From a bacterium (lineage in GTDB: Bacteria; CAIWAD01): a DNA stretch of 64,000 nucleotides. Shown here piece by piece: positions 1 to 64,000 of the stretch (position 1 is its first letter; each line of letters starts with the position of its first letter). The DNA lies in NCBI GenBank assembly GCA_030685015.1, contig JAUXWS010000068.1, forward strand, positions 10,102-74,101. The letters run 5' to 3'. The translations under genes were made by a program, and so were the position numbers. The notes under the pieces are model-generated. The model searched no databases. It was not told where the DNA came from and saw nothing but the letters and a program-made list of their open reading frames with translations.

Positions 1-198
1 ATGGATGGCGCCGGCAAGTACCAGGTGATCAAGGCCTTGGTGCCGCTGGCCGAGCTCTACCAGTACTCCACCACCCTGCGCTCCATGAGCGCCGGTCGCG
101 CCACGCACCGCCGGCGATTCGACCACTATGAGAAGTGTCCGCCGGATGTGCAGCAGAAAGTGATCGAGGAGTATCAGGCGGAGCGGGCCAACGCCTGA
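1..198 (+). CDS. fusA: Elongation factor G, C-terminal end (5' truncated by window)
   Basis: This is the last 65 residues of a translation elongation factor G, the GTPase that translocates the ribosome. The stretch VPLAELYQYSTTLRSMSAGR matches the family's domain V signature (VPLAEMFGYATDLRSxTQGR), followed by a short acidic tail. The methionine at base 1 aligns inside domain V, so it is internal and the gene begins upstream of the window. Product identity is firm. Whether it is the main EF-G or an EF-G2-type paralogue cannot be decided from the tail; the slightly divergent YQYSTTLRSMSAGRATHRRR would fit a paralogue. Confidence 0.85.
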   Translation: MDGAGKYQVIKALVPLAELYQYSTTLRSMSAGRATHRRRFDHYEKCPPDVQQKVIEEYQAERANA

Positions 199-347
199 TC
201 TGCCCTTTCCATGGCGAATGGCGGGGGGCCGGGCGTCAGCCTGGTCCCCTTTCCCATGCCGGGCCATCGGGTGGAAGTGGGTCGGCCGCTCCTCCGCTGG
301 ATCGGATCGAGGCTTCGCTACCTTCTCCCATCAAGAGCGAGGATGGC

Positions 348-869
348 ATGGACCGCATCTGGGCGCCCTGGCGCATGGCCTACATCCGCGGCTTGGACGC
401 CTCGCGCAATGCGGGGCACACGGAGGGCGGGGTCGAGGAGTGCATTTTCTGCTGGAAACCCCGGCTGGAGTCGACGCACGACGAATCGAACCTGATCGTG
501 GCGCGGCGCGAGAGCTGCTTCGTCATCATGAATCTCTATCCCTACAACAACAGCCATCTCATGGTCGTGCCCTACCGCCACCTGTGCGACTTCACCCTGC
601 TCGAAGCTGTCGAATTGCTCGACTGCCAGCGCGCCCTGCAGGATGCCGTGCGCGTGATGCAACGCACCCTCCAGCCCCAGGGCTGGAACATCGGTCTCAA
701 CCTGGGCAAGGCGGCCGGCGCCGGCATCGACCAGCACCTGCACTGGCACGTGGTGCCCCGCTGGGTGGGCGACACCAATTTCTTCCCGGTGCTGGGGGAG
801 ACCAAGGTCATCTCCGAATCCATCCAGGACAGCTGGCAACGCATGCGAGATGGATTCGCCGCTCTCTGA
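348..869 (+). CDS. HIT-family hydrolase (AP4A phosphorylase/hydrolase-like)
   Basis: This 173-residue cytosolic histidine-triad protein probably hydrolyses or phosphorolyses dinucleoside polyphosphates or nucleotidyl conjugates. The N-terminal WAPWRMAYI is characteristic of the bacterial AP4A-type HIT branch. C32 and C35 (CIFC) are a likely zinc pair, and the catalytic triad HLHWH is at residues 130-134. The start at 348 was chosen because the conserved N-terminus begins there and a GAGCGAGG ribosome site precedes it; the longer open frame upstream has no family similarity. It lies 149 bases downstream of the EF-G end. The exact substrate is inferred only at family level. Confidence 0.88.
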   Translation: MDRIWAPWRMAYIRGLDASRNAGHTEGGVEECIFCWKPRLESTHDESNLIVARRESCFVIMNLYPYNNSHLMVVPYRHLCDFTLLEAVELLDCQRALQDAVRVMQRTLQPQGWNIGLNLGKAAGAGIDQHLHWHVVPRWVGDTNFFPVLGETKVISESIQDSWQRMRDGFAAL

Positions 870-924
870 GGGCGGTGCGCCGTCCCAGGGCCCACGCCGA
901 TTCTGGCTCCGGGCCTGCGTCTGA

Positions 925-953
925 TTGGCTCACCTGCGGAGGATTTCTACCTT
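925..953 (+). promoter_or_regulatory. Putative sigma70-type promoter TTGGCT-N17-TACCTT
   Basis: TTGGCT at 925-930 and TACCTT at 948-953 are separated by exactly 17 bases. Initiation would fall near 960, about 40 bases before the GTG of the thioredoxin/TPR gene. The same -10 hexamer and spacing recur at 20590 and 43999, which is the main support. Confidence 0.45.
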
Positions 954-999
954 GGCCGGGCGTGAAACGGATTCGATTCACAGATGTGAGGAGTGCGCC

Positions 1000-2055
1000 G
1001 TGAAGATGCGGATCCTGGCCATCCTGGCCCTGCTGGGTTGCTGGAGCGCTGGCCTGGCGGTCGAGACGGACAAAGCGACGGGCGACGCGATCAAGCTGGG
1101 CTTCACGGCGGACAAGCAGGCTGCCCTGGCGCGGGCCAAGGCCGAGGGCAAACCGCTGCTGGCCTTCTTCACCACCGAGTGGTGCGGCTGGTGCCGACGC
1201 CTGGAGGCGGAGGTGCTGGCCACGCCCGAGTTCGAGGCGGGCAGCGCCAGCTGGGTGAAGTTGGTCATCGACGCGGAAAAGGGCGATGGCGTGGACTGGG
1301 CCCGACGCTTCCACGTGAGTGGCTTTCCCACCCTCATCCTGCTGGACGCGGGGGGCGAGGAGATCGATCGCCAGCCGGGCTACTCCCCCATGCCGGATTT
1401 CCTGCGCACCCTCCAGGATTTCGAGCGCGGCGTGGGAACCCTCTCCGCTTTGCAGGCCGAACAGACCGCCCGCCCCGGTGACCACGGACTCACCCTGCGC
1501 ATCGCCCGCAAGTTGACGACCCGTGGCCGGCCGGACGAGGCCACCGCCCTGCTGCAGGGCATCCTCGCGGCCGACCCCGCCAATCTCTCCGGGATGGCGG
1601 ACGAGGCGGCCGCCGAACTGGCACTCCACACCTTCAGCCAGGAGCACGATCCGGCCGTGTTGGAAGCCGTCCTCTCCACGTGGAAAGGCGTGGAACAGGG
1701 ACCCCAGATCTACAACCTGCTCATCGCCGGCGCGGCCCGCGCCGGGGACGAGACCCGCATGCGCACCTTGCTGGACAGGGCCGTGGACGACTACCCGGAA
1801 GATGCCCAGCTGCTCAACAGCTACGCCTGGACCTGCGCCGAGAAGGGCTGGAACCTGGAGAAGGCCGAGCGACTGGCCGAGAGAGCCGTGCGTCTCAGCG
1901 GGCAGGATCCCAACGTGCTGGACACCCTGGCCGAGGTGCAGTTCCGCCGCGGCCAGGGCGCCGCGGCCCGGGCCACCATCCAGCAAGCCCTGGCGATGAA
2001 GCCCGGGGACGCCTACCTGGAAGGCCAGCTCAAGCGCTTCCAAGGCCAACCCTGA
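1000..2055 (+). CDS. Secreted thioredoxin-fold protein with C-terminal TPR repeats
   Basis: This 351-residue exported protein has a signal peptide (hydrophobic ILAILALLG core), then a thioredoxin-like domain with a CGWC active site at residues 61-64 in the context TTEWCGWCRR, typical of thioredoxin_7/DUF255-like periplasmic oxidoreductases. Residues from about 150 on are helical tetratricopeptide-like repeats rich in A, L and E. A role in periplasmic disulfide reduction or folding is inferred; the substrate is unknown. The GTG at 1000 was chosen because GTGAGGAG ends 6 bases before it; an ATG at 1006 is an alternative. It is monocistronic or leads into the FadL gene 36 bases downstream. Confidence 0.8.
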   Translation: MKMRILAILALLGCWSAGLAVETDKATGDAIKLGFTADKQAALARAKAEGKPLLAFFTTEWCGWCRRLEAEVLATPEFEAGSASWVKLVIDAEKGDGVDWARRFHVSGFPTLILLDAGGEEIDRQPGYSPMPDFLRTLQDFERGVGTLSALQAEQTARPGDHGLTLRIARKLTTRGRPDEATALLQGILAADPANLSGMADEAAAELALHTFSQEHDPAVLEAVLSTWKGVEQGPQIYNLLIAGAARAGDETRMRTLLDRAVDDYPEDAQLLNSYAWTCAEKGWNLEKAERLAERAVRLSGQDPNVLDTLAEVQFRRGQGAAARATIQQALAMKPGDAYLEGQLKRFQGQP

Positions 2056-2091
2056 TCTGTCCCAAACATCGTTCCATCAATAGGAGTCCCC

Positions 2092-3360
2092 ATGACCAAG
2101 CGCTTGGTCTTTCTGGCGACGGGTGCCTGCCTGTTCTTGGGGTGGGCCACGCATCTGCCCGCCGCCGGCTTCGCCATACATGAGCAGTCCGGTCGCGCCA
2201 TGGGCACGGCCGGTGCTTTCGCCGCGGCCGAGGGTCCGGCCGGCATCTTCTACAATCCGGCCGGCATCGCGCGCCTGGAAGGCCTCCAGGTCGAGTTCGG
2301 CCTCAACGTGATCATGCCTGCGACGGATTTCATCGGGCCCACGGACCGTCCCGCTTTCGGCAGCTCATCCATGGAGAGCCAGGTGTTCACGCCGGTGGAC
2401 ATCTACCTGAGCGGCCGCCTGAGCGACCAGGCGCGCTGGGGTCTGGGCCTCTTCACCTACATGGGCCTGGGCACCAAGTGGGAGGAGGATTGGGTGGGGC
2501 GCACGGTGACGGAGGAGGTCGAGCTGCAGACCATCACCATGAATCCGGCCCTGGCCTTCGCCCTGAACGAGCGGAGCAGCCTGGGCGTCGGCCTGGACCT
2601 GATGTACGGCAAGGCCCTCATGTCCAAGGACAGCTACACGGGCTATCCTTTCAACGGATTCGTGGATGTGGAGATCGACGGCCACGGCTTCGGCTATGGC
2701 TGGAACATGGGCCTGCAGCACCGCCTGGCCGACGACTGGACCCTGGGCGTCTCCTATCGATCGGGCATGACCCTCTTCGCCGAGGGGGAGGCGGACTTCG
2801 CCATCCAGGACGTGGAGAACGCAAGCCACCAAGCGCTGCTGGGAGCCATGTTCCCCGCCACCGACGTGAGCCTGGACCTGGACATTCCGGACCTGGTCAT
2901 CGCCGGCGTGGAATGGAAGCCCCAGGGATGGCTGGGCGGCCGCCTGACCTGGCGCGGGGACCTCGTCTTCACGCGCTGGAACGTCTACCGCAGCCTGGAC
3001 ATCGATTTCGAGACGAACACGGCGGCCCTGCGGGACAGCCACTCGCCCAAGCTCTACGAGAACACCTGGGCTTTCCGCACCGGGGCCGAGCTGGACCTGG
3101 GCGAGCGTTGGACCCTGCGCGGCGGCTGGTATTACGAGCAGAACGCCGTGCTGGACCACATGGTGGAACCCAGCCTGCCCGACGCCGAGCGCAACGGCAT
3201 CAGCCTGGGAGCCACCTGGCAGGCCCGGGAGGATCTGGCCCTGGACGCCTATTTCATCCAGGTCATGTTGCAGGATCGGGTAAGCGAGTTCGCCGAGCTG
3301 CCCGGCGGCTACGAAAGCAGCATTCCCATCGTCGGCCTCAGCATGCGGAAGGGCTTCTGA
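2092..3360 (+). CDS. OmpP1/FadL/TodX-family outer-membrane transporter
   Basis: This 422-residue outer-membrane beta-barrel protein of the FadL family takes up hydrophobic compounds such as long-chain fatty acids. After a signal peptide it opens with GFAIHEQSGRAMGTAGAFAA and IFYNPAGIA, the N-terminal plug (hatch) signature of FadL/TodX proteins, and continues as alternating amphipathic strands to a terminal aromatic (GF) residue. AGGAG precedes the ATG. The lipoprotein SGNH hydrolase starts 2 bases after its stop, so an esterase that releases hydrophobic products may act with this porin. The transported substrate is not determinable. Confidence 0.88.
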   Translation: MTKRLVFLATGACLFLGWATHLPAAGFAIHEQSGRAMGTAGAFAAAEGPAGIFYNPAGIARLEGLQVEFGLNVIMPATDFIGPTDRPAFGSSSMESQVFTPVDIYLSGRLSDQARWGLGLFTYMGLGTKWEEDWVGRTVTEEVELQTITMNPALAFALNERSSLGVGLDLMYGKALMSKDSYTGYPFNGFVDVEIDGHGFGYGWNMGLQHRLADDWTLGVSYRSGMTLFAEGEADFAIQDVENASHQALLGAMFPATDVSLDLDIPDLVIAGVEWKPQGWLGGRLTWRGDLVFTRWNVYRSLDIDFETNTAALRDSHSPKLYENTWAFRTGAELDLGERWTLRGGWYYEQNAVLDHMVEPSLPDAERNGISLGATWQAREDLALDAYFIQVMLQDRVSEFAELPGGYESSIPIVGLSMRKGF

Positions 3361-3361
3361 C

Positions 3362-4774
3362 ATGAACACATCCCTGACCAATCGTTCGCATCTGCTGCTG
3401 CCCCTGGCGGTGGCCCTGGGCGTCGTCGGCTGCGGCACGAGCGACACCATGCCCACCTCCCCCACCTATTCCACCGCCGCCCAGCTGTCCGGCCTGCAGG
3501 CCTACGTGGCCATCGGCAACAGCCTGACCGCCGGCTACCAGAGTGGCGCCTGGGGCAATCCCGATCATGTGGCGACCAGCTATCCCAATCTCATCGCCCG
3601 CCAGGTGGGCATCACGGGCTTCAAGCAGGTCAGCTTGACGGGCACCGGGCTGGCCATGGTGGACAGCGACGGGGACGGCGTGCCGGATCGTGGCAACATG
3701 GTGGTCAACTTCACCGCGACAGGCAGCCCCGTGCTCAGCTACACGGCCACCGATCCGGCCAACCTGACGGCCTTGGCCACGGGGGCCGGGACCACCTTCG
3801 ATTTCAGCGCGCCGCGCAACTTCGGCATCCCGGGCATCTCCCTCATGCACGCCGCCGGCGCGCCGCTGGGCCAGTACGCGGCGGGCAATCCCTACGCCTC
3901 ATTCTATACCAATGCCGAGTCGGCGCCCAAGACCCAGGTCCAGTTGGCGGCCGAGGCGGGTGCCGGCTTCATCACCTGTTGGCTGGGCAACAACGACGTG
4001 CTGGGCTACGTGACCAGCGGCGGCACGGGCGCCATCACCCCCGCCGCCCTCTTCCAGGCCTCCCTGGACGGCACCCTGGCCGCCCTGGGCGCCACCCCGC
4101 GCCTGGTGGTGATCAACCTGCCCTCGGTCACCGCCATTCCCTACGTCACCTACTTCAATCCTGTCCTGATCGGCCTGCTGGACCAGATGGGCGCCCCCGT
4201 GCACGCCGTGTGGGCCATGGACGACGCCCTGGGCGCCGCCGTGCCGCTCTACATCGATCCGGGCACCAACAACTACGTGCTGCTGCCCGCCGCCAGCGCC
4301 ATGGCGGCGGATCCCACCCTGGGCGCCAGCTCCGCCAATCCCCTGCCCGACGCCCTGGTGCTGGATGCCGCCGAATTGGCGGCGGCCCAAGCCGCCGTGG
4401 CGGATTTCAACGCGCGCCTTGCCGCCGGCGTGGCGGCGCTGAACACGCCGCAGCGGGAGCTGCCGGCCCTGCTGGTGGACATGCACGCCTACTTCAACGA
4501 AGTGGCCGCGGGCGGTCTGCATTACGGCGGACAGCGTTTCACCACGCAGTTCGTGTCGGGCGGCCTCTTCAGTCTGGACGGCGTCCACCCCACCTCCCTG
4601 GGCAACGCGGCCGTGGCCAACGAGATCATCGCCGCCATGAACGAGGGGTGGGGACTGAACGTGGCCGAGGTGGACCTGGCCGAGTTCATCGGCGTCAACA
4701 TTGGCCTCGGCTCCGCCGGAGTGCCCCCCCTGCTGCCGGACTTCCGACAGGTGGTCGAGCTCTTCCAGCACTGA
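3362..4774 (+). CDS. SGNH/GDSL-family lipoprotein hydrolase
   Basis: This 470-residue predicted lipoprotein (signal peptide with lipobox ending in Cys24, VVGC) belongs to the SGNH esterase/lipase superfamily. Block I is IGNSLTAGY with nucleophile Ser54, using GNS where GDS is usual. Block III is the WLGNND segment and block V is DGVHP with Asp406 and His409. It is probably anchored in the envelope and cleaves acyl or acetyl esters. Coupling to the FadL porin gene (2-base gap) suggests a shared lipid-uptake role. It is longer than typical SGNH domains because of an Ala-rich middle region (about 280-360). The substrate is unknown. Confidence 0.82.
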   Translation: MNTSLTNRSHLLLPLAVALGVVGCGTSDTMPTSPTYSTAAQLSGLQAYVAIGNSLTAGYQSGAWGNPDHVATSYPNLIARQVGITGFKQVSLTGTGLAMVDSDGDGVPDRGNMVVNFTATGSPVLSYTATDPANLTALATGAGTTFDFSAPRNFGIPGISLMHAAGAPLGQYAAGNPYASFYTNAESAPKTQVQLAAEAGAGFITCWLGNNDVLGYVTSGGTGAITPAALFQASLDGTLAALGATPRLVVINLPSVTAIPYVTYFNPVLIGLLDQMGAPVHAVWAMDDALGAAVPLYIDPGTNNYVLLPAASAMAADPTLGASSANPLPDALVLDAAELAAAQAAVADFNARLAAGVAALNTPQRELPALLVDMHAYFNEVAAGGLHYGGQRFTTQFVSGGLFSLDGVHPTSLGNAAVANEIIAAMNEGWGLNVAEVDLAEFIGVNIGLGSAGVPPLLPDFRQVVELFQH

Positions 4775-4792
4775 TCGATCATTGCCTGTATC

Positions 4793-4826
4793 ATGAAGCC
4801 CCGCGGCAACCGCCACGGGGCTTCAT
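4793..4826 (+). terminator. Perfect 11-bp hairpin after the SGNH gene
   Basis: ATGAAGCCCCG (4793-4803) pairs perfectly with CGGGGCTTCAT (4816-4826) around a 12-base loop, 19 bases after the stop codon. No U-run follows, so intrinsic termination is possible but not assured. Confidence 0.5.
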
Positions 4827-4853
4827 GTTGCCGCCCCGCGAATCGCTTGCGCC

Positions 4854-4901
4854 ATCGGAATCGATATCGGAATCGGGATCGGGATCGGGATCGGGATCGG
4901 G
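4854..4901. repeat. Intergenic ATCGNN hexamer array (8 units)
   Basis: Eight consecutive six-base units begin with ATCG: GA, AT, GA, then five GG endings. It sits between the hairpin and the enoyl-CoA hydratase gene. A related six-unit array with the same ATCGATATCGG core is at 38353-38388. Its function is unknown. Confidence 0.85.
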
Positions 4902-4935
4902 AACGACAACCCCATGATGCCAGACAAGGAGAAGC

Positions 4936-5778
4936 ATGGGAACCACGCTGCTGCTGGAAATCGAAGAGGGCATCGCCCTCCTCACCCTCAACCGTCCGGC
5001 CAGCCTCAACGCGCTCAACCATGCCTTGCTGGGCGAGCTGGAGGAGGCGGTCGTTCAGCTTGAGCAGGACAGCCAACTGCGCGCCGCCGTGCTCATCGGC
5101 GCCGGTGTGAAGGCCTTCGCCGCCGGGGCGGACATCGCCGAACTGGCGGGGCTGGACTCCCGGGGCGCCGCCGGGGTGGCCGCCCGCGGCCAGGGCATCC
5201 TGCGCCGCCTGGAGCGCTTGCCCAAGCCTGTCATTGCCGCCGTCAACGGCTTCGCCCTGGGCGGCGGCTGCGAGCTGGCCATGGCCTGCCATCTGCGCCT
5301 GGCCGCCCCCCACGCCCGCTTCGGTCAACCTGAAGTCAACCTGGGTCTCATTCCGGGATATGGCGGCACCCAGCGCCTGGCGCGTCTGGTGGGACGCGGC
5401 CGGGCCACCGAACTCTGCCTGACCGGAGCCATCATCGGCGCCGAGGAGGCCCTGCGCATGGGCCTCGTCAACCGGGTGGTGACGGCCTGGGCCAAGGACG
5501 CCCAGGGCGAGCCCGTCCGAGACGATAAGGGCCAGCCGGTCTTCGACCGCGAAGCCTTCCTGGAAGCCGCCCTTTCCCTGGCGCGGGACATCCTGGGCAA
5601 GGCGCCGCTGGCCGTGGCGGGCTGTCTGGCGGCCATCGACCGGGGCTTCGACCTGCCCCTCGACGCCGGACTGGCCGTGGAGCGGGACCTCTTCGCCGCC
5701 TGCTTCGGCACGGAGGACATGCGCGAGGGCACCGCAGCCTTCCTGGAGAAGCGGCCGGCGCAGTTCCGGGGCTGCTGA
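4936..5778 (+). CDS. Enoyl-CoA hydratase/isomerase (crotonase) family protein
   Basis: This 280-residue cytosolic crotonase-fold enzyme probably hydrates trans-2-enoyl-CoA in fatty-acid or butyrate metabolism. The oxyanion-hole region is AFAAGADIAEL. The two acidic catalytic positions are present in GGCELAMACHL and QPEVNLGLIPGYGGTQRL. A short acidic/lysine insertion (AKDAQGEPVRDDKGQPV, about residues 192-208) follows LVNRVV; it is seen in some crotonases and lengthens the protein beyond the usual 260. The ATG is preceded by AAGGAGAAGC. It appears to be a single-gene unit between the hexamer array and a long leader region. Confidence 0.88.
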   Translation: MGTTLLLEIEEGIALLTLNRPASLNALNHALLGELEEAVVQLEQDSQLRAAVLIGAGVKAFAAGADIAELAGLDSRGAAGVAARGQGILRRLERLPKPVIAAVNGFALGGGCELAMACHLRLAAPHARFGQPEVNLGLIPGYGGTQRLARLVGRGRATELCLTGAIIGAEEALRMGLVNRVVTAWAKDAQGEPVRDDKGQPVFDREAFLEAALSLARDILGKAPLAVAGCLAAIDRGFDLPLDAGLAVERDLFAACFGTEDMREGTAAFLEKRPAQFRGC

Positions 5779-5878
5779 TCCCCGCCGGCCGGTCGTTCCG
5801 CAGGCCGCTCCGTCCGCCTGTGCCTGGGGCCGCAGCTGCCGGACATGGACCAGGGTCACATGTGGGCATAATGTGCCC

Positions 5879-5907
5879 TTGCATCTCTGGGGACTGGGTG
5901 GTACACT
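5879..5907 (+). promoter_or_regulatory. Putative promoter TTGCAT-N17-TACACT for the porV operon
   Basis: TTGCAT (5879-5884) and TACACT (5902-5907) are spaced by 17 bases. Initiation near 5914 would give a 5' leader of about 268 bases containing the hairpin and terminator described next. An inverted repeat directly abuts the -35 element on its upstream side. Confidence 0.45.
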
Positions 5908-6007
5908 TGGCGGTCCTGTTTCCGGCTCAAGCATCTGTCGCCGGGTGACGATAGACAGGGCACAGACGGGACGCGCCACGTCACACTCGAATGCAAGGAT
6001 CCATATC

Positions 6008-6093
6008 GACGCCTGCCTGAATTGTTGTTTCGGTCTGCGCAAGGTTCGCTGACATGGAGACGATAATTCCCGCAGGCGTCCGTTGCCGGACGC
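6008..6093 (+). promoter_or_regulatory. Candidate attenuator RNA: long hairpin plus alternative helix
   Basis: GACGCCTGC (6008-6016) pairs perfectly with GCAGGCGTC (6072-6080). Inside it 6019-6031 pairs with 6057-6069 (13 bp, three of them G-U), capped by two short helices (6033-6035 with 6051-6053, 6037-6039 with 6047-6049). A competing helix, 6076-6082 with 6087-6093, would break both the outer stem and the following terminator. That exclusivity is the layout of a transcription-attenuating switch. No known riboswitch class was recognised. Confidence 0.5.
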
Positions 6094-6110
6094 AGGTCCG
6101 GTTTTTCTTT
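6086..6110 (+). terminator. Intrinsic terminator inside the porV leader
   Basis: CCGGAC (6086-6091), loop GCAG and GTCCGG (6096-6101) are followed directly by TTTTTCTTT. This is the best U-run terminator on the plus strand in the first 50 kb. It lies 72 bases before the porV-like start rather than after a gene, which suggests conditional read-through control. Confidence 0.75.
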
Positions 6111-6181
6111 ATCCGGGCCGCGTGGCCGGACGACAGCCGGAATGGACGAGGCTGTCACACAAGTTTCCAGGAGGATGCTAC

Positions 6182-7396
6182 ATGAAGCGAGTGACTCTCA
6201 CCGCGGCGGCCCTGGCCATGGTGGCCATGCCTTGGCAACAGGCCCACGCGGTGTCCGAGGCCGCCGTGATCTGGCTCTTGATCAGCCCCGGTTCCCGCCC
6301 CGCCGGCATGGGCGAGGCCTTCGTGGCCCTGGCCGACGACGCCTCCGCCACGTGGTGGAATCCGGCCGGCCTGGCTTTCAGCCAGGGCCGCGACGTCCGC
6401 ATCATGCATTCCGACTGGCTGCCCGCCTTCAACCTGGACGACATCTTCTTCGACTTCGCCGCCTTCTCCTGGCGGGCGGAATCCCTGGGCGGCACGATGG
6501 GCGTCTCCATCATCTATCTCAACGAGGGTGACCAGACCCACACTGGCGAGAACGGCGAGGTGCTGGGCGTCATCACCAGCAAGGAGTACGCCCTGGGCGT
6601 CAGCTACGGCACCAACCTCAATCCGGAGCTGGGCCTGGGCCTCACCGGCAAGCTGATCGTCTCCGACCTGGCCAGCGGCGTCAAGGTGGGCCAGCAGGAA
6701 GCGGGCATGGGCATCTCCTTCGCCGTGGACCTGGGCATGCTCTGGCAGACCCGCCTGCCCTACGCCGACCGGCCCCTCAACCTGGGCTTCAACCTGGCCA
6801 ACATCGGGCCGGAGATCAGCTACGCCGACGAGGCGCAGGCCGATCCCCTCCCCACCAACCTCAAACTGGGCGCGGCGCTCAATGCCTACAACGACCAGCA
6901 CAACGAGGTCAACCTGGTTTTCGACATCAACAAGCAGCTGGTGCACAAGGCGCTGAGCAACCTGACGCGCAAGCAGCTGGACGGCGAAGACGCCTATTGG
7001 AACAACCAGGGACAGCTCACCACCGAGGCCTTCGACAACCAGGGCAATCCCAACTCGCCGGCCTTCGACGCCGAGTACGAGACGGACCCCGTCTTCAAGG
7101 CCATGTTCACCTCCTGGTTCCCGCGCGGTGTGAAGAACGAGCTGCAGAACTACATCTACAACGTGGGCGCCGAGTACTGGTACCGCGGCGAGGCGGGCGG
7201 CCTGGGCAAGACCGCCTTCGGCCTGCGCAGCGGCTACCTGAACGACATGGCGGGCCACATCAAGTCCTACACGCTGGGCATGTCGCTGCTCGTCAACATG
7301 GTCTCCCTGGACTTCAGCTACGAGTTGTCCGCGGACAAGGACAACCCCTCGCCGCGCGACAAGACGATCCGCTACTCCCTGGGCTTCACTTTCTAG
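6182..7396 (+). CDS. porV: PorV/PorQ-like outer-membrane protein of the type IX secretion system
   Basis: This 404-residue predicted beta-barrel protein has a cleavable signal peptide. The mature start has the PorV/UPF0164 pattern: RPAGMGEAFVALADDAS and then WWNPAGLA. In T9SS, PorV shuttles cargo from the translocon to the attachment complex on the cell surface. This role agrees with the T9SS cargo encoded 6 bases downstream and with other cargo in the window. The ATG at 6182 is chosen because AGGAGG ends 7 bases upstream. The family includes paralogues (PorQ and others), so the symbol is tentative. Expression may be gated by the leader attenuator. Confidence 0.75.
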   Translation: MKRVTLTAAALAMVAMPWQQAHAVSEAAVIWLLISPGSRPAGMGEAFVALADDASATWWNPAGLAFSQGRDVRIMHSDWLPAFNLDDIFFDFAAFSWRAESLGGTMGVSIIYLNEGDQTHTGENGEVLGVITSKEYALGVSYGTNLNPELGLGLTGKLIVSDLASGVKVGQQEAGMGISFAVDLGMLWQTRLPYADRPLNLGFNLANIGPEISYADEAQADPLPTNLKLGAALNAYNDQHNEVNLVFDINKQLVHKALSNLTRKQLDGEDAYWNNQGQLTTEAFDNQGNPNSPAFDAEYETDPVFKAMFTSWFPRGVKNELQNYIYNVGAEYWYRGEAGGLGKTAFGLRSGYLNDMAGHIKSYTLGMSLLVNMVSLDFSYELSADKDNPSPRDKTIRYSLGFTF

Positions 7397-7402
7397 GCGG
7401 AC

Positions 7403-10400
7403 ATGAGGGGTCTAGGACCGGCTCGACGCATCCCCATCGTCCTGGGACCGCTGTTGGCGGTCCCAGGGCTGCTGCTGGCCCTGGCCGGAACGGCCCGGGG
7501 GGAAAGCCTGCGCCTGCTGGCCTTGCGCGTGGATTTCCAGCCCGACACCCTGGAGACGACCACGGGGGACGGCCGCTTCGAGAGCGCCTTCCAGTTCTCC
7601 CGTCGGTGGACGATTGATCCCCTGCCGCATGATTCCCTCTACTTCGATTCGCACCTGCGCTTCCTGTCCCACTGGTACGGCCGCGCCTCCCAGGGCGGGC
7701 TGGACCTGGAGTGGGAGATCTGGCCGCGGGGCGGGCAAGCGGCCTACCGCCTGCCCCACCCCATGTGGCACTACCACTGGAACCAGTCCCGCGACCGCAC
7801 CGACGAGCAACTGGCCGAGCTCTTCCGCCACAGCCTGGAGGCCGCCGACGCCGACCCCGCGCTCGCTTTCTTCAACGAGGCGGGAGAACGGCGCTTCCAC
7901 AGCGTGATCATCTTCCACGCCGGCGTGGGGCAGGATTTCGGCGAGGACGACACCCCCCACGACATCCCCTCCGCCTGGCTGGGGGCGCTGGACGGACAGA
8001 CGATGCCGCATGAGACGACGGTGGGCGACGAGACGACGGGCTTGAGCTGGACCGTGCGCCAGGGCCTTATCCTGCCGGAGGGGGAGAACCACGAAAACTA
8101 CCAGCACGGCCTGGCCGGCCTGCTGGTTCTGCAGTTCGGGCACGAACTGGGCCTGCCCAACCTGTACGACGGCCGCACCGGCCGCAGCGTGATCGGCAAA
8201 TGGGGCCTGATGGATCAGGGCAGCGCCAACTACAGCGGCCTGTTGCCCGCCCCCCTCGACGCCTGGAGCCGCCTGCACCTGGGCTGGGGCAGCGTGGAGG
8301 TCGTGGCCGCGGCGCGGGACAGCGTGCAGGTGGCGGCGCCCGACGGCCCCGCCCTGCTGCCCCGCATGGTGCGCATCCCCCTGAACGACGACGAGTACTA
8401 CCTGGTGGAGTACCGCCGCCGGCAGGAGGAGGGCCGCAACTGGACCTGGGCGCGGGACCGCGCCGGCCGCTGGGCCCGGCTGGACAGCTCCTTCACCATC
8501 AGCTTCCAGGACACCCTGGGCCAGCCCGGCGACAGCACGGGCGTCTTCATCGAGGCGGGCAATCTGGACTTCGACTTGCCGGGCAGCGGCTTGCTGGTCT
8601 GGCACGTGGACGAGCGCGCCGCCACGCCGGAGGCCATCGCCGCCAACACGGTGAACGACGATCCCCGGCGTCGGGGGGTGGATCTGGTGGAGGGGGATGG
8701 CGTGCAGGACATCGGGCGCGACTACGGGTTCTTCTCCATGCGCGGCTCGGTGGCCCTGGGCGGCAACGAGGATCCCTGGCAGCAGCCCAACACGGGCTGG
8801 ACCCTGGCCAACCCGCACTATTCCTACCGCAACGTGAGCCTGGCCTGGGACACGGAGCCTCCCACCAGCACCAACGACGGCCTCTTCACCGGCCTGCGCC
8901 TGGACGGCTTCAGCGGTCCTGACGGGCAGGGCGTCTGGCCCGACCACGGGCGCTTCAACCTTTCCTGGGATCTGCGTCCGGCCGCCCATGGCCTTTCCCT
9001 GACACCGCCCCTGGAGGGGACGGCCGCCGTGGATGTCATGTTGCAAGCCTTCTGCTGGCCTGAGGACGGGGAAAGCCTGGCGGCCTGCGTGGCCTTGCGC
9101 GACGGACTGGGCCGCTCCTACGGCCGGGTGCTGGGCGGCGACCTGGCCACCTGGCCCCGGGCCGACGGCCATGCCAGCCTGCTGCCCACCGACTGGCAGG
9201 ACGGATTGGACGGCCTCTGGGCTTTGGAGGACGGCGGCGAGGCGCGCCTGCTGGCCTGGCGCGGCGACAGCCTGGCCCTCTTCCGTCCCATGGGCCTGCC
9301 GCGTCTTTTCACCACCGAGCGCTTCTGGGCCGGCGAGCAGGGGATCCAGGCCGTGCTGCCCACGGGAGGAGGCGCCCCGGCCGCGGGCGACCCCTGGCGC
9401 GGGCGCCAACCCGGCCTCTTCGTCGTGAGCGGCCAGATGCTGCTGCGGCTTGATCCGGCGGCGCTCACCGTGGTCCAGGTGCTGGGCTCGGTCCCGGCGG
9501 GCGAGCTGCGCCTGGTGGAGGTGGAGGACGACAGCGGCTACCCCGGCCTGCTGGTGAAAGGCGACCACCCCCGCGTCTATCTGGCCGGGCGCAATGTGCT
9601 GGGCGAGGGTGGGACACTCCCCGCCGGCGCGGACCTGCTGGCCCTGGATGCCGTGTGGGAGGCCCGGGTTCCCGAGTCCACCGACACGCTGGAGGCCACC
9701 GCCCTGCTGCGCGATGAGGATGGGGCCAGCCTCTTCCGGGGATCGCGGCTCCTGCGACGCCTCGATTGCCCGAACCTGTCGGTGCGGCCCCTCCAGTTCG
9801 GACCCGATCCGGGGCTGGAGCTGGCCTTCCAGCTGCCGGGGGGCGGCCTGCGGATCTACAGCCAAGCGGGCACCCTCCTGGCCCAGCTGGCGCTGGAGGA
9901 CGGTCATGGCGCCCCCTTGACCGGATCGCGGACGGACGAGGGCGGCCTCGCCGTGATGGCCGCCTCCTCCGATCGGTTGTCGGGCCTCGAAGCTGCCGGG
10001 CTGGCGCCTCCCACCTGGCCCCGCATCATGCCGCCCCTGGTGGACGGCCCGCTGCTGCTGCCCGAGCTGGGGCTGGTGCTGGGCCTGCGCCGGGACGGCC
10101 GCCTGGCGGCCTGGGAAGCGGAGCTGGACCACCCGGTGTGGACCCAGCGCCGGGGCCTGGACGGCCGCGGTCGACCCTGGTCCAGCGGCGCAACCCACCA
10201 GGAGGCGGTCCGGATCGTGCGGGAGAACCCCGCCTTCGTCTGGCCCAACCCGGCCTCGACCGTGGCCCACCTGCGCTTCCTCCTGGGGGCGCCGGCCCGG
10301 GTCACCCTGCACGCCTACGACACGGCGGGGGATCGCGTCGCCAGCCTGGGCGCCTCCTTCGACCGGGCGGGTGAGCACGAGCTGAGCTGGGACCTGCGCG

Positions 10401-10489
10401 GCGTCGCCCCGGGCGCCTACTTCTGCCTTCTGCAGGCGGAGGGCGGCGAGTCCTGGACGAGGCGCGTCAAGCTGGCGGTGATCCGATGA
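7403..10489 (+). CDS. M6 metalloprotease-like T9SS cargo with degenerate zinc motif
   Basis: This 1028-residue secreted protein has a signal peptide, an M6 (immune inhibitor A-like) domain at about residues 30-330, a long beta-rich middle, and a T9SS type-A sorting domain (about 945-1028, beginning FVWPNPAST). The family's HEFGH...GLPDLYD motif reads L243-Q244-F-G-H247-ELGLPNLYD here. The first zinc histidine and the catalytic glutamate are therefore replaced, while the flanking GKWGLMDQG and DAWSRLHLGW match M6. Proteolysis is unlikely; binding or a structural surface role is inferred. It overlaps the next gene by ATGA and follows porV closely. Confidence 0.75.
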   Translation: MRGLGPARRIPIVLGPLLAVPGLLLALAGTARGESLRLLALRVDFQPDTLETTTGDGRFESAFQFSRRWTIDPLPHDSLYFDSHLRFLSHWYGRASQGGLDLEWEIWPRGGQAAYRLPHPMWHYHWNQSRDRTDEQLAELFRHSLEAADADPALAFFNEAGERRFHSVIIFHAGVGQDFGEDDTPHDIPSAWLGALDGQTMPHETTVGDETTGLSWTVRQGLILPEGENHENYQHGLAGLLVLQFGHELGLPNLYDGRTGRSVIGKWGLMDQGSANYSGLLPAPLDAWSRLHLGWGSVEVVAAARDSVQVAAPDGPALLPRMVRIPLNDDEYYLVEYRRRQEEGRNWTWARDRAGRWARLDSSFTISFQDTLGQPGDSTGVFIEAGNLDFDLPGSGLLVWHVDERAATPEAIAANTVNDDPRRRGVDLVEGDGVQDIGRDYGFFSMRGSVALGGNEDPWQQPNTGWTLANPHYSYRNVSLAWDTEPPTSTNDGLFTGLRLDGFSGPDGQGVWPDHGRFNLSWDLRPAAHGLSLTPPLEGTAAVDVMLQAFCWPEDGESLAACVALRDGLGRSYGRVLGGDLATWPRADGHASLLPTDWQDGLDGLWALEDGGEARLLAWRGDSLALFRPMGLPRLFTTERFWAGEQGIQAVLPTGGGAPAAGDPWRGRQPGLFVVSGQMLLRLDPAALTVVQVLGSVPAGELRLVEVEDDSGYPGLLVKGDHPRVYLAGRNVLGEGGTLPAGADLLALDAVWEARVPESTDTLEATALLRDEDGASLFRGSRLLRRLDCPNLSVRPLQFGPDPGLELAFQLPGGGLRIYSQAGTLLAQLALEDGHGAPLTGSRTDEGGLAVMAASSDRLSGLEAAGLAPPTWPRIMPPLVDGPLLLPELGLVLGLRRDGRLAAWEAELDHPVWTQRRGLDGRGRPWSSGATHQEAVRIVRENPAFVWPNPASTVAHLRFLLGAPARVTLHAYDTAGDRVASLGASFDRAGEHELSWDLRGVAPGAYFCLLQAEGGESWTRRVKLAVIR

Positions 10490-13400
10490 TCGCCCTCGTC
10501 CAGCTGCGGCGCCTGTGGCTGCCGCTCCTGCTCGCCCTGGCGGCCAGGATCGCCGCCCAGCCCGTCGCCTACAACCACCCGGACCTGGAGTGGCACTCCA
10601 GCGAGCTGGCCCACTGCACCATCCATGTCCACGAGGGGCTGGAGGACCTCGGTCTGGTGGCCGCCCAGATCATGGAGGAGATCTGGGATCCCATCACCTC
10701 CCTCTACGGCTATGAGCCCGACACCCGCGTCCACCTCATCTTCTACGACACGGACGATTACTCCAACGGCGGCGCCTACTTCTACAACAACAAGATCATC
10801 ATCTGGGCGACCAGCCTTGACTTCGACCTGCGCGGCCAGCACAACTGGCTGCGCAACGTGCTCACCCACGAGTTCACCCACATCGTCCAACTGGGGGCCG
10901 CCCGCAAGTTCAGCCGCCAAATGCCCTTCCTCTACTTCCAGATGATGGGCTACGAGCCGGAGAAGCGGGACGACGTGGTGCAGGGCTTTCCCAACCGGGT
11001 CGCCTCCTATCCCCTGGCCGGCACGATGGTGCCCGCCTGGTTCGCCGAAGGCACGGCCCAGCGCATGGTCGAAGGCCACCGCTACGACTTCTGGGACAGC
11101 CACCGCGACATGGTCCTGCGCGACCGCGTGCTCCACGGCGCTCTCTTCGATCTGGACGAGATGGCCTCCTTCGACAAGAACTCGGTGGGGGGCGAATCCG
11201 TCTACAACCAGGGCTTCAGTCTCGTCAACTGGATCGCGGAGCGGCATGGGGACGAAAGCCTGCGCCGCCTGTCGGAGGAGCTGGCGCGGCCCCACCGCCT
11301 CTCCATGGCCACGGCGATGGAGCGGGTGCTGGGTGTGGACGGCCACGAGCTGTGGCGCCGCTGGAAGGCCGACCTGGAGGAGGACTATGCCCGGCAGTTG
11401 GCCGGCGTGGACGGCCGGGGCGTGGAAGGGCGCCTCGTCTCGACCAGCCGCGTGGTCAGTCAGGCGGGGGGCGGCCGCGACGAGCACCGCGAGGAGCTGC
11501 GCACTCCGCCGACCAGCCTGGCGCCCCACCTGCCGGCAGGCAGCTGCTGCGCGGGCCTGGGCGCGGTCTGCGCCTTCCCCGAGGCGGCCGATGAGCTGGG
11601 CCCCACCAACAACATCAATCCCCGGGTCTCACCGGACGGGCGCCATGTCTACTACGCCTCCAACGGGGATGCCGACTGGCTGGGCATGACCGACCTCTGG
11701 CGCTACGACCGCCAGGCCGGCACCTGCGAGAAAGTGCTGCCCAACATCCGCGGCCCCTTCGCCCTGAGCCCCGACGGAGCCAGCGTCATCTTCTCGCGCA
11801 CCAGCCCGGTGGACAAGCTGGGCCGCCATTACCGCGACCTCTACCAGTACTGGTTCGAGGAGAAAGTGACGCGCCGCCTGACCGAGGGGGCGCGCCTCAG
11901 CCAGCCTGACCTCGCCCCCGACGGCCGCCGATTGGTGGCCGTGCAGAACGGCGGCGGCTCCACCTGGCCCGTCCTCTTCGAGCTGGACAGCCTGGACGGC
12001 CCGGCCTGGCAGGCCCTGTCCAAGCGCCAACGCAAGGCGGCGCCGCGGCTGCAGGCCCGTCGGCTGGGGCAGGAGCCCTACGGCAGCCAGTTCTTCCAGC
12101 CGCGCTGGGACCCGCGCGGCACCCGCATCGTGGCCGCCCGCGCCTGGGGTCATGGCCGCGACCTGGTGGAGCTGGACCCCGCCACCGGCGCCACGCGCGA
12201 GCTGCTGGCCACACAGCTGGACGAGCGGCAGGCCACCTTCAGCGCGGACGGACGGTGGCTGGTCTACGCCCAGGACGAGGGCGGCATCTTCAACATCTGG
12301 CGCCTGGACCTGGAGGAGGGGCGACGCGAGCGCCTGACGGCGGTGACGGGCGGCGCCTTCATGCCGACCCTGGCCGGCGACACGCTCTACTACAGCGGCT
12401 ACCGGGACCAGGGCTTCCGCCTCTTCGAACTGGCCCCCCTGCACGACCAGCAGGACGCCCCGGCGGCCCTGCGCCCGCACTACGCGGAGGCGATCCCGCC
12501 CCTGGGCACGGCGGACCAGGATCCGGCCCCCCGGACCTGGCAGCCCCTCCGCACGGAGTTCGAGAAACCCTTCTGGATCCCGCGCCTGGTGGTGGATGAC
12601 GGCGAGCTGAAGCCCGGCCTCTTCTTCCTCAACATGGATGTCTTCGAGAAGGTGGAGCTGAGCGGCGGCGTGGCGGCGGCCCGTCTCACCAACATGGACC
12701 TCTTCGCCTCGGCCAGCGCCGCGCTGGGCAAGGGCGCGGTCTTCACCGAGCTTTACGGCATGACGCGGGACCACGACGAGCGCTTCGATGATCCCTTCGT
12801 CATCGTGGGCGAGACGCCCGACGGCGCCCCCCGCTTCGACCAGTACGGCGTCCGCTACCGCTTCAGCCTGGCCGAGGGCCACCTGGGCTGGCGCCGTCGC
12901 CTGAGCGACGTGCTCAGTGTCGAGGGCGCCGTCAGCCTGGCCAACTACAAGGCCTCCTACAAGCGGCCGCCCCTCACTGTCAACTACGACTACTACAAGG
13001 GGACGGGCCTGCGCCTCCGCTTCGACCACCAGCTGGAGGCCGGGCGGCGGGTGGACGACTTCATCAACCCCCGCGGGCGCCGCTGGGCCAGCCTGGAGCT
13101 GCGCCAGCACTGGGACCGCCTCATCGACGGCTTCGAGGTCAGCTCGGCCGGCCTGCTCGAGGAGGTCTACACGCCCGCCACCTTCCTCGAAGGGGAGCTG
13201 GCCCTGGGCCGCAGTTGGGCCCTGCCCTTCTGGCCGGCCCTGTCGCTCACCGTGGACGGCAAGGCGGCGCTCATCGGCGACGCCGAGGTGGACGACTTCT
13301 TCCACACCTACGCCGGCGGGCTGATGGGCCTGCGCGGCTACTCCTACTACAGCCTGGGCGGGGTGCGAAAGGCGCTGGGGCACGTGCGGCTGGGCTTTCC

Positions 13401-13716
13401 CATCATCCGCCGCGTGGGCTGGCCGCTGGGACCTTGGCATGTCAAGCGCCTCTACGGCAGCCTCAATGCCGGCGCCGGCGACGCCTGGGGCGGCCGCGGC
13501 CCCGCCTTCGACCTCAAGCGCGAGGTGGGCGGCGACCTCAAGCTCTTCCTCACCTCGTGGGCCATGCTGCCCACCGCCCTGACCGTGGGCGCCGCCTACG
13601 GCCTGGACGAGTTCCGCGTGCCGGCGCTGGATCCGGGTGAATTCTACGGCCGGGAGTGGCGCTGGTACGCCACCCTCCTTTTCGAATTCGATGTCTTCCA
13701 GGAGCGGATACCATGA
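10486..13716 (+). CDS. Gluzincin protease - TolB-like propeller - BamA-like barrel fusion
   Basis: The 1076-residue envelope protein has three parts. Residues about 25-320 form a peptidase-MA-like gluzincin with H128-E-F-T-H132 and the third ligand E188 in WFAEGTAQ. Residues about 360-690 contain PD40/TolB-type propeller repeats (NPRVSPDGRHVYYAS, FALSPDGASVIFS, ATFSADGRWLVYAQ). Residues about 750-1076 are strand-rich and resemble the surface-antigen (BamA) barrel (GLRGYSYYSLGG). It is probably exported and anchored in the outer membrane. A near equal-length paralogue is at 58495-61722. It overlaps both neighbours by ATGA, so it is co-translated with the M6-like cargo. Substrates are unknown. 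Confidence 0.78.
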   Translation: MIALVQLRRLWLPLLLALAARIAAQPVAYNHPDLEWHSSELAHCTIHVHEGLEDLGLVAAQIMEEIWDPITSLYGYEPDTRVHLIFYDTDDYSNGGAYFYNNKIIIWATSLDFDLRGQHNWLRNVLTHEFTHIVQLGAARKFSRQMPFLYFQMMGYEPEKRDDVVQGFPNRVASYPLAGTMVPAWFAEGTAQRMVEGHRYDFWDSHRDMVLRDRVLHGALFDLDEMASFDKNSVGGESVYNQGFSLVNWIAERHGDESLRRLSEELARPHRLSMATAMERVLGVDGHELWRRWKADLEEDYARQLAGVDGRGVEGRLVSTSRVVSQAGGGRDEHREELRTPPTSLAPHLPAGSCCAGLGAVCAFPEAADELGPTNNINPRVSPDGRHVYYASNGDADWLGMTDLWRYDRQAGTCEKVLPNIRGPFALSPDGASVIFSRTSPVDKLGRHYRDLYQYWFEEKVTRRLTEGARLSQPDLAPDGRRLVAVQNGGGSTWPVLFELDSLDGPAWQALSKRQRKAAPRLQARRLGQEPYGSQFFQPRWDPRGTRIVAARAWGHGRDLVELDPATGATRELLATQLDERQATFSADGRWLVYAQDEGGIFNIWRLDLEEGRRERLTAVTGGAFMPTLAGDTLYYSGYRDQGFRLFELAPLHDQQDAPAALRPHYAEAIPPLGTADQDPAPRTWQPLRTEFEKPFWIPRLVVDDGELKPGLFFLNMDVFEKVELSGGVAAARLTNMDLFASASAALGKGAVFTELYGMTRDHDERFDDPFVIVGETPDGAPRFDQYGVRYRFSLAEGHLGWRRRLSDVLSVEGAVSLANYKASYKRPPLTVNYDYYKGTGLRLRFDHQLEAGRRVDDFINPRGRRWASLELRQHWDRLIDGFEVSSAGLLEEVYTPATFLEGELALGRSWALPFWPALSLTVDGKAALIGDAEVDDFFHTYAGGLMGLRGYSYYSLGGVRKALGHVRLGFPIIRRVGWPLGPWHVKRLYGSLNAGAGDAWGGRGPAFDLKREVGGDLKLFLTSWAMLPTALTVGAAYGLDEFRVPALDPGEFYGREWRWYATLLFEFDVFQERIP

Positions 13717-15026
13717 AATTGCTGGAGGAATTATCGATAGGAAAGCTCGTGTTGACGGGATTCCTGTTGTCGAGTGGATGCGTTCCAGCCGAGGCTAGCA
13801 CTGGGTCGATTAAGGAGCGTTTGTTCGCCCAGAGCGCTACTTCCAGGGGAATGCAGAGGGCGGCACCCGCTGCTTTCGGGACCTGTGAGAGTACCGGGGA
13901 TTACACATATACATACGGTGATAGAGAGAGCATCCTGGATGCGAAGCGCTTGTGCGAAGAACTGGCCATTCGTGCGGCGGTCGAGCAGTGCGGACTCTTC
14001 ATAACCGCTACGACCGACATCGAGAACAGCCAGCTGAAGCAGGATCTAGTCAGGATTATCGCCGCTGGATTTGTGAAGCGAAAGGACGTGATCGATCACC
14101 GCGTCGAGGACCGCACCGTTTATTACAAAGTCACCATTGTTCTGGAAGAAGAGCAGCTGTCGCAAGCCTTCATTGCTGGGCAGGATCCGCGATCAAACAT
14201 TTCGTTAGCTGCGCCGATTAACAAGCCTGAGAAACAGCACAGAGGGATTGACCTGCTGCAGGCCCTGCTCCTGCCCGGCTTCGACCAGGCCCAGCGCGGC
14301 CAGTGGGTCAGGGCCTCCCTCTTCTTCGCCGTTGAGGCCGGCGTGCTGCTGGGCGCCCGCGCCCTCAACGCCCGCGGCCGGGAGCTGGACGACGATTTCA
14401 AGGCCTTCGCCAATGAGCACTGGAGTTACGAGCGCTACATCCAGTGGCGCACCCATCGCGGGGAGTACGCCCTGGAGGAGGGCTACCTCGACCGCGGTTT
14501 CGCGGCGGCGGACCTGGCCGGACTGGACGAGGCGGGCATCGCCGCCCTCTTCGCCCACACGGCGGACGACGTGTTCAGCCCCACCGGCGGCCAGGGCAGC
14601 CATATCCTGCCCGGCTTCTTCCTGGAGGGCTACAGCGCGGGAATGGACGGCGCCTGGGACCACTTCTCCCTCAGCCGCACCCAGCAGTTCTACGAGATGA
14701 TCGGCAAGTACGCCCAGTTCCAGCGGGGCTGGGAACTCTACGGCACGGACAACGGCTGGCAGTTCGTGGCCCAGCAGCCCTGGCACTTCCAGGAGTTCTG
14801 CGGCCAGAGCCGGACCTACATGCAGATGCGCGCCGACAGCAACGACAAGCTCATCCTGGCCGACCGCTTGATGGGCCTGCTCGTGCTCAACCACGTCGCC
14901 TCCTTCCTCGACGTGCTGATCCAGACCCGCCGGGAGGGCGGCCCCGACCTGCGGGTGCGCACGGCCAGCCTGGAGACGGGGCACGGTCGGCAACCCGGCC
15001 TCAGCCTGGCCTGGCGCTTCCGATGA
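13713..15026 (+). CDS. Chimeric lipoprotein: FlgT_N-like domain plus DUF5683-like region
   Basis: The 437-residue protein begins with a signal and likely lipobox (FLLSSGC). Residues about 50-160 (AKRLCEELAIRAAVEQCG, IAAGFVKRKDVIDHRVEDRTVYYKVTI) resemble the FlgT N-terminal/SIMPL-like fold in pattern; this is not a firm match. From about residue 185 (LLPGFDQAQRGQWVRASLFF) it resembles DUF5683-type envelope proteins. DNA for the N-terminal part is much poorer in GC: 32 of 60 in 14161-14220 against 44 of 60 in 14281-14340. The start shares ATGA with the upstream stop and has GGAGCGG before it. The function is unknown; a role with the adjacent secretion proteins is inferred. Confidence 0.6.
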   Translation: MKLLEELSIGKLVLTGFLLSSGCVPAEASTGSIKERLFAQSATSRGMQRAAPAAFGTCESTGDYTYTYGDRESILDAKRLCEELAIRAAVEQCGLFITATTDIENSQLKQDLVRIIAAGFVKRKDVIDHRVEDRTVYYKVTIVLEEEQLSQAFIAGQDPRSNISLAAPINKPEKQHRGIDLLQALLLPGFDQAQRGQWVRASLFFAVEAGVLLGARALNARGRELDDDFKAFANEHWSYERYIQWRTHRGEYALEEGYLDRGFAAADLAGLDEAGIAALFAHTADDVFSPTGGQGSHILPGFFLEGYSAGMDGAWDHFSLSRTQQFYEMIGKYAQFQRGWELYGTDNGWQFVAQQPWHFQEFCGQSRTYMQMRADSNDKLILADRLMGLLVLNHVASFLDVLIQTRREGGPDLRVRTASLETGHGRQPGLSLAWRFR

Positions 15027-15763
15027 GCCTGTGCCCCATCGCCGGGCGGCCCGTCCCGCTGCTGCTGCTGGCCGGCCTCCTGCTGGCCGGGGCCGCCGCC
15101 GCCACCCCCTTCCGCCGCGCGCCGCTGCCCGCCGCGCCGCTGGATTCCCTGCGGATCGAGGCGGCGCCTCCCGCCCTGCCGCGTCCAGCGGGCCTCGTGT
15201 CGCCGGGCGGCGCTTTCCTGCGCTCGCTGGTGGTGCCGGGCTGGGGCCAGGCCGCCGTGGCGCGCCATCGGCCGGAACTGAGGGGCAAGGGCCGCACCGG
15301 CTTCTGGCTGGACCTGGGCCTGGTGGCGGGGGCCTGGGGTCTCAACCGCCTGAGCGGGATCAAGGCCAGCGAATACCGGGCCTATGCCCGGCGGCAGGCC
15401 GGCGCCGGCGACCATGGCCGCGGCAGCGATTACTGGGTGGATGTCTCCAACCACCAGAGCCGGGCCGACTTCAACCGCGCCATGTTGGAGAACGGCCTGC
15501 CCCAGCGCCGCTACCTGGACCCGGCCGACGGCTGGAGCTGGCCCCAGGAGGCGGACCTTCTGCGCTACCGCGACCTGCGCGCCGTGTCCGAGCACGCCTC
15601 CTCCCAGGCCCTGGCCGTGGGCGGCGCCATCTTCGTCAACCACGTGCTCAGCGGCGTGGGCGCCCTCCGCTTGGCCCGCCAGGAGCTGGAGCTGGCCGCC
15701 TACCCGGTGGAGGGCGGACTGGGCCTGGCCCTTTCCCTGGACCTGACGCCGCGCCTGCGGTAG
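15023..15763 (+). CDS. DUF5683-like envelope protein
   Basis: This 246-residue protein has an N-terminal hydrophobic signal (LLLLAGLLLAGAAAATP) and the segment SPGGAFLRSLVVPGWGQAAVARH, typical of DUF5683/'PGWGQ' membrane-associated proteins of FCB bacteria. Later residues parallel the C-terminal half of the preceding lipoprotein: both have a GxG-x-YW region and an NHV segment near the end. The two may therefore be tandem relatives. It starts in an ATGA overlap and closes the five-gene porV operon; a GC-rich hairpin (15788-15808) lies after it. The biochemical role is unknown. Confidence 0.6.
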   Translation: MSLCPIAGRPVPLLLLAGLLLAGAAAATPFRRAPLPAAPLDSLRIEAAPPALPRPAGLVSPGGAFLRSLVVPGWGQAAVARHRPELRGKGRTGFWLDLGLVAGAWGLNRLSGIKASEYRAYARRQAGAGDHGRGSDYWVDVSNHQSRADFNRAMLENGLPQRRYLDPADGWSWPQEADLLRYRDLRAVSEHASSQALAVGGAIFVNHVLSGVGALRLARQELELAAYPVEGGLGLALSLDLTPRLR

Positions 15764-15831
15764 CGGCATGTTCCGGACATGATCCTTGTGGCGGGCCGCG
15801 GCCCCCACCCAACCACGGGTGCGGCAATCCC

Positions 15832-16764
15832 ATGAGACTCTACCTCACCGGCATCAGCGGCTTCGTGGGCTCCCGGCTGGCGGAGGCCTGGGCGGACCAC
15901 CATGAGCTGGCCGGCTGCAGCCGCCAGCGGCCGGACTGGCTTGAGGCCGAGCACCATGTCCTGGATCTGGCCGAGGAGCCGCGCCACGTGGCCGACCGCC
16001 TGGAGGCCTTCCGTCCGGACTGGGTGGTCCACTGCGCCGCCGTCTCGCAACCGGCCCTGGTCGGGCGGGATCCGGCCCAGGCCCGGCGCGTCAACGTGGA
16101 GGCCGCCCACTGGGTGGCGGACTGGTGCCGGCGCCGCGGGCGCGGCCTCATCGCCTTCAGCTCGGACACGGTCTATCCCGACGCCGCCCTGACTCCCGCT
16201 CCCGCCACCGGCTGGAGCGAAAGGGCGGAGCTCGACCCGGCCCACCTCTACGGCCGCAGCAAGGTCGAGATGGAGGAGGCGGTGCGGACCCTGCTGCCCG
16301 AGGCGCTGCTGCTGCGCTGCAGCCTGCTCTGGGGCAGGTCCCGGCCCGGGCAGAATTCCTTCTCAGGCTGGTTATTGGCCCACTGGCGCGAGGGGAAGCC
16401 CGCCCCCGTCTTCCGCGACAACCGGCGCCACCTGCTGGCGGCGGGCGCCCTGCCCGCCATGATCGACGGACTGCGGGCGGTGATGGAGGCGGGAGGCGGA
16501 CCGCGCGGCGCGTTGAACCTGGGAGGGGCCGATTATCTGAGCCGGGAGGACTTCGCCCTGCTCTTCTGCCGCCACCTGGGCCTGGATGAGGGTCTGCTGC
16601 GGCCCCTGGACACGGCCGAGGCGGGGCTGGCCGAAGCGCCGGCGCGGGAGTTGCCGCTGGATCTGGGCCGCCTGCGCCGCTGGCTGGGCGAGCCGCCCAC
16701 CACTGATGAGTGGCTGGCGCGGGACTATGGCCCCCCGCATCCCATCAGCACCGGCGGCGCCTGA
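15832..16764 (+). CDS. RmlD-like NAD(P)-dependent sugar epimerase/reductase
   Basis: This 310-residue extended short-chain dehydrogenase starts with a Rossmann motif, TGISGFVGSRLAE, and has the catalytic SSDTVYP and Y-x-x-x-K (YGRSK) elements. The overall pattern (HCAAVSQPALVGRDP, NVEAAHWVADWC) matches dTDP-4-dehydrorhamnose reductase-like proteins, which are about 290-310 residues. Activated-sugar reduction for surface polysaccharide is the likely role, but no other rhamnose genes adjoin it, so the substrate is open. The ATG at 15832 follows the preceding operon by 68 bases. Confidence 0.75.
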   Translation: MRLYLTGISGFVGSRLAEAWADHHELAGCSRQRPDWLEAEHHVLDLAEEPRHVADRLEAFRPDWVVHCAAVSQPALVGRDPAQARRVNVEAAHWVADWCRRRGRGLIAFSSDTVYPDAALTPAPATGWSERAELDPAHLYGRSKVEMEEAVRTLLPEALLLRCSLLWGRSRPGQNSFSGWLLAHWREGKPAPVFRDNRRHLLAAGALPAMIDGLRAVMEAGGGPRGALNLGGADYLSREDFALLFCRHLGLDEGLLRPLDTAEAGLAEAPARELPLDLGRLRRWLGEPPTTDEWLARDYGPPHPISTGGA

Positions 16765-17030
16765 AGCCGCCATTTCTCGGGGCGACCCGGCGCCACCCGG
16801 AAGCCGCGCCAGCCTGGCGGAGTCAGTTGCATGCCGGGCGCCTCCAGAATAGGCATGATTTGTGCAAAAGAATCCCGCTGCCGGACTGGCGCAGCTTGCC
16901 TAGCTTGATGCCCAACAGCAGGCCCCCCCAGGCGTCGCATCCGCCCGACCATGTGTCAAGAGTTCCATACATCTGACGAGGCGTGTTCCGCCTTGGCCTG
17001 ACGGTCCCGCCAGCCAGCCAGGAGGGAGTC

Positions 17031-18968
17031 ATGTCGCGCGTGTTCGTCCTCATTGCCATTCACATGGCGCTGGCCCTGGCTGCTCCCGCGGCCCATGCCC
17101 AGGCTGTGGTGGGCCTGGCCGAGTTCTCCCTCGTGGCGGACCTGCAGCGGAGTCCCTTGGGCGCAGTGCCCATATTCAACCAAGATCAAGTCTGGACCGG
17201 ACGAGTGCACCTGGGTGGGAGTGCCCGGCTATCGCCATATGGATACCCTTTGTTCACCGGCCCCTATTCTCAGACAAGCGAACAGATCGTCGACATGGCA
17301 CCAGGCCAGTTTGACCAGGCTTTTCAAGGGGGCCTGTGTCTCGCCCATGCCCCTTTGGCGTGGAATTTCGCGGAGGAGCTGGACCTCATCCGCCAGGTGT
17401 GTCCGCCGGAGCACCGCTGGGCGGCCGTGGTGGACAGCCTGCCTCTCACCACCCTGATCCGCTTCGACGGTCCCGTGTACCACGCGGCCCAGTTCAGCCA
17501 GGGCCAAGTGCAGGGCACGGACACCCTCTACACGGTGCCCTGGACCACCCTCCCCCTGCCCGCGGGGAACCAGCCCCAGCTCATCTGGGTGGAGGGCGTG
17601 GCCCGTGTCAAGGGAGTGGTGGAGGGGCAGGTGACCCTGCTGGCCTCGGACAGCCTGTTCATCATGGGAGATGTGATCACAGCCGACACCATCTTGTCGC
17701 CCTGTCCATCGGGAGATCCCTATCCTCCTCAAGCGTCCCCTTTTGGCACCGTTCCCGTGGGCTCGCCCAACCGCATCGGGCTGATCGGCGAGCAGGACGT
17801 GCTCATCGCCGCCACCCTGGAGAACGGGTTCGCCAATGGGGCCAGCACGCCGGCCGTCACCTGCGGCATGCCCAACGAGCCGGTGGTGTCCGCGTGCTCG
17901 CAGGGTCGCCGGGACCTGATCATCACGGCGTCCATCCTGGCCGGGTGCAGTTTCGGGACGGAGTTCTGGAAGACCACGGCCTGGGCCGCCCTTCCCCCCG
18001 CGCCTTATCCCCAGTGGGACTGCGGCGACTCGTCCTATACCCACGTGCGGCTCTGGGACACCGTGCCCGGCGGCCAGTGGCCGGATTGCCCCAATGCCTC
18101 CTCCACCAGCGATCGGCGGGGCACCCTCTGGTTCTACGGCTCCCTGGCCGTCTTCCGGCCGGGCTACAACAGCATCAACCCGCCCGGTGCCATGGGCAAT
18201 GTCTGGGTGGGCTACCAGAGCCGCCGTCATGCCCATGACGCCAACCTGTTGCTGTCATCACCCCCCTACTGGCCCACCACCCGTTGGCTCCCGGAGCGCG
18301 CGGCGGTGGTGGAGGCAGCCCCGGAGACCCCCCCCTGCGGCTTGGTGGAAGATCCCGCCGCCTTGGCCCAGGCCTGGGCCTTCGGCGTGCCGGCGCTGCA
18401 CATCCGCAGCAGCAACCCGGAAGCGGACACCCCCCTGCATGGCCAGGTGCGCGCCTGGGTGAACGACGAGCCCCAGGCTCTTTCCCGCTTCTCCCTTGAG
18501 GGGGATTCCCTGCTGGTCTGGCGACCCGAGCTTAATCTCCACTCATGGATGGAGGGTCCGGCGCGGGTGTGGTTCGAGGTGGAGACCGGCGACTTCTGGG
18601 GCTGGGACCGCGACTTGGAGGTGGAGGCCAGCTGGAACGTGGACGGGGCCGAGTGCGCCTGGTTCTGGGTGGAGACCACCGCAACCCCATCCCCGGCGCA
18701 GCCCGCCGCATGTCGGCTGGGCGAGCCCTGGCCCAACCCCTTCAACCCTGGCTGCCAGGTCACCGTGGACCTGTCCGTCGCCAGTTCATTGCGCCTGGAG
18801 GTTTTCGACCTGCTGGGACGCCGGGAGGCCCTGGTGTTCGATGGCCTGCTGCCGGCGGGCGCCCATGCCTTCACCCTGGACGGCGCGTCCTGGCCGGCGG
18901 GCCTGCACCTGCTGCGGGCCACCCATGTCAACGGGGTGGAACTGAGGAAGGTGGTCCTGGCGAAGTGA
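17031..18968 (+). CDS. Secreted T9SS cargo protein of unknown function
   Basis: This 645-residue protein has a signal peptide ending AHAQA and a C-terminal type-A sorting domain from about residue 565 (GEPWPNPFNPG, LEVFDLLGRRE, LPAGAHAF, WPAGLHLLRA). Between these, VKGVVEGQVTLLASDSLFIM resembles the beta-helical DUF4900-type region of FCB surface proteins. No catalytic motif is seen. It probably reaches the cell surface through T9SS, with PorV as shuttle. GGAGGG precedes the ATG. A TAGCTTG sequence at 16901 is a possible -10 element 118 bases upstream. It converges on the POT transporter gene. Confidence 0.72.
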   Translation: MSRVFVLIAIHMALALAAPAAHAQAVVGLAEFSLVADLQRSPLGAVPIFNQDQVWTGRVHLGGSARLSPYGYPLFTGPYSQTSEQIVDMAPGQFDQAFQGGLCLAHAPLAWNFAEELDLIRQVCPPEHRWAAVVDSLPLTTLIRFDGPVYHAAQFSQGQVQGTDTLYTVPWTTLPLPAGNQPQLIWVEGVARVKGVVEGQVTLLASDSLFIMGDVITADTILSPCPSGDPYPPQASPFGTVPVGSPNRIGLIGEQDVLIAATLENGFANGASTPAVTCGMPNEPVVSACSQGRRDLIITASILAGCSFGTEFWKTTAWAALPPAPYPQWDCGDSSYTHVRLWDTVPGGQWPDCPNASSTSDRRGTLWFYGSLAVFRPGYNSINPPGAMGNVWVGYQSRRHAHDANLLLSSPPYWPTTRWLPERAAVVEAAPETPPCGLVEDPAALAQAWAFGVPALHIRSSNPEADTPLHGQVRAWVNDEPQALSRFSLEGDSLLVWRPELNLHSWMEGPARVWFEVETGDFWGWDRDLEVEASWNVDGAECAWFWVETTATPSPAQPAACRLGEPWPNPFNPGCQVTVDLSVASSLRLEVFDLLGRREALVFDGLLPAGAHAFTLDGASWPAGLHLLRATHVNGVELRKVVLAK

Positions 18969-19006
18969 GGCGGGCCCTGGGCTCAGGACTGTCCTCGGCC
19001 CGTCCG

Positions 19007-19045
19007 ATGCCACTTCCTGGGTGGTGGCCTCCCGGGAAGTGGCAT
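19007..19045. terminator. Long hairpin between convergent genes (bidirectional terminator)
   Basis: ATGCCACTTCC (19007-19017) pairs with GGAAGTGGCAT (19035-19045). The stem continues through a T-G pair, three G-C pairs, one T-T mismatch and two G-C pairs to a three-base loop. It lies between the converging stop codons at 18968 and 19097. There is no U-run, so Rho-independent action is uncertain. Confidence 0.6.
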
Positions 19046-19096
19046 GCCCGGCAAGGGTTCGCCCATGCGCATGGCCCGCCGTGGCGTGGGACCCGC

Positions 19097-20455
19097 TCAG
19101 GCCTCGCCCTGGATGTAGGTCTGCTCCTTGAAGTGCCGGCTGACCAGCAGGTAGATGCCGAACACGCCCAGCATGAGCAGGGCGAAGAACCAGTAGTAGC
19201 TGGCGCCGGGCAGGCGGCTGGAGCCGTCCGCGTTCTGGATGAAGAGGTTGACCCCGCTGACGAAGAGGTTGCCCGCCGAGACGCTGACCAGGTAGAAGGC
19301 CATGAGCAGGCTCTTCATGCTGCGCGGCGCCTGGGTGTAGGAATACTCCAGGCAGGTGATGGAGACGAGGATCTCCCCCGCCGTGATGATGACGTAGCTG
19401 AACAGCTGCCAAGCGATGTTGACGCTGTCCCCCGCCACCAGGCGCGCCTCGATCCAGCCCGACAGCCAGAAGCTGAGCGCGGCCAGCAGCAGGCCGGCGC
19501 CGATCTTGCGCAGGGGTGTCAGCTTCACCACGCGCTCCACCGCCGGATAGACGACCCGCCCGAAGAGGGGGATGAAGGCGAGGATGAGGAGGGGATTGAT
19601 CGCCTGGATCTGGCTGGACAGCCAGGTGATGCCCAGGAAGCTCCGGTCCATGCGCTCGGCCTGGAGGACCCAGGCGCTGCCCGTCTGGTCGTAAAGGGAC
19701 CAGAAGACGGCGACGAAGATGTAGAGCACGGCCAGGCGGCCCAGGGCGCGCAGGCCCTCCGGGCTGAGAGTCTCCTTGATGAAGCGCTTCCCCGCCGGCG
19801 GGATGTGGACGAACTTGTGGCGGCCCAGCCAGAAGACCCAGGTGGCCAGCGCCATGAGGACGCCGGGCACGCCGAAGGCCCAGGCCGCGCCGTAATGGGC
19901 CAGCAGCCAGGGCGTGAGCAGCGTGCTGACGAAGGAGCCCAGGTTGATGGCGAAGTAGAACCAGCCGAAGACGCGGCTGAGCAGGTGCTGGTTGAGGCGT
20001 CCGAACTGGTCCCCCACATGGGCCGAGACGCAGGGCTTGATGCCGCCGGCGCCCACGGCGATGAGGCTGAGTCCGATGGCCAGGCCCAGCCGTGTGTCGT
20101 CCAGGGCCAGGGCGAGGTGCCCCAGGCAGTAGACGAGCGAGAGCAGCATGATGGTGCGGTACTTGCCCAGCAGGATGTCGCTGAGCAGGGCCCCCAGCAG
20201 CGGCGTGAAATAGACGGCGCTGGTGAAGAGGTGGTACCAGCTCATGGCCTGGGGCTCCGTCATCACGTCCAGCAGGCCGCCCGGTCCGGCCAGGTACTGG
20301 GTCATGAAGACGACAAGGATGCCCTTCATCCCGTAGAAGCTGAAACGCTCGGCCGCCTCGTTGCCCACGATGTAGGGCACGCCGCCGGGCATGCCGGCCT
20401 GGAGGGGAGGGGTGTTGGCGTAGGCGGGACGGCGGTTCTCCGGCGAAGCGGGCAT
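19097..20455 (-). CDS. POT/PTR-family proton-dependent oligopeptide transporter
   Basis: This 452-residue inner-membrane MFS protein imports di- and tripeptides with protons. The family signature is present in [20 protein letters not shown] (E-x-x-E-R-F-x-x-Y-G), and [17 protein letters not shown] is the second PTR2 signature. About 12 to 14 hydrophobic segments follow. The ATG at 20455 is chosen because GAGGAG lies 6 bases upstream and the conserved region begins soon after; the open frame extends 51 codons further without similarity. It is a single gene, divergent from purN, with which it shares a 214-base intergenic region. Confidence 0.9.
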
Positions 20456-20589
20456 GGAGGGCTCCTCTGCTCCAGGGTGGCAAGTCACCTGGACTCGCGG
20501 GAGGCCAGGCCGGAAATCGGCGGCCAATGTACCAAGAATCGGGCCGGCGCGGCTGGACCCCTTTGCGGCAAAGCCAGGCCGCCGGACGA

Positions 20590-20618
20590 TTGAGAAAGCG
20601 CGGGCCATGCCCTACCTT
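20590..20618 (+). promoter_or_regulatory. Putative promoter TTGAGA-N17-TACCTT for purNH-mre-mrdA-rodA
   Basis: TTGAGA (20590-20595) and TACCTT (20613-20618) are separated by 17 bases. The site is placed so that transcription begins about 45 bases before purN. It is the best match in the window to the recurring TTGnnn-N17-TACCTT form. Confidence 0.5.
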
Positions 20619-20669
20619 TTCCGTGCAGGAGACGGGCGGCCGAACTCCCTTTGCAGCAAGGATTTCACA

Positions 20670-21302
20670 ATGGCACTCCGCCGCCTGGCGGTCTTCGCCT
20701 CGGGCGGGGGCAGCAATTTTCAGGCGATCCACACATCCTGGCGGGCCGGGGTCCATCCCTTCGAGCCGGTGGCCCTCGTGGCGGATCGGGCCGGCGCCGG
20801 CGCCCTGGAGCGGGCCCGCGCCGCCAGGGTCGAGGCCGCCGTCTTCGGCCGCGCCTGCTGGGGAAGCGCGGCGCAGGGGGCGCCCGCGCTGCTCGCCTGG
20901 CTGCGCGAGCGCCAGGTGGAGACCATCGCGCTGGCGGGCTTCCTGCGCATGGTGCCACCCCTGCTGGTGGAGGCCTTCCGCGGCCGCATGCTCAACATCC
21001 ACCCGGCCCTCCTGCCCTCCTTCGGCGGAGCCGGCATGTACGGCCATCATGTGCATGAGGCGGTCTGGCGGGCCGGTTGCCGGGTCAGCGGCGCCACCGT
21101 CCACCTGGTGGACGAGGCCTTCGACCGCGGCCCCATCGTCCTCCAGCGGGCCGTCGACCTGCGGCCCGAGGACGGCCCGGCCGAGATCGCCGCCCGCGTG
21201 CTGGAGATCGAGCACATCATCTATCCCGAGGCCCTCGCCCTGCTGGCCGGCGGCCTTGACATCAAGGAAGGACGGGTCATCCCATGTCGCGCCTCCCGCT
21301 GA
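20670..21302 (+). CDS. purN: Phosphoribosylglycinamide formyltransferase
   Basis: This 210-residue cytosolic enzyme transfers a formyl group from 10-formyl-THF to GAR in purine synthesis. It shows the N-terminal FASGGGSNFQAI phosphate-binding loop, the catalytic LNIHPALLPSFGG segment with the active His, and the DEAFDRGPIVLQ stretch with the conserved Asp. Length is normal for PurN. The start is set by the conserved MALRRLAVFASGG opening. Its last 19 bases overlap purH in another frame, indicating translational coupling. Confidence 0.93.
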   Translation: MALRRLAVFASGGGSNFQAIHTSWRAGVHPFEPVALVADRAGAGALERARAARVEAAVFGRACWGSAAQGAPALLAWLRERQVETIALAGFLRMVPPLLVEAFRGRMLNIHPALLPSFGGAGMYGHHVHEAVWRAGCRVSGATVHLVDEAFDRGPIVLQRAVDLRPEDGPAEIAARVLEIEHIIYPEALALLAGGLDIKEGRVIPCRASR

Positions 21303-22849
21303 GCCGGGCCCTCATCTCGGTCCATGACAAGACAGGAGTGGTGGAGCTGGCGAGGGCCCTGGCCGCCCGCGGCTGCGAGCTGGTCTCCACCGGCGGCACC
21401 GCCCGCCTGCTGCGGGAGAAGGGCCTGGCCGTGCGCGACGTGAGCGAGCTGACCGGCTTCCCCGAGATGATGGACGGCCGCGTCAAGACCCTCCATCCAC
21501 GCATCCACGGCGGGCTGCTGGCGCGTCGCGACCACCCGGAGGACCTCGCCCTGGCCGCGGCCAACGGCATCAGCCTGATCGATCTCGTGGTCGTCACCCT
21601 CTATCCCTTCGCCGAGGTGAGCCGCCGTCCCGGCGCCTCCCTGGCCGACCTGGTGGAGAACATCGACATCGGCGGCCCCTCCCTGCTGCGGGGCGCCGCC
21701 AAGAACCACGCCTTCGTCACGGTCCTGTGCGACACGGCCGACTACGGGCCCCTGCTGGAGCAGCTGGAACAGGGCGGTCCCGACCTCGCCTTCCGGCGCC
21801 GCCTGGCGGCCAAGGCCTACGCCCGGACGGCGGCCTACGACGGCCTGATCGCCTCCGTGCTGGGGGAGCGCTTCGAGCGGGAGGCGGGCGGGGAGGGCGC
21901 GGCCCCCGTCCTGCCGCCGGTCCACTCCCTCACGCTGCCACGGGTCCAGGACCTGCGCTACGGGGAGAACCCCCACCAGGCCGCCGCCGTCTACGGCTCC
22001 CTCGCCGGCCTGGAGATCCTGCACGGCAAGGCCCTGTCCTACAACAACCTGCTGGACGTGGACGCCGCCCTCGAATTGATCGGGGATTTCCCCGCCGCCG
22101 AGGGCCCGGCCTGCGCCATCCTCAAGCACACCAATCCCTGCGGCGCGGCCTTGGGCGCCACGGCCCTCGAGGCCTTCCAACGCGCCCTGGCCACCGACCA
22201 GGTGAGCCCCTTCGGCGGCATCGTCGTCTGGAACCGCCCCCTGGACGCCGCCACGGCCCGGGTCGTGCACCCCCTCTTCATGGAGATCCTCATCGCCCCC
22301 GCTTTCGACGAGGAGGCCCTGGCCATCCTCCGCAAGAAGAAGGACCGTCGCCTCTTGGCCTGCGGGCCGCTGCCCGGCCCGGACCTGCAACTGCGCCACT
22401 TCTTCGGCGGTCTGCTCGTGCAGGGGCGGGACCGCCTCGCGGCCGAGGATCCGGCCGCCTATCGCTGCGTGACGAAGCGCCAGCCCAGCGCGGAGGAGCG
22501 CTCCAACCTGCTCTTCGCCTGGCGCATCGTGCGCCATGTCAAGTCCAACGCCATCGTCCTGGCCCGGGAGGGACGCACCCTGGGCATCGGCGCCGGCCAG
22601 ATGAGCCGGGTGGACGCCAGCGACGTGGCCGTGCTCAAGGCCCGGCGCGAGGGGCACGAGCTGGCGGGCGGCGCCCTGGGCTCCGACGCCTTCTTCCCCT
22701 TCCCGGACGGGATCGCGGCGGCGGCGGCGGCGGGCATCACGGCGGTGATCCAGCCGGGCGGCAGCGTGCGCGACGAGGAGGTCATCCGCGCCGCCGACGA
22801 GGCGGGCCTGGCGATGCTGTTCACGGACCGGCGGCACTTCCGCCACTAG
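21284..22849 (+). CDS. purH: Bifunctional AICAR transformylase/IMP cyclohydrolase
   Basis: This 521-residue enzyme performs the last two steps of IMP synthesis. The N-terminal IMP cyclohydrolase (MGS-like) domain has [21 protein letters not shown] and [18 protein letters not shown]. The C-terminal transformylase domain has [34 protein letters not shown] and VKSNAIVLA. Length is typical of the family. It overlaps purN by 19 bases, and mreB starts 12 bases after its stop. This places purine synthesis and cell-shape genes on one transcript. Confidence 0.96.
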
Positions 22850-23896
<1,047 letters not shown>

Positions 23897-23907
23897 CCGG
23901 AGGCCCC

Positions 23908-24708
23908 CTGCCCGCAAGAAGCACCCATAGGCCCTGGCTGGGCTGGGCCGTCTGGAGCGGACTCAGCCTGTTGTCCTGCCTCATCATCCTGGCCCAGGAC
24001 AGCTATCCGGCCCTGGTCTTCCGCGCCTCCGCCGCCCGCCTGGCCGCCATCCCCCTCAGCCTGGTCAACTGGATGCCCCAGCGTCTGGACCTGGCCCGCG
24101 AGAACCGCGAGCTGCGCCGGCGCGCCACCGTGCTCTTCGTGGAGAGCAGCCGCCTCCAGGAGTTGGCCCGCGAAGCAGGACGCCTGGAGGAGATGCTGGG
24201 CCTGGAGCCCCGCCCCGGTCTCAGCTACCTGCCGGCGCGGGTCATCGCCCGCTCCAGTCCTTTCGGCACCCACAGCGTGGTGCTGGACCGGGGGCGCGTC
24301 GACGGTGTGACCGGCGGCGAGGCGCTGGTCACGCCCTGGGGATTGGCCGGCCTGGTGGTCGACGTGGGGGCGGGCGAGTGCCGCGCCCTCCTTCTGGGTC
24401 ATCGCGACTTCCGCTTGCGGGCCCTGCTCAAGCGCAGCCGCGAGGAGGGCATCCTGGCCGGCGGGGCCGGTGAGCTGGTCCTGATGGACATCCCTTTCTC
24501 CAGTCCGGTGGCGACGGGGGACACGGTGCTCAGCGCCTGGACCGGATCGCGCTTCCCCGGCGGCCTGCCCGTGGGCATCGTCTCACGCGTGATGGAGAGC
24601 GGCGGCATGTTCCGGGAAGTGCGCGTCCAGCCCATCCGCCGCCTGGCCAGCATCGAGGAGGCCTATCTGGTGGGCAAGCGGGAGCAGGCCGAAGGGGCGG
24701 CCCCATGA
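23908..24708 (+). CDS. mreC: Rod-shape-determining protein MreC
   Basis: MreC is the periplasmic scaffold that activates PBP2-RodA. It has an N-terminal membrane segment (WSGLSLLSCLIILA), a coiled coil (about 55-90, RENRELRRRATVLFVESSRL), then the beta-domain (LPARVIARSSPF, VLDRGRVDGV, LPVGIVSRV). No ATG, GTG or TTG can include the whole membrane segment. The first usable codon is CTG at 23908, with GGAGG at 23899-23903. A TTG at 23971 would cut into the membrane helix. The gene is therefore annotated from the CTG (266 residues) with reservation. It overlaps mreD by ATGA. Confidence 0.85.
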   Translation: MPARSTHRPWLGWAVWSGLSLLSCLIILAQDSYPALVFRASAARLAAIPLSLVNWMPQRLDLARENRELRRRATVLFVESSRLQELAREAGRLEEMLGLEPRPGLSYLPARVIARSSPFGTHSVVLDRGRVDGVTGGEALVTPWGLAGLVVDVGAGECRALLLGHRDFRLRALLKRSREEGILAGGAGELVLMDIPFSSPVATGDTVLSAWTGSRFPGGLPVGIVSRVMESGGMFREVRVQPIRRLASIEEAYLVGKREQAEGAAP

Positions 24709-25181
24709 TGCGCTGGCTGCTGCTGGCATTCTGCCTGCTTCTGCATCTGAGCTGGGGCGACCTCCTGGCCATCCAGGGCCGCTCGCCGGATCTGCTGCTC
24801 ATCGGCATCATGTGGGCGGCGGCGCCCCTGCCGCCCTGGCAGGCCGCCCTGCTCGGCTTCCTCGCCGGGCTGGGGGCGGACCTGGCCGGCGCCCAGGACC
24901 CGCTTGGCGCCTCGGCCCTGGCCGGCAGCAGCGCCGCCTTCTTCACCGCCCTCTGGGTCTCGGCCGGCCTGCGCCTTCCGGCCTGGCGGAGCCTGGTCCG
25001 CCTTGCCGCCATTCTGGCGCCCCTGGAGCTTTTCCAGGCCCATCTGCGCCACCGCGGCCTGGACTATCGCATCCTCGACACCAGCCTGGGACTGGCCCTG
25101 CCGGTCTGGGCCTACACCGTGGCGCTGCTGGCCGTCCTCATCGCGCTGACTCCCGGCCGCGGCGCGGACGGGCGCCGGTGA
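24705..25181 (+). CDS. mreD: Rod-shape-determining membrane protein MreD
   Basis: This 158-residue inner-membrane protein has about five hydrophobic segments and the family features SPDLLLIGIMWAA and a G-x-G-x-D-L stretch (GFLAGLGADLAGA). MreD partners MreC in the elongasome. It overlaps mreC (ATGA) and mrdA (GTGA), giving strict translational coupling. Sequence similarity within MreD is weak in general, so position in the operon is an important part of the call. Confidence 0.85.
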   Translation: MMRWLLLAFCLLLHLSWGDLLAIQGRSPDLLLIGIMWAAAPLPPWQAALLGFLAGLGADLAGAQDPLGASALAGSSAAFFTALWVSAGLRLPAWRSLVRLAAILAPLELFQAHLRHRGLDYRILDTSLGLALPVWAYTVALLAVLIALTPGRGADGRR

Positions 25182-27085
25182 AGCAGCCGACGGACATCCA
25201 GCGGCGGGGCACCGTGCTGGTGCTGGCCCAGGCGGGCCTGCTCCTGCTCCTGCTGGGCCGCCTGGCGCAACTGCAGATCATCGGACGCGAAGGCTGGGAC
25301 GACCGCAGCCGGCGCAACCAGATCCGCACCCAGGAGATCGCCCCCCACCGGGGCCTGCTGCTGGACCGCCAGGGCCGCGTCCTGGCGGGCAACCGGCCAT
25401 CCTACACCCTGTTCGGCATCCCCGCCCACCTGCTGCGGGACAGCAGCACCGTGCGGAAGCTGGCCGCCACCTTCGGCTGGGAGGAGGCCTTCCTCTACCG
25501 CCGCCTGGCCCAGGGCGGCCGTCACAGCCTGAAGGCGGTCAAGCTGGTCCCCGACATCACCTTCGACCAGCGCGCCCATCTGGCCGAGTACCGCCTCGAC
25601 TTCCCCGGCCTGCAGGTCCAGGTGGAACCCCGCCGTGAGTACCCGGAGCCCCTGGCGCCCCATCTCCTGGGCTATCTGGGCGAGGTGAGCGAGGAGGAGC
25701 TGACCCGCGGCCTGCTGGCGGACGGCACCCCCGGGGACCTGGTGGGACGGCGGGGCCTGGAGCGCCACCATGACGCCGAATTGCGCGGCCTCAAGGGCGT
25801 GGAGTACCTGCGGGTGGACGTCCATGGCCGTGTCCTGGGCCACGCCGCGCATTTGCCGCAGGAGGCCCCGGTCAACGGCATGGACCTGGAGACGGGCCTG
25901 GACCGGGATCTCCAGCGCCTGGCCGAATCCATGCTGGAGGGCGGCCGCGGCGCCATCCTGCTCATGGAGGTGCGCAGCGGGCGCCTGCTCGCGCTGGTGA
26001 GCAAGCCCGACTTCCGCCTGGACTGGTTCAGCGGCCGCATGCCGCCGGAGATCTGGTCCATGCTCAACGACGCGGAGGCCCGCCCCCTGCTCAACCGGGC
26101 CATCCAGGGCCTCTATCCGCCCGGTTCGGTCTTCAAGATCGCCCTGGCGGCCTGGGCGCTGGAGAAGGGGATCGTGGACGAGAACTGGAGCGTGACCTGC
26201 ACCGGCGCCTTGCAGCTTGGCTCACGCACGGCCCGCTGCTGGAATGAGGGCGGTCACGGCACGGTGAGCATGCACAAGGCCATCCAGCAGAGCTGCGACG
26301 TCTACTTCTATCAGCTGGGCCTCAAGCTGAGTCCCGACCACATCCGCGAGGCCGCCTCCTGGTTCGGCCTGACCGAGGCCTCCGGGTGCGACCTGGACGG
26401 GGAGAAGGAGGGCCTCATGCCGGACAACGCCTGGTTCGACCGGCGCTTCGGAGCGCGACGCTGGACCCAGGGCGTGATGCTCAATCTGGCCATCGGGCAG
26501 GGGGAGATCCTGGTGACGCCCATGCAGATCCTGCGCTACGCCGGCATTCTGGCCGGACGCGGGCGGGGTCCGACGCCCCACCTCGGCGTCCGCCTGGTGG
26601 ATCATGCCAGCGGCGAGGAGCGCCTCCTTTCCTATCCGTTGCTGCAAGTCAAGCTCTCGCCCCGCACCTGGGCCATGGTGGAGGCCGCCTCCCAGGCCGT
26701 GGTGGAAGTACCGGGAGGCACGGCCCATGCCCAGCGGCGTCTGCGCTTCCGGGCGGCGGGCAAGACGGGCACGGCGGAGAATCCCCATGGCGAGGCCCAC
26801 GCCTGGTACATGGGCTGGATGCCGGAGCCGGAGCCGGAGGTGGCGGCGGTGGTGGTGGTGGAGAACGCCGGGCATGGCAGCTCGCAGGCCGCCCCGCTGG
26901 CCACCGCCCTCTTCGAGGCCTGGCTGGACCAGCGGGAAGGACGCTGGCCGGTGGAGCTGTCCGCCAGTGAGCCGATCGAGGCCATGCTACCGCCGCAGCG
27001 GCTGCCGGTCCTCCTCCCGGTGCGAGAGCCTCCCCGCGCCGGACACGGTGCGCAGCCGCCCATGCTGCGCCGGGGAGCGGAGTAG
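25178..27085 (+). CDS. mrdA: Penicillin-binding protein 2 (elongation transpeptidase)
   Basis: This 635-residue class B PBP cross-links peptidoglycan in the side wall. It has one N-terminal membrane anchor (VLVLAQAGLLLLLLGRLAQL) and a dimerisation domain with ITFDQRAHLAE and HLLGYLGEVSEEEL. The transpeptidase domain has nucleophile Ser317 in S-V-F-K, S372-C-D374 as the second motif, and K529-T-G531. The GTG start overlaps the mreD stop. Length is typical for PBP2. Its partner glycosyltransferase rodA follows 3 bases later. Confidence 0.95.
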   Translation: MKQPTDIQRRGTVLVLAQAGLLLLLLGRLAQLQIIGREGWDDRSRRNQIRTQEIAPHRGLLLDRQGRVLAGNRPSYTLFGIPAHLLRDSSTVRKLAATFGWEEAFLYRRLAQGGRHSLKAVKLVPDITFDQRAHLAEYRLDFPGLQVQVEPRREYPEPLAPHLLGYLGEVSEEELTRGLLADGTPGDLVGRRGLERHHDAELRGLKGVEYLRVDVHGRVLGHAAHLPQEAPVNGMDLETGLDRDLQRLAESMLEGGRGAILLMEVRSGRLLALVSKPDFRLDWFSGRMPPEIWSMLNDAEARPLLNRAIQGLYPPGSVFKIALAAWALEKGIVDENWSVTCTGALQLGSRTARCWNEGGHGTVSMHKAIQQSCDVYFYQLGLKLSPDHIREAASWFGLTEASGCDLDGEKEGLMPDNAWFDRRFGARRWTQGVMLNLAIGQGEILVTPMQILRYAGILAGRGRGPTPHLGVRLVDHASGEERLLSYPLLQVKLSPRTWAMVEAASQAVVEVPGGTAHAQRRLRFRAAGKTGTAENPHGEAHAWYMGWMPEPEPEVAAVVVVENAGHGSSQAAPLATALFEAWLDQREGRWPVELSASEPIEAMLPPQRLPVLLPVREPPRAGHGAQPPMLRRGAE

Positions 27086-27088
27086 GCC

Positions 27089-28306
27089 ATGCTGGATTCC
27101 CTCAAGCGCCGGCTGGACTGGACGATCCTGCTCAGCTTCCTGGCCCTGGCGGCCATCGGCGTCATCATGCTGCACAGCGCCTCGGGCGCGCGCGACCTCG
27201 ACTATGGCCTGCGCCAACTAATGTGGCTAGGGCTGGGCCTGCCCCTCCTCCTGGTCTGTGCCCTGGCGCCGCCCTCCTTCTGGTTCGCGGTGAGCTGGCT
27301 GGCCTACGGTCTGGCCGTCGTGCTGCTCCTGCTGGTGGATCTGATGGGTCTGGCGGGGATGGGGGCCGAGCGCTGGCTGGGGGTGGGCGACCTGCACTTC
27401 CAGCCATCGGAACTGGGCAAGGTGGCTCTCGTCCTGGCCCTGGCCCGCCTCCTCTCCGACAACCGGGTCGACCTGGCGCGACCCCGCTGGGTGCTGGCGG
27501 CCCTGGGCCTGGCCGGCCTTCCCCTGCTCCTGGTGGCGGCCCAGCCCGACCTGGGGACGGCCCTCGTCTACGCCTTCCTCACCGTGCCCATGCTGGTGCG
27601 CGCCGGCCTGCCCTGGAGCTGGCTGCTCATCCTGCTCTCGCCGGCCATCGCCGCTGTCTGCAGCCTGAACATCTTCGTGCTGCTGCTCTTCATCCTGCTG
27701 CTCGCCGCCATCCTCTATTTCAGCGAGGTGGGGATCGGGGCGATGGCGGCCAGCCTCTCCCTCAGCGCCACCATCGGCTTCGCCCTGCCCTGGCTGTGGG
27801 ACCTGCTCCATGACTATCAGCAGAAGCGCATCCTGGTCTTTCTCGATCCCGAGTCGGATCCGCTGGGGGCCGGCTACCAGATCATCCAGTCCAAGGTGGC
27901 CATCGGCTCCGGCGGCTGGTGGGGCAAGGGCTACATGGAAGGAGGACAGACCCAGCTGGCCTTCCTGCCTGAACGCCACACCGACTTCATCTTCGCCGTG
28001 GTGGGCGAGGAGTGGGGTTTTGTCGGAGCCGTGGTCGTGCTGGCCCTCTTCGGGGCCCTCCTGACACGGGCGATGGTGATCGCCCTCAAGCACCGCAACG
28101 GCTTCAGCGGCCTGGCCATGACCGGTTTCGCCTCCATCCTCCTCTTCCATGTGGTGGTGAACACGGGCATGGCCATGGGCATCATGCCGGTGACCGGCCT
28201 GCCCCTGCCTTTCCTGACCTATGGCGGGACCTTCCTCTGGACCTGCATGGCAATGGTGGGCCTCATGCTCAACCTGTCCTGGCATCGTCGGGACTCCCTG
28301 ACCTGA
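27089..28306 (+). CDS. rodA: SEDS-family peptidoglycan glycosyltransferase RodA
   Basis: This 405-residue polytopic membrane enzyme polymerises lipid II with PBP2. SEDS hallmarks are present: GAERWLGVGDLHFQPSELGK, AAQPDLGTALV with the functional Asp, IQSKVAIGSGGWWGKG, LPERHTDFIFAVVGEEWGF, and PVTGLPLPFLTYGG near the C-terminus. It is the last gene of the purNH-mre operon. About 450 bases without a gene follow. Confidence 0.95.
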   Translation: MLDSLKRRLDWTILLSFLALAAIGVIMLHSASGARDLDYGLRQLMWLGLGLPLLLVCALAPPSFWFAVSWLAYGLAVVLLLLVDLMGLAGMGAERWLGVGDLHFQPSELGKVALVLALARLLSDNRVDLARPRWVLAALGLAGLPLLLVAAQPDLGTALVYAFLTVPMLVRAGLPWSWLLILLSPAIAAVCSLNIFVLLLFILLLAAILYFSEVGIGAMAASLSLSATIGFALPWLWDLLHDYQQKRILVFLDPESDPLGAGYQIIQSKVAIGSGGWWGKGYMEGGQTQLAFLPERHTDFIFAVVGEEWGFVGAVVVLALFGALLTRAMVIALKHRNGFSGLAMTGFASILLFHVVVNTGMAMGIMPVTGLPLPFLTYGGTFLWTCMAMVGLMLNLSWHRRDSLT

Positions 28307-28362
28307 TCCTGTCGCCTGCCATCGAGCCACGGGCGTGCACGTGGGATTGGCTGCGGTTTGTC

Positions 28363-28534
28363 ACCCCAGCGGAAGGTGGGGTCCCGTGGGCTGGCCCTTG
28401 TCGAGACCTTCGACACGTGGCTGCCCAGCATCCATGGATCAGGCGCCGCGCGGCGCCTGGCCCGCACGATTCCGGCAGCCAGGATGCGAGGGCATGCAGG
28501 TGGGATGGCCCATGGGGTCCCAGCCTTCGCTGGG
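28363..28534. repeat. Cluster of short palindromic repeat units
   Basis: ACCCCA (28363-28368) pairs with TGGGGT (28377-28382). TGTCGA (28399-28404) pairs with TCGACA (28410-28415). CAGGCGCCGCGCGGCGCCTG (28440-28459) is a perfect palindrome. CCCAGC (28519-28524) pairs with GCTGGG (28529-28534). The first and last units share a CCCAGCG-AAGG core in opposite orientation. Confidence 0.6.
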
Positions 28535-28643
28535 ATGCGATGTGCCGCTCCTCACCTGCGCTTTTCTATTGACGGATCGGGGCGGACCATATTTGACAAC
28601 AATCGCTGGGATGCCAGAAGGTCGGGGAGGACCGCCGCAGAAC

Positions 28644-28679
28644 CCATTGGACCCAATGGCCCCACGCCTTTTCTAACTT
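28644..28679 (+). promoter_or_regulatory. Inverted repeat and possible -10 before the GTPase gene
   Basis: CCATTGG (28644-28650) and CCAATGG (28653-28659) form an inverted repeat with a two-base centre. TAACTT (28674-28679) is a possible -10, with its -35 position (28651-28656) inside the repeat. No good -35 hexamer is visible, so this could be an activator- or repressor-dependent promoter. Confidence 0.35.
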
Positions 28680-28754
28680 GGCAGCCGTTCAACATGCGGC
28701 CGGGACGGGAAGGCTGCCCCGGTCTGGAACCATTAAACATAAAGGGAGAGCTGG

Positions 28755-30068
28755 ATGAAGCGCATCAAGACTCTCATCATGGGCGCCGCAGGGCGCGATT
28801 TCCACAATTTCAACTGCGTCTTCCGGGGCGATGAGCGCCACGAGGTGGTCTGCTTCACGGCCACCCAGATCCCGGACATCGACGGTCGCCGCTATCCCGC
28901 CGAACTGGCGGGTCCTCTTTATCCCCAGGGGATTCCCATCCATGACGAGAGCGAACTGGCCGACCTCATCGCCCGCCACGGGATCGAGGAGGTCGTCTTC
29001 AGCTACAGCGACGTGCCGCACGAGGTGGTGATGCACAAGGCCGCCCTCGTCAACGCCTGCGGCGCCGACTTCCGCATGCTGGGCGGTCGCCTGACGGAGC
29101 TGCCCAGCTCCAAGCCCGTGATCAGCGTCTGCGCCAGCCGCACCGGCTGCGGCAAGAGCCAGACCACCCGCCGCGTCATCGAGCTGCTGCGCGCCGCGGG
29201 GAAGAAGGTGGTGGCCGTGCGCCACCCCATGCCCTACGGCGACCTGGCCGCGCAGAAAGTGCAGCGCTTCGCCGCCCTGGAGGACCTGGCCAAGCACAAG
29301 TGCACGATCGAGGAGATGGAGGAGTACGAGCCCCACATCGCCATGGGCGGCGTCATCTACTCGGGCGTGGACTACGAGGCGATCCTGCGCGAGGCGGAGA
29401 AGGAGGCGGACATCATCCTGTGGGACGGCGGCAACAATGACACGCCCTTCTACAAGGCCGACATCCAGATCGTGGTGGTGGACCCCCACCGTCCCGGGCA
29501 CGAGCTGAGCTATTATCCGGGCGAGACCAACCTGCGCAAGGCGGACGTCGTCGTCATCAACAAGATCGAGACGGCGCAGCCGGAGAACGTGGAGGAGGTG
29601 CGCGCCAACTGCCGCCTCGTCAATCCCGGGGCCCTCGTCATCGACGCGGCCAGCCCCATCCAGGTGGACGAGCCGGGGATCATCACGGGCAAGCGCGTGC
29701 TGGTGGTGGAGGACGGACCCACCCTCACCCACGGCGAGATGGCCTACGGCGCCGGGATGGTGGCCGCCGAGCGCTTCGGCGCCGCCGCGGCGGTCGACCC
29801 CCGTCCCTGGGCCACGGGCACCATCGCCGCCACCTTCGAGAAGTATCCCGAGATCGGCACCCTGCTCCCGGCCATGGGCTATGGCGAGCAGCAGGTGAAG
29901 GATCTGGAGCGGACCATCAACGACACGGAGTGCGACGCCGTCATCATCGGCACGCCCATCGACCTGCGGCGGGTGGTGAAGATCGCCCACCCCTGCACCC
30001 GGGTCTACTACGACCTGCAGGAGATCGGCCAGCCGACCTTGGTGGACGCCCTGAAGCGATACCTGTAG
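28755..30068 (+). CDS. COG2403-type GTPase (cyclic 2,3-diphosphoglycerate synthetase-like)
   Basis: This 437-residue protein is related to COG2403 proteins, some annotated as cyclic 2,3-diphosphoglycerate synthetase. The N-terminal Rossmann-like part starts LIMGAAGRDFHNFNCVFR. A P-loop (SRTGCGKSQTTRR, about residues 130-143) and VVVINKIETA, which resembles the NKxD base-recognition motif, support NTP binding. VVVDPHRPGHE and TLTHGEMAYGAG are further conserved elements. In bacteria the physiological product is uncertain; the archaeal activity should not be assumed. It is monocistronic, with an inverted-repeat promoter candidate upstream and a sigma70 promoter for speD downstream. Confidence 0.75.
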   Translation: MKRIKTLIMGAAGRDFHNFNCVFRGDERHEVVCFTATQIPDIDGRRYPAELAGPLYPQGIPIHDESELADLIARHGIEEVVFSYSDVPHEVVMHKAALVNACGADFRMLGGRLTELPSSKPVISVCASRTGCGKSQTTRRVIELLRAAGKKVVAVRHPMPYGDLAAQKVQRFAALEDLAKHKCTIEEMEEYEPHIAMGGVIYSGVDYEAILREAEKEADIILWDGGNNDTPFYKADIQIVVVDPHRPGHELSYYPGETNLRKADVVVINKIETAQPENVEEVRANCRLVNPGALVIDAASPIQVDEPGIITGKRVLVVEDGPTLTHGEMAYGAGMVAAERFGAAAAVDPRPWATGTIAATFEKYPEIGTLLPAMGYGEQQVKDLERTINDTECDAVIIGTPIDLRRVVKIAHPCTRVYYDLQEIGQPTLVDALKRYL

Positions 30069-30150
30069 TCAATTCCCGCGCCCAGTGCCCCCTGCCGACT
30101 GCCGGCAGGGGCGCCTGGGCGGGTGTGGTGAAAAAAGGCCGGGCGACGGG

Positions 30151-30179
30151 TTGACATTGCCCAGCCCATCCCATATCAT
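30151..30179 (+). promoter_or_regulatory. Strong sigma70-type promoter TTGACA-N17-TATCAT for speDB
   Basis: A perfect -35 hexamer, TTGACA (30151-30156), and TATCAT (30174-30179) are spaced by 17 bases. This is the closest match to the textbook consensus in the window. Initiation near 30186 leaves about 117 bases of leader before speD. Confidence 0.7.
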
Positions 30180-30302
30180 TGGGCCTTGTTTTTCTGGCGA
30201 GCTTGCCGGGCCGCCCAAGGTCGACCGCTGGTAGCGGCGAGGCGGACCCGGTTCATGGCGTAGCGGCAGTGAGCGCGCGCCGAACAGGGGGTTTTATGCG
30301 AC

Positions 30303-30749
30303 ATGACCATGGTTGACGCCGGCTTCGGCCCTCACCTGATGCTCGACTTGGGCGAGTGTGACGTGAACCGTCTGTCTGACCTGCCTTACATCTTCAATCT
30401 CCTCAACACCCTGCCCGATGAAATCGGCATGACCCGCATCACCCAGCCCTATGTCTTCCCCTACGAGGGATTGGTCCCCGACGACGAAGGCATCACGGGC
30501 ACGGTGATCATCGCGGAGAGCCACATCTCGGTCCACACCTTCCCCCGGAAGAAGTATTGCTTCGTGGACCTCTTCTCGTGCAAGACCTTCGACGTGGATC
30601 GTGCACGCGAGCGCCTGATCGAGGCCTTCGGCAGCCGGAGGCCCGAGGTGCACCTGGTGCAGCGCGGCAGCGAATTCCCCCGCGGCATGCTGGTGGAATC
30701 CGCCGCCGAGGCCTGCACCGACGGATCGGAACCGATGCGGCTGAGATAA
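30303..30749 (+). CDS. speD: S-adenosylmethionine decarboxylase proenzyme
   Basis: This 148-residue pyruvoyl enzyme makes decarboxylated SAM, the aminopropyl donor for spermidine. The self-cleavage site lies in ESHISVHTFP with Ser73 as the future pyruvoyl group. His78 and Cys93 keep the spacing of the processing and proton-donor residues of the Thermotoga-type (prokaryotic class 1B) enzyme. Length fits a single-chain proenzyme cut into two subunits. The agmatinase gene follows 36 bases later, so this is a polyamine operon; spermidine synthase (speE) is not in the window. Confidence 0.93.
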   Translation: MTMVDAGFGPHLMLDLGECDVNRLSDLPYIFNLLNTLPDEIGMTRITQPYVFPYEGLVPDDEGITGTVIIAESHISVHTFPRKKYCFVDLFSCKTFDVDRARERLIEAFGSRRPEVHLVQRGSEFPRGMLVESAAEACTDGSEPMRLR

Positions 30750-30785
30750 GCCGGGCAACCCCGGACCCCAACATCAGGACCACCC

Positions 30786-31706
30786 ATGCTGCTGGAACGG
30801 CTTGTCGCCGGCGCCAGCGGGGATTTCCTTGGCCTCGAGGCGGCTGACTGCGCCTGGGACAAGGCCCGCGTCGCCGTGCTGGGCGTGCCTTACGACGGCA
30901 CCTCGACCTACCAGAAGGGGGCCGACCACGGCCCGGCCGCCCTGCTGGCCGCCTCCAGCCAGGTGGAGCTCTACGACCTGGAGTGCCACACGGAGGTGCA
31001 CCGGCTGGGCATCTGCACCCTCGCCCCGCTCCCGGTGGAGCGGAGGGAGGATCCCTGCCTCCTGGCGGATCGGGTGGAGGAGGCGGTGGGCGCCATCCTG
31101 GCGGCAGGGCGCCTGCCCGTGCTGCTGGGGGGGGAGCACAGTGTCAGCATCGGGGCCATCCGCGCCGCCCAGGCGGCCCATGGCGACCTGACCGTGGTGC
31201 AGGTGGACGCCCACGCCGACACGCGGGAGGAGTACCACGGCTCCCCCTGCAACCACGCCTGTGTCATGGCCCGGGCACGGGAGGGGGGGCCCATTGTCCA
31301 GGTGGGGATCCGCTCTCTGGACGCGGCCGAGGCTGCGGTGATCGACGCGGCGCGGGTCCACCCCGCCCACCGCATCCACCGGGACGCGACTTGGCTGGAG
31401 CGCATCCGGCCCCAGCTCAGCGCCCGCACCTGGCTCACCATCGACCTGGACGGCCTTGATTCCAGCCAGATGCCGGCCACCGGAACGCCTGAGCCGGGCG
31501 GCCTGAGCTGGGTGCAGGTGGTGGACCTGGTGGGCCTGGTCTGCCGCCACAGCCAGGTGGTGGGCTTCGACGTGGTGGAACTCCGCCCCTTGCCCGGCAA
31601 TGCGGCCCCCGACTTCCTGGCCGCCCGCCTGGTGCATCGCATCCTGGGCGAGATCTTCCGCGAGGATCCGGCCGCCCGCCTGCCCGGGCCGGCGCCATTG
31701 GCCTGA
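30786..31706 (+). CDS. speB: Agmatinase (ureohydrolase family)
   Basis: This 306-residue binuclear manganese enzyme probably converts agmatine to putrescine and urea. Metal-binding signatures are GGEHS, VDAHADTR and IDLDGLDSS, and the ureohydrolase tail PATGTPEPGGL is intact. The early GVPYDGTSTYQKGADHGP segment is typical of agmatinase rather than arginase. The pairing with speD supports polyamine synthesis. The gene converges on the subtilase pseudogene, with only 28 bases between the stops. Confidence 0.9.
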   Translation: MLLERLVAGASGDFLGLEAADCAWDKARVAVLGVPYDGTSTYQKGADHGPAALLAASSQVELYDLECHTEVHRLGICTLAPLPVERREDPCLLADRVEEAVGAILAAGRLPVLLGGEHSVSIGAIRAAQAAHGDLTVVQVDAHADTREEYHGSPCNHACVMARAREGGPIVQVGIRSLDAAEAAVIDAARVHPAHRIHRDATWLERIRPQLSARTWLTIDLDGLDSSQMPATGTPEPGGLSWVQVVDLVGLVCRHSQVVGFDVVELRPLPGNAAPDFLAARLVHRILGEIFREDPAARLPGPAPLA

Positions 31707-31734
31707 GCGGCCGCCCCACCGCCGGGCAGCCCTC

Positions 31735-33423
31735 TCACTTCAGCAGCACGGCCTTTCGCTGGTCCACCGGCTGTCCGTCCACTTCCAGCCTGAGCAGATA
31801 GAGCCCGGCGGCGAGGGCGCCCCCGTCGAAGGGGAGCTCATGCCATCCGGGCGCCAACAGGCCCGCCAGGGGGCGCGCCACCTCCCGGCCGAGCAGATCG
31901 TGGACCAGCAGCCGCACCTGGCCGGCGCGCTCCAGGTGGAATGACACACGCGCCATCGGATTGAAGGGGTTCGGCCACAGGTGGTCCAGCCGGGAGCCGC
32001 CCTGGCGCTGGACGGAGACGCGATCCAAGCCTGTGTCGTTCTGCAGGGCGCGACGGGCGTTGATGCGGCCAGCGCCCGTGGCGCAACCGGCGTTGCAGGT
32101 CAGGTCGTCGATGGGGTCGGCCGTGGCCAGCAGGCGCCCGCGCAGGCCGACGTTGTCCAGGGTGGGATCCATCGCCAGCAGCAGGGCGGCCAGGCTGGTG
32201 GCCATGGCCGTGGCGAAGGAACTGCCGCTGATCGGCTCGTAGCCGCTGTTGGTGGTGGTGAGCAGGTCGAAGCCGGGGGCGGCCAGATCGATCCAATCGC
32301 CGCAGTAGAAAGCGCAGTCCTGGGCGCTGGTCGCCGTCACGCTGACGATGCCCGTCGCCAGGTCCAGCTGGTCCTGCATGTCGGAGGCCGCGTGGAGGCA
32401 GAGCACGCCGCTGTTCCAGGCGGCCGTGGCCGGCGTGCGCACGGTGCCGGAGCCGCTGAAACTCAGGTTGATGAGGCGCGCCCCCTGCAGCGTGGCATAG
32501 TAGATGGCTTGGGCGGCGGCGGTGGAAATGATGTAGCTGTTCCCGTCGTCGGCCAGGTATCCGGCCCGCAGGGGCATGAGGCGGGCGTTCCAGGCGAGGG
32601 AGGCGATGCCCCTTCCGTTGTCGGCGCGGGCGCCGGCCAGGCCGGCCACCTGGGTGCCGTGCGGGCTCAGGCTGACGGGGTTGTTGTCCTGGTTCAGCAC
32701 GTCCTCGCCTGGCGCGCCGTTGGTGGTGTGCACGAAGTCCCAGCCGAAGAAGTCGTCCACGAAGCCGTTCCCGTCGTCATCCAGGCCGTTGCGGTCGTCG
32801 GGATCCCCGGGGATCTCGTCGGGACTCTGGGCGCCGTCCCCGTCCAGATCCTCCCCCGGGTTGATCCACAGCTGCTGGAGCAAGTCCTCGTGGGTCCAGG
32901 TCATGCCGGCATCCACCACGGCGATGATGGCCTGGGGAAAATCCGGCTCCAGGGGCAGCTGGTCCCAGGCGGCGAAGGCCTCCACCCGGCTCAGGGCCCA
33001 TTGCTGCTCCACCAGGGGATCGTCGGGCGTGCGGCAGAGGGGAAGCAGCCAGTCGGGCTCGGCGTATTCCACCAGACCAGTGGCCTCGAAGCGGACGGCC
33101 AAGGCCGGGATGTCCCGCCCCTCGTCCACCAGGAGGACGTGGTTGAGCGACAGGTCGGGCGTCGTGGCGTGGCGCCCGGTTCAGAACAGCGGCTCCAGGC
33201 GGGCCTCGGGCACCATGGCCAAGACCTCGCGGAAGGCGGGGCCAAGGTCGAGGCGCCCCTCGACCAGGCCGGGAGCGGGGTCCACCAGGAAGCGGAGGGA
33301 GAGGCGGCCGGGCAGCCAGCCCCCATGGCCCGGGGGCGCCACCGCCGCCAGACCGTGTGTCGCCACCAGGAGCCCTGCCGCCAGCAGGAGTTGGCGGGAA
33401 TGATGGCCACCTGTCGAGTCCAT
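31735..33423 (-). pseudogene. Subtilisin-like (S8) T9SS cargo interrupted by in-frame TGA
   Basis: Read continuously this encodes about 562 residues: signal peptide, prodomain-like segment (GRLSLRFL), S8 catalytic domain and a type-A sorting domain (LWPNPFNPM...AGLYLLRLEVDGQ). A TGA at 33181-33183, read on the minus strand just after EPLF, stops translation at about codon 81. The same frame resumes with TGRHATTPDLSLNHVL, which aligns without gaps to VLRRQTVPDLSLNYVL of the neighbouring intact paralogue. The catalytic Asp (AVVDAGM), His (SPHGTQVAG) and Ser (GSSFATAMA) contexts are kept. It is most likely a young nonsense pseudogene; sequencing error or read-through is possible. The start is ATG 33423 after GGAGG. 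Confidence 0.8.
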
Positions 33424-33433
33424 CGCGGCCTCC

Positions 33434-33467
33434 AAAGAAAAGCGGCCTTTCCTTGCGGAAAGGCCGC
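33434..33467 (-). terminator. Intrinsic terminator after the intact subtilase gene
   Basis: On the minus strand, GCGGCCTTTCC and its perfect 11-bp complement enclose a four-base loop (33442-33467) and are followed by TTTTCTTT (33441-33434). It lies 75 bases past the stop of the 33542-36208 gene and just before the start of the interrupted subtilase, so the second gene probably needs its own promoter or read-through. Confidence 0.85.
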
Positions 33468-33541
33468 CCCGTCGGGTCAGCGTCCCTCGAAGTCTCCGCC
33501 GCGGTCCGATGCCGCGCGCGGCCCTTCCACTGACGTCGATT

Positions 33542-36208
33542 TCATTTGATCAACATGGCCTTCTGCTGGCCAGCGGGCTGGCCGTCCAGCTCGAGGCGCA
33601 GCAGGTAGAGGCCGCTGGGCAGTCCGGCGGCATCGAAGCGCCGCTGGTGCTCGCCCCCGGGCAGCAGTCCCTGCGCCAGGAGGGCGACTTCCTGGCCGAG
33701 CAGGTTGAAGGCGGCCAGCCGCACCTGGGCCGGATGCTCCAGATGGAAGGCGACCTGGGTGACCGGGTTGAAGGGGTTGGGCCAGGCGGTCGACAGCCGG
33801 GGCCCGGCCGGTGTGACGGCGGCGGGAGCCAGCTGGGTGGCGAAGAGGAAATCCTTCAGCACGGGCAGGATCTCGGAGATGCTGTGGCTGGCGCCGGCGC
33901 CGCCCGCCGCTTCCAGGGCGAAATTGAGGTAGATCAGCCGGTAGGTGCCCAAGCCCGTGTGGATGCCCGTGGAGAAGACAGAGCTGTTGTCCAGGAAAAG
34001 GGTGGCGCCGTCGCCGGCGGGCAGGATCTCCGTGATGGGCACGTCCTGGTTGCCGGCGCCGCCCGCCCCCTGCAGGATGAGGTAGAGACCCTCGGTGGCG
34101 GAGCCGGCCACGCCCCGGGCCCCGCGCGTGCCACTGGTGGAGGTGCCCGTTTGCGCCTCAAGCACCTGGGTGAAGAAATCCGTGCCGGCCAGGTCGCTGT
34201 CGGCGTACTGGCTGGAGACGACCAAGTGATGGTTGGCGGCGTAGGCCGCGAAGAGCGTCTGTTCGCCCGCATCCAGGGTGCTGGTGTTCTGGCCCGAGGC
34301 GTAGATCGTCCAGCTGTAGCGGTTCATGTCCAGGGCCAGCCCGGCGATGTTGGGAAAGTCCCCGGTGGCGCTGCGGTACCAGTCGTAGATCCAGCCCCGC
34401 TCCTTCAACGCGTTGCGGTAGGCCGAGTGGATGCCGGCCTCGCCGGCGGAATCGTCGTAGACAAGCAGGTCGGGCAGCCCCACCATGGCCTCCAGGGTGG
34501 CGGTCAGGGTGTTGGCGTTGGGCGTGGAGACGCTGAGGCTGATGTCCAGGTACTGGGGGCTGTCATCGACAATGCGGATGAGGGCCGGCCAATTGCTCCC
34601 CTGGTAGGTGCTGCCGGTGGGCAGCACGGGCAGGGTGATGCTGGGCGTCAGGATCTCGATGCCGCCGGCGGGGCAGCTCAAGGTCAGGGTCAACTCCTCG
34701 GTGGGGTTGATCCCCGTGTTGGTGATGGAATAGTTCACACGCAGGGTGTCGCCCGCCAGCAGATGGCCGCCGTTGATGTCCAGGGCGGCGGTGGCGCCCA
34801 GGCTGACCGTGGTCTCCCGGATGTTCATGAGCGCCTTGTAGGCGTTGATGCGCCCCGTGCCCAGCATGCCCGCATAGGCGCTGTTGCAGCCCAGGTTGTA
34901 GATGTTGTCCACCGTGCCCAGCAGGCGGCTGCGCACCTCGGCATTGGTCAGCTCGGGGTTCATCCACCAGATGAGGGCGGCCAGGCTGGCGGCGTTGGGA
35001 CAGGCCATGCTGGTGCCGTAAAGGCTGGCGTAGGTGTTGTTGAAGATGGTGGAGTAGATGGCGGAGCCCGGGGCGGAGATGTCCACCCAGGTGCCGTAGT
35101 TGCTGAAGTCGGACTTGCAGTCGTTGGAGCTGGTGGAGGCGACGCTGATCATGCCGACGGAATAGTCCAGCTGATCCTGCGCGGTGCTGTTGTCGTTGCC
35201 GGCGGCATGGAAGCAGAGCAGGCCGCTGTTGTAGGCGGCGGTGGCGGGGTTGCGGACGGTGCCGCTGCCGCCGAAGCTCATGCTGATGATCTTGGCGCCG
35301 TTCTCGATGGCGTAGTAGATGGCCTGGGCGGCGGCCGTCTGGATGACGTAGCCGTTGCCGTCTGCGGCGTCGTAGCCGGCGCGCAGGCACATGATGCGGG
35401 CATCCCACGCGATGGAGGCGACGCCGATGCTGTTGTTGGTCTGGGCGGCGGCGATGCCGGAGACATGGGTCCCATGGCCGTTGAAGTCCATCGGATTGTT
35501 GTCCGGCTCGGTGCAGTCCTCGCCGGCGGAGCAGCCGGTGGTGCTCACCCAGTCCCAGCCGTAGAAATCGTCGATGTAGCCGTTGCCATCGTCGTCGATC
35601 CCGTTGCGCTCGTCGGCTTCGCCGGGCGTGCTGCCGGTGGGGGGCATGGCGCCGTCACCGTCCAGGTCCTCGCCGGGATTGACCCAGATGCGGTTGATAA
35701 GGTCGGGATGGTTCCAGTCCACGCCGGAATCGATGATGGCGATGATCATGCCTGGGTTGCTGGGGTTCTCCGGGATGAGGTCCCAGGCCTGGGGCGCCTG
35801 CACGCGGTTCATCGTCCACTGCTGGCCCAGGTACTGGTCATTGGGTGTCCGGTAGACGGGCATGATGTAGTCGGGCTCGGCGTATTCCACCTTGCCCGTC
35901 GCCTCGAAGAGGGCGGCCATGCTCTCCATGTCCAGGGCGTGGTCGAAGGTCAGGACGTAGTTGAGGGAGAGGTCCGGCACCGTCTGGCGGCGCAGGACCG
36001 GATAGAGCGGCTCCACCGCGGCGGCCGGATGGTCGGCCAGGATGCGGTCGAAGTCCCCGCCCAGGCGGATGGCGCCCTGGGTGCGGCTGATCTGCGGGTG
36101 CTCCAGGAAGCGCACCGACAGGCGGCCGGGCACATAGGCGTCGCCGGGGGCGGCGGACAGGGTCGTGGCGGCCACCAGGCAGCCGGCCAGAATCGAGATG
36201 AGGCGCAA
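33542..36208 (-). CDS. Subtilisin-like serine protease, T9SS surface cargo
   Basis: This 888-residue secreted S8 protease has a signal peptide, an N-terminal prodomain-like region (VPGRLSVRF...KVEYAEPDY) and a catalytic domain with Asp160 (IAIIDSGVD), His245 (GHGTHVSG) and Ser400 (GTSMACP). An Asp/Gly-rich stretch (DLDGDG, IDDDGNGYIDD, about 181-215) may bind calcium. Ig-like and alpha/beta segments follow, then a type-A sorting domain (AWPNPFNPV...GLYLLRLELDGQ). A TTG at 36208 is chosen because GGGGAGGA lies 7 bases upstream and it gives a clean signal peptide. It is tandem with the interrupted paralogue. Confidence 0.88.
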   Translation of the reverse strand: MRLISILAGCLVAATTLSAAPGDAYVPGRLSVRFLEHPQISRTQGAIRLGGDFDRILADHPAAAVEPLYPVLRRQTVPDLSLNYVLTFDHALDMESMAALFEATGKVEYAEPDYIMPVYRTPNDQYLGQQWTMNRVQAPQAWDLIPENPSNPGMIIAIIDSGVDWNHPDLINRIWVNPGEDLDGDGAMPPTGSTPGEADERNGIDDDGNGYIDDFYGWDWVSTTGCSAGEDCTEPDNNPMDFNGHGTHVSGIAAAQTNNSIGVASIAWDARIMCLRAGYDAADGNGYVIQTAAAQAIYYAIENGAKIISMSFGGSGTVRNPATAAYNSGLLCFHAAGNDNSTAQDQLDYSVGMISVASTSSNDCKSDFSNYGTWVDISAPGSAIYSTIFNNTYASLYGTSMACPNAASLAALIWWMNPELTNAEVRSRLLGTVDNIYNLGCNSAYAGMLGTGRINAYKALMNIRETTVSLGATAALDINGGHLLAGDTLRVNYSITNTGINPTEELTLTLSCPAGGIEILTPSITLPVLPTGSTYQGSNWPALIRIVDDSPQYLDISLSVSTPNANTLTATLEAMVGLPDLLVYDDSAGEAGIHSAYRNALKERGWIYDWYRSATGDFPNIAGLALDMNRYSWTIYASGQNTSTLDAGEQTLFAAYAANHHLVVSSQYADSDLAGTDFFTQVLEAQTGTSTSGTRGARGVAGSATEGLYLILQGAGGAGNQDVPITEILPAGDGATLFLDNSSVFSTGIHTGLGTYRLIYLNFALEAAGGAGASHSISEILPVLKDFLFATQLAPAAVTPAGPRLSTAWPNPFNPVTQVAFHLEHPAQVRLAAFNLLGQEVALLAQGLLPGGEHQRRFDAAGLPSGLYLLRLELDGQPAGQQKAMLIK

Positions 36209-36462
36209 GAGGAATCCTCCCCTATGATATGTTGCGAACCGCGTCCAAGGCTGGGACCGATGAATCCCGGGGCGGCCTTCAGGATGGTGCCCACCGGGCT
36301 GAATGTCAATACGACGCAATAATCGTGCCTCGCCCAGCCGGTCCAGTTCGATGGATGGATTTGATGGAATCGGTTGATGGATAGCACCTTCAGCCCATGC
36401 CTTCAGCACCTGGTCGGTGCCTGCATCTGGATTCCCAGACAGTTGTCAGCCGGGAGGAGGGG

Positions 36463-38340
36463 ATGAGACGGCTGCTGGCGCCCCTGCTGCTCCTGGCGGC
36501 CGCCCTCGCCTTGCGCGTGGACTGGCACTTGGCCTTCCAGCAGCTGCCCCTCTACCTGTCCCCCGCCGTCGACGAGGCCCTGCACTGGGACTGGGCCCAG
36601 GCCCTGGCGGCGGGCCGCGGCTCGCCCGAGATCCCCTACTTCCGCGCGCCGCTCTATCCCTGGTGGCTGGGCTTCCTCCACAGGGCCGGACTGGGCATCG
36701 CCGGCCTGCGCTGGGCGGGCACGGCCCTGGGCGTGGCCAGCCTCCTGCTGCTCACCTGGTTGGCCGGACGCTGGCTGGGCCGCTCCGCCGGCCTGGCCGC
36801 CCTTGCCCTGGCGGGTGGCTGCGCCGCATGGATCTACTACGAGCCCCAGCTCCTGCTGGAGCATGGTGTCCTCTTCTTGCTGCTGGCCGCCACCACCGCC
36901 TGGCTCCTGGCCGGGGAGAGACCGCCCGGCCCCTGCGACCTCGCCTTCGGCCTGGCCCTGGGTCTGGCCGCCATCACCCGCCCCAACGCCCTGGTGCTGG
37001 CCCTCCTCGCCCTGCTGCTGATCTGGCGGATGCGCGAGAGCCGCTCCCGCCGTGGCCTGCGGCTGCTGTGGTGGCTGGGCGGCTGGCTGCCGCCCCTGGC
37101 CCTGGTGGCGGCCATCAACGGGTGGCCGGGTTCGGGCGTGCTGGTGGCCAGCCAGGGCGGCGTCAACCTCTGGATCGGCAACAACCCGGCCGCCAACGGC
37201 TGGAGCGCCGTGCTGCCTGGCGCCGGCCACGCCTGGGAGCGGGCCGACGCCGCCGGCTGGGCCACGCGCGAGGCGGGGCGCCCCCTGACGGCGGGTGAGG
37301 AGAGCCGCTTCTATGCCCGGCGGGCGGTGGACTGGTGGCGCACCCATCCCGGCGAGGCGGCGCGCCTGTGGGGACGCAAGATCGTCCTGCTCCTGGCCCC
37401 CGAGGAACTGGGAAACAACACCAGTCCCGCCGTCCTGGCCGCCCGGCGGCCTTGGATGGCCGCCCTCCTGCCCATTTCGTGGTGGCTCCTGCTGCTGCCC
37501 GGCCTGGCCGGACTGGCCCTGGGCTTTCCCCGCCACGCCGCCCTGCGCGCCTGGGTGCTGGGCGCCTTGCTACTGTATGCGGCCAGTTTCATTCCTTTCT
37601 TCATCACCGGGCGCTTCCGCCTCCCCCTTCTGCCGCTGCTGGCCCTGCCCGCCGCCGACCTGGCCGCCTACGCCCTGCCCCGGGTCTGGCGCACGGTGGC
37701 CCGGCACCTGGTGGGCCGCCCCGTGCCCGAGCCCGCACCCAGCCGACTGCCCCTGCGCCCGGCCCGCCTGCTGCTGCTGGGTCTCCTGCTGGCGGCGCCG
37801 GTGCTGGCCTGGCGGCAGGTCCATGAGGAAGTGGCCGGGGAAGGGGGCCGACGCGGTTGGCAGTCCTTCCAGCTGGGCAACGCCTGGATGCGCCTGCAGC
37901 AGCCGGATTCCGCCCGCGCCTGCTTTTTGGACGCGCTGGAGGACGCCCCCGCCCTGCCCGAGGTGCGGCTCAACCTCGGCCTGCTGGCCTGGAGGGTAGA
38001 CCCCGCCCGCGCCGAGAGCCTCTTCCGGGCGGAGCTGGCCTGGAACCCGACCTGCGCCAAGGCCTGGAACAACCTGGGCGGTCTGTGGCTGGAGCAAGGC
38101 GAGCCGGCGCGGGCGGCGGAAGCCTTCCGCCTTGCCCTGCGCCTGCGGCCCGACCTGGCCGACGCCGCCTGGAACCTGGGCCTGGCCCAGACCCGGCTGG
38201 GCCTGGCCGCCCTGGCGGCCGGCGACAGCGCGTCAGCCCGGGCGGTCCTGCAAGAAGTGTTGAGTAGTCCTTATCGTGGAGCCGGTCAAAGGCGCCTGGC
38301 CACCGTCCTCACATCGGCAGGGAAGCCGGCCACGCCTTGA
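36463..38340 (+). CDS. GT-C (PMT/ArnT-like) glycosyltransferase with TPR tail
   Basis: This 625-residue inner-membrane protein has about ten hydrophobic helices. The first luminal loop carries an acidic pair (SPAVDEALHWDW) and FRAPLYPWWLG, the pattern of glycosyltransferase family 39/83-like enzymes that use polyprenyl-phosphate sugars. After about residue 470, periplasmic tetratricopeptide repeats appear (WQSFQLGNAWMRL, AWNNLGGLWLEQGEPARAAE). Glycosylation of envelope proteins or lipids is inferred. The ATG at 36463 follows GGGAGGAGG; an upstream in-frame start is less likely. It converges on the endonuclease gene across a hexamer array. Confidence 0.75.
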   Translation: MRRLLAPLLLLAAALALRVDWHLAFQQLPLYLSPAVDEALHWDWAQALAAGRGSPEIPYFRAPLYPWWLGFLHRAGLGIAGLRWAGTALGVASLLLLTWLAGRWLGRSAGLAALALAGGCAAWIYYEPQLLLEHGVLFLLLAATTAWLLAGERPPGPCDLAFGLALGLAAITRPNALVLALLALLLIWRMRESRSRRGLRLLWWLGGWLPPLALVAAINGWPGSGVLVASQGGVNLWIGNNPAANGWSAVLPGAGHAWERADAAGWATREAGRPLTAGEESRFYARRAVDWWRTHPGEAARLWGRKIVLLLAPEELGNNTSPAVLAARRPWMAALLPISWWLLLLPGLAGLALGFPRHAALRAWVLGALLLYAASFIPFFITGRFRLPLLPLLALPAADLAAYALPRVWRTVARHLVGRPVPEPAPSRLPLRPARLLLLGLLLAAPVLAWRQVHEEVAGEGGRRGWQSFQLGNAWMRLQQPDSARACFLDALEDAPALPEVRLNLGLLAWRVDPARAESLFRAELAWNPTCAKAWNNLGGLWLEQGEPARAAEAFRLALRLRPDLADAAWNLGLAQTRLGLAALAAGDSASARAVLQEVLSSPYRGAGQRRLATVLTSAGKPATP

Positions 38341-38352
38341 CGCCACCTCCAC

Positions 38353-38388
38353 ATCGATATCGGTATCGCTATCGCTATCGCTATCGAC
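38353..38388. repeat. Intergenic ATCGNN hexamer array (6 units)
   Basis: Six tandem units ATCGAT, ATCGGT, three ATCGCT and ATCGAC lie 12 bases after the glycosyltransferase stop and 5 bases before the end of the minus-strand endonuclease gene. The ATCGATATCGG core is shared with the array at 4854-4901. Confidence 0.85.
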
Positions 38389-38393
38389 CCGCA

Positions 38394-40775
38394 TCATAGG
38401 TCCAGCGCCGCCACCCGAAAAAAAGCCGCCTCCGGCCACAGCCCGTCCACCAGCCAGAACTCCTGCCCCTCCTGAACAACCAGCGGCATCCAGGGACCCA
38501 TGACCTCGAGCGCGATCTCCACGCGGTAGGCCGTGGCGCCGGGGATGGCGTTCCAGGTGAGGCGGCTTCCCCCGGCTTCCCGCTGGATGGACAGGTCCGG
38601 CGCTTCAAGTCCCGGCGTCAGCCAGGTCCAGAACAGGGGCAGCACGCTCTGGCCGGCGGAACTGTCCAGCAGAAGATTGGCCTGGCCGTCGCAGGGGCCC
38701 TGGATGGTGAGCGGGAAGAGGAGGCCGGCGCCCGGGGCCAGGCTGGCCGGCACGGTGCCCGGAACGAGGCAGTCCGGCTCGTCGCTGACAAGGCTGTGGA
38801 TGATGAGGGGGCTGCCACCCGGATTGCCCAGCCAAAGCTGCACGGTGACCGGCTCGCCCGGGCAGGCCCGGCGCAGCGTGTCGGGCCGCATCACGCGGGC
38901 GGCCGGCCCCGCCGGCAGGTCGGCGCTGCCCGCCAGGGAGGCCAGGCGCAGGAGGAGGCCGGGCTGCTCGATGAAGGGATTGCGGTTGGCCTGCAGGGCG
39001 GCGATGCCCGCGTTGCGCGTGGTCTCCTTGGGGGAGACGGGATCGCTCAGATGCCAGGCGCGCAGGACCGCTTCCTGGGCGGCCATGTCCAGGAAGCCCT
39101 CCCGGTTGCCATAGCGCAGGGCGAAGTACATGACGGCGCGGGCGCAATCCCCTTTGTGCAGGTCGCGCGGCTCGAAGACGGTGACTCCCGCCGCGTTGGT
39201 GCCGCGGTTGGACCCGCCCAGGGGATAGCCCGGGGAGGAGTTCAGCACCACGCCGAAGGGCAGGTTGCCGCGGCTGTTGTTGACCCAGGCGTTGGTGGGG
39301 TAGAGGTGGTGCAGGTCGCTGCGCGCCTCCCCCTCGGCGCCATAGGACTGCGGCCAGGTGTGCTCCGTGTTCATCACGGCGGGGTCGGGAATGCCCGCCG
39401 TCTGGACGAGGGCGCCCGTGTAGACGCACTCCACCCAGCCGTCGACGTTGTCAAGATTGCTGAACATGGCCAGGCGCGCCGCGTCGTAGGAGAGGGGCGT
39501 CTGCCCGGCGACGAGGCCGGCCAGCACGGTCTTGAGGGCCGAGCCGCTCAGATTGTAGGTGCCGTCCCAGGTGGTGCCCGGATAGTCGCCGTCCGCCGAC
39601 AGCGGCAAGGCCGTGGCGCCCCAGTCCCCGCTGGCGGTCAGCCAGGCCTCGTAATGGAGGTTGTGGGGCGGCTGGATCTGCACCAGCAGCTCCAGGACCT
39701 GGCCGGGCGGGATCCAGGCGGAGGCGGGGGAGACCGTGAAGGGACCGCCCACCACCTCGATGCGCTTGACGTGGACCGCCTGCTCCCCTTCGTTGACCAG
39801 ATGGGCCGTGGCCGTGCCCAGGCCGGTGGTCGACACTTGTCCCAGGGCCAGGCCGCTTTCGAGGAAGACCGGTGCCGCCGCGTCCGTGGGAATGGGATCC
39901 GTGCCCACCAGATAGCCGCCGCCGGCGCTGACGCTTTCCAGGTCCTGGTCGTCCACCGCCCGCACGAAGTACTCGACCAGCGCGCCCGCCGGCTGGGCGG
40001 GAATGAGGCCCTGCCAAAGGGGCGCCGCCGCGGAACTCATGGGCGTTGTGGTCCAGGCGGCGCCGGCGCTCCAGGACAGTTCCACCAGCGCCAGCAGTCC
40101 ATCGTCGCTGACCTCCGCGCTCACCGTCACCGCCTGGCTGTCCGTGGGCAGGGCGGGCAGGTGGGCCACGTTCGCCACCAGGGGCGGGCTGTCGGAGTCC
40201 ACGGCATGGCTGCCGAAGCCCGTGAAGGTGTCCTGGGGCAGCACGTCCCACTGGGAATCCGCCGGACTGGTGCCCGCCGACAGGCTCCAATCCACCGTGC
40301 CCTGCGCCACAGCAGGCTTGCGGGCCAGGGTGCGGTCCTTGGTGGCGGCGGCCACGCCGGCCACAGGCCAGCCGGCGCCGGGATCCTGGCCCAGCACGCC
40401 GATGCCGTCCAGGAGGAGGGGGCTGCCGCCCTGCATGCGGTAGAGTCCGACGAAATCATTGCCGTTCCAGTTGGCGAAGGTGCTGGAAGTGGCATGGGCG
40501 AGGGCGAGCAGGGCGGGGGCGGCGTTGGGATGGGCCACCACAAACACGGCACCCGGAGCGAGGCTGCCGCTGAAGGTGTGCAGGGTCGGGGTGGCCGCGC
40601 CGTTGGAGGCGAGGCCCAGCCGGTGATCGGCCAGATGGATGGTCGCCGCCGTCCCGTTGTAGATCTCGATGGCCTTGTTGAAGCTGCTCCCCTCGCAGTA
40701 CTCGCTGATGAAGAGCTCGCCCGCCCGGGAGGCGGCGACCAGACAGACGCAGGCCAGTAGAATGAACAGCTTCAC
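38394..40775 (-). CDS. Secreted endonuclease I with lamin-tail domain
   Basis: This 793-residue secreted protein has a signal peptide and a lamin-tail domain at about 20-150 (GELFISEYCEGSSFNKAIEI). Ig-like regions follow, then an endonuclease I (EndA/NucM) domain at about 415-600. The nuclease motif is NTEHTWPQS, SDLHHLYPTNAWVNNSRGN and FEPRDLHKGDCARAVMY, a beta-beta-alpha metal nuclease with the catalytic His in EHTWPQS. It probably degrades extracellular DNA or RNA for phosphate or nucleosides. It ends in a fibronectin-III-like domain (...AFFRVAALDL) with no T9SS tail. A terminator separates it from the related gene upstream. Confidence 0.85.
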   Translation of the reverse strand: MKLFILLACVCLVAASRAGELFISEYCEGSSFNKAIEIYNGTAATIHLADHRLGLASNGAATPTLHTFSGSLAPGAVFVVAHPNAAPALLALAHATSSTFANWNGNDFVGLYRMQGGSPLLLDGIGVLGQDPGAGWPVAGVAAATKDRTLARKPAVAQGTVDWSLSAGTSPADSQWDVLPQDTFTGFGSHAVDSDSPPLVANVAHLPALPTDSQAVTVSAEVSDDGLLALVELSWSAGAAWTTTPMSSAAAPLWQGLIPAQPAGALVEYFVRAVDDQDLESVSAGGGYLVGTDPIPTDAAAPVFLESGLALGQVSTTGLGTATAHLVNEGEQAVHVKRIEVVGGPFTVSPASAWIPPGQVLELLVQIQPPHNLHYEAWLTASGDWGATALPLSADGDYPGTTWDGTYNLSGSALKTVLAGLVAGQTPLSYDAARLAMFSNLDNVDGWVECVYTGALVQTAGIPDPAVMNTEHTWPQSYGAEGEARSDLHHLYPTNAWVNNSRGNLPFGVVLNSSPGYPLGGSNRGTNAAGVTVFEPRDLHKGDCARAVMYFALRYGNREGFLDMAAQEAVLRAWHLSDPVSPKETTRNAGIAALQANRNPFIEQPGLLLRLASLAGSADLPAGPAARVMRPDTLRRACPGEPVTVQLWLGNPGGSPLIIHSLVSDEPDCLVPGTVPASLAPGAGLLFPLTIQGPCDGQANLLLDSSAGQSVLPLFWTWLTPGLEAPDLSIQREAGGSRLTWNAIPGATAYRVEIALEVMGPWMPLVVQEGQEFWLVDGLWPEAAFFRVAALDL

Positions 40776-40862
40776 GCAGGATTCCCCCGTTCAGGCCCCG
40801 CCCGCCGGCGGGGATCCGGACTCTCATCGGCAAGGCGCCGGCCTGCCTGCAGGTGGCGCGCT

Positions 40863-40899
40863 GAAGAGAAGGCGGCCCCCCGCAGCGGGGGACCGCCTT
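40863..40899 (-). terminator. Hairpin terminator between the two lamin-tail genes
   Basis: AAGGCGG and CCCCC arms (40869-40881) pair with GGGGG and CCGCCTT (40887-40899), with one C-A mismatch and a five-base loop. On the minus strand the stem is followed by CTCTTC. It lies 29 bases past the stop of the 40928-43558 gene. Confidence 0.6.
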
Positions 40900-40927
40900 G
40901 TTCAGATGGTCGACGTGCGGGTGGCGC

Positions 40928-43558
40928 TCAGTTGACCGCCACCACCTTGTAGAAGGCCCGCCCCGTGGCCGGCACGGACAGGAAGGTGGCGCCGCCCGTG
41001 GGGACACCCGCGTTCCAGCCGTCGTAGCCGGTGGAGGTGGAGCTGAACACGATGTAGTCCGTGGCGCCTTCCACCGGCGCCCAGCTCAGGTTGACCAGCC
41101 CGCCGCCATAGGCGGCGCTGACCACCGGCGCGTCCAGCTCCTGCGGTGCCAGGGTGATGTCGGCCCAGCGGCGCGGGGTCATCTGGTAGCCCTCGAAGTA
41201 GGGCGCGGTGCCGTCGAACTGGCCGATCACGCCCACCACATGGAAGGGACCCCCCGGCGCCGGGTTCTCATCGATGTTGGTGTCGCGGTCGATGCGCATG
41301 ACAAACTGGTCGGCGCCCTGGGCGATGGTGACGTTGGCATGGCTGCCCGGGGCCGGCCACTGCAGCGGATCCACCAGTGTGCAGTTCAGCAGCTGCACGA
41401 ACTGGGCCTCGAAGGACTCGGGATCCGCGCTCAAGGCGGCGATGGTCGTGGCGACGGGGACCGGCTCGCCCACGTGGCCGAGCACCACCACGCCGGCGAT
41501 GTTCTCCATCTCGGTCAGGCCGTTGTAGAAGCCCACCGTGCCCACCGCCTGGATCTCGTCGCCGATGATGGCGGTGGAGCTGTAGAGTTCGCCGCCGAAA
41601 AGGGCGACGCTGCCCGTGGCATGGGTCAGGTAGAAGGGGCCGCCCGAGCCGAACTCGGAACCGACGGTGAGCACGCCACAGATGTACTGGGTCGTGCCCT
41701 GAAGCAGGGGCACGCCGTTCCCGTCGTTGGCGCGGATGGTGGCGATGTCGGCGCAGGGGAAGACGGCGTAGACCGTGTAGCTGAAGGTGGCGCTGGTGCT
41801 CGTCTCCGCCTCGTTGTCGGTGGCCTCCACGTAGTAGTCCACCATGGCGCCGTCGGCCTGGGCCGGAATGGTGGCGCCCCAGATGTCGCCACTGACCACG
41901 CTCATGGGCAGGGTGACCACGCCGCCGCCGTTGACCTGGTAGTTGAGAACGACGCTGGCCAGGGACACATCGTCCACGACCAGGGCCGTCACCGTCACCG
42001 CTTCCGTGTTGTCCGGCACGTAGGGCAGACGGGTCATGGCGCTGATGGAGGGCGGCTGGTTGCCGGCATAGGTGAAGTCGGCCAGGCTGCGCGGAATGAG
42101 CTGGTGGCCGTCCAGGTAGGGGCTGCTGGCGTCGTACTGGCCGATGACGGCGGTGAGGGTGAAGGCGCCGGCGGGGGCCGGGCTGCCGTCGATGTCCGTG
42201 TCGCGGTCGATGAACATGACAAAGCTCTCGGCGCCCTGCAGGACAGTCACCGTCCCGTTGCTGCCGGAGGCGGGCCAGGTGGAGCCGGGATCCAGCTCCA
42301 GGCCGGTGACGCGCACGAACTGGGCCTCGTAGCTCTCGGCGCCGGCGTTGAGCTGGGCCAGCGTAAGGTCCACCGGGGCGGGTTCGCCGGGATGTCCCAG
42401 GATGTTGATCACGGTGCAGTTCACCAGCTCGGTGAGGCCGTTGAAGAAGCCCACCGTGCCCGTCACCTGCACCTCGTCGCCGATGACCACCCCCGTGCCG
42501 ATGACGTTGGCCCCGTAGGCCGTCATGCTGCCCGTCTCATGGGTGAAGTAGATGGGGCCGGCGGTGCCCAGCTGATTGCCCATGGTCACCACGCCGCACA
42601 GGGTGCGCACCTGGTTGAGCAGCACCGGCTGGCCGGTGGCGTCGTTGGCGCGCACGGTGGCGATGTCGTCGCAATCAGAGGGGTCGTAGACCTGGTAGTC
42701 TTGGGTGCCGGACACCGTGGTGTTGCTCTCGTTGTCCGTGGCCTCCACCCGGTAGCCCACCATGGCGTTGTTGGCCTGGGCGGGGATGGTCCCGGCGTAG
42801 CTCGGCGCCACGCCCAGGGTCATGGCCGTGCTCTGCTCGGGACCACCGTCGACGGTGTAGACCAGGGTGACGGCGGTCAGGGCGCCGTTGTCCGTGACGT
42901 CGGCGCTCACGGTGACCGGATCGCTGCTGGAGGGCATGGCCGGCAGGTGGGCCAGGTTGCTGATGATGGGCATGCCCGTGTCGATGACGTGGCTGCCCAG
43001 GTTGGCGAAGGTGTTGATCGGATGGATCACCCACTGGGAGGTGGCGGCGTCCGTGCCGGCCGATGCGGCCCAATCGGTGGTGCCGCCGGTCACGGCGGGC
43101 TTGCGGACCAGCGTGTGGTCCATCGTGCCCGAGGCGTCGCCGGCCACGGTCCAGGAGGTGCCCGGGTCCGTCCCCAGGATGCCGAAGACGTCGATGAGGA
43201 CCGGATTGCCCTCCACCATCTGGTAGAGGCCGATGTAGTCGTCGCCGTTCCATTGCGCAAATCCGTTGCTCACGACGTCCGCCTGGGCCAGGATCGCCGG
43301 GTCCGCCGCGCCGTTGGCCACCACGAAGACGTCGCCGGGGGCGATCACATGGTTGAAGGTGAACATGGTGGGGTTGGCGTTGCCATTGAAGGCCACACCG
43401 AAGCGGTATCCCGCCAGGTCCACCGGGGAGGCGGTGGGATTGTAAACCTCAAGGGCCTTGTTGTTGCTTGATCCTTCGATGTATTCGCTGATGAACACGC
43501 CGGCAAAGGAACGCGCGGCCAGCATCAGCAGCAGGCCGCCCAGCATGGCTTTCTTCAT
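40928..43558 (-). CDS. Secreted lamin-tail protein with duplicated Ig/OB-fold modules
   Basis: This 876-residue exported protein has a signal peptide and a lamin-tail domain (VFISEYIEGSSNNKALEVYN) very like that of the adjacent nuclease. Two copies of a module of about 240 residues follow. Each has an Ig-like part (LPxxPxxxxxVTVxAxVxD, then IPAQAxxAMVxYxVEATDNE) and an OB-fold part (CDDIATVRAND/CADIATIRAND, then IGDEVQVTGTVGF/IGDEIQAVGTVGF, ending at GQYD/GQFD). It ends with a fibronectin-III-like domain (RAFYKVVAVN). No catalytic motif was found; OB modules of this type often accompany secreted nucleases. The start ATG at 43558 follows AGAGGA. Confidence 0.78.
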   Translation of the reverse strand: MKKAMLGGLLLMLAARSFAGVFISEYIEGSSNNKALEVYNPTASPVDLAGYRFGVAFNGNANPTMFTFNHVIAPGDVFVVANGAADPAILAQADVVSNGFAQWNGDDYIGLYQMVEGNPVLIDVFGILGTDPGTSWTVAGDASGTMDHTLVRKPAVTGGTTDWAASAGTDAATSQWVIHPINTFANLGSHVIDTGMPIISNLAHLPAMPSSSDPVTVSADVTDNGALTAVTLVYTVDGGPEQSTAMTLGVAPSYAGTIPAQANNAMVGYRVEATDNESNTTVSGTQDYQVYDPSDCDDIATVRANDATGQPVLLNQVRTLCGVVTMGNQLGTAGPIYFTHETGSMTAYGANVIGTGVVIGDEVQVTGTVGFFNGLTELVNCTVINILGHPGEPAPVDLTLAQLNAGAESYEAQFVRVTGLELDPGSTWPASGSNGTVTVLQGAESFVMFIDRDTDIDGSPAPAGAFTLTAVIGQYDASSPYLDGHQLIPRSLADFTYAGNQPPSISAMTRLPYVPDNTEAVTVTALVVDDVSLASVVLNYQVNGGGVVTLPMSVVSGDIWGATIPAQADGAMVDYYVEATDNEAETSTSATFSYTVYAVFPCADIATIRANDGNGVPLLQGTTQYICGVLTVGSEFGSGGPFYLTHATGSVALFGGELYSSTAIIGDEIQAVGTVGFYNGLTEMENIAGVVVLGHVGEPVPVATTIAALSADPESFEAQFVQLLNCTLVDPLQWPAPGSHANVTIAQGADQFVMRIDRDTNIDENPAPGGPFHVVGVIGQFDGTAPYFEGYQMTPRRWADITLAPQELDAPVVSAAYGGGLVNLSWAPVEGATDYIVFSSTSTGYDGWNAGVPTGGATFLSVPATGRAFYKVVAVN

Positions 43559-44076
43559 GGGACCATCCTCTGATTTGGAGAACACTCGATGTTGATTCCG
43601 TCCGCCCCGCCCCCTCCGCAGGCCCAAAGTGGGCCGGCCGCGTGAGATCCGGGTGAGCTCGACAGGCTGCCTTGTGCCTTGGGCGGACCAAGGTCAGGAA
43701 AGCTTGGCACAGCAAGAATCATGCCTTGAAAGCTGGACACCTGCCCCCACCCGCCGCCGCTGGAAGGGCTTGCGTGTCAAGACAATGGAAGACATCCCAG
43801 GCCGTCCCGTCCTGCCCGCCGCGGCTCTGTGCCCGATTCTGGCCGCAGCAGCGCGCCGCTGGCGGGAAGTCCATGCCAGTGCCGGAGAGCCGCCTGTTCA
43901 AGATCCGACAGGCCGGGCAGGCCTGAATGGGCCTGCGCGCCCTGGGGACAGGCCACGGACCACGTACAGGACAGAAGGCCGGTGCCGGTCATCGCCTGAT
44001 GACCATGCGGCGGATGCTTTCTACCTTGCGGCCGGGCGTCCTGAGCGCGCCGCACCGCACCCAAGCGAGGAATCCC
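43559..44076. other. 518-base divergent intergenic region
   Basis: It separates the minus-strand lamin-tail gene from hutU. I see no credible gene. The hutU-proximal end has an inverted repeat over a putative promoter (next entry). No convincing minus-strand promoter was found; the middle 350 bases hold nothing I can name. Confidence 0.5.
43987..44027 (+). promoter_or_regulatory. Putative hut promoter with overlapping inverted-repeat operator
   Basis: ATGACC (43999-44004) and TACCTT (44022-44027) are spaced by 17 bases. GGTCATC (43987-43993) and GATGACC (43998-44004) form a perfect 7-bp inverted repeat with a four-base centre, and its right arm covers the -35. That placement fits a repressor site, for example for histidine or urocanate control. 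It does not resemble the HutC operators I know. Confidence 0.45.
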
Positions 44077-45794
<1,718 letters not shown>

Positions 45795-45798
<4 letters not shown>

Positions 45799-46457
45799 GA
45801 AGGGCGGCGCCCTATCGTCCCTCGCCCTGGCTGACCCGGATCAGCGCCCTGGCCGTCCGCGCCCTGGGGCGCCTCTACGCCCCCGTCCAGGTGAGCGGCC
45901 GGGAGCGGCGCCCCGCCGGACCCTACGTGGCCGTCTTCAATCACGGCTCCGCCCTGGACGTGGCCGCCCTGGCCCATCTGGTCGACCGGCCCGTCTGTTT
46001 CTGGGCCAAGGCCGAGCTGCGCGGGAAGCCGCTCCTGGGAGCCTGGCTGAGCGCCTGCGGCGCCGTCTTCGTGCGGCGCGGCCAGCGGGACACGGGTGCT
46101 TTCGAGGAGGCGCTGGACCGCCTGCGCGCGGGCCTGCCCTTTTTCCTGGCGCCGGAGGGCACGCGCCACCATGGGGAAGAGGGGGTCCGGCCCCGCACCG
46201 GTTTCGTGCGACTGGCCCAACTGGGCGGGATCCCGGTCCTGCCCTGCGCCATCGCCGGCGCGCGCGCGGGCCTGCCCCCCGGCCACGTCTGGCCGCGCCT
46301 GCGCGGCCGCAGCCCCGTCCACGTGCAGGTGGGCGAGCCGCTGCGGCTGCCACCGCTGCCCGTGGACGAGGCCCATCGCGCCGAGCTGGCCGACCAGGCC
46401 GCCTCGATCATGGACATCGTCTACCGGATGAAGGCCGAACTGGAGGAGCGAGGCTGA
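45795..46457 (+). CDS. 1-acyl-sn-glycerol-3-phosphate acyltransferase family protein (PlsC-like)
   Basis: This 220-residue membrane-associated acyltransferase probably acylates lysophosphatidate or a related acceptor. It shows the catalytic NHGSALD (H50, D55; consensus NHxxxxD) and the acceptor-binding EGTR (121-124). Length is typical of short PlsC proteins. It sits between hutU and hutI with overlaps on both sides (ATGA and TGATG), so it is co-translated with histidine-degradation enzymes although no metabolic link is obvious. Confidence 0.85.
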
Positions 46458-47734
46458 TGGACCTGCTGGTCGAGCGCTGCGGACCGGTGTGGAGCCCCGA
46501 TCCGCACATCCCCTACCGCATGGAGGAGCTGCCCGGGGACTGCATCGTGGTCCGCCGGGGCCGGGTGGCCTGGACGGGCGGGAGCGCTGCGCCCGAGGTC
46601 CTCCGCGCACGCCAGGAAGGCATGGCGACGCTGGACGCCGCCGGCGCCATGGTCCTGCCCGGTTTCGTGGACAGCCACACGCATCCCGTCTTCTTCGAGC
46701 ATCGCGCCGCGGAGTACGAGCTGCGCAACGCCGGCCGGAGCTACCTGGAGATCCAGGAGGCGGGGGGCGGCATCCTGGGCAGCCGCCGCAGCCTGATGGC
46801 CGCCGATCCCGCCGGCCTCAAGGAGCGGGTGCGCGCCCGCCTGCGCCGTTTCCTGGCGCTGGGCACCACCACGATCGAGGCCAAGAGCGGCTACGGCCTC
46901 AGCGTGGAGCACGAGCTGCTCTCGCTCTCCATCCTGCGCGAGCTGGCCGCCGAGGAGCCCATCGGCATCCATCCCACCCTGCTCGCCGCCCATGGCGTCC
47001 CGCCCGAGCACCGCGCCGACCGCGGCGAGTGGTTCCGCCTCATCCGCGAGGAGATCCTGCCCGTCGTCGCCCGTGAGGGCCTGGCCGAGGCGCTGGACGC
47101 TTTTTGCGAGCCGGGCGTCCTCTCCGTGGAGGAGACGGAGGACCTGATGCGGGCCGGCCAGGAGCTGGGCCTGGCCGTGCGCCTGCACGCCGAGCAGATC
47201 GGCCACGGCGGCGGAGCCCGCCTCGCCGCCCGGCTGGGGGCCCTCTCCGCCGATCACCTGGAGCAGGTGGACGAGGCGGACATCGCGGCCCTGGCCGCGG
47301 CCGGCACCGTCTTCGGCCTCCTGCCCGGCTCCACCTTCTTCCTGGGGCAGCGCGAGTACGCCCCGGCCCGCCGCATCATCGCCGCCGGCGGGCGCATCGC
47401 CCTCGCCACGGACTACAACCCCGGCTCCAGCCACATCCAGTCCATGCCCTTCATCCTGACCCTGGCCACCTGCCAGCTGAAGATGACGGCAGCGGAGGCG
47501 ATCTGGAGCGCCACCATGGGCGGCGCCGTCTCCCTGGGGCGGGGCGACCGCCTGGGCTGCCTGCGGCCGGGCTGGACGGCCGATCTTTGCCTGTGGCCCT
47601 TCTCCGCGCTGGAGGAGCTGCCCTACACGGTGGGGGACAACCGGCCCCTGCGCGTGGTGAGACAAGGCGTCGTGCTGGCGCCGGAAGCCGGCTATCCAAA
47701 CCTGACGGGGCTTGGTACATTCAGCCATGGATGA
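46457..47734 (+). CDS. hutI: Imidazolonepropionase
   Basis: This 425-residue amidohydrolase opens the imidazolone ring to give N-formimino-glutamate in histidine catabolism. Metal ligands are in the N-terminal PGFVDSHTHPVFF, with later HAEQIGHGGG and ATDYNPGS segments. TTTIEAKSGYGLS is diagnostic of HutI. The length is normal. It starts in a TGATG overlap with the plsC-like gene, and its last 8 bases overlap the diguanylate cyclase gene. Histidine ammonia-lyase (hutH) is not in the window. Confidence 0.94.
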   Translation: MDLLVERCGPVWSPDPHIPYRMEELPGDCIVVRRGRVAWTGGSAAPEVLRARQEGMATLDAAGAMVLPGFVDSHTHPVFFEHRAAEYELRNAGRSYLEIQEAGGGILGSRRSLMAADPAGLKERVRARLRRFLALGTTTIEAKSGYGLSVEHELLSLSILRELAAEEPIGIHPTLLAAHGVPPEHRADRGEWFRLIREEILPVVAREGLAEALDAFCEPGVLSVEETEDLMRAGQELGLAVRLHAEQIGHGGGARLAARLGALSADHLEQVDEADIAALAAAGTVFGLLPGSTFFLGQREYAPARRIIAAGGRIALATDYNPGSSHIQSMPFILTLATCQLKMTAAEAIWSATMGGAVSLGRGDRLGCLRPGWTADLCLWPFSALEELPYTVGDNRPLRVVRQGVVLAPEAGYPNLTGLGTFSHG

Positions 47735-49271
47735 CCTGATCCGCCAGCATCTGGGCGAGAGACAAACCAGCGGCGTCCGGGAGGAATTCTCCCAGAACAC
47801 GCTCGGTCAGCTCATCCAGACCCTGGAGAACATGGCGGCCGAGGGGCGCGACCCCATCCGGGTCGTGTACGGCTGGCGGGACGCCCTTTATCCGGATCTG
47901 CCCCTGCTCCCCGTCAACCGCCAGCTTCCCTCTTCGTCCTACCAGGACCTGAGCGCGCACCTGGGCCAGGACGCCACCACCCTGCTCTACCTCTTCGACG
48001 ACGGGGCCTCCGCCTTCAGCCTGCTCGGCCAGCTGGTGGACAATCCGGAGATCAGCGTCTTCCAGCAGCGACTGCCGGTGCGCGCCCTCTGGAGCTTCGA
48101 CCGCACCTTCCAGCAGGAGCTGCTGGCCGAGCTGGAGCGCCGGTTGCCTTTCCACCGCCTGCCCCTGGACGATCAGCCAAGGCGCAACGGGTTGGCGGCC
48201 CGCTTCCACGGCCGCCTCATCAAGTTCCTTGAGGAGAGCCTGCTGGAGACGCGCCAGTCGCTCAACCTGATCACCGGCATCCTGCGCGTGCAGAAGACGA
48301 TCAGTCGCGAGTTGGACTTCGAGCGTCTGCTGGAGCTGATTGGCGACACCCTGATCGAGACCTTCCATTTCCAGTTGGGTGAGCTGGAACTCTACGACGC
48401 CGAGGAGTCCCGCCTCGTCCACCAGGTCACCTGGAACATGGACAGCCCGGGGCAGACACTCAGCCGCAACCTGCAGATCCTGCTTGACGTGGAGCAGGAG
48501 CGCTCCCTCTTCCTGGCGGGCGCCCCGGTCGTGCTCGAGGCCCTGCGCCGCCACCCCCTCGTCCTCAACCACCGCCTGGTGGAGATCCTGGGCCTGCGTT
48601 TCGCCATCCTGCTGCCGCTCTTCGCCGGCGACGAGAAAGTGGGCCTGCTCAAGCTCTACTACGGCCACCCCGAGGTGATCAGTCCCACGCGCCTGGCCTG
48701 GCTGGAGGAGCTGTCCAACCTGATGGCCAGCGCCATCCTCAACGCCCGCGAACATACCCGCGTCTTCGAGCTGGCCACCAAGGACGGCCTGACCAGCCTG
48801 CACAACCGCCGCTACTTCGAGGAGCAGTTCAACCTGGAACTGGCCCGCACACGCCGTACCGGCGCCCGGCTCAGCCTGCTCATGCTGGACGTGGACCACT
48901 TCAAGACCTACAACGACCGCAACGGCCACCTGGCTGGCGACGAGGTGCTGGTGCAGGTGGCGCGCCTCGTCAAGCAGAACATCCGCTCGGTGGATCTCAT
49001 CGCCCGCTACGGCGGGGAGGAGTTCATCATCCTGCTCACCGGCGCCGACATCTTGGTGGGCCGCACCGTGGCCGAGAAGATCCGCGCCGCCATCGCCGAC
49101 CATCCCTTCCCCCACGGCGGGGGACAACCGGGTGGCCGCCTGACCGTCTCCATCGGCGTGGCGGAGATGAAAAGCTCGACCCGCGCCCTCGAGGAGATGA
49201 TCCGCCGGGCCGACGCCGCCCTCTACCGGGCCAAGGAGCAGGGACGCAACCGGGTGCAGACGGACGGATGA
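47727..49271 (+). CDS. GAF-GGDEF diguanylate cyclase
   Basis: This 514-residue soluble protein probably makes the second messenger cyclic di-GMP. The N-terminal about 170 residues are unassigned. A GAF-like sensor spans about 185-340 (TISRELDFERLLELIGD...FAILLPLFAGDEKVGLLKLYYG). The GGDEF domain follows, with LTSLHNRRYFEE and active-site G429-G-E-E-F433. The inhibitory I-site R420-S-V-D423 is correctly spaced, so product feedback is expected. No membrane segment is visible. The ATG at 47727 lies inside the end of hutI; a TTG 15 bases earlier is an alternative. It overlaps the GT2 gene by 4 bases. Confidence 0.9.
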   Translation: MDDLIRQHLGERQTSGVREEFSQNTLGQLIQTLENMAAEGRDPIRVVYGWRDALYPDLPLLPVNRQLPSSSYQDLSAHLGQDATTLLYLFDDGASAFSLLGQLVDNPEISVFQQRLPVRALWSFDRTFQQELLAELERRLPFHRLPLDDQPRRNGLAARFHGRLIKFLEESLLETRQSLNLITGILRVQKTISRELDFERLLELIGDTLIETFHFQLGELELYDAEESRLVHQVTWNMDSPGQTLSRNLQILLDVEQERSLFLAGAPVVLEALRRHPLVLNHRLVEILGLRFAILLPLFAGDEKVGLLKLYYGHPEVISPTRLAWLEELSNLMASAILNAREHTRVFELATKDGLTSLHNRRYFEEQFNLELARTRRTGARLSLLMLDVDHFKTYNDRNGHLAGDEVLVQVARLVKQNIRSVDLIARYGGEEFIILLTGADILVGRTVAEKIRAAIADHPFPHGGGQPGGRLTVSIGVAEMKSSTRALEEMIRRADAALYRAKEQGRNRVQTDG

Positions 49272-50017
49272 GGATGGTGTCCGTCCCCGCCCCGCCCCAA
49301 TGCCAGCCCACTGGCCCGGCCGTCCCCGAGCGGGGGCCGGCCCTGCTCATCCCGGCCTTCCAGGCTGCCCGCAGCCTGCCCGTCCTCCTGGGCGAGATTG
49401 CCCGGGGCCTGCCGGGGCTGCCCGTGCTGGTGGTGGACGACGGTTCCACCGACGACACGACCCAGGCCGCCCGCGCGGGCGGCGCCGAGGTCTTCCGCCA
49501 CCTGCGCAACCAGGGCAAGGGCGCGGCCCTGGCCCGCGGCTGGAGCCTGCTCTTCCGCCGCGGACATGCCGCCGTGCTCTGCCTGGACGCCGATGGCCAG
49601 CATGATCCGGCCGAGGCCAAGGCCTTCCTCGACCTGTGGCGTCGCGAGCGGCCCGATCTGATCGTGGGGGACCGCGGCCTGGGGGAGGCGTCCATGCCCT
49701 GGGACCGCCGCCTCTCCAACCGCCTCTCCACCCTGGTGCTGCGCCGACGGACGGGCTTGCCGCTGACGGACAGCCAGTGCGGCTTCCGCCTGCTGACGCG
49801 CTCCCTCTGGGAGGGGCTGCGGCTCCGCGGCCGCGCCTATGACCAGGAGAGCGAGCTGCTGCTGCAGGCGGCGGCGCTGGGCGCGCGGGTGCGGCAGGTG
49901 CCGGTGGTCCAACGTCCGGCCCGGGCGGACAGCCACGTGCGGCGCGGGCCGGATCTCCTGCGCTTCCTGGCCCGGCTGGCCGAGGGCGCCGCCGCGCTGG
50001 AGGACGAGGAGACATGA
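49268..50017 (+). CDS. Family 2 glycosyltransferase (DPM1/DPG-synthase-like)
   Basis: This 249-residue GT-A fold enzyme has LIPAFQAARSLP, VVDDGSTDDT, NQGKGAALARGW, and the metal-binding DADGQHDP, as in polyprenyl-phosphate mannose/glucose synthases. No C-terminal membrane helices are present. It may supply polyprenyl-linked sugar to GT-C enzymes such as the one at 36463; that link is inference. It overlaps both neighbours by 4 bases (ATGA). Confidence 0.85.
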   Translation: MRMVSVPAPPQCQPTGPAVPERGPALLIPAFQAARSLPVLLGEIARGLPGLPVLVVDDGSTDDTTQAARAGGAEVFRHLRNQGKGAALARGWSLLFRRGHAAVLCLDADGQHDPAEAKAFLDLWRRERPDLIVGDRGLGEASMPWDRRLSNRLSTLVLRRRTGLPLTDSQCGFRLLTRSLWEGLRLRGRAYDQESELLLQAAALGARVRQVPVVQRPARADSHVRRGPDLLRFLARLAEGAAALEDEET

Positions 50018-50673
50018 GCGAACATCTCGAGGAGGCCCGCCGCGAGATGGTGGAGCGGCATCTGCGGGCCCGCGGCATCCGCGACGAGCGGGTGCTGGGG
50101 GCCATGGCGCGCCTGGAGCGCCATCGTTTCGTGGACGGTCCCATGATGGCCCGCGCCTATGAGGACCGTCCCCTCCCCATCGGCCAGGGACAGACGATCA
50201 GCCAGCCCTACATCGTCGCCCTGATGACGGAGGCCCTCCAGCTGACGGGTGACGAGCGCGTGCTGGAGGTGGGCACAGGCAGCGGCTACCAGGCCGCCCT
50301 GCTCAGCCTCCTCTGCGAGCGGGTCTACACCATCGAGCGGCACAGCGAGCTGCTCGTCCGCGCCCGCCGCGTCTTCGACGAGCTGGGGCTGGCCAACATC
50401 GTCAGCCGCCGCGGGGACGGCAGCATCGGCTGGCCGGCCGAGGCCCCCTTCGACCGCATCATCGTCACCGCCGGCGCCCCGGCCGTGCCCGACTCCCTGG
50501 CCCGGCAGCTGGCCCTGGGCGGCCGCCTCGTGCTGCCCGTGGGCGACCGGCGCGAGCAGGAGCTGAAGATCGTCGACCGCCTCTCGGACAGCGCCTTCCG
50601 GGGCCGCACGGCCGGGGCCTGCACCTTCGTGCCGCTGCTGGGCAAGGAGGGCTGGGCCGCCGGCACCCCCTGA
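50014..50673 (+). CDS. pcm: Protein-L-isoaspartate O-methyltransferase
   Basis: This 219-residue repair enzyme methylates isoaspartyl residues in damaged proteins using SAM. Signatures are YEDRPLPIGQGQTISQPYIV and the SAM-binding VLEVGTGSGYQAALL, followed by VYTIERHSELLVRAR and DRIIVTAGAPAVP. Length is standard. It overlaps the GT2 gene by ATGA and precedes the DedA-like gene by 27 bases. Confidence 0.94.
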   Translation: MSEHLEEARREMVERHLRARGIRDERVLGAMARLERHRFVDGPMMARAYEDRPLPIGQGQTISQPYIVALMTEALQLTGDERVLEVGTGSGYQAALLSLLCERVYTIERHSELLVRARRVFDELGLANIVSRRGDGSIGWPAEAPFDRIIVTAGAPAVPDSLARQLALGGRLVLPVGDRREQELKIVDRLSDSAFRGRTAGACTFVPLLGKEGWAAGTP

Positions 50674-50700
50674 CCACCACTCCACACTGGAAGGGACCTC

Positions 50701-51291
50701 ATGCTTCGTCGCCTCTACCACTGGGTTCTCCACTGGGCCGACCACCGCTGGGCCGTGCCCGCCCTGGCGCTGCTGGCCTTCGCCGAGTCCAGCTTCTTCC
50801 CGGTGCCACCCGACGTGCTCCTCATCGCCCTGACGCTGGGTCGGCCGCGGCGGGCCTGGTGGTACGCCGGGGTCTGCTCGCTGGGGTCGGTGGCCGGCGG
50901 CGTGCTGGGCTACCTGATCGGCGCCCTGCTGTGGGAGGCGGTCCAGGGCTGGTTCATCCCCCTCCTCTTCAGCCAGGAGATCTTCGACCACGTGGCCGGC
51001 CTCTACGGTCGCAATGCCTTCTGGGCCATTTTCACGGCGGCCTTCACGCCCATCCCCTACAAGGTCTTCACCATCGCGGCGGGGGTCTTCCACGAACAGG
51101 TGGCGCTGGGCGTGCTGGTGCTGGCCTCGGCCCTGGGCCGCCCCCTGCGCTTCTTCCTGGTGGCCGGACTGCTGCGTTTCTTCGGCGAGCCGATGAAGGC
51201 CTTCATCGAGCGCTGGTTCGACTGGCTGGCCCTCGCTTTCGCCGTGCTCCTGATCGGCAGCTTCCTCCTCGTCAAGCTGATCGGAGGCTGA
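50701..51291 (+). CDS. YqaA/DedA-type VTT-domain membrane protein
   Basis: This 196-residue inner-membrane protein has four to five hydrophobic segments. The conserved FAESSFFPVPPDVLLIALTL, GSVAGGVLGYLIG and FTPIPYKVFTIAAGVF stretches place it in the SNARE-associated/VTT (DedA, YqaA) superfamily, implicated in lipid transport or scrambling. Which lipid is unknown. GGAAGG precedes the ATG. Confidence 0.85.
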   Translation: MLRRLYHWVLHWADHRWAVPALALLAFAESSFFPVPPDVLLIALTLGRPRRAWWYAGVCSLGSVAGGVLGYLIGALLWEAVQGWFIPLLFSQEIFDHVAGLYGRNAFWAIFTAAFTPIPYKVFTIAAGVFHEQVALGVLVLASALGRPLRFFLVAGLLRFFGEPMKAFIERWFDWLALAFAVLLIGSFLLVKLIGG

Positions 51292-51431
51292 GCGGGAGCG
51301 GCCGGGCCGGCCGGGACGAGTGCCGGGCGGCGGACCGGTCGCGGCCGGAAGCCGGTACGAATGCGAGTGGACGAAGGAATCCGCATTTGCCACCTTCGGC
51401 CATCACCAGTCACCCAGAAAGGAGCCGCATA

Positions 51432-51668
51432 ATGGCCGACAAGGCGCGCAAATTCCCGGAGAACGTTCCCGGCAAGTTCTATGTGGACGAGGACTGCATC
51501 TGCTGCGGTGCCTGCGTGGACGCCGCCCCCAACAACTTCAAGGAATCCGCGGGCGGAGACTACGATTACGTCTACAAGCAGCCGGAGAACGAAACGGAAT
51601 TGCAGCAGTGCAAGGACGCCATTGCCGAGTGCCCCGTCAACTGCATCGGGGACGACGGCGAAGACTGA
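51432..51668 (+). CDS. Small 4Fe-4S ferredoxin
   Basis: This 78-residue electron carrier resembles the single-cluster bacterial ferredoxins. The cluster motif is C-I-C-C-G-A-C (CxxCxxC with one extra Cys) near residues 24-30, and the distal Cys is in AECPVNCI. An acidic C-terminus and an internal loop (NNFKESAGGDYDYVYKQPE) are typical. The start follows GAAAGGAG. It is an isolated gene with an intrinsic terminator 24 bases after the stop. Redox partners are unknown. Confidence 0.88.
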   Translation: MADKARKFPENVPGKFYVDEDCICCGACVDAAPNNFKESAGGDYDYVYKQPENETELQQCKDAIAECPVNCIGDDGED

Positions 51669-51691
51669 TTCCTGGCCGCGACGACCGATGG

Positions 51692-51714
51692 GGGCGCCAC
51701 CAGGCGCCCTTTTT
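51692..51714 (+). terminator. Intrinsic terminator after the ferredoxin gene
   Basis: GGGCGCC (51692-51698), loop ACCA and GGCGCCC (51703-51709) are followed directly by TTTTT (51710-51714). It is a canonical Rho-independent terminator. The next gene's ATG is only 13 bases beyond it. Confidence 0.9.
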
Positions 51715-51726
51715 CATGGAGGGACG

Positions 51727-52770
51727 ATGGCCTGCACGGCGGAGGACCTTTACCGGACGCTGATCGAGGATGCCCGCCGGCTGGTGGAGGCGGCCGCCCA
51801 CCGGCTGCGGGAGAGCGGCCCGGAGGACGGCGCCGTGTCCTCCGGCTGGACCGCCGCCCAGGTGCTGGGTCACCTCTGGGACAGCGCCCAGGTCAACCAT
51901 CTGCGCCTGCTGCGCGGCATGGCAGGGGATGATCTCATCTTTCCCGGCTACGACCAAGATGCCTGGGTGGGAGTCCAGGATCCCGCCACCCTGCCCTGGG
52001 AGCTTCTGGTGGAGGGCTGGCGCGCCGACAACCTGCGCCTGCTGCACCTGGCCGGCCGCCTGGAGCCGGTCCTGCGCACGCGGCTCCACCCCCGGCACAG
52101 CCTGGACCGCATCGGCTGGCAGCCTCATCCCGCCCACCTGCCCGCCTCCCTCGAGCATCTCATCCGCGACTACCTGGGCCACCTGCGCCATCACCTGCGC
52201 CGCCTCTCGCCCGCCCTTGTCCCGCCGTCCAGCATGCCCGCGGCCCTGGACCGCGCCGTCCTGCCCCTGCGCACGGGCCGGCTCGTGCTGGAGCCGCTGC
52301 GGACGGAGGATGTGGACGAGCTTGCCCCCATCCTGGCGGATCCGGCCGTGGTGCGGCACCTGCCCGGTCCGCCGCGCAGCCGCGAGCAGACGGCCAAGAC
52401 GATCGCCCATTTCGTCGCCCACCAGGAACGGCTTGGTTTCAGCGCCTGGGCCCTGCGCATGCGGGAGGACGGGCGCCTGGCCGGCTGGTGCGGCCTGGCC
52501 GAGTTGGACGGCACGGGCGAGGTGGAGCTGCTCTACTGCCTGGGCACCCATGCCTGGGGCCGTGGCATCGCCAGCGAGGCGGCCCGCGCCTGCCTGGCTT
52601 GTGCCCGCGACCAGCTGGGCCTGCCCCGCCTGGCCGCCGTGGTGGCGCCGGACAACCAGGCCAGCCGGCGCGTCCTGGCCACGTGCGGCCTGGATCAGCG
52701 CCGTCCCGCCCGCCACTTCGGCCTGGAGCTGGAGTGGTGGCAGATCGACTTTGACAAGGAGCCGACATGA
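51727..52770 (+). CDS. DinB-like domain fused to GNAT acetyltransferase
   Basis: This 347-residue protein has an N-terminal DinB/YfiT-like four-helix domain (about 1-165): first metal His in LGHLWDSAQVNHLRLL, distal pair in HLRHHL. A linker leads to a RimJ/RimL-type GNAT domain (about 180-347) with LPLRTGRLVLEPLR and the acetyl-CoA loop GTHAWGRGIASEAARACL. DinB-fold proteins are often metal-dependent thiol transferases, while RimJ-like GNATs acetylate amines or peptides. The combined activity is unknown. GGAGGG precedes the ATG. It overlaps the PEBP gene by ATGA. Confidence 0.82.
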   Translation: MACTAEDLYRTLIEDARRLVEAAAHRLRESGPEDGAVSSGWTAAQVLGHLWDSAQVNHLRLLRGMAGDDLIFPGYDQDAWVGVQDPATLPWELLVEGWRADNLRLLHLAGRLEPVLRTRLHPRHSLDRIGWQPHPAHLPASLEHLIRDYLGHLRHHLRRLSPALVPPSSMPAALDRAVLPLRTGRLVLEPLRTEDVDELAPILADPAVVRHLPGPPRSREQTAKTIAHFVAHQERLGFSAWALRMREDGRLAGWCGLAELDGTGEVELLYCLGTHAWGRGIASEAARACLACARDQLGLPRLAAVVAPDNQASRRVLATCGLDQRRPARHFGLELEWWQIDFDKEPT

Positions 52771-53363
52771 AGCTGATCATCCCGACCCTCTGTCTTGTCC
52801 TCTGGCTGGGCTGCGGCGGCAGCCCGCCCGCCCCCGCGCCGCCAGTGGAGGCGCCGCCGGAGGCCCCGGCCGACACGGCCTTCGCCTTGCGCTCCGACGC
52901 CTTCGCCGACGGCCAGGCCATCCCCGCCCGCTACACCTGCGAGGGCCTGGATCTCTCGCCGCCCCTCGCCTGGACGCCGCCGCCGCCGGGCACGCTCAGC
53001 CTGGCTCTGCTCGTCCGTGATCCGGACGCCCCCGATCCGGCGGCTCCCACCCGGACCTGGACCCACTGGCTCCTGCTCAACCTGCCGCCCGCGGCGGGCG
53101 TCCTGCCCGAGCAGGCGGGCAACGAGAGCCGCACGGGCGTTCCCGCCGGAGCGCTGGACGGACTCAACGACTGGGGGCGCGGCGGCTGGGGCGGCCCTTG
53201 CCCGCCCGTGGGCCGCCACCGCTACCAGTTTCTCCTGTTCGCCCTGGATACCCTGCTGCCCCTCCGCGCCGATTGGTCGCGGGAGGAACTGGAGCTGCTG
53301 GGGGAGACACGGGCCCTGGCCGTGGCGCAGGTGACCGGCACCTACCAGAAGTCAGCGCCATGA
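52767..53363 (+). CDS. PEBP-family (YbhB/YbcL-like) lipoprotein
   Basis: This 198-residue protein has a signal peptide with a lipobox (LWLGC) and a Pro/Ala linker. A phosphatidylethanolamine-binding-protein fold follows, with LSPPLAWTPPPPGTLSLALLVRDPDAP, THWLLLNLPP and GPCPPVGRHRYQFLLFALD. YbhB/YbcL proteins are periplasmic or lipid-anchored; ligands are uncharacterised. It is coupled by ATGA overlaps to DinB-domain genes on both sides. Confidence 0.88.
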   Translation: MKLIIPTLCLVLWLGCGGSPPAPAPPVEAPPEAPADTAFALRSDAFADGQAIPARYTCEGLDLSPPLAWTPPPPGTLSLALLVRDPDAPDPAAPTRTWTHWLLLNLPPAAGVLPEQAGNESRTGVPAGALDGLNDWGRGGWGGPCPPVGRHRYQFLLFALDTLLPLRADWSREELELLGETRALAVAQVTGTYQKSAP

Positions 53364-54265
53364 GCGGGGCGGCCCTCCACCCGGCCCTCGCCCGCCCCCT
53401 GCCCGGCGAGGCGGCCCCCGCCTACGACGCCTACCTGGCCGCCTGCCCGGTGGGCGACCTGCGCCACCTGCTGGCGGAGCAGGCCACCGCTTTCCGTCGG
53501 GAGCTGGCCGGCCTGGACGAGGCGGCCGGTGCCCACCGCTACGCGCCCGGCAAATGGAGCCTGGCCCAGTTGGTGGGGCACCTGGCCGACACGGAGCAGA
53601 TCCTGCTTGGCCGCGCCCTGCGCCTGGCCCGCGGCGACAGCCGCCCCCAGCCGGGTTTCGACGAGGACGCCTACGCCGCCGCCTGGACGCCCTCCCTGGC
53701 GCGGGAGCGGGAGCGCTGGCTGGAACAGCGCGGCCAGACTTGTCGCTTCTTCACCAACCTGGCGCCGGAGGACTGGCTGCGGCCGGGCCTGGTGGAGGAC
53801 CGGCCCGTCTCCGTGCGTGCCCTGGGCTGGATCATCGCCGGCCACCTCGAGCACCATCTGCGCAGCCTGCGCCAGCGCTACCGGCCGGGCCTGGACCCGA
53901 CGCCCGGCGAACCGGGCGCCCCGGGGGAGCCCCGCCCGGCGGCGGACGCCTGTCGCGTCTGGCGCGCCGGCGAGGCGGAGCAGGTGCTGGACCGGGAGGG
54001 CATCCAGGGCTGGCGGCTGGTCCGCGAGCAGGATCGGCGCCTCATCCGCCTGCACCTGGCGGCGGGATCCGCGCTGGCGCCGCATCCCGTGCCCGACCGG
54101 GCCCTCTTCTGGCTGGCGGCGGGACGGGGCCGCCTCACGGTGGAGGGCCGGACGGTGGAGCTGGCCGGCGGCGACGCCGCCCTGGTCGCCGCCGGCGCCA
54201 CGCGGGGCTGGGAGGCCATGACCGACCTCGACCTGCTGGTGGTGCGTGGCTGGCCGGAGGACTGA
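53360..54265 (+). CDS. DinB-like domain fused to cupin-like C-terminal domain
   Basis: This 301-residue protein has a DinB_2-type helical bundle (about 20-175), with KWSLAQLVGHLADTEQ and the distal metal pair in IIAGHLEHHLRSLRQRY. A cupin-like beta domain follows (about 195-301: RLIRLHLAAGSALAPHPVP, FWLAAGRGRLTVEGRTVELAGGDAALV). The cupin lacks an obvious His-rich metal motif, so it may be a sensing or ligand-binding module. It is the second DinB fusion in this three-gene operon. The role is unknown. Confidence 0.78.
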   Translation: MSGAALHPALARPLPGEAAPAYDAYLAACPVGDLRHLLAEQATAFRRELAGLDEAAGAHRYAPGKWSLAQLVGHLADTEQILLGRALRLARGDSRPQPGFDEDAYAAAWTPSLARERERWLEQRGQTCRFFTNLAPEDWLRPGLVEDRPVSVRALGWIIAGHLEHHLRSLRQRYRPGLDPTPGEPGAPGEPRPAADACRVWRAGEAEQVLDREGIQGWRLVREQDRRLIRLHLAAGSALAPHPVPDRALFWLAAGRGRLTVEGRTVELAGGDAALVAAGATRGWEAMTDLDLLVVRGWPED

Positions 54266-54421
54266 GCCCTTCGGGCCGGAGGATTCCCAGGGCGGGCCGT
54301 ACTCGGTGCGGCCCCTTGACGCAGCCGCGCTGCGCCTGCGGGCTTGCGCCCCGCACTGGGCGACTTGGATTCGTCATCATCCGTCATTTCACGTGACTCG
54401 GTCAGCAGGGTCGGGGGTGGC

Positions 54422-54844
54422 ATGAAGGGCGGGTTGCACCACGTGGAGATCTACGTCGCCGACCTGCCCGCGGCCAGGGAGTTCTGGCCCTGGTGGCTGG
54501 GCGAGCTGGGCTGGGAACCCTTCCAGGACTGGGCGGATGGCTTCAGCATGCTGCTGGGCGACACCTATCTCGTCTTCGTCCAGGCCACCCTGCTGGACCA
54601 GGCCTTCCACCGGCGGCGGCCGGGCCTCAACCACCTTGCCTTCCGCGCCGCCCACCGCGCCCAGGTGGACCGTCTGACGGGCGAGCTGCGCCGCCGCGGC
54701 TGGACCATCCTCTATCCCGAGCGCCATCCCCGCGCCGGGGGCGGCGACAGCTACTCCCTCTTCTTCGAGGGTCCGGAGCGCTTGAAGATCGAGCTGACGG
54801 TGGACGGCGAGGCCGCGGCGGACGGTCCGGCGACGGGGGCGTGA
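54422..54844 (+). CDS. VOC-superfamily (glyoxalase/dioxygenase-like) protein
   Basis: This 140-residue protein fits a single glyoxalase/bleomycin-resistance-like unit: LHHVEIYVADLPAAREFWPWWLGELGW with a metal-type His-x-Glu start, a central GLNHLAFRA with His, and a final ERLKIEL carrying the third acidic ligand. Function could be lyase, isomerase or resistance; none can be chosen. The start follows GGTCGGGGGTGG, which is a weak ribosome site. It is separate from the DinB operon (156-base gap). Confidence 0.8.
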   Translation: MKGGLHHVEIYVADLPAAREFWPWWLGELGWEPFQDWADGFSMLLGDTYLVFVQATLLDQAFHRRRPGLNHLAFRAAHRAQVDRLTGELRRRGWTILYPERHPRAGGGDSYSLFFEGPERLKIELTVDGEAAADGPATGA

Positions 54845-55020
54845 TGGCGGCCGGGCCATCAGCCAGGCGATGACGATCCATCGCTCCAAGGGATACATCC
54901 TCTCGACGCAGGGATGATCAAGGTGGATTTGGCTCGGCCCAATGGCCGGCACTTCCGATGTTGGGCCCGCGGCGTGGCCAAGTCCAACAGGCTGCTTGGC
55001 GTGCGCCGGGAGGAGGACCC

Positions 55021-55944
55021 GTGGCTTTGAGGCGATTGGATCACTGGCTGGACAGGCTGGAGCAGGCACGCTCCCTGGACCCGGCGGATCGGGCCGCCGT
55101 CTGCCTGGAGACCCTGGCCGAGGCCCCCGGTCCGGCCGTGGCCCGCGCCCTCAAGGGCCTGCGCCGCCTCGGGCACGACGGCTACGCCGAGACGGCGCTG
55201 GCCGCCTTCCCCCGCCTCTGCCACGACGGGCTGCGGATCGATCCGGGCTGCGCCGGCCGCCGGGCCATCGCCGAGGGCCTGCTGGCGCTGGACTGGACCC
55301 AATCCGAACCCTGGTGGGAGGGCCTGGGCATCGTCCAGTGGGAACCGGTCTATGGCGGGCGGGTGGACGCCGGGGCGGGCCTGCGCGGCCTCTGCGCCCT
55401 GGGCCTGGTGCGCAGCGGGGACACACGCGCCCCCCTGGCCCTGGCGCGCCTGCTGGCCGATCCGGAGGTGGAGGCCCGTCGCGGTGCCGTGCGCGCCCTG
55501 CGCGAGGCCCCCTCGCTTTGGGCCCTGCCTCTGCTCGCCCATCGCGCCCTGCTCCGGGCCGAGGATCTGGACGCCCAGCTGGACATCCTCCACGGCCTGC
55601 TCGAGCGGGAGGACGAGGCGGCCTTCCACTTGGTGGCGGACCTGCTGGCGGACGCCGACGGGGAAAGCCGCGAGGCGGCGGCCATCGCCCTGGGCGAGCG
55701 GGGCGGTGACGCGGGCGCCCGCCTGCTGTGGTGCCGTCTGGCGGAGGAGGTCCTGCCGCCGCGCCGGCGCCCCCTCTGGCTGGGATTGGCCCTGTCGCGC
55801 TGCGACGAGGGCCGCCCGCGGCTGCTGCGCCATCTGGCCACCGCCCCCGCGATGCAGGTGAGAGAGGCGGCCTGGGCCCTGGACGGCCTGCGTGACGAGG
55901 AGTTGACGACCGTCCTGGCCGGACCGGAGGAGCGGCGGCCATGA
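55021..55944 (+). CDS. HEAT-repeat-like protein
   Basis: This 307-residue protein is made of Leu/Ala/Arg-rich helical pairs resembling HEAT/PBS-lyase repeats (DTRAPLALARLLADPEVEARRGAVRALREAP). No catalytic residues are evident; such proteins act as scaffolds or adaptors. The GTG at 55021 was chosen for the AGGAGGA that ends 4 bases upstream; an earlier in-frame ATG at 54958 lacks such a site. It overlaps the DUF2007-like gene by ATGA. Confidence 0.68.
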   Translation: MALRRLDHWLDRLEQARSLDPADRAAVCLETLAEAPGPAVARALKGLRRLGHDGYAETALAAFPRLCHDGLRIDPGCAGRRAIAEGLLALDWTQSEPWWEGLGIVQWEPVYGGRVDAGAGLRGLCALGLVRSGDTRAPLALARLLADPEVEARRGAVRALREAPSLWALPLLAHRALLRAEDLDAQLDILHGLLEREDEAAFHLVADLLADADGESREAAAIALGERGGDAGARLLWCRLAEEVLPPRRRPLWLGLALSRCDEGRPRLLRHLATAPAMQVREAAWALDGLRDEELTTVLAGPEERRP

Positions 55945-56177
55945 ACTGGACACCCCGCCATGGTTGGTGCGTCCTGCGCGTGGTCCTCCATCGCCACGAG
56001 GGGGAGTTCCTCGCCGCGCAACTGCGGGACGCCGGCATTCCGGCCGAGCTCTTCGGCGATGATTGCGGCGGTCTGGGACTGGGCCTGCCCATGTCGATGG
56101 GACTGGCCCTCTATGTCAACGAGACCGACCTGGCCGCCGCCCGCGAGCTGCTGGACCCCTCCGGGGAGAGGCCGTGA
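55941..56177 (+). CDS. DUF2007-like small protein
   Basis: This 78-residue protein matches the DUF2007 pattern: HRHEGEFLAAQLRDAGIPAELFGDD, a glycine-rich middle, and a final LYVNETDLAAARELLD resembling the V-x-x-x-D-x-x-x-A-x-x-LL ending. These ferredoxin-like-fold proteins are annotated as putative signal-transducing proteins with no proven activity. It overlaps the HEAT gene (ATGA) and the next gene (GTGA). Confidence 0.75.
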   Translation: MNWTPRHGWCVLRVVLHRHEGEFLAAQLRDAGIPAELFGDDCGGLGLGLPMSMGLALYVNETDLAAARELLDPSGERP

Positions 56178-56632
56178 ACGGTGGCCTCTTCAGTCGCGCC
56201 AGCTTGCTCACCGAGGGGGAGCTGGTGCTGGGTCTGCTCGTGATCGCCTGGATGATGGGCGGGGTGGCCCTGGCCTGGTCCGGCCGGCGCGCCGCCCACG
56301 TGGCGGCCATGAAGGCCCTGCCGCCGTTGATGGCCCTGTTTCTTGTCGTCTTCGTGGCCGGCGCCCTGACCCGGGGTGGCGTGGAGGCGCTGGGCGACGG
56401 CGCCCGGCAGGCCCTCCTCGCCCTGCTCATCCTCCATGTCGTCCTCTCCCTGGCCGGCGGCCTGCTCTTGGTGCACGTGCTGCGACAGGGCTGGCGGGCG
56501 GCCGGATCCGACCCCGTCCGCGCCGCCGCAGCCCTGGGCCGGCATCGCCGCTGGGCCGGCTTCACGGCGGGCTTCTGGCTGGTCAACGGCCTGCTGGGCG
56601 TCCTCGTTTTCCTGCTGGCCTACGTCGTGTGA
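56174..56632 (+). CDS. Small polytopic membrane protein of unknown function
   Basis: This 152-residue protein has four clear hydrophobic segments (LVLGLLVIAWMMGGVALAW, LPPLMALFLVVFVAGAL, ALLALLILHVVLSLAGGLLL, FWLVNGLLGVLVFLLAYVV) and two His residues near helices (AAHVAAM, LHVVL). The arrangement is reminiscent of DUF420-type proteins but too weak to assign. The GTG start overlaps the preceding stop as GTGA. A HAD remnant begins 6 bases after its end. Confidence 0.65.
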   Translation: MNGGLFSRASLLTEGELVLGLLVIAWMMGGVALAWSGRRAAHVAAMKALPPLMALFLVVFVAGALTRGGVEALGDGARQALLALLILHVVLSLAGGLLLVHVLRQGWRAAGSDPVRAAAALGRHRRWAGFTAGFWLVNGLLGVLVFLLAYVV

Positions 56633-56638
56633 GCGGCC

Positions 56639-56806
56639 ATGCTTGAACTCCCCATCCCCGGCCGCCGGGACCTCCAGCTGCGCCATCTGGTCCTGGACTT
56701 CAACGGCACCCTGGCCGCGGCCGACCTCGTCGGGCCAGGTCCGCGGGAGGCCCTTGATCTCCTGCTGGTCCCGGCGCGCCGGCGGGCCACCCTGCGCCTG
56801 GCCTGA
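56639..56806 (+). pseudogene. Internally deleted HAD-family hydrolase remnant
   Basis: This 55-codon open frame opens like COG4087-type soluble HAD phosphatases: LPIPGRRDLQLRHLVLDFNGTLAA, where DFNGT holds the catalytic Asp motif I. It then jumps at once to GPREALDLLLVPARRRATLRLA, which resembles the C-terminal end of the same family (ALDLLLNPxRLxATLR). The roughly 100 residues between, with motifs II to IV, are missing, yet the frame is kept. An in-frame deletion is inferred. It is shorter than any functional HAD, so a pseudogene or relic is likely. Confidence 0.6.
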
Positions 56807-56841
56807 AAGGGCGTGGACAAAGCACGTGCACGGAGGTTGAC

Positions 56842-57831
56842 ATGCGCGTTCTCATCCTGGGCGGCGGCGTCTTCCTGGGCCGCGCCCTGGCGCGGGCCTT
56901 CCTGGCCCGGGGCTGGGAGACCGTCTGCCTGACGCGCGGCCGCAGCCGGCCGGGTCCGGTGGAGGGCGTGCGGCTGGTGGCGGGGGACCGCCGCCGGGCA
57001 CAGGATCTGGCCGCCCTGGGGGAGCAGGAATGGGACGCGGTGGTGGACACCTGCGCCTATCGACCGGCCGACCTCGAGGCGCCCCTGGAGGTCCTGGGCG
57101 GACGCTGCGACTGCTGGCTGCTCGTCTCGACCATCAGCGTCTATGCTCCGCCCTATCCGGTCCATCCGGACGAGACGGCCCCCCTGTTGCCGCCGGTCGA
57201 TCCGCTGGCCGAGCTGGCGCCCCATTACGGGGCGCTCAAGGCCATGTGCGAGGATCTGGTGGCCGACGAGCTGGGGGAGCGCGCCCTCATCGTCCGCCCG
57301 GGCCTGATCGTCGGCCCGGAGGATCCCAGCGAGCGCTTCACCTGGTGGGTGCGCGAGCTGGCCGCCTGCGGGGCCGAGGGGCGGGATCCGGCCTGGCCCG
57401 ACGCGGCGCGCCAGCCCTGCCAGCTGATCGACGGGCGCGACCTGGCCGGCTTCTGCGCCCATCTCCTGGCCGAGGGGGCGAGCGGCGCCGTGCATGCGGC
57501 CGGTCCGGACCCGGCGCCCCGGCTGGTGGATGTCCTGGCGGCCATGGCCCGGCAAGTGGCCCCCGCCTGCCGGCCGCGCCCGCTGCCGGAGGAGGCTTGG
57601 CGGGAGGCCGGCCTGCGGCCCTGGGCCGATCTCCCCCTCTGGCTGCCCGAGTCCGAGTACGAATCCTTCAACCTGGATCTGGGCGCCGCCACCGGCGCCG
57701 GGCTGCGCCTGCGCCCCCTGGAGGAGACGGTGCGCGACACTCTGGCCTGGCTGCGTGAACACGCCCCGCAGGGCCGCGGCCCCGGCCTGGCCGAGCTGAC
57801 GGCCCGGGTGGAGGCGCATGGCAGGGGCTGA
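56842..57831 (+). CDS. NAD-dependent epimerase/dehydratase (extended SDR)
   Basis: This 329-residue Rossmann-fold protein has LILGGGVFLGRALARAFLARG (the GGxxFLG variant seen in isoflavone-reductase/mRNA-binding-like SDRs), DAVVDTCAYRPADLE, VSTISVY and the Y-x-x-x-K pair in HYGALKAMCE. The substrate is unknown; nucleotide-sugar or related reduction is possible. GGAGGTTGAC precedes the ATG. Its last 14 bases overlap coaE. Confidence 0.8.
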   Translation: MRVLILGGGVFLGRALARAFLARGWETVCLTRGRSRPGPVEGVRLVAGDRRRAQDLAALGEQEWDAVVDTCAYRPADLEAPLEVLGGRCDCWLLVSTISVYAPPYPVHPDETAPLLPPVDPLAELAPHYGALKAMCEDLVADELGERALIVRPGLIVGPEDPSERFTWWVRELAACGAEGRDPAWPDAARQPCQLIDGRDLAGFCAHLLAEGASGAVHAAGPDPAPRLVDVLAAMARQVAPACRPRPLPEEAWREAGLRPWADLPLWLPESEYESFNLDLGAATGAGLRLRPLEETVRDTLAWLREHAPQGRGPGLAELTARVEAHGRG

Positions 57832-58519
57832 GCACCGGAGCGGCCCGCCCGGCCGGCGGCGGCGCATCGCCCTCACGGGCGGCATCGGCGCCGGCAAGAG
57901 CCTGCTCGCCTCCTGGCTGCGGCAGGCGGGCTGCCTCGTGCTCGACGCCGACGAGCTGGGCCGCCGGGCGGTGGAGGAGGAGCCCGCCCTGCGCGAGGGG
58001 CTGGCCGCGGCGTTCGGCCGGGACCTGATCGACCAGGCGGGCCGCCTGGACCGGCGGGAGCTGGGGCGGCGCGCCTTCGCCACGCCCGATGCCCTGGAGC
58101 GGCTCAACGCCCTGGTCTTTCCTTACCTTGAGCGTCGCCTGCGGGAAGGACTCCAGCACGCCGCGGACCTGGTCTTCGTGGACGCGGCCCTCATCTACGA
58201 ATGGGGCATCGACCCTCTCTTCGACGAGATCTGGGTGGTGCGGGCGAGCGACGAGGCGCGGCTGGCCCGGGCCGCCGCCCGCCTGGGGGAAGGGGCGGCC
58301 GCGCTGAGGCGGCGTCTGGAGCGGCAGCTTCCCCAGGAGGAAAAGGTCCGCCGCGCCGACCGCGTGCTGGACAACGACACCGCCCCGGAGGATCTCTGGG
58401 TGCGGGCGGACCGCCTGCTGGAACAGCTGGGACTGCCGCGCCTGCCGCCCGCCAGCCGGCCCGGCGGGAACAAGGACCAAGGGAAAGGCCCGGCATGCCC
58501 CACCTCGCACGCCTCCTGA
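57818..58519 (+). CDS. coaE: Dephospho-CoA kinase
   Basis: This 233-residue cytosolic kinase phosphorylates dephospho-CoA in the last step of CoA synthesis. It has the P-loop ALTGGIGAGKSLLASWL (GGIGAGKS at about 21-28), LDADELGRRAV for substrate binding, and the D-x-A-L-I-Y-E segment (VDAALIYEWG) of the lid region. Length is slightly above typical because of a basic N-terminus and a low-complexity tail that overlaps the next gene by 25 bases. Confidence 0.9.
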   Translation: MAGAEHRSGPPGRRRRIALTGGIGAGKSLLASWLRQAGCLVLDADELGRRAVEEEPALREGLAAAFGRDLIDQAGRLDRRELGRRAFATPDALERLNALVFPYLERRLREGLQHAADLVFVDAALIYEWGIDPLFDEIWVVRASDEARLARAAARLGEGAAALRRRLERQLPQEEKVRRADRVLDNDTAPEDLWVRADRLLEQLGLPRLPPASRPGGNKDQGKGPACPTSHAS

Positions 58520-61500
58520 GCGGACCGGCCTGCCGCCTGCTGGCGCTGCTTCTGCTGCTGGCCGCGCCACGTGTGCTGCCGGCCCAGGGCTTCGGCCAGA
58601 ACAAGGTCCAGTACGCCAGCAAGACCTGGTCCTACATCCAGAGCGAGCACTTCGACGTCTACTACTACGAGGGCGGCTACGAGCAGGCCGCCTTCACCGC
58701 CCACACGGCGGACAGCGCCTATGCCGTCCTCACCCGCGACTACAACTGGGAGCTGCCCCAGGGCGAGCGCATCGTCATCATCACCTACCAGAGCCACAAC
58801 GACTTCTCCAACACCAACCTCACGCCGGGCGTCGTCCCCGAGAGCGTGGGCGGCTTCACCGAGTTCTACAAGAACCGCGTGGTCGTGCCCTTCCAGGGAT
58901 CGTGGGAGGCCTACCGCCACGTCATCCACCACGAGCTGAACCACGCCTTCCAGCTCTCCATGTTCTACGGCGAGCGCATCATCGCCGGCTTCATCCGCTT
59001 CCCGCTCCCCCTCTGGTTCGCCGAGGGGACCAGCGAGTACACCAGCCGCTCGGGCTGGGACCGCGAGGCCAACATGTTCATGGCCGACGCCGTCGTCTCG
59101 GGCTACCTGCCGGACATCCCCTACCTGGGCGGCTTCCTGGCCTACAAGGGTGGCCAGAGCGTCTTCTGCTACCTGGAGGACGAGTTCGGCCGCGAGCGCT
59201 TCTCCGAGCTGATGCACAAGGTGCGCAGCCTGCGCAGCATCGAGCGCGGGATGGAGGGCACCCTGGGCTTCGGCGTGGAGGAGCTGTCCCGCCAATGGAA
59301 AAACTACCTGCGGCGCATGTACTGGCCGGAGATCCAGGAGCGGCGGCGGGCGGGGGAATTCGCCGACCGCGTCACCGACCATGTCGCCCTGGGCAACTTC
59401 GTCAACAACAGCCCGGCGATCAGCCCCTCCGGCGACCGCATGGTCTTCCTCAGCGACCGCACCGGCTACTTCGACCTCTACCTGGCCCACATCACCCAGC
59501 CCGACAAGGCGCGGCGCCTGCTGCACGGGCAGCAGTCCGGCCAGTTCGAGGAGCTGCACTGGCTGCGGCCGGGCATCGCCTGGGCGCCGGACGGCGAACG
59601 CATCGCCTTCGCCTCCAAGGCGGGAGCGGAGGACGTGCTCTTCCTGCTCGACGCCCGCGACGGCCGGGTGCGCCAGCGCTGGGCTCTCGGCCTGCAGGGG
59701 CTCTACAGCCCGGCCTTCAGCCCGGACGGGCGCTGGATCGCCTTCGTCGCCCAGCACCAGGGCCGCAGCGACATCTGGCTGCTCGAGGTGGCGAGCAGCC
59801 GCGTCATCGAATTGACGCGCGACAGCTGGAGCGACAGCGATCCCTCCTTCAGCCCCGACGGCCGGCACCTGCTCTTCACCAGCGACCGCGGCGACGACCT
59901 GGGGCGCGATGCCCTGGTGGCCATGGCCGGCCGCTCCTACTCGGTGGACGAGGTCTACCTGGCCGACCTGGCGGGCGTCCTGGCCGACGCGGAGGCCCCG
60001 CTCCCGCTCAAGCGCCTGACCCGCTCGCCCTATGGCAAGCGCACGCCCATCTGGTCCGCCCTGCCCGACGGCGAGATCTACTTCGTGAGCGACGCCGGCG
60101 GCGCCTGGAACCTCTACTCCCTGCCCGGCGACCCCGCCGCTTTCGTGGGTGCCTCCCCCGTGCCCGAGCGCCGCACCAGCATGCTGACGGGCATCTTCCA
60201 GCCCTCCCTCTCCGGGCAGGGCAAGCTGCTCTTCGCCAGTTTCGAGCAGGGTGGCTACGACATCTTCCTGCACAAGGACATCCGGCGGCTGGAGCGGCTG
60301 GGACCCATGCCCGCCGACGACCACGACCTGCTCCCCTTCAACCGCGTGCGGGACCGCCGCGAGGAGACGGCCGCCCGCCCCGCCGCCCCCGACGCCGGGG
60401 AGGACCTGCGCTGGCGGCAGGTGGACTTCAGCGACCTGTCCAACTTCGGCGGGGAGACCTATCGCCGCTGGATGAGCCGCCGCGCCGCCGAGGAGGAGGG
60501 GGCCGGCCTGGCGTTGAAGACAGGCCTGACGCCGCCGCGCCTGGACGAGGAGGGCCGTTTCCTGCCCCGCCTATACAAGCTGCGCTTCTCGCCCGACATG
60601 TCCCAAGCCACGGCCCAGTACGACGACATCTTCGGCTTCCAGGGCGTCAGCCAGCTTGTCTTCAGCGACCTGCTGGGCAACCACCGCATCTACACCTACC
60701 TCAATTTTTACAACCGCATCGAGTTCTCGAACGTCTACAGCTACTACGAGTACAGCGCCCGGCGCCTGCAGATGCTGGGCGGGGTTTTCCGCTACGTCCA
60801 CTACCTCCACGGCGAGACGCCGAACCGCTACTACCGGGACGGCCTGCTGGGGCTGGAGGCCAGTTTCTCCTGGCCGCTCTCGCGCTTCACCCGGCTGCAG
60901 CTGGACAACCGCTGGACGACGGTGGACCGGGACAGCCTCAACCGCACCAACTACCGGGAGGACGCCTACGGCACGCCCATCTACCAGGAGTACCAGTCGG
61001 GCCGCTTCCTGACCAGCGGCCTGGCCTGGGTCTTCGACAACACCCTCTGGCGCGACACGGGACCGGTCAACGGCTGGCGCGGATCGGCCGGCTACACACG
61101 GGGCTTCCCCATCCGCGGCGGGGCCGACGCCGGCAACGATTTCCACACGATGGAGGCCGACCTGCGGCGCTATCTGCGCCTGAACGGGGATCTGCAGGTG
61201 GCCCTGCGCCTGGCGGGCGGCGCCTCGGTGGGCCCCACCCCCCAGCGCTTCTTCCTGGGCGGGGCGCCCAACTGGATCAACACGAGCTATTTCCGGCGGG
61301 ACGACGACCCCGCCGTCAACCGCCTGCGCAGCAACATCGAAGAGCTCTACTACGCCGCACTGGTGCAGCCCCTGCGCGGGGCCGCCCTTTACCAGCGGGA
61401 GGGGGACCGCTTCCTCCTGGGCAACGCCGAACTGCGCTATCCCATCCTGCGCTACCTGGTGACGGGCTGGCCCTTCACCATCGTGCTGCGCGACCTGCGC

Positions 61501-61722
61501 GGCGTGCTCTTCACCGACGTGGGCGGGGCCTGGGACCACGACGGCAGCTGGCAGGCGGTGGACAGCGAGGGCCACCTGCGGGACCTGCTCATGAGCTACG
61601 GCTGGGGTTTCCGCGTCAACCTGGGCATCGCCGTGATGAAGATGGACTGGGCCTGGGTGACGACCTGGGACGGCAATCCCGCCGGTCCGCAGTTCGTGCT
61701 GACCCTCGGCACCGATTATTAG
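58495..61722 (+). CDS. Gluzincin protease - TolB-like propeller - BamA-like barrel fusion (paralogue 2)
   Basis: This 1075-residue envelope protein repeats the architecture of the 10486-13716 gene. After a signal peptide come the gluzincin domain with H146-E-L-N-H150 and Glu177 (WFAEGTSEY), PD40/TolB repeats (AISPSGDRMVFLSDRTG, AFSPDGRWIAFVA, SFSPDGRHLLFTSDRGDD), and a C-terminal strand-rich barrel with RYPILRYLVTGWPF, VLFTDVGGAWD and YGWGFRVNLGIAVMK. It probably sits in the outer membrane with the protease-like and propeller parts in the periplasm or at the surface. It starts inside coaE and precedes the M16 gene by 7 bases. Substrate unknown. Confidence 0.82.
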   Translation: MPHLARLLSGPACRLLALLLLLAAPRVLPAQGFGQNKVQYASKTWSYIQSEHFDVYYYEGGYEQAAFTAHTADSAYAVLTRDYNWELPQGERIVIITYQSHNDFSNTNLTPGVVPESVGGFTEFYKNRVVVPFQGSWEAYRHVIHHELNHAFQLSMFYGERIIAGFIRFPLPLWFAEGTSEYTSRSGWDREANMFMADAVVSGYLPDIPYLGGFLAYKGGQSVFCYLEDEFGRERFSELMHKVRSLRSIERGMEGTLGFGVEELSRQWKNYLRRMYWPEIQERRRAGEFADRVTDHVALGNFVNNSPAISPSGDRMVFLSDRTGYFDLYLAHITQPDKARRLLHGQQSGQFEELHWLRPGIAWAPDGERIAFASKAGAEDVLFLLDARDGRVRQRWALGLQGLYSPAFSPDGRWIAFVAQHQGRSDIWLLEVASSRVIELTRDSWSDSDPSFSPDGRHLLFTSDRGDDLGRDALVAMAGRSYSVDEVYLADLAGVLADAEAPLPLKRLTRSPYGKRTPIWSALPDGEIYFVSDAGGAWNLYSLPGDPAAFVGASPVPERRTSMLTGIFQPSLSGQGKLLFASFEQGGYDIFLHKDIRRLERLGPMPADDHDLLPFNRVRDRREETAARPAAPDAGEDLRWRQVDFSDLSNFGGETYRRWMSRRAAEEEGAGLALKTGLTPPRLDEEGRFLPRLYKLRFSPDMSQATAQYDDIFGFQGVSQLVFSDLLGNHRIYTYLNFYNRIEFSNVYSYYEYSARRLQMLGGVFRYVHYLHGETPNRYYRDGLLGLEASFSWPLSRFTRLQLDNRWTTVDRDSLNRTNYREDAYGTPIYQEYQSGRFLTSGLAWVFDNTLWRDTGPVNGWRGSAGYTRGFPIRGGADAGNDFHTMEADLRRYLRLNGDLQVALRLAGGASVGPTPQRFFLGGAPNWINTSYFRRDDDPAVNRLRSNIEELYYAALVQPLRGAALYQREGDRFLLGNAELRYPILRYLVTGWPFTIVLRDLRGVLFTDVGGAWDHDGSWQAVDSEGHLRDLLMSYGWGFRVNLGIAVMKMDWAWVTTWDGNPAGPQFVLTLGTDY

Positions 61723-61729
61723 GAGTCCC

Positions 61730-64000
61730 ATGCACGATCCGCGCAATCCCGCCCTGGCCATCGGCGCCCGCCTGCACGGCTTCGAAGTGCGCTCTGGCCG
61801 GGAGCTGCCCAACCTGCGCGCCCACAGCTGGGAGCTGCGCCACCTGGAGACGGGGGCCCGCCATCTCCACATCAGCCACGAGCTGGAGGAGAACGTCTTC
61901 ATCGCCTGCCTGCGCACCCTGCCCCGGGACGACACGGGCGTGGCCCACATCCTCGAGCACACGGTGCTGGAAGGCTCGCGCGCCTTTCCCGTCAAGATGT
62001 TCAACCAGCTGACGGGGCGCTCCCTCAACAGCTTCCTCAACGCCTTCACCAGCCCCGACCGCACGGCCTACCCCTTCGCCACGCCCAACGCCGAGGACTG
62101 GGACAACCTGCTGGTGCGCTACCTGGACGCCGTCTTCCACCCCCTGCTCGAGGAGGAGGCCTTCCTCCAGGAGGGCTGGCGCCTGGAGTTCCGCGATCCG
62201 GCGGATCCCGCCACGCCGCTGGAGATCCGCGGGGTGGTCTACAACGAGATGAAGGCGGCCTTGAGCAGTCCGGAAGCCCAGTTCTCCCGCCGCTTCCGCC
62301 GGGAGCTGATGCCGGACCTCTGCTATGCCCGCGAGTCGGGGGGCGATCCCGAGGCCATCCCCGATCTGGACGTGGAGTCCTGGCGGGCCTTCCACCGCCG
62401 CCACTACCATCCGGGGAACTCCTGGAACGGCACCTTCGGCTGCCTGCCGCTGGGCCCCACCCTGGCCCGGCTGGACGAGGCCTTCCGCGGCCTGGGCCCG
62501 CTGCCCGGGCTGACGCTCGGTCCCCAACCGCCCCTGGGCGCGCCCCGCCAGGTGGCCGGGCGCTATCCGGTGGTGGGCGCCGCCGCCGGCCGCTCTCCCC
62601 GCTTCGCCGCCGTGGGCTGGCGCCTCTGCCCGCAGACGGACCTGGACGAGGCGGTGCGCCTCGCCTTCCTCTTCGACGTGCTGTGCGGCGGCCTGGCCGC
62701 CCCCCTCAACCACGCCCTGCTGCAGAGCGGGCTTGGTCCCGCCCTGGCGCCGGTGGGCTTCGACGGCTCCATGTCCCAGCTTGCCTTCGGTATCGGCCTG
62801 AAGGAGGTGGCGCCCGGGGCCGCCGCCGAGGTGGAGCGCGTCACGCGGGAGGTCCTGGAGCGCCTGGCCGCGGAGGGGCTGGATCCCGCCCAGGTGGAGG
62901 CCGCCCTCGACCGCTACGAACTGGACAACCGCGAGCAGAGCCGGGTGTGGGGCATGCCCTGGGGCCTGGCCCTGCTCTATTTCTCCCTGCCGCACTGGAT
63001 GGAGGGCGGGGATCCCCACGCCGGCCTGCGCAACGACCTGCTGCTGGAGCGCCTGCGCCAGGAGGCGGCGGCGCCCGGCTTCCTGCCCGGGCTGATCCGG
63101 CGCTGGCTGCTGGACAATCCCGAGCGTCTCTGCCTGGAGCTGGAGCCCGACCCGGGGGCGGCCGCGGCCCGCGAGCGCGCCCTGGCCGCAAGCCTGGTGG
63201 AGCGGCGCCGGAGCCTGGGCGAGGAGGAGAGCCGCCGCTTGGTGGAGCAGGCGCGCCGCGTGGCGGCCTGGCGTGGCGACGAGGGCGACCTCGGCTGCAT
63301 GCCCGCCCTCGACCCCGCCCACCTGCCCCGCACCTTCTCCAGCTGGCCGACCGTGGAGCGGAGCCTGCCCGGCGGGCGGCTCCACCTGCACGACCAGCCG
63401 GTCAACGGCCTCTGCCACCTCAAGCTGGCCCTGCCCCTGGCCGCCGACGATCCCGATCTCGTCCTGGCCGACCTCCTGGGCTGGCTGACCCGCATCAGCC
63501 ACGCCGGACTGGGCGTGGAGGCCAGCGAGCGCCGCCTGCGGGCGCTGACGGGCGGCGTCTCCCTGGGCTCGCACCACAGCATGGGCGTGTCCGGCCCGGA
63601 TCCGGTCCAGTGCCTCATCCTGGGCTTCCACGGCCTCGCCCGGCGCGGCGCGGACTGGATGGCCATGCTGGAGGACCTCCTGCTGCGGCCCGACCTGCAG
63701 GACAGCCGGCGCCTGGGGGAACTGCTGCGCATGCGGCAGGCCGGACTGCGCGGCCAGGTGATCGGATCGGCGGGCCAGATCGCCGCCCAGGCCGCCGCCG
63801 ATGCCGTCTCGCCCATCGGACGGGCCAGCGACGAGGCGGAGGGGCTGACCTTCCTGCGCCGGCTGGCCGTGCTCGACGCGGAGCGGGACGACCTGGGCGG
63901 CCGGCTGGCGGCCCTGCTGGAACGCTGCCTGGCCGCCGGCGGGCGGGAGATGTCCCTCTGCGCCGAGGCCGGGCACCTGCCCGCCGCCGCCGCCCGCGCC
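61730..64000 (+). CDS. M16C-family metalloprotease (PreP/Cym1-like), 3' truncated by window
   Basis: The first 757 residues of a presequence-protease-type M16C peptidase, usually about 970 residues. The inverted zinc motif is H73-I-L-E76-H77, and the distal ligand is Glu173 in VVYNEMKAAL. The early FNQLTGRSLNSFLNAFTSPDRTAYPF is characteristic of M16C. No signal peptide is evident, which suggests cytosolic peptide degradation. The ATG follows AGGAGTCCC. The frame stays open to the last base of the window. Confidence 0.9.
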   Translation, partial: MHDPRNPALAIGARLHGFEVRSGRELPNLRAHSWELRHLETGARHLHISHELEENVFIACLRTLPRDDTGVAHILEHTVLEGSRAFPVKMFNQLTGRSLNSFLNAFTSPDRTAYPFATPNAEDWDNLLVRYLDAVFHPLLEEEAFLQEGWRLEFRDPADPATPLEIRGVVYNEMKAALSSPEAQFSRRFRRELMPDLCYARESGGDPEAIPDLDVESWRAFHRRHYHPGNSWNGTFGCLPLGPTLARLDEAFRGLGPLPGLTLGPQPPLGAPRQVAGRYPVVGAAAGRSPRFAAVGWRLCPQTDLDEAVRLAFLFDVLCGGLAAPLNHALLQSGLGPALAPVGFDGSMSQLAFGIGLKEVAPGAAAEVERVTREVLERLAAEGLDPAQVEAALDRYELDNREQSRVWGMPWGLALLYFSLPHWMEGGDPHAGLRNDLLLERLRQEAAAPGFLPGLIRRWLLDNPERLCLELEPDPGAAAARERALAASLVERRRSLGEEESRRLVEQARRVAAWRGDEGDLGCMPALDPAHLPRTFSSWPTVERSLPGGRLHLHDQPVNGLCHLKLALPLAADDPDLVLADLLGWLTRISHAGLGVEASERRLRALTGGVSLGSHHSMGVSGPDPVQCLILGFHGLARRGADWMAMLEDLLLRPDLQDSRRLGELLRMRQAGLRGQVIGSAGQIAAQAAADAVSPIGRASDEAEGLTFLRRLAVLDAERDDLGGRLAALLERCLAAGGREMSLCAEAGHLPAAAARA

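Follow-up and report, generated by a model that had tools for sequence, protein, structure and literature searches.

A candidate transcription attenuator in the leaders of porV and of other type IX secretion and surface-polysaccharide operons

The leader of porV was analyzed in a 64,000-nucleotide stretch of bacterial DNA (contig JAUXWS010000068.1 of assembly GCA_030685015.1), hereafter the window. Judging from sequence comparison, it quite probably represents a cis-acting transcription attenuator of a class that is so far undescribed and acts on type IX secretion and surface-polysaccharide genes. The structure of the element, its conservation, the placement of its terminator directly before porV and its recurrence before other operons were established by comparing genomes.

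The porV leader of the window

The 73-nt hairpin of the leader is a real RNA structure. Its outer stem (P1) and inner helix (P2), the U-run terminator and a third helix were all found exactly where a sequence-only reading of the same DNA had placed them (Table 1). That reading had judged the stem and the terminator to be compatible, and RNAfold did place both in one fold of positions 5998–6125 (−58.7 kcal/mol); 200 shuffles of this segment gave −41.9 ± 3.7 kcal/mol (z = −4.59 for the native sequence), and none of them was as good. A terminator scan of positions 5000–7000 on both strands returned the one at 6086–6110 as its sole match; 0.7 matches were expected by chance at that setting, so its significance comes from the comparison with relatives. 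A promoter scan with strict thresholds had no match. The putative promoter proposed earlier nevertheless has a layout and spacing common to all four family members compared (TTGCAT-N17-TAnnnT), and transcription would start near position 5914. Promoter-like box and terminator go with a structured body of about 195 nt. No conserved promoter was found in the spacer 6111–6181.

Table 1. Features of the porV leader and the downstream operon (coordinates in the window)
Feature	Position	Strand	Evidence
Promoter-like box TTGCAT-N17-TACACT	5879–5907	+	−35/spacing/−10 layout kept in 4/4 family members
Leader 5′ part, poorly conserved	5908–6003	+	36–52% identity within the genus
Outer stem P1, 5′ arm GACGCCTGC	6008–6016	+	9 bp, perfect, with 6072–6080 (read from sequence); both-side changes at 6/8 comparable pairs in G003
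Inner helix P2, 5′ arm GAATTGTTGTTTC, near-invariant	6019–6031	+	13 pairs with 6057–6069, 3 of these G-U (read from sequence); family comparison
Apical part, variable, much longer in G003	6032–6056	+	Family comparison
Inner helix P2, 3′ arm GAGACGATAATTC, near-invariant	6057–6069	+	Family comparison
Outer stem P1, 3′ arm GCAGGCGTC; overlaps third helix	6072–6080	+	Sequence, fold, comparison
Third helix (antiterminator-like), 5′ arm GCGTCCG	6076–6082	+	7 bp with CGGACGC 6087–6093 (read from sequence)
Intrinsic terminator CCGGAC-GCAG-GTCCGG + U run	6086–6110	+	Arms 6086–6091 and 6096–6101, then TTTTTCTTT 6102–6110; 85% identical within the genus; stem invariant in G003
Spacer with AGGAGG ribosome site	6111–6181	+	Unconserved, 36–38% identity within the genus
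porV, first gene of the operon	6182–7396	+	PF19572 PorV, 4e-27; NF033709 PorV family, 261 bits (cut-off 90)
M6-like protein, T9SS-related	7403–10489	+	NF052323, under its cut-off
PD40 beta-propeller/peptidase-MA-like protein	10486–13716	+	Domain match

The product of porV scored 214 bits against the PorV equivalog NF033710, under the cut-off of 250; further envelope genes were found 3′ of porV. A search of the window leader against Rfam gave nothing at the gathering score and nothing of note at permissive E-values, the weak matches being rejected as noise, in line with the earlier statement that no known riboswitch class was recognised. Elsewhere in the window, at approximately 4816–4910, a simple-sequence tract of six-base units, reading DPDPDPDP on the minus strand, lies between the GDSL-lipase and enoyl-CoA hydratase genes.

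The earlier reading saw in the third helix a competitor of both the outer stem and the terminator. The fold containing this helix was less stable, by 6–14 kcal/mol, than hairpin and terminator together, and the helix is negligible at equilibrium in the window because the P1–P2 hairpin is so stable. Its pairing, compared with permuted arms, gave P of 0.01–0.03 within the genus (single-genome values that are mutually non-independent) and of 0.09–0.27 in G003, a relative of another genus. Competition by a third helix found statistical support in the porV leaders of another phylum, described below, and is weak in the lineage of the window. The window alone supports a terminated ground state and, weakly, a built-in switch. 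Such a ground state calls for an activator, unless read-through is only partial. The direction assigned earlier, an OFF-switch that ends transcription on binding, does not follow from the fold, the stable form already being the terminated one.

Conservation within the family and in other phyla

The element was found once per genome, directly before porV, in all four genomes of the family: that of the window (G000), two of the same genus (G001 and G002) and one of another genus (G003). The promoter-like boxes of the relatives were TTGCAT-17-TATGCT, TTGCGA-17-TACACT and TTGCAT-17-TAGAAT in G001, G002 and G003, respectively. Within the genus, the hairpin was 73–90% identical and the terminator was similarly conserved, in contrast to the upstream leader and the spacer between terminator and porV (Table 1). 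Compensatory changes in homologous leaders, which the sequence-only reading had set as a test, were present: the outer stem of G003 was CTTGTTCC/GGAACAAG instead of GACGCCTGC/GCAGGCGTC, with the comparable P1 pairs not changed on both sides (2/8) being unchanged. P2 of G003 had two double changes at its base, the remainder, TTGTTGTTT/GAGACGATAA with three G-U pairs, being invariant; its apical part was unrelated in sequence to those of the others. A single-base indel lies between the hairpins of G000 and G002; on this ground and on that of the covariation, a coding function of the hairpin was rejected. The gene upstream of the element in G001 differs from that in G000 and G003; the element therefore stays with porV, not with the upstream neighbor.

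A covariance model built from the four family sequences only (R1) found in 290 genomes no convincing site besides the one copy per family genome, always at porV. A scan of 84,980 genomes for the inner-helix pattern returned 19 stretches, three of them the known relatives; the remaining ones were rejected as homologues, their number fitting a rough estimate of about 14 chance matches. In a Flavobacteriaceae locus (L048 7932–7968, minus strand), a TTGTTGTTTTGGTC/GACCGAGACGATAA hairpin has a core identical to the window inner helix and four extra complementary pairs; the count of such matches fits chance.

Leaders with the same layout were found before distant PorV orthologues. In the phylum of G049, leaders were collected from the 77 of 82 genomes with a PorV match, and 60 of these 77 had a CCGAAT/ATTCGG-type terminator at most 150 nt before the porV ATG (distance 24–96 nt, median 48), compared with a mean of 0.65/77 in Markov controls and 34/2742 among other windows of the same loci. 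The terminator was preceded by a conserved hairpin whose 5′ side carries GGAGnnnGCCTATnnAAGTTCGTTAAAGG and whose 3′ side carries ACCTTTAACGAACTT and ATAGGC, with about 35–100 variable nucleotides between. Over P1, P2 and the terminator of 28 leaders, with the apical part excised and with the leaders chosen partly by P2 pairing, which favors P2, both-side changes were found at 13 of 27 pairs against 6.2 ± 1.4 after shuffling (0/500); sliding the partner strands abolished the pairing. A TTGAC/TTGAT-type promoter was located upstream in 39 of the 50 leaders with a GCYTAT box, at a median of 30 nt before the box. A similar terminator was present in about half of the leaders examined from the phylum of G057, and the hairpin was also found in G447. 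No Rfam family matched the leaders of this larger family. At another locus (L228 4669–4744, minus strand), the suhB/mmgR RNA family matched below threshold (31.5 bits, cut-off 41). The genomes compared are almost all draft assemblies; in the covariance models apical loops were excised and E-values are rough, and strict filters were used in broad searches.

By their pairing, several helices of the larger family resemble those that compete in an attenuator. The 48 nt preceding the terminator paired with the terminator loop of their own genome at a mean of −16.7 kcal/mol, against −13.1 ± 0.64 kcal/mol with the loops of other families (0/200), although the effect was not seen in every family. The P1 5′ strand and the segment after P2 also paired better than across families (0/200). 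In several families, an apical antiterminator pairing with the linker and the first terminator bases was obtained at 1/200 versus cross-family pairing, where the apical segments GGTCTGG, GGTTTGGT, GGTTGGGTGG and GGTTTTGAATACA complement CCAGACC, ACCAAACC, CCACCGCAACC and TGTATTCAAGACC. The helix between linker and terminator loop could alternatively be a pseudoknot with the terminator. The UUCG/CGAA core of P2 and the CGAA/UUCG core of the terminator are interchangeable, both in the window (6029–6033 and 6086–6090) and in the larger family. In principle, this would let four strands exchange partners in the manner of the trp leader.

Regarding other operons, a model trained on porV leaders only (R2) detected second copies within the same phylum before a PorV-paralogue operon in three genomes (62–76 bits); this operon encodes a lipoprotein, a propeller protein with a weak PorZ/PorU tail match and a PorV-family protein. 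Another copy (58 bits) precedes a nucleotide-sugar dehydrogenase gene followed by that of a polysaccharide-export protein. A weaker one (34 bits) lies before the gene of a C25 peptidase that is PorU-like and carries a T9SS sorting tail, and a match to the terminator only (32 bits) before a PorU-like sortase. In 386 broadly sampled genomes, the single match at E ≤ 1e-4 (44 bits) lies before dTDP-sugar genes, with P2 intact, in a genome outside the set from the phylum of G049. Leader RNAs of the larger family were seen before polysaccharide operons at L227 1570–1729 and L231 1501–1655; the latter begins GGGGGTAGCCTAT, recalling the ops element.

The window element and the larger family have an identical layout and precede the same gene, and by eye GCCTGGCTGAGTTGTTGTTTCGG aligns with GCCTATACAAGTTCGTTAAAGG and ACGATAATTCCCAGGC with ACGAACTTTGTATAGGC. 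Run with filters off on 94.5 kb, R2 gave only two matches at E ≤ 10 (14.6 bits, E 0.5, and 9.8 bits); both lie on porV leaders from the window's genus and have terminator-driven scores; similarly, most R1 matches in the other phylum end at the same terminator, which drives their scores. The link between the two by mutual model searches is weak; common descent seems likely. More tentatively, at somewhat less than even chances, a single undescribed class of regulatory RNA, ancient in origin, would gate type IX secretion (PorV, PorV paralogues and PorU-like peptidases) and surface polysaccharides across several phyla, with a divergent member in the window.

Proposed mechanism and alternative explanations

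After initiation at the promoter-like box, the leader would fold into the P1–P2 hairpin, and RNA polymerase would stop at the terminator except where an alternative fold of the nascent leader is maintained. In the larger family, either of two pairings would couple hairpin and terminator by strand exchange: the terminator loop may be bound by the segment that follows the hairpin, or the 5′ arm of the terminator by an apical segment. The likeliest role of P2 is that of a site recognised by a trans-acting factor, more probably an RNA-binding protein than a small molecule; conservation in the helix rather than in loops would favor a protein over a metabolite. This factor would set read-through at porV and, for certain lineages, also at further operons of type IX secretion and surface polysaccharides. 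We infer that termination and read-through occur in the cell, and likewise the factor and a direction of control. The attenuator proposed as possible by the earlier reading is partly supported: the leader RNA before porV is conserved and covarying and has a promoter-like box and an intrinsic terminator; the built-in switch is the part that proved weak in the window's lineage.

A metabolite riboswitch, in which P1–P2 would be the aptamer and the ligand would set termination, is a special case of such an attenuator. Its expression-platform geometry is present, and one element is common to several operons; however, the conservation lies mainly in a paired helix with a variable apical part, few conserved unpaired bases are available for a pocket, and no Rfam class matches. 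We consider a riboswitch unlikely.

EAR, found in a polysaccharide operon, and HK022 put are conserved RNAs that help the polymerase pass terminators. A hairpin of this kind, itself acting on the polymerase to promote read-through, would suit a helix that is nearly invariant and lies between promoter and terminator in the leaders of secretion and polysaccharide operons. RNAs of this type ought to manage without the strand-exchange helices that covary here, and this explanation is improbable.

The hairpin might also be read by a specialised NusG paralogue of the RfaH/LoaP type, with processive antitermination as the outcome. A precedent is LoaP: this NusG paralogue binds to a hairpin in the leader RNA of the dfn operon, whose terminator it overcomes (PMC12691694). 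Polysaccharide operons are, moreover, among the targets here. However, LoaP recognises a small UNCG hairpin (PMC12691694), which P2 does not resemble, and one NusG-domain protein only was found in each of G000, G002, G003, G277, G447, G328 and other carriers. We failed to detect a specialised paralogue (PF02357) in the draft genomes G000, G002 and G003 at the sensitivity used; NusG paralogues are present in some other carriers of the element. A specialised NusG is unlikely as the universal reader, and the probability of this mechanism is rated as very low.

Just as low is the chance of a separate small-RNA gene that adjoins porV by accident. Promoter-like box, structured body and terminator would all be expected of such a gene, but the short distance from terminator to ATG in the 60 leaders leaves little room for another promoter, that of porV, in the closest cases; additionally, the spacer is unconserved. 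That the element recurs before other operons speaks against a small-RNA gene linked to porV and in favor of a common control of secretion and surface sugars.

Leader-peptide attenuation by the ribosome can practically be set aside: a short frame in G000, ATGCAAGGATCCATATCGACGCCTGCCTGA, overlaps the P1 5′ arm, but it is absent from G001, G002 and G003, and the single-base indel between G000 and G002 falls in the hairpin. Least credible is the terminator of the upstream gene with an incidental inverted repeat, for although a same-strand gene ends at 5778, the conserved promoter-like box lies between, the upstream gene of G001 differs and the helices covary.

Relation to known systems

In known systems, type IX cargo is anchored to surface polysaccharides. 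An element that is conserved upstream of porV in most members sampled from one phylum, and that also precedes other type IX and polysaccharide operons, would provide a handle on how secretion capacity is matched to the anchoring sugar. No RNA-level control of type IX secretion was found in the literature searched. As a new RNA class, the element would have a signal that can be sought; if a single ancient class is indeed involved, that signal would feed into type IX secretion at the level of RNA.

The candidate attenuator resembles transcription-attenuation riboswitches and protein-responsive attenuators in that a leader hairpin shares a strand with a terminator-competing helix before the first gene of an operon; it differs from them by the absence of an Rfam match and by conservation residing in a helix. 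The ops element of RfaH-controlled (JUMPStart) polysaccharide operons acts as a pause element in the DNA and is read by RfaH. Polysaccharide operons are likewise among the targets here, and one leader starts with the ops-like GGGGGTAGCCTAT, whereas a long covarying hairpin is present and no paralogue was found in several carriers. LoaP-dfn (PMC12691694) also combines a leader RNA hairpin with an intrinsic terminator before an operon; the hairpin there is a small UNCG one, in contrast to the long P1–P2 with a variable apical part in carriers, in several of which no NusG paralogue was found. With EAR and HK022 put, finally, the element shares its nature as a conserved RNA, and with EAR the polysaccharide-operon setting; unlike them, it has covarying strand-exchange helices.
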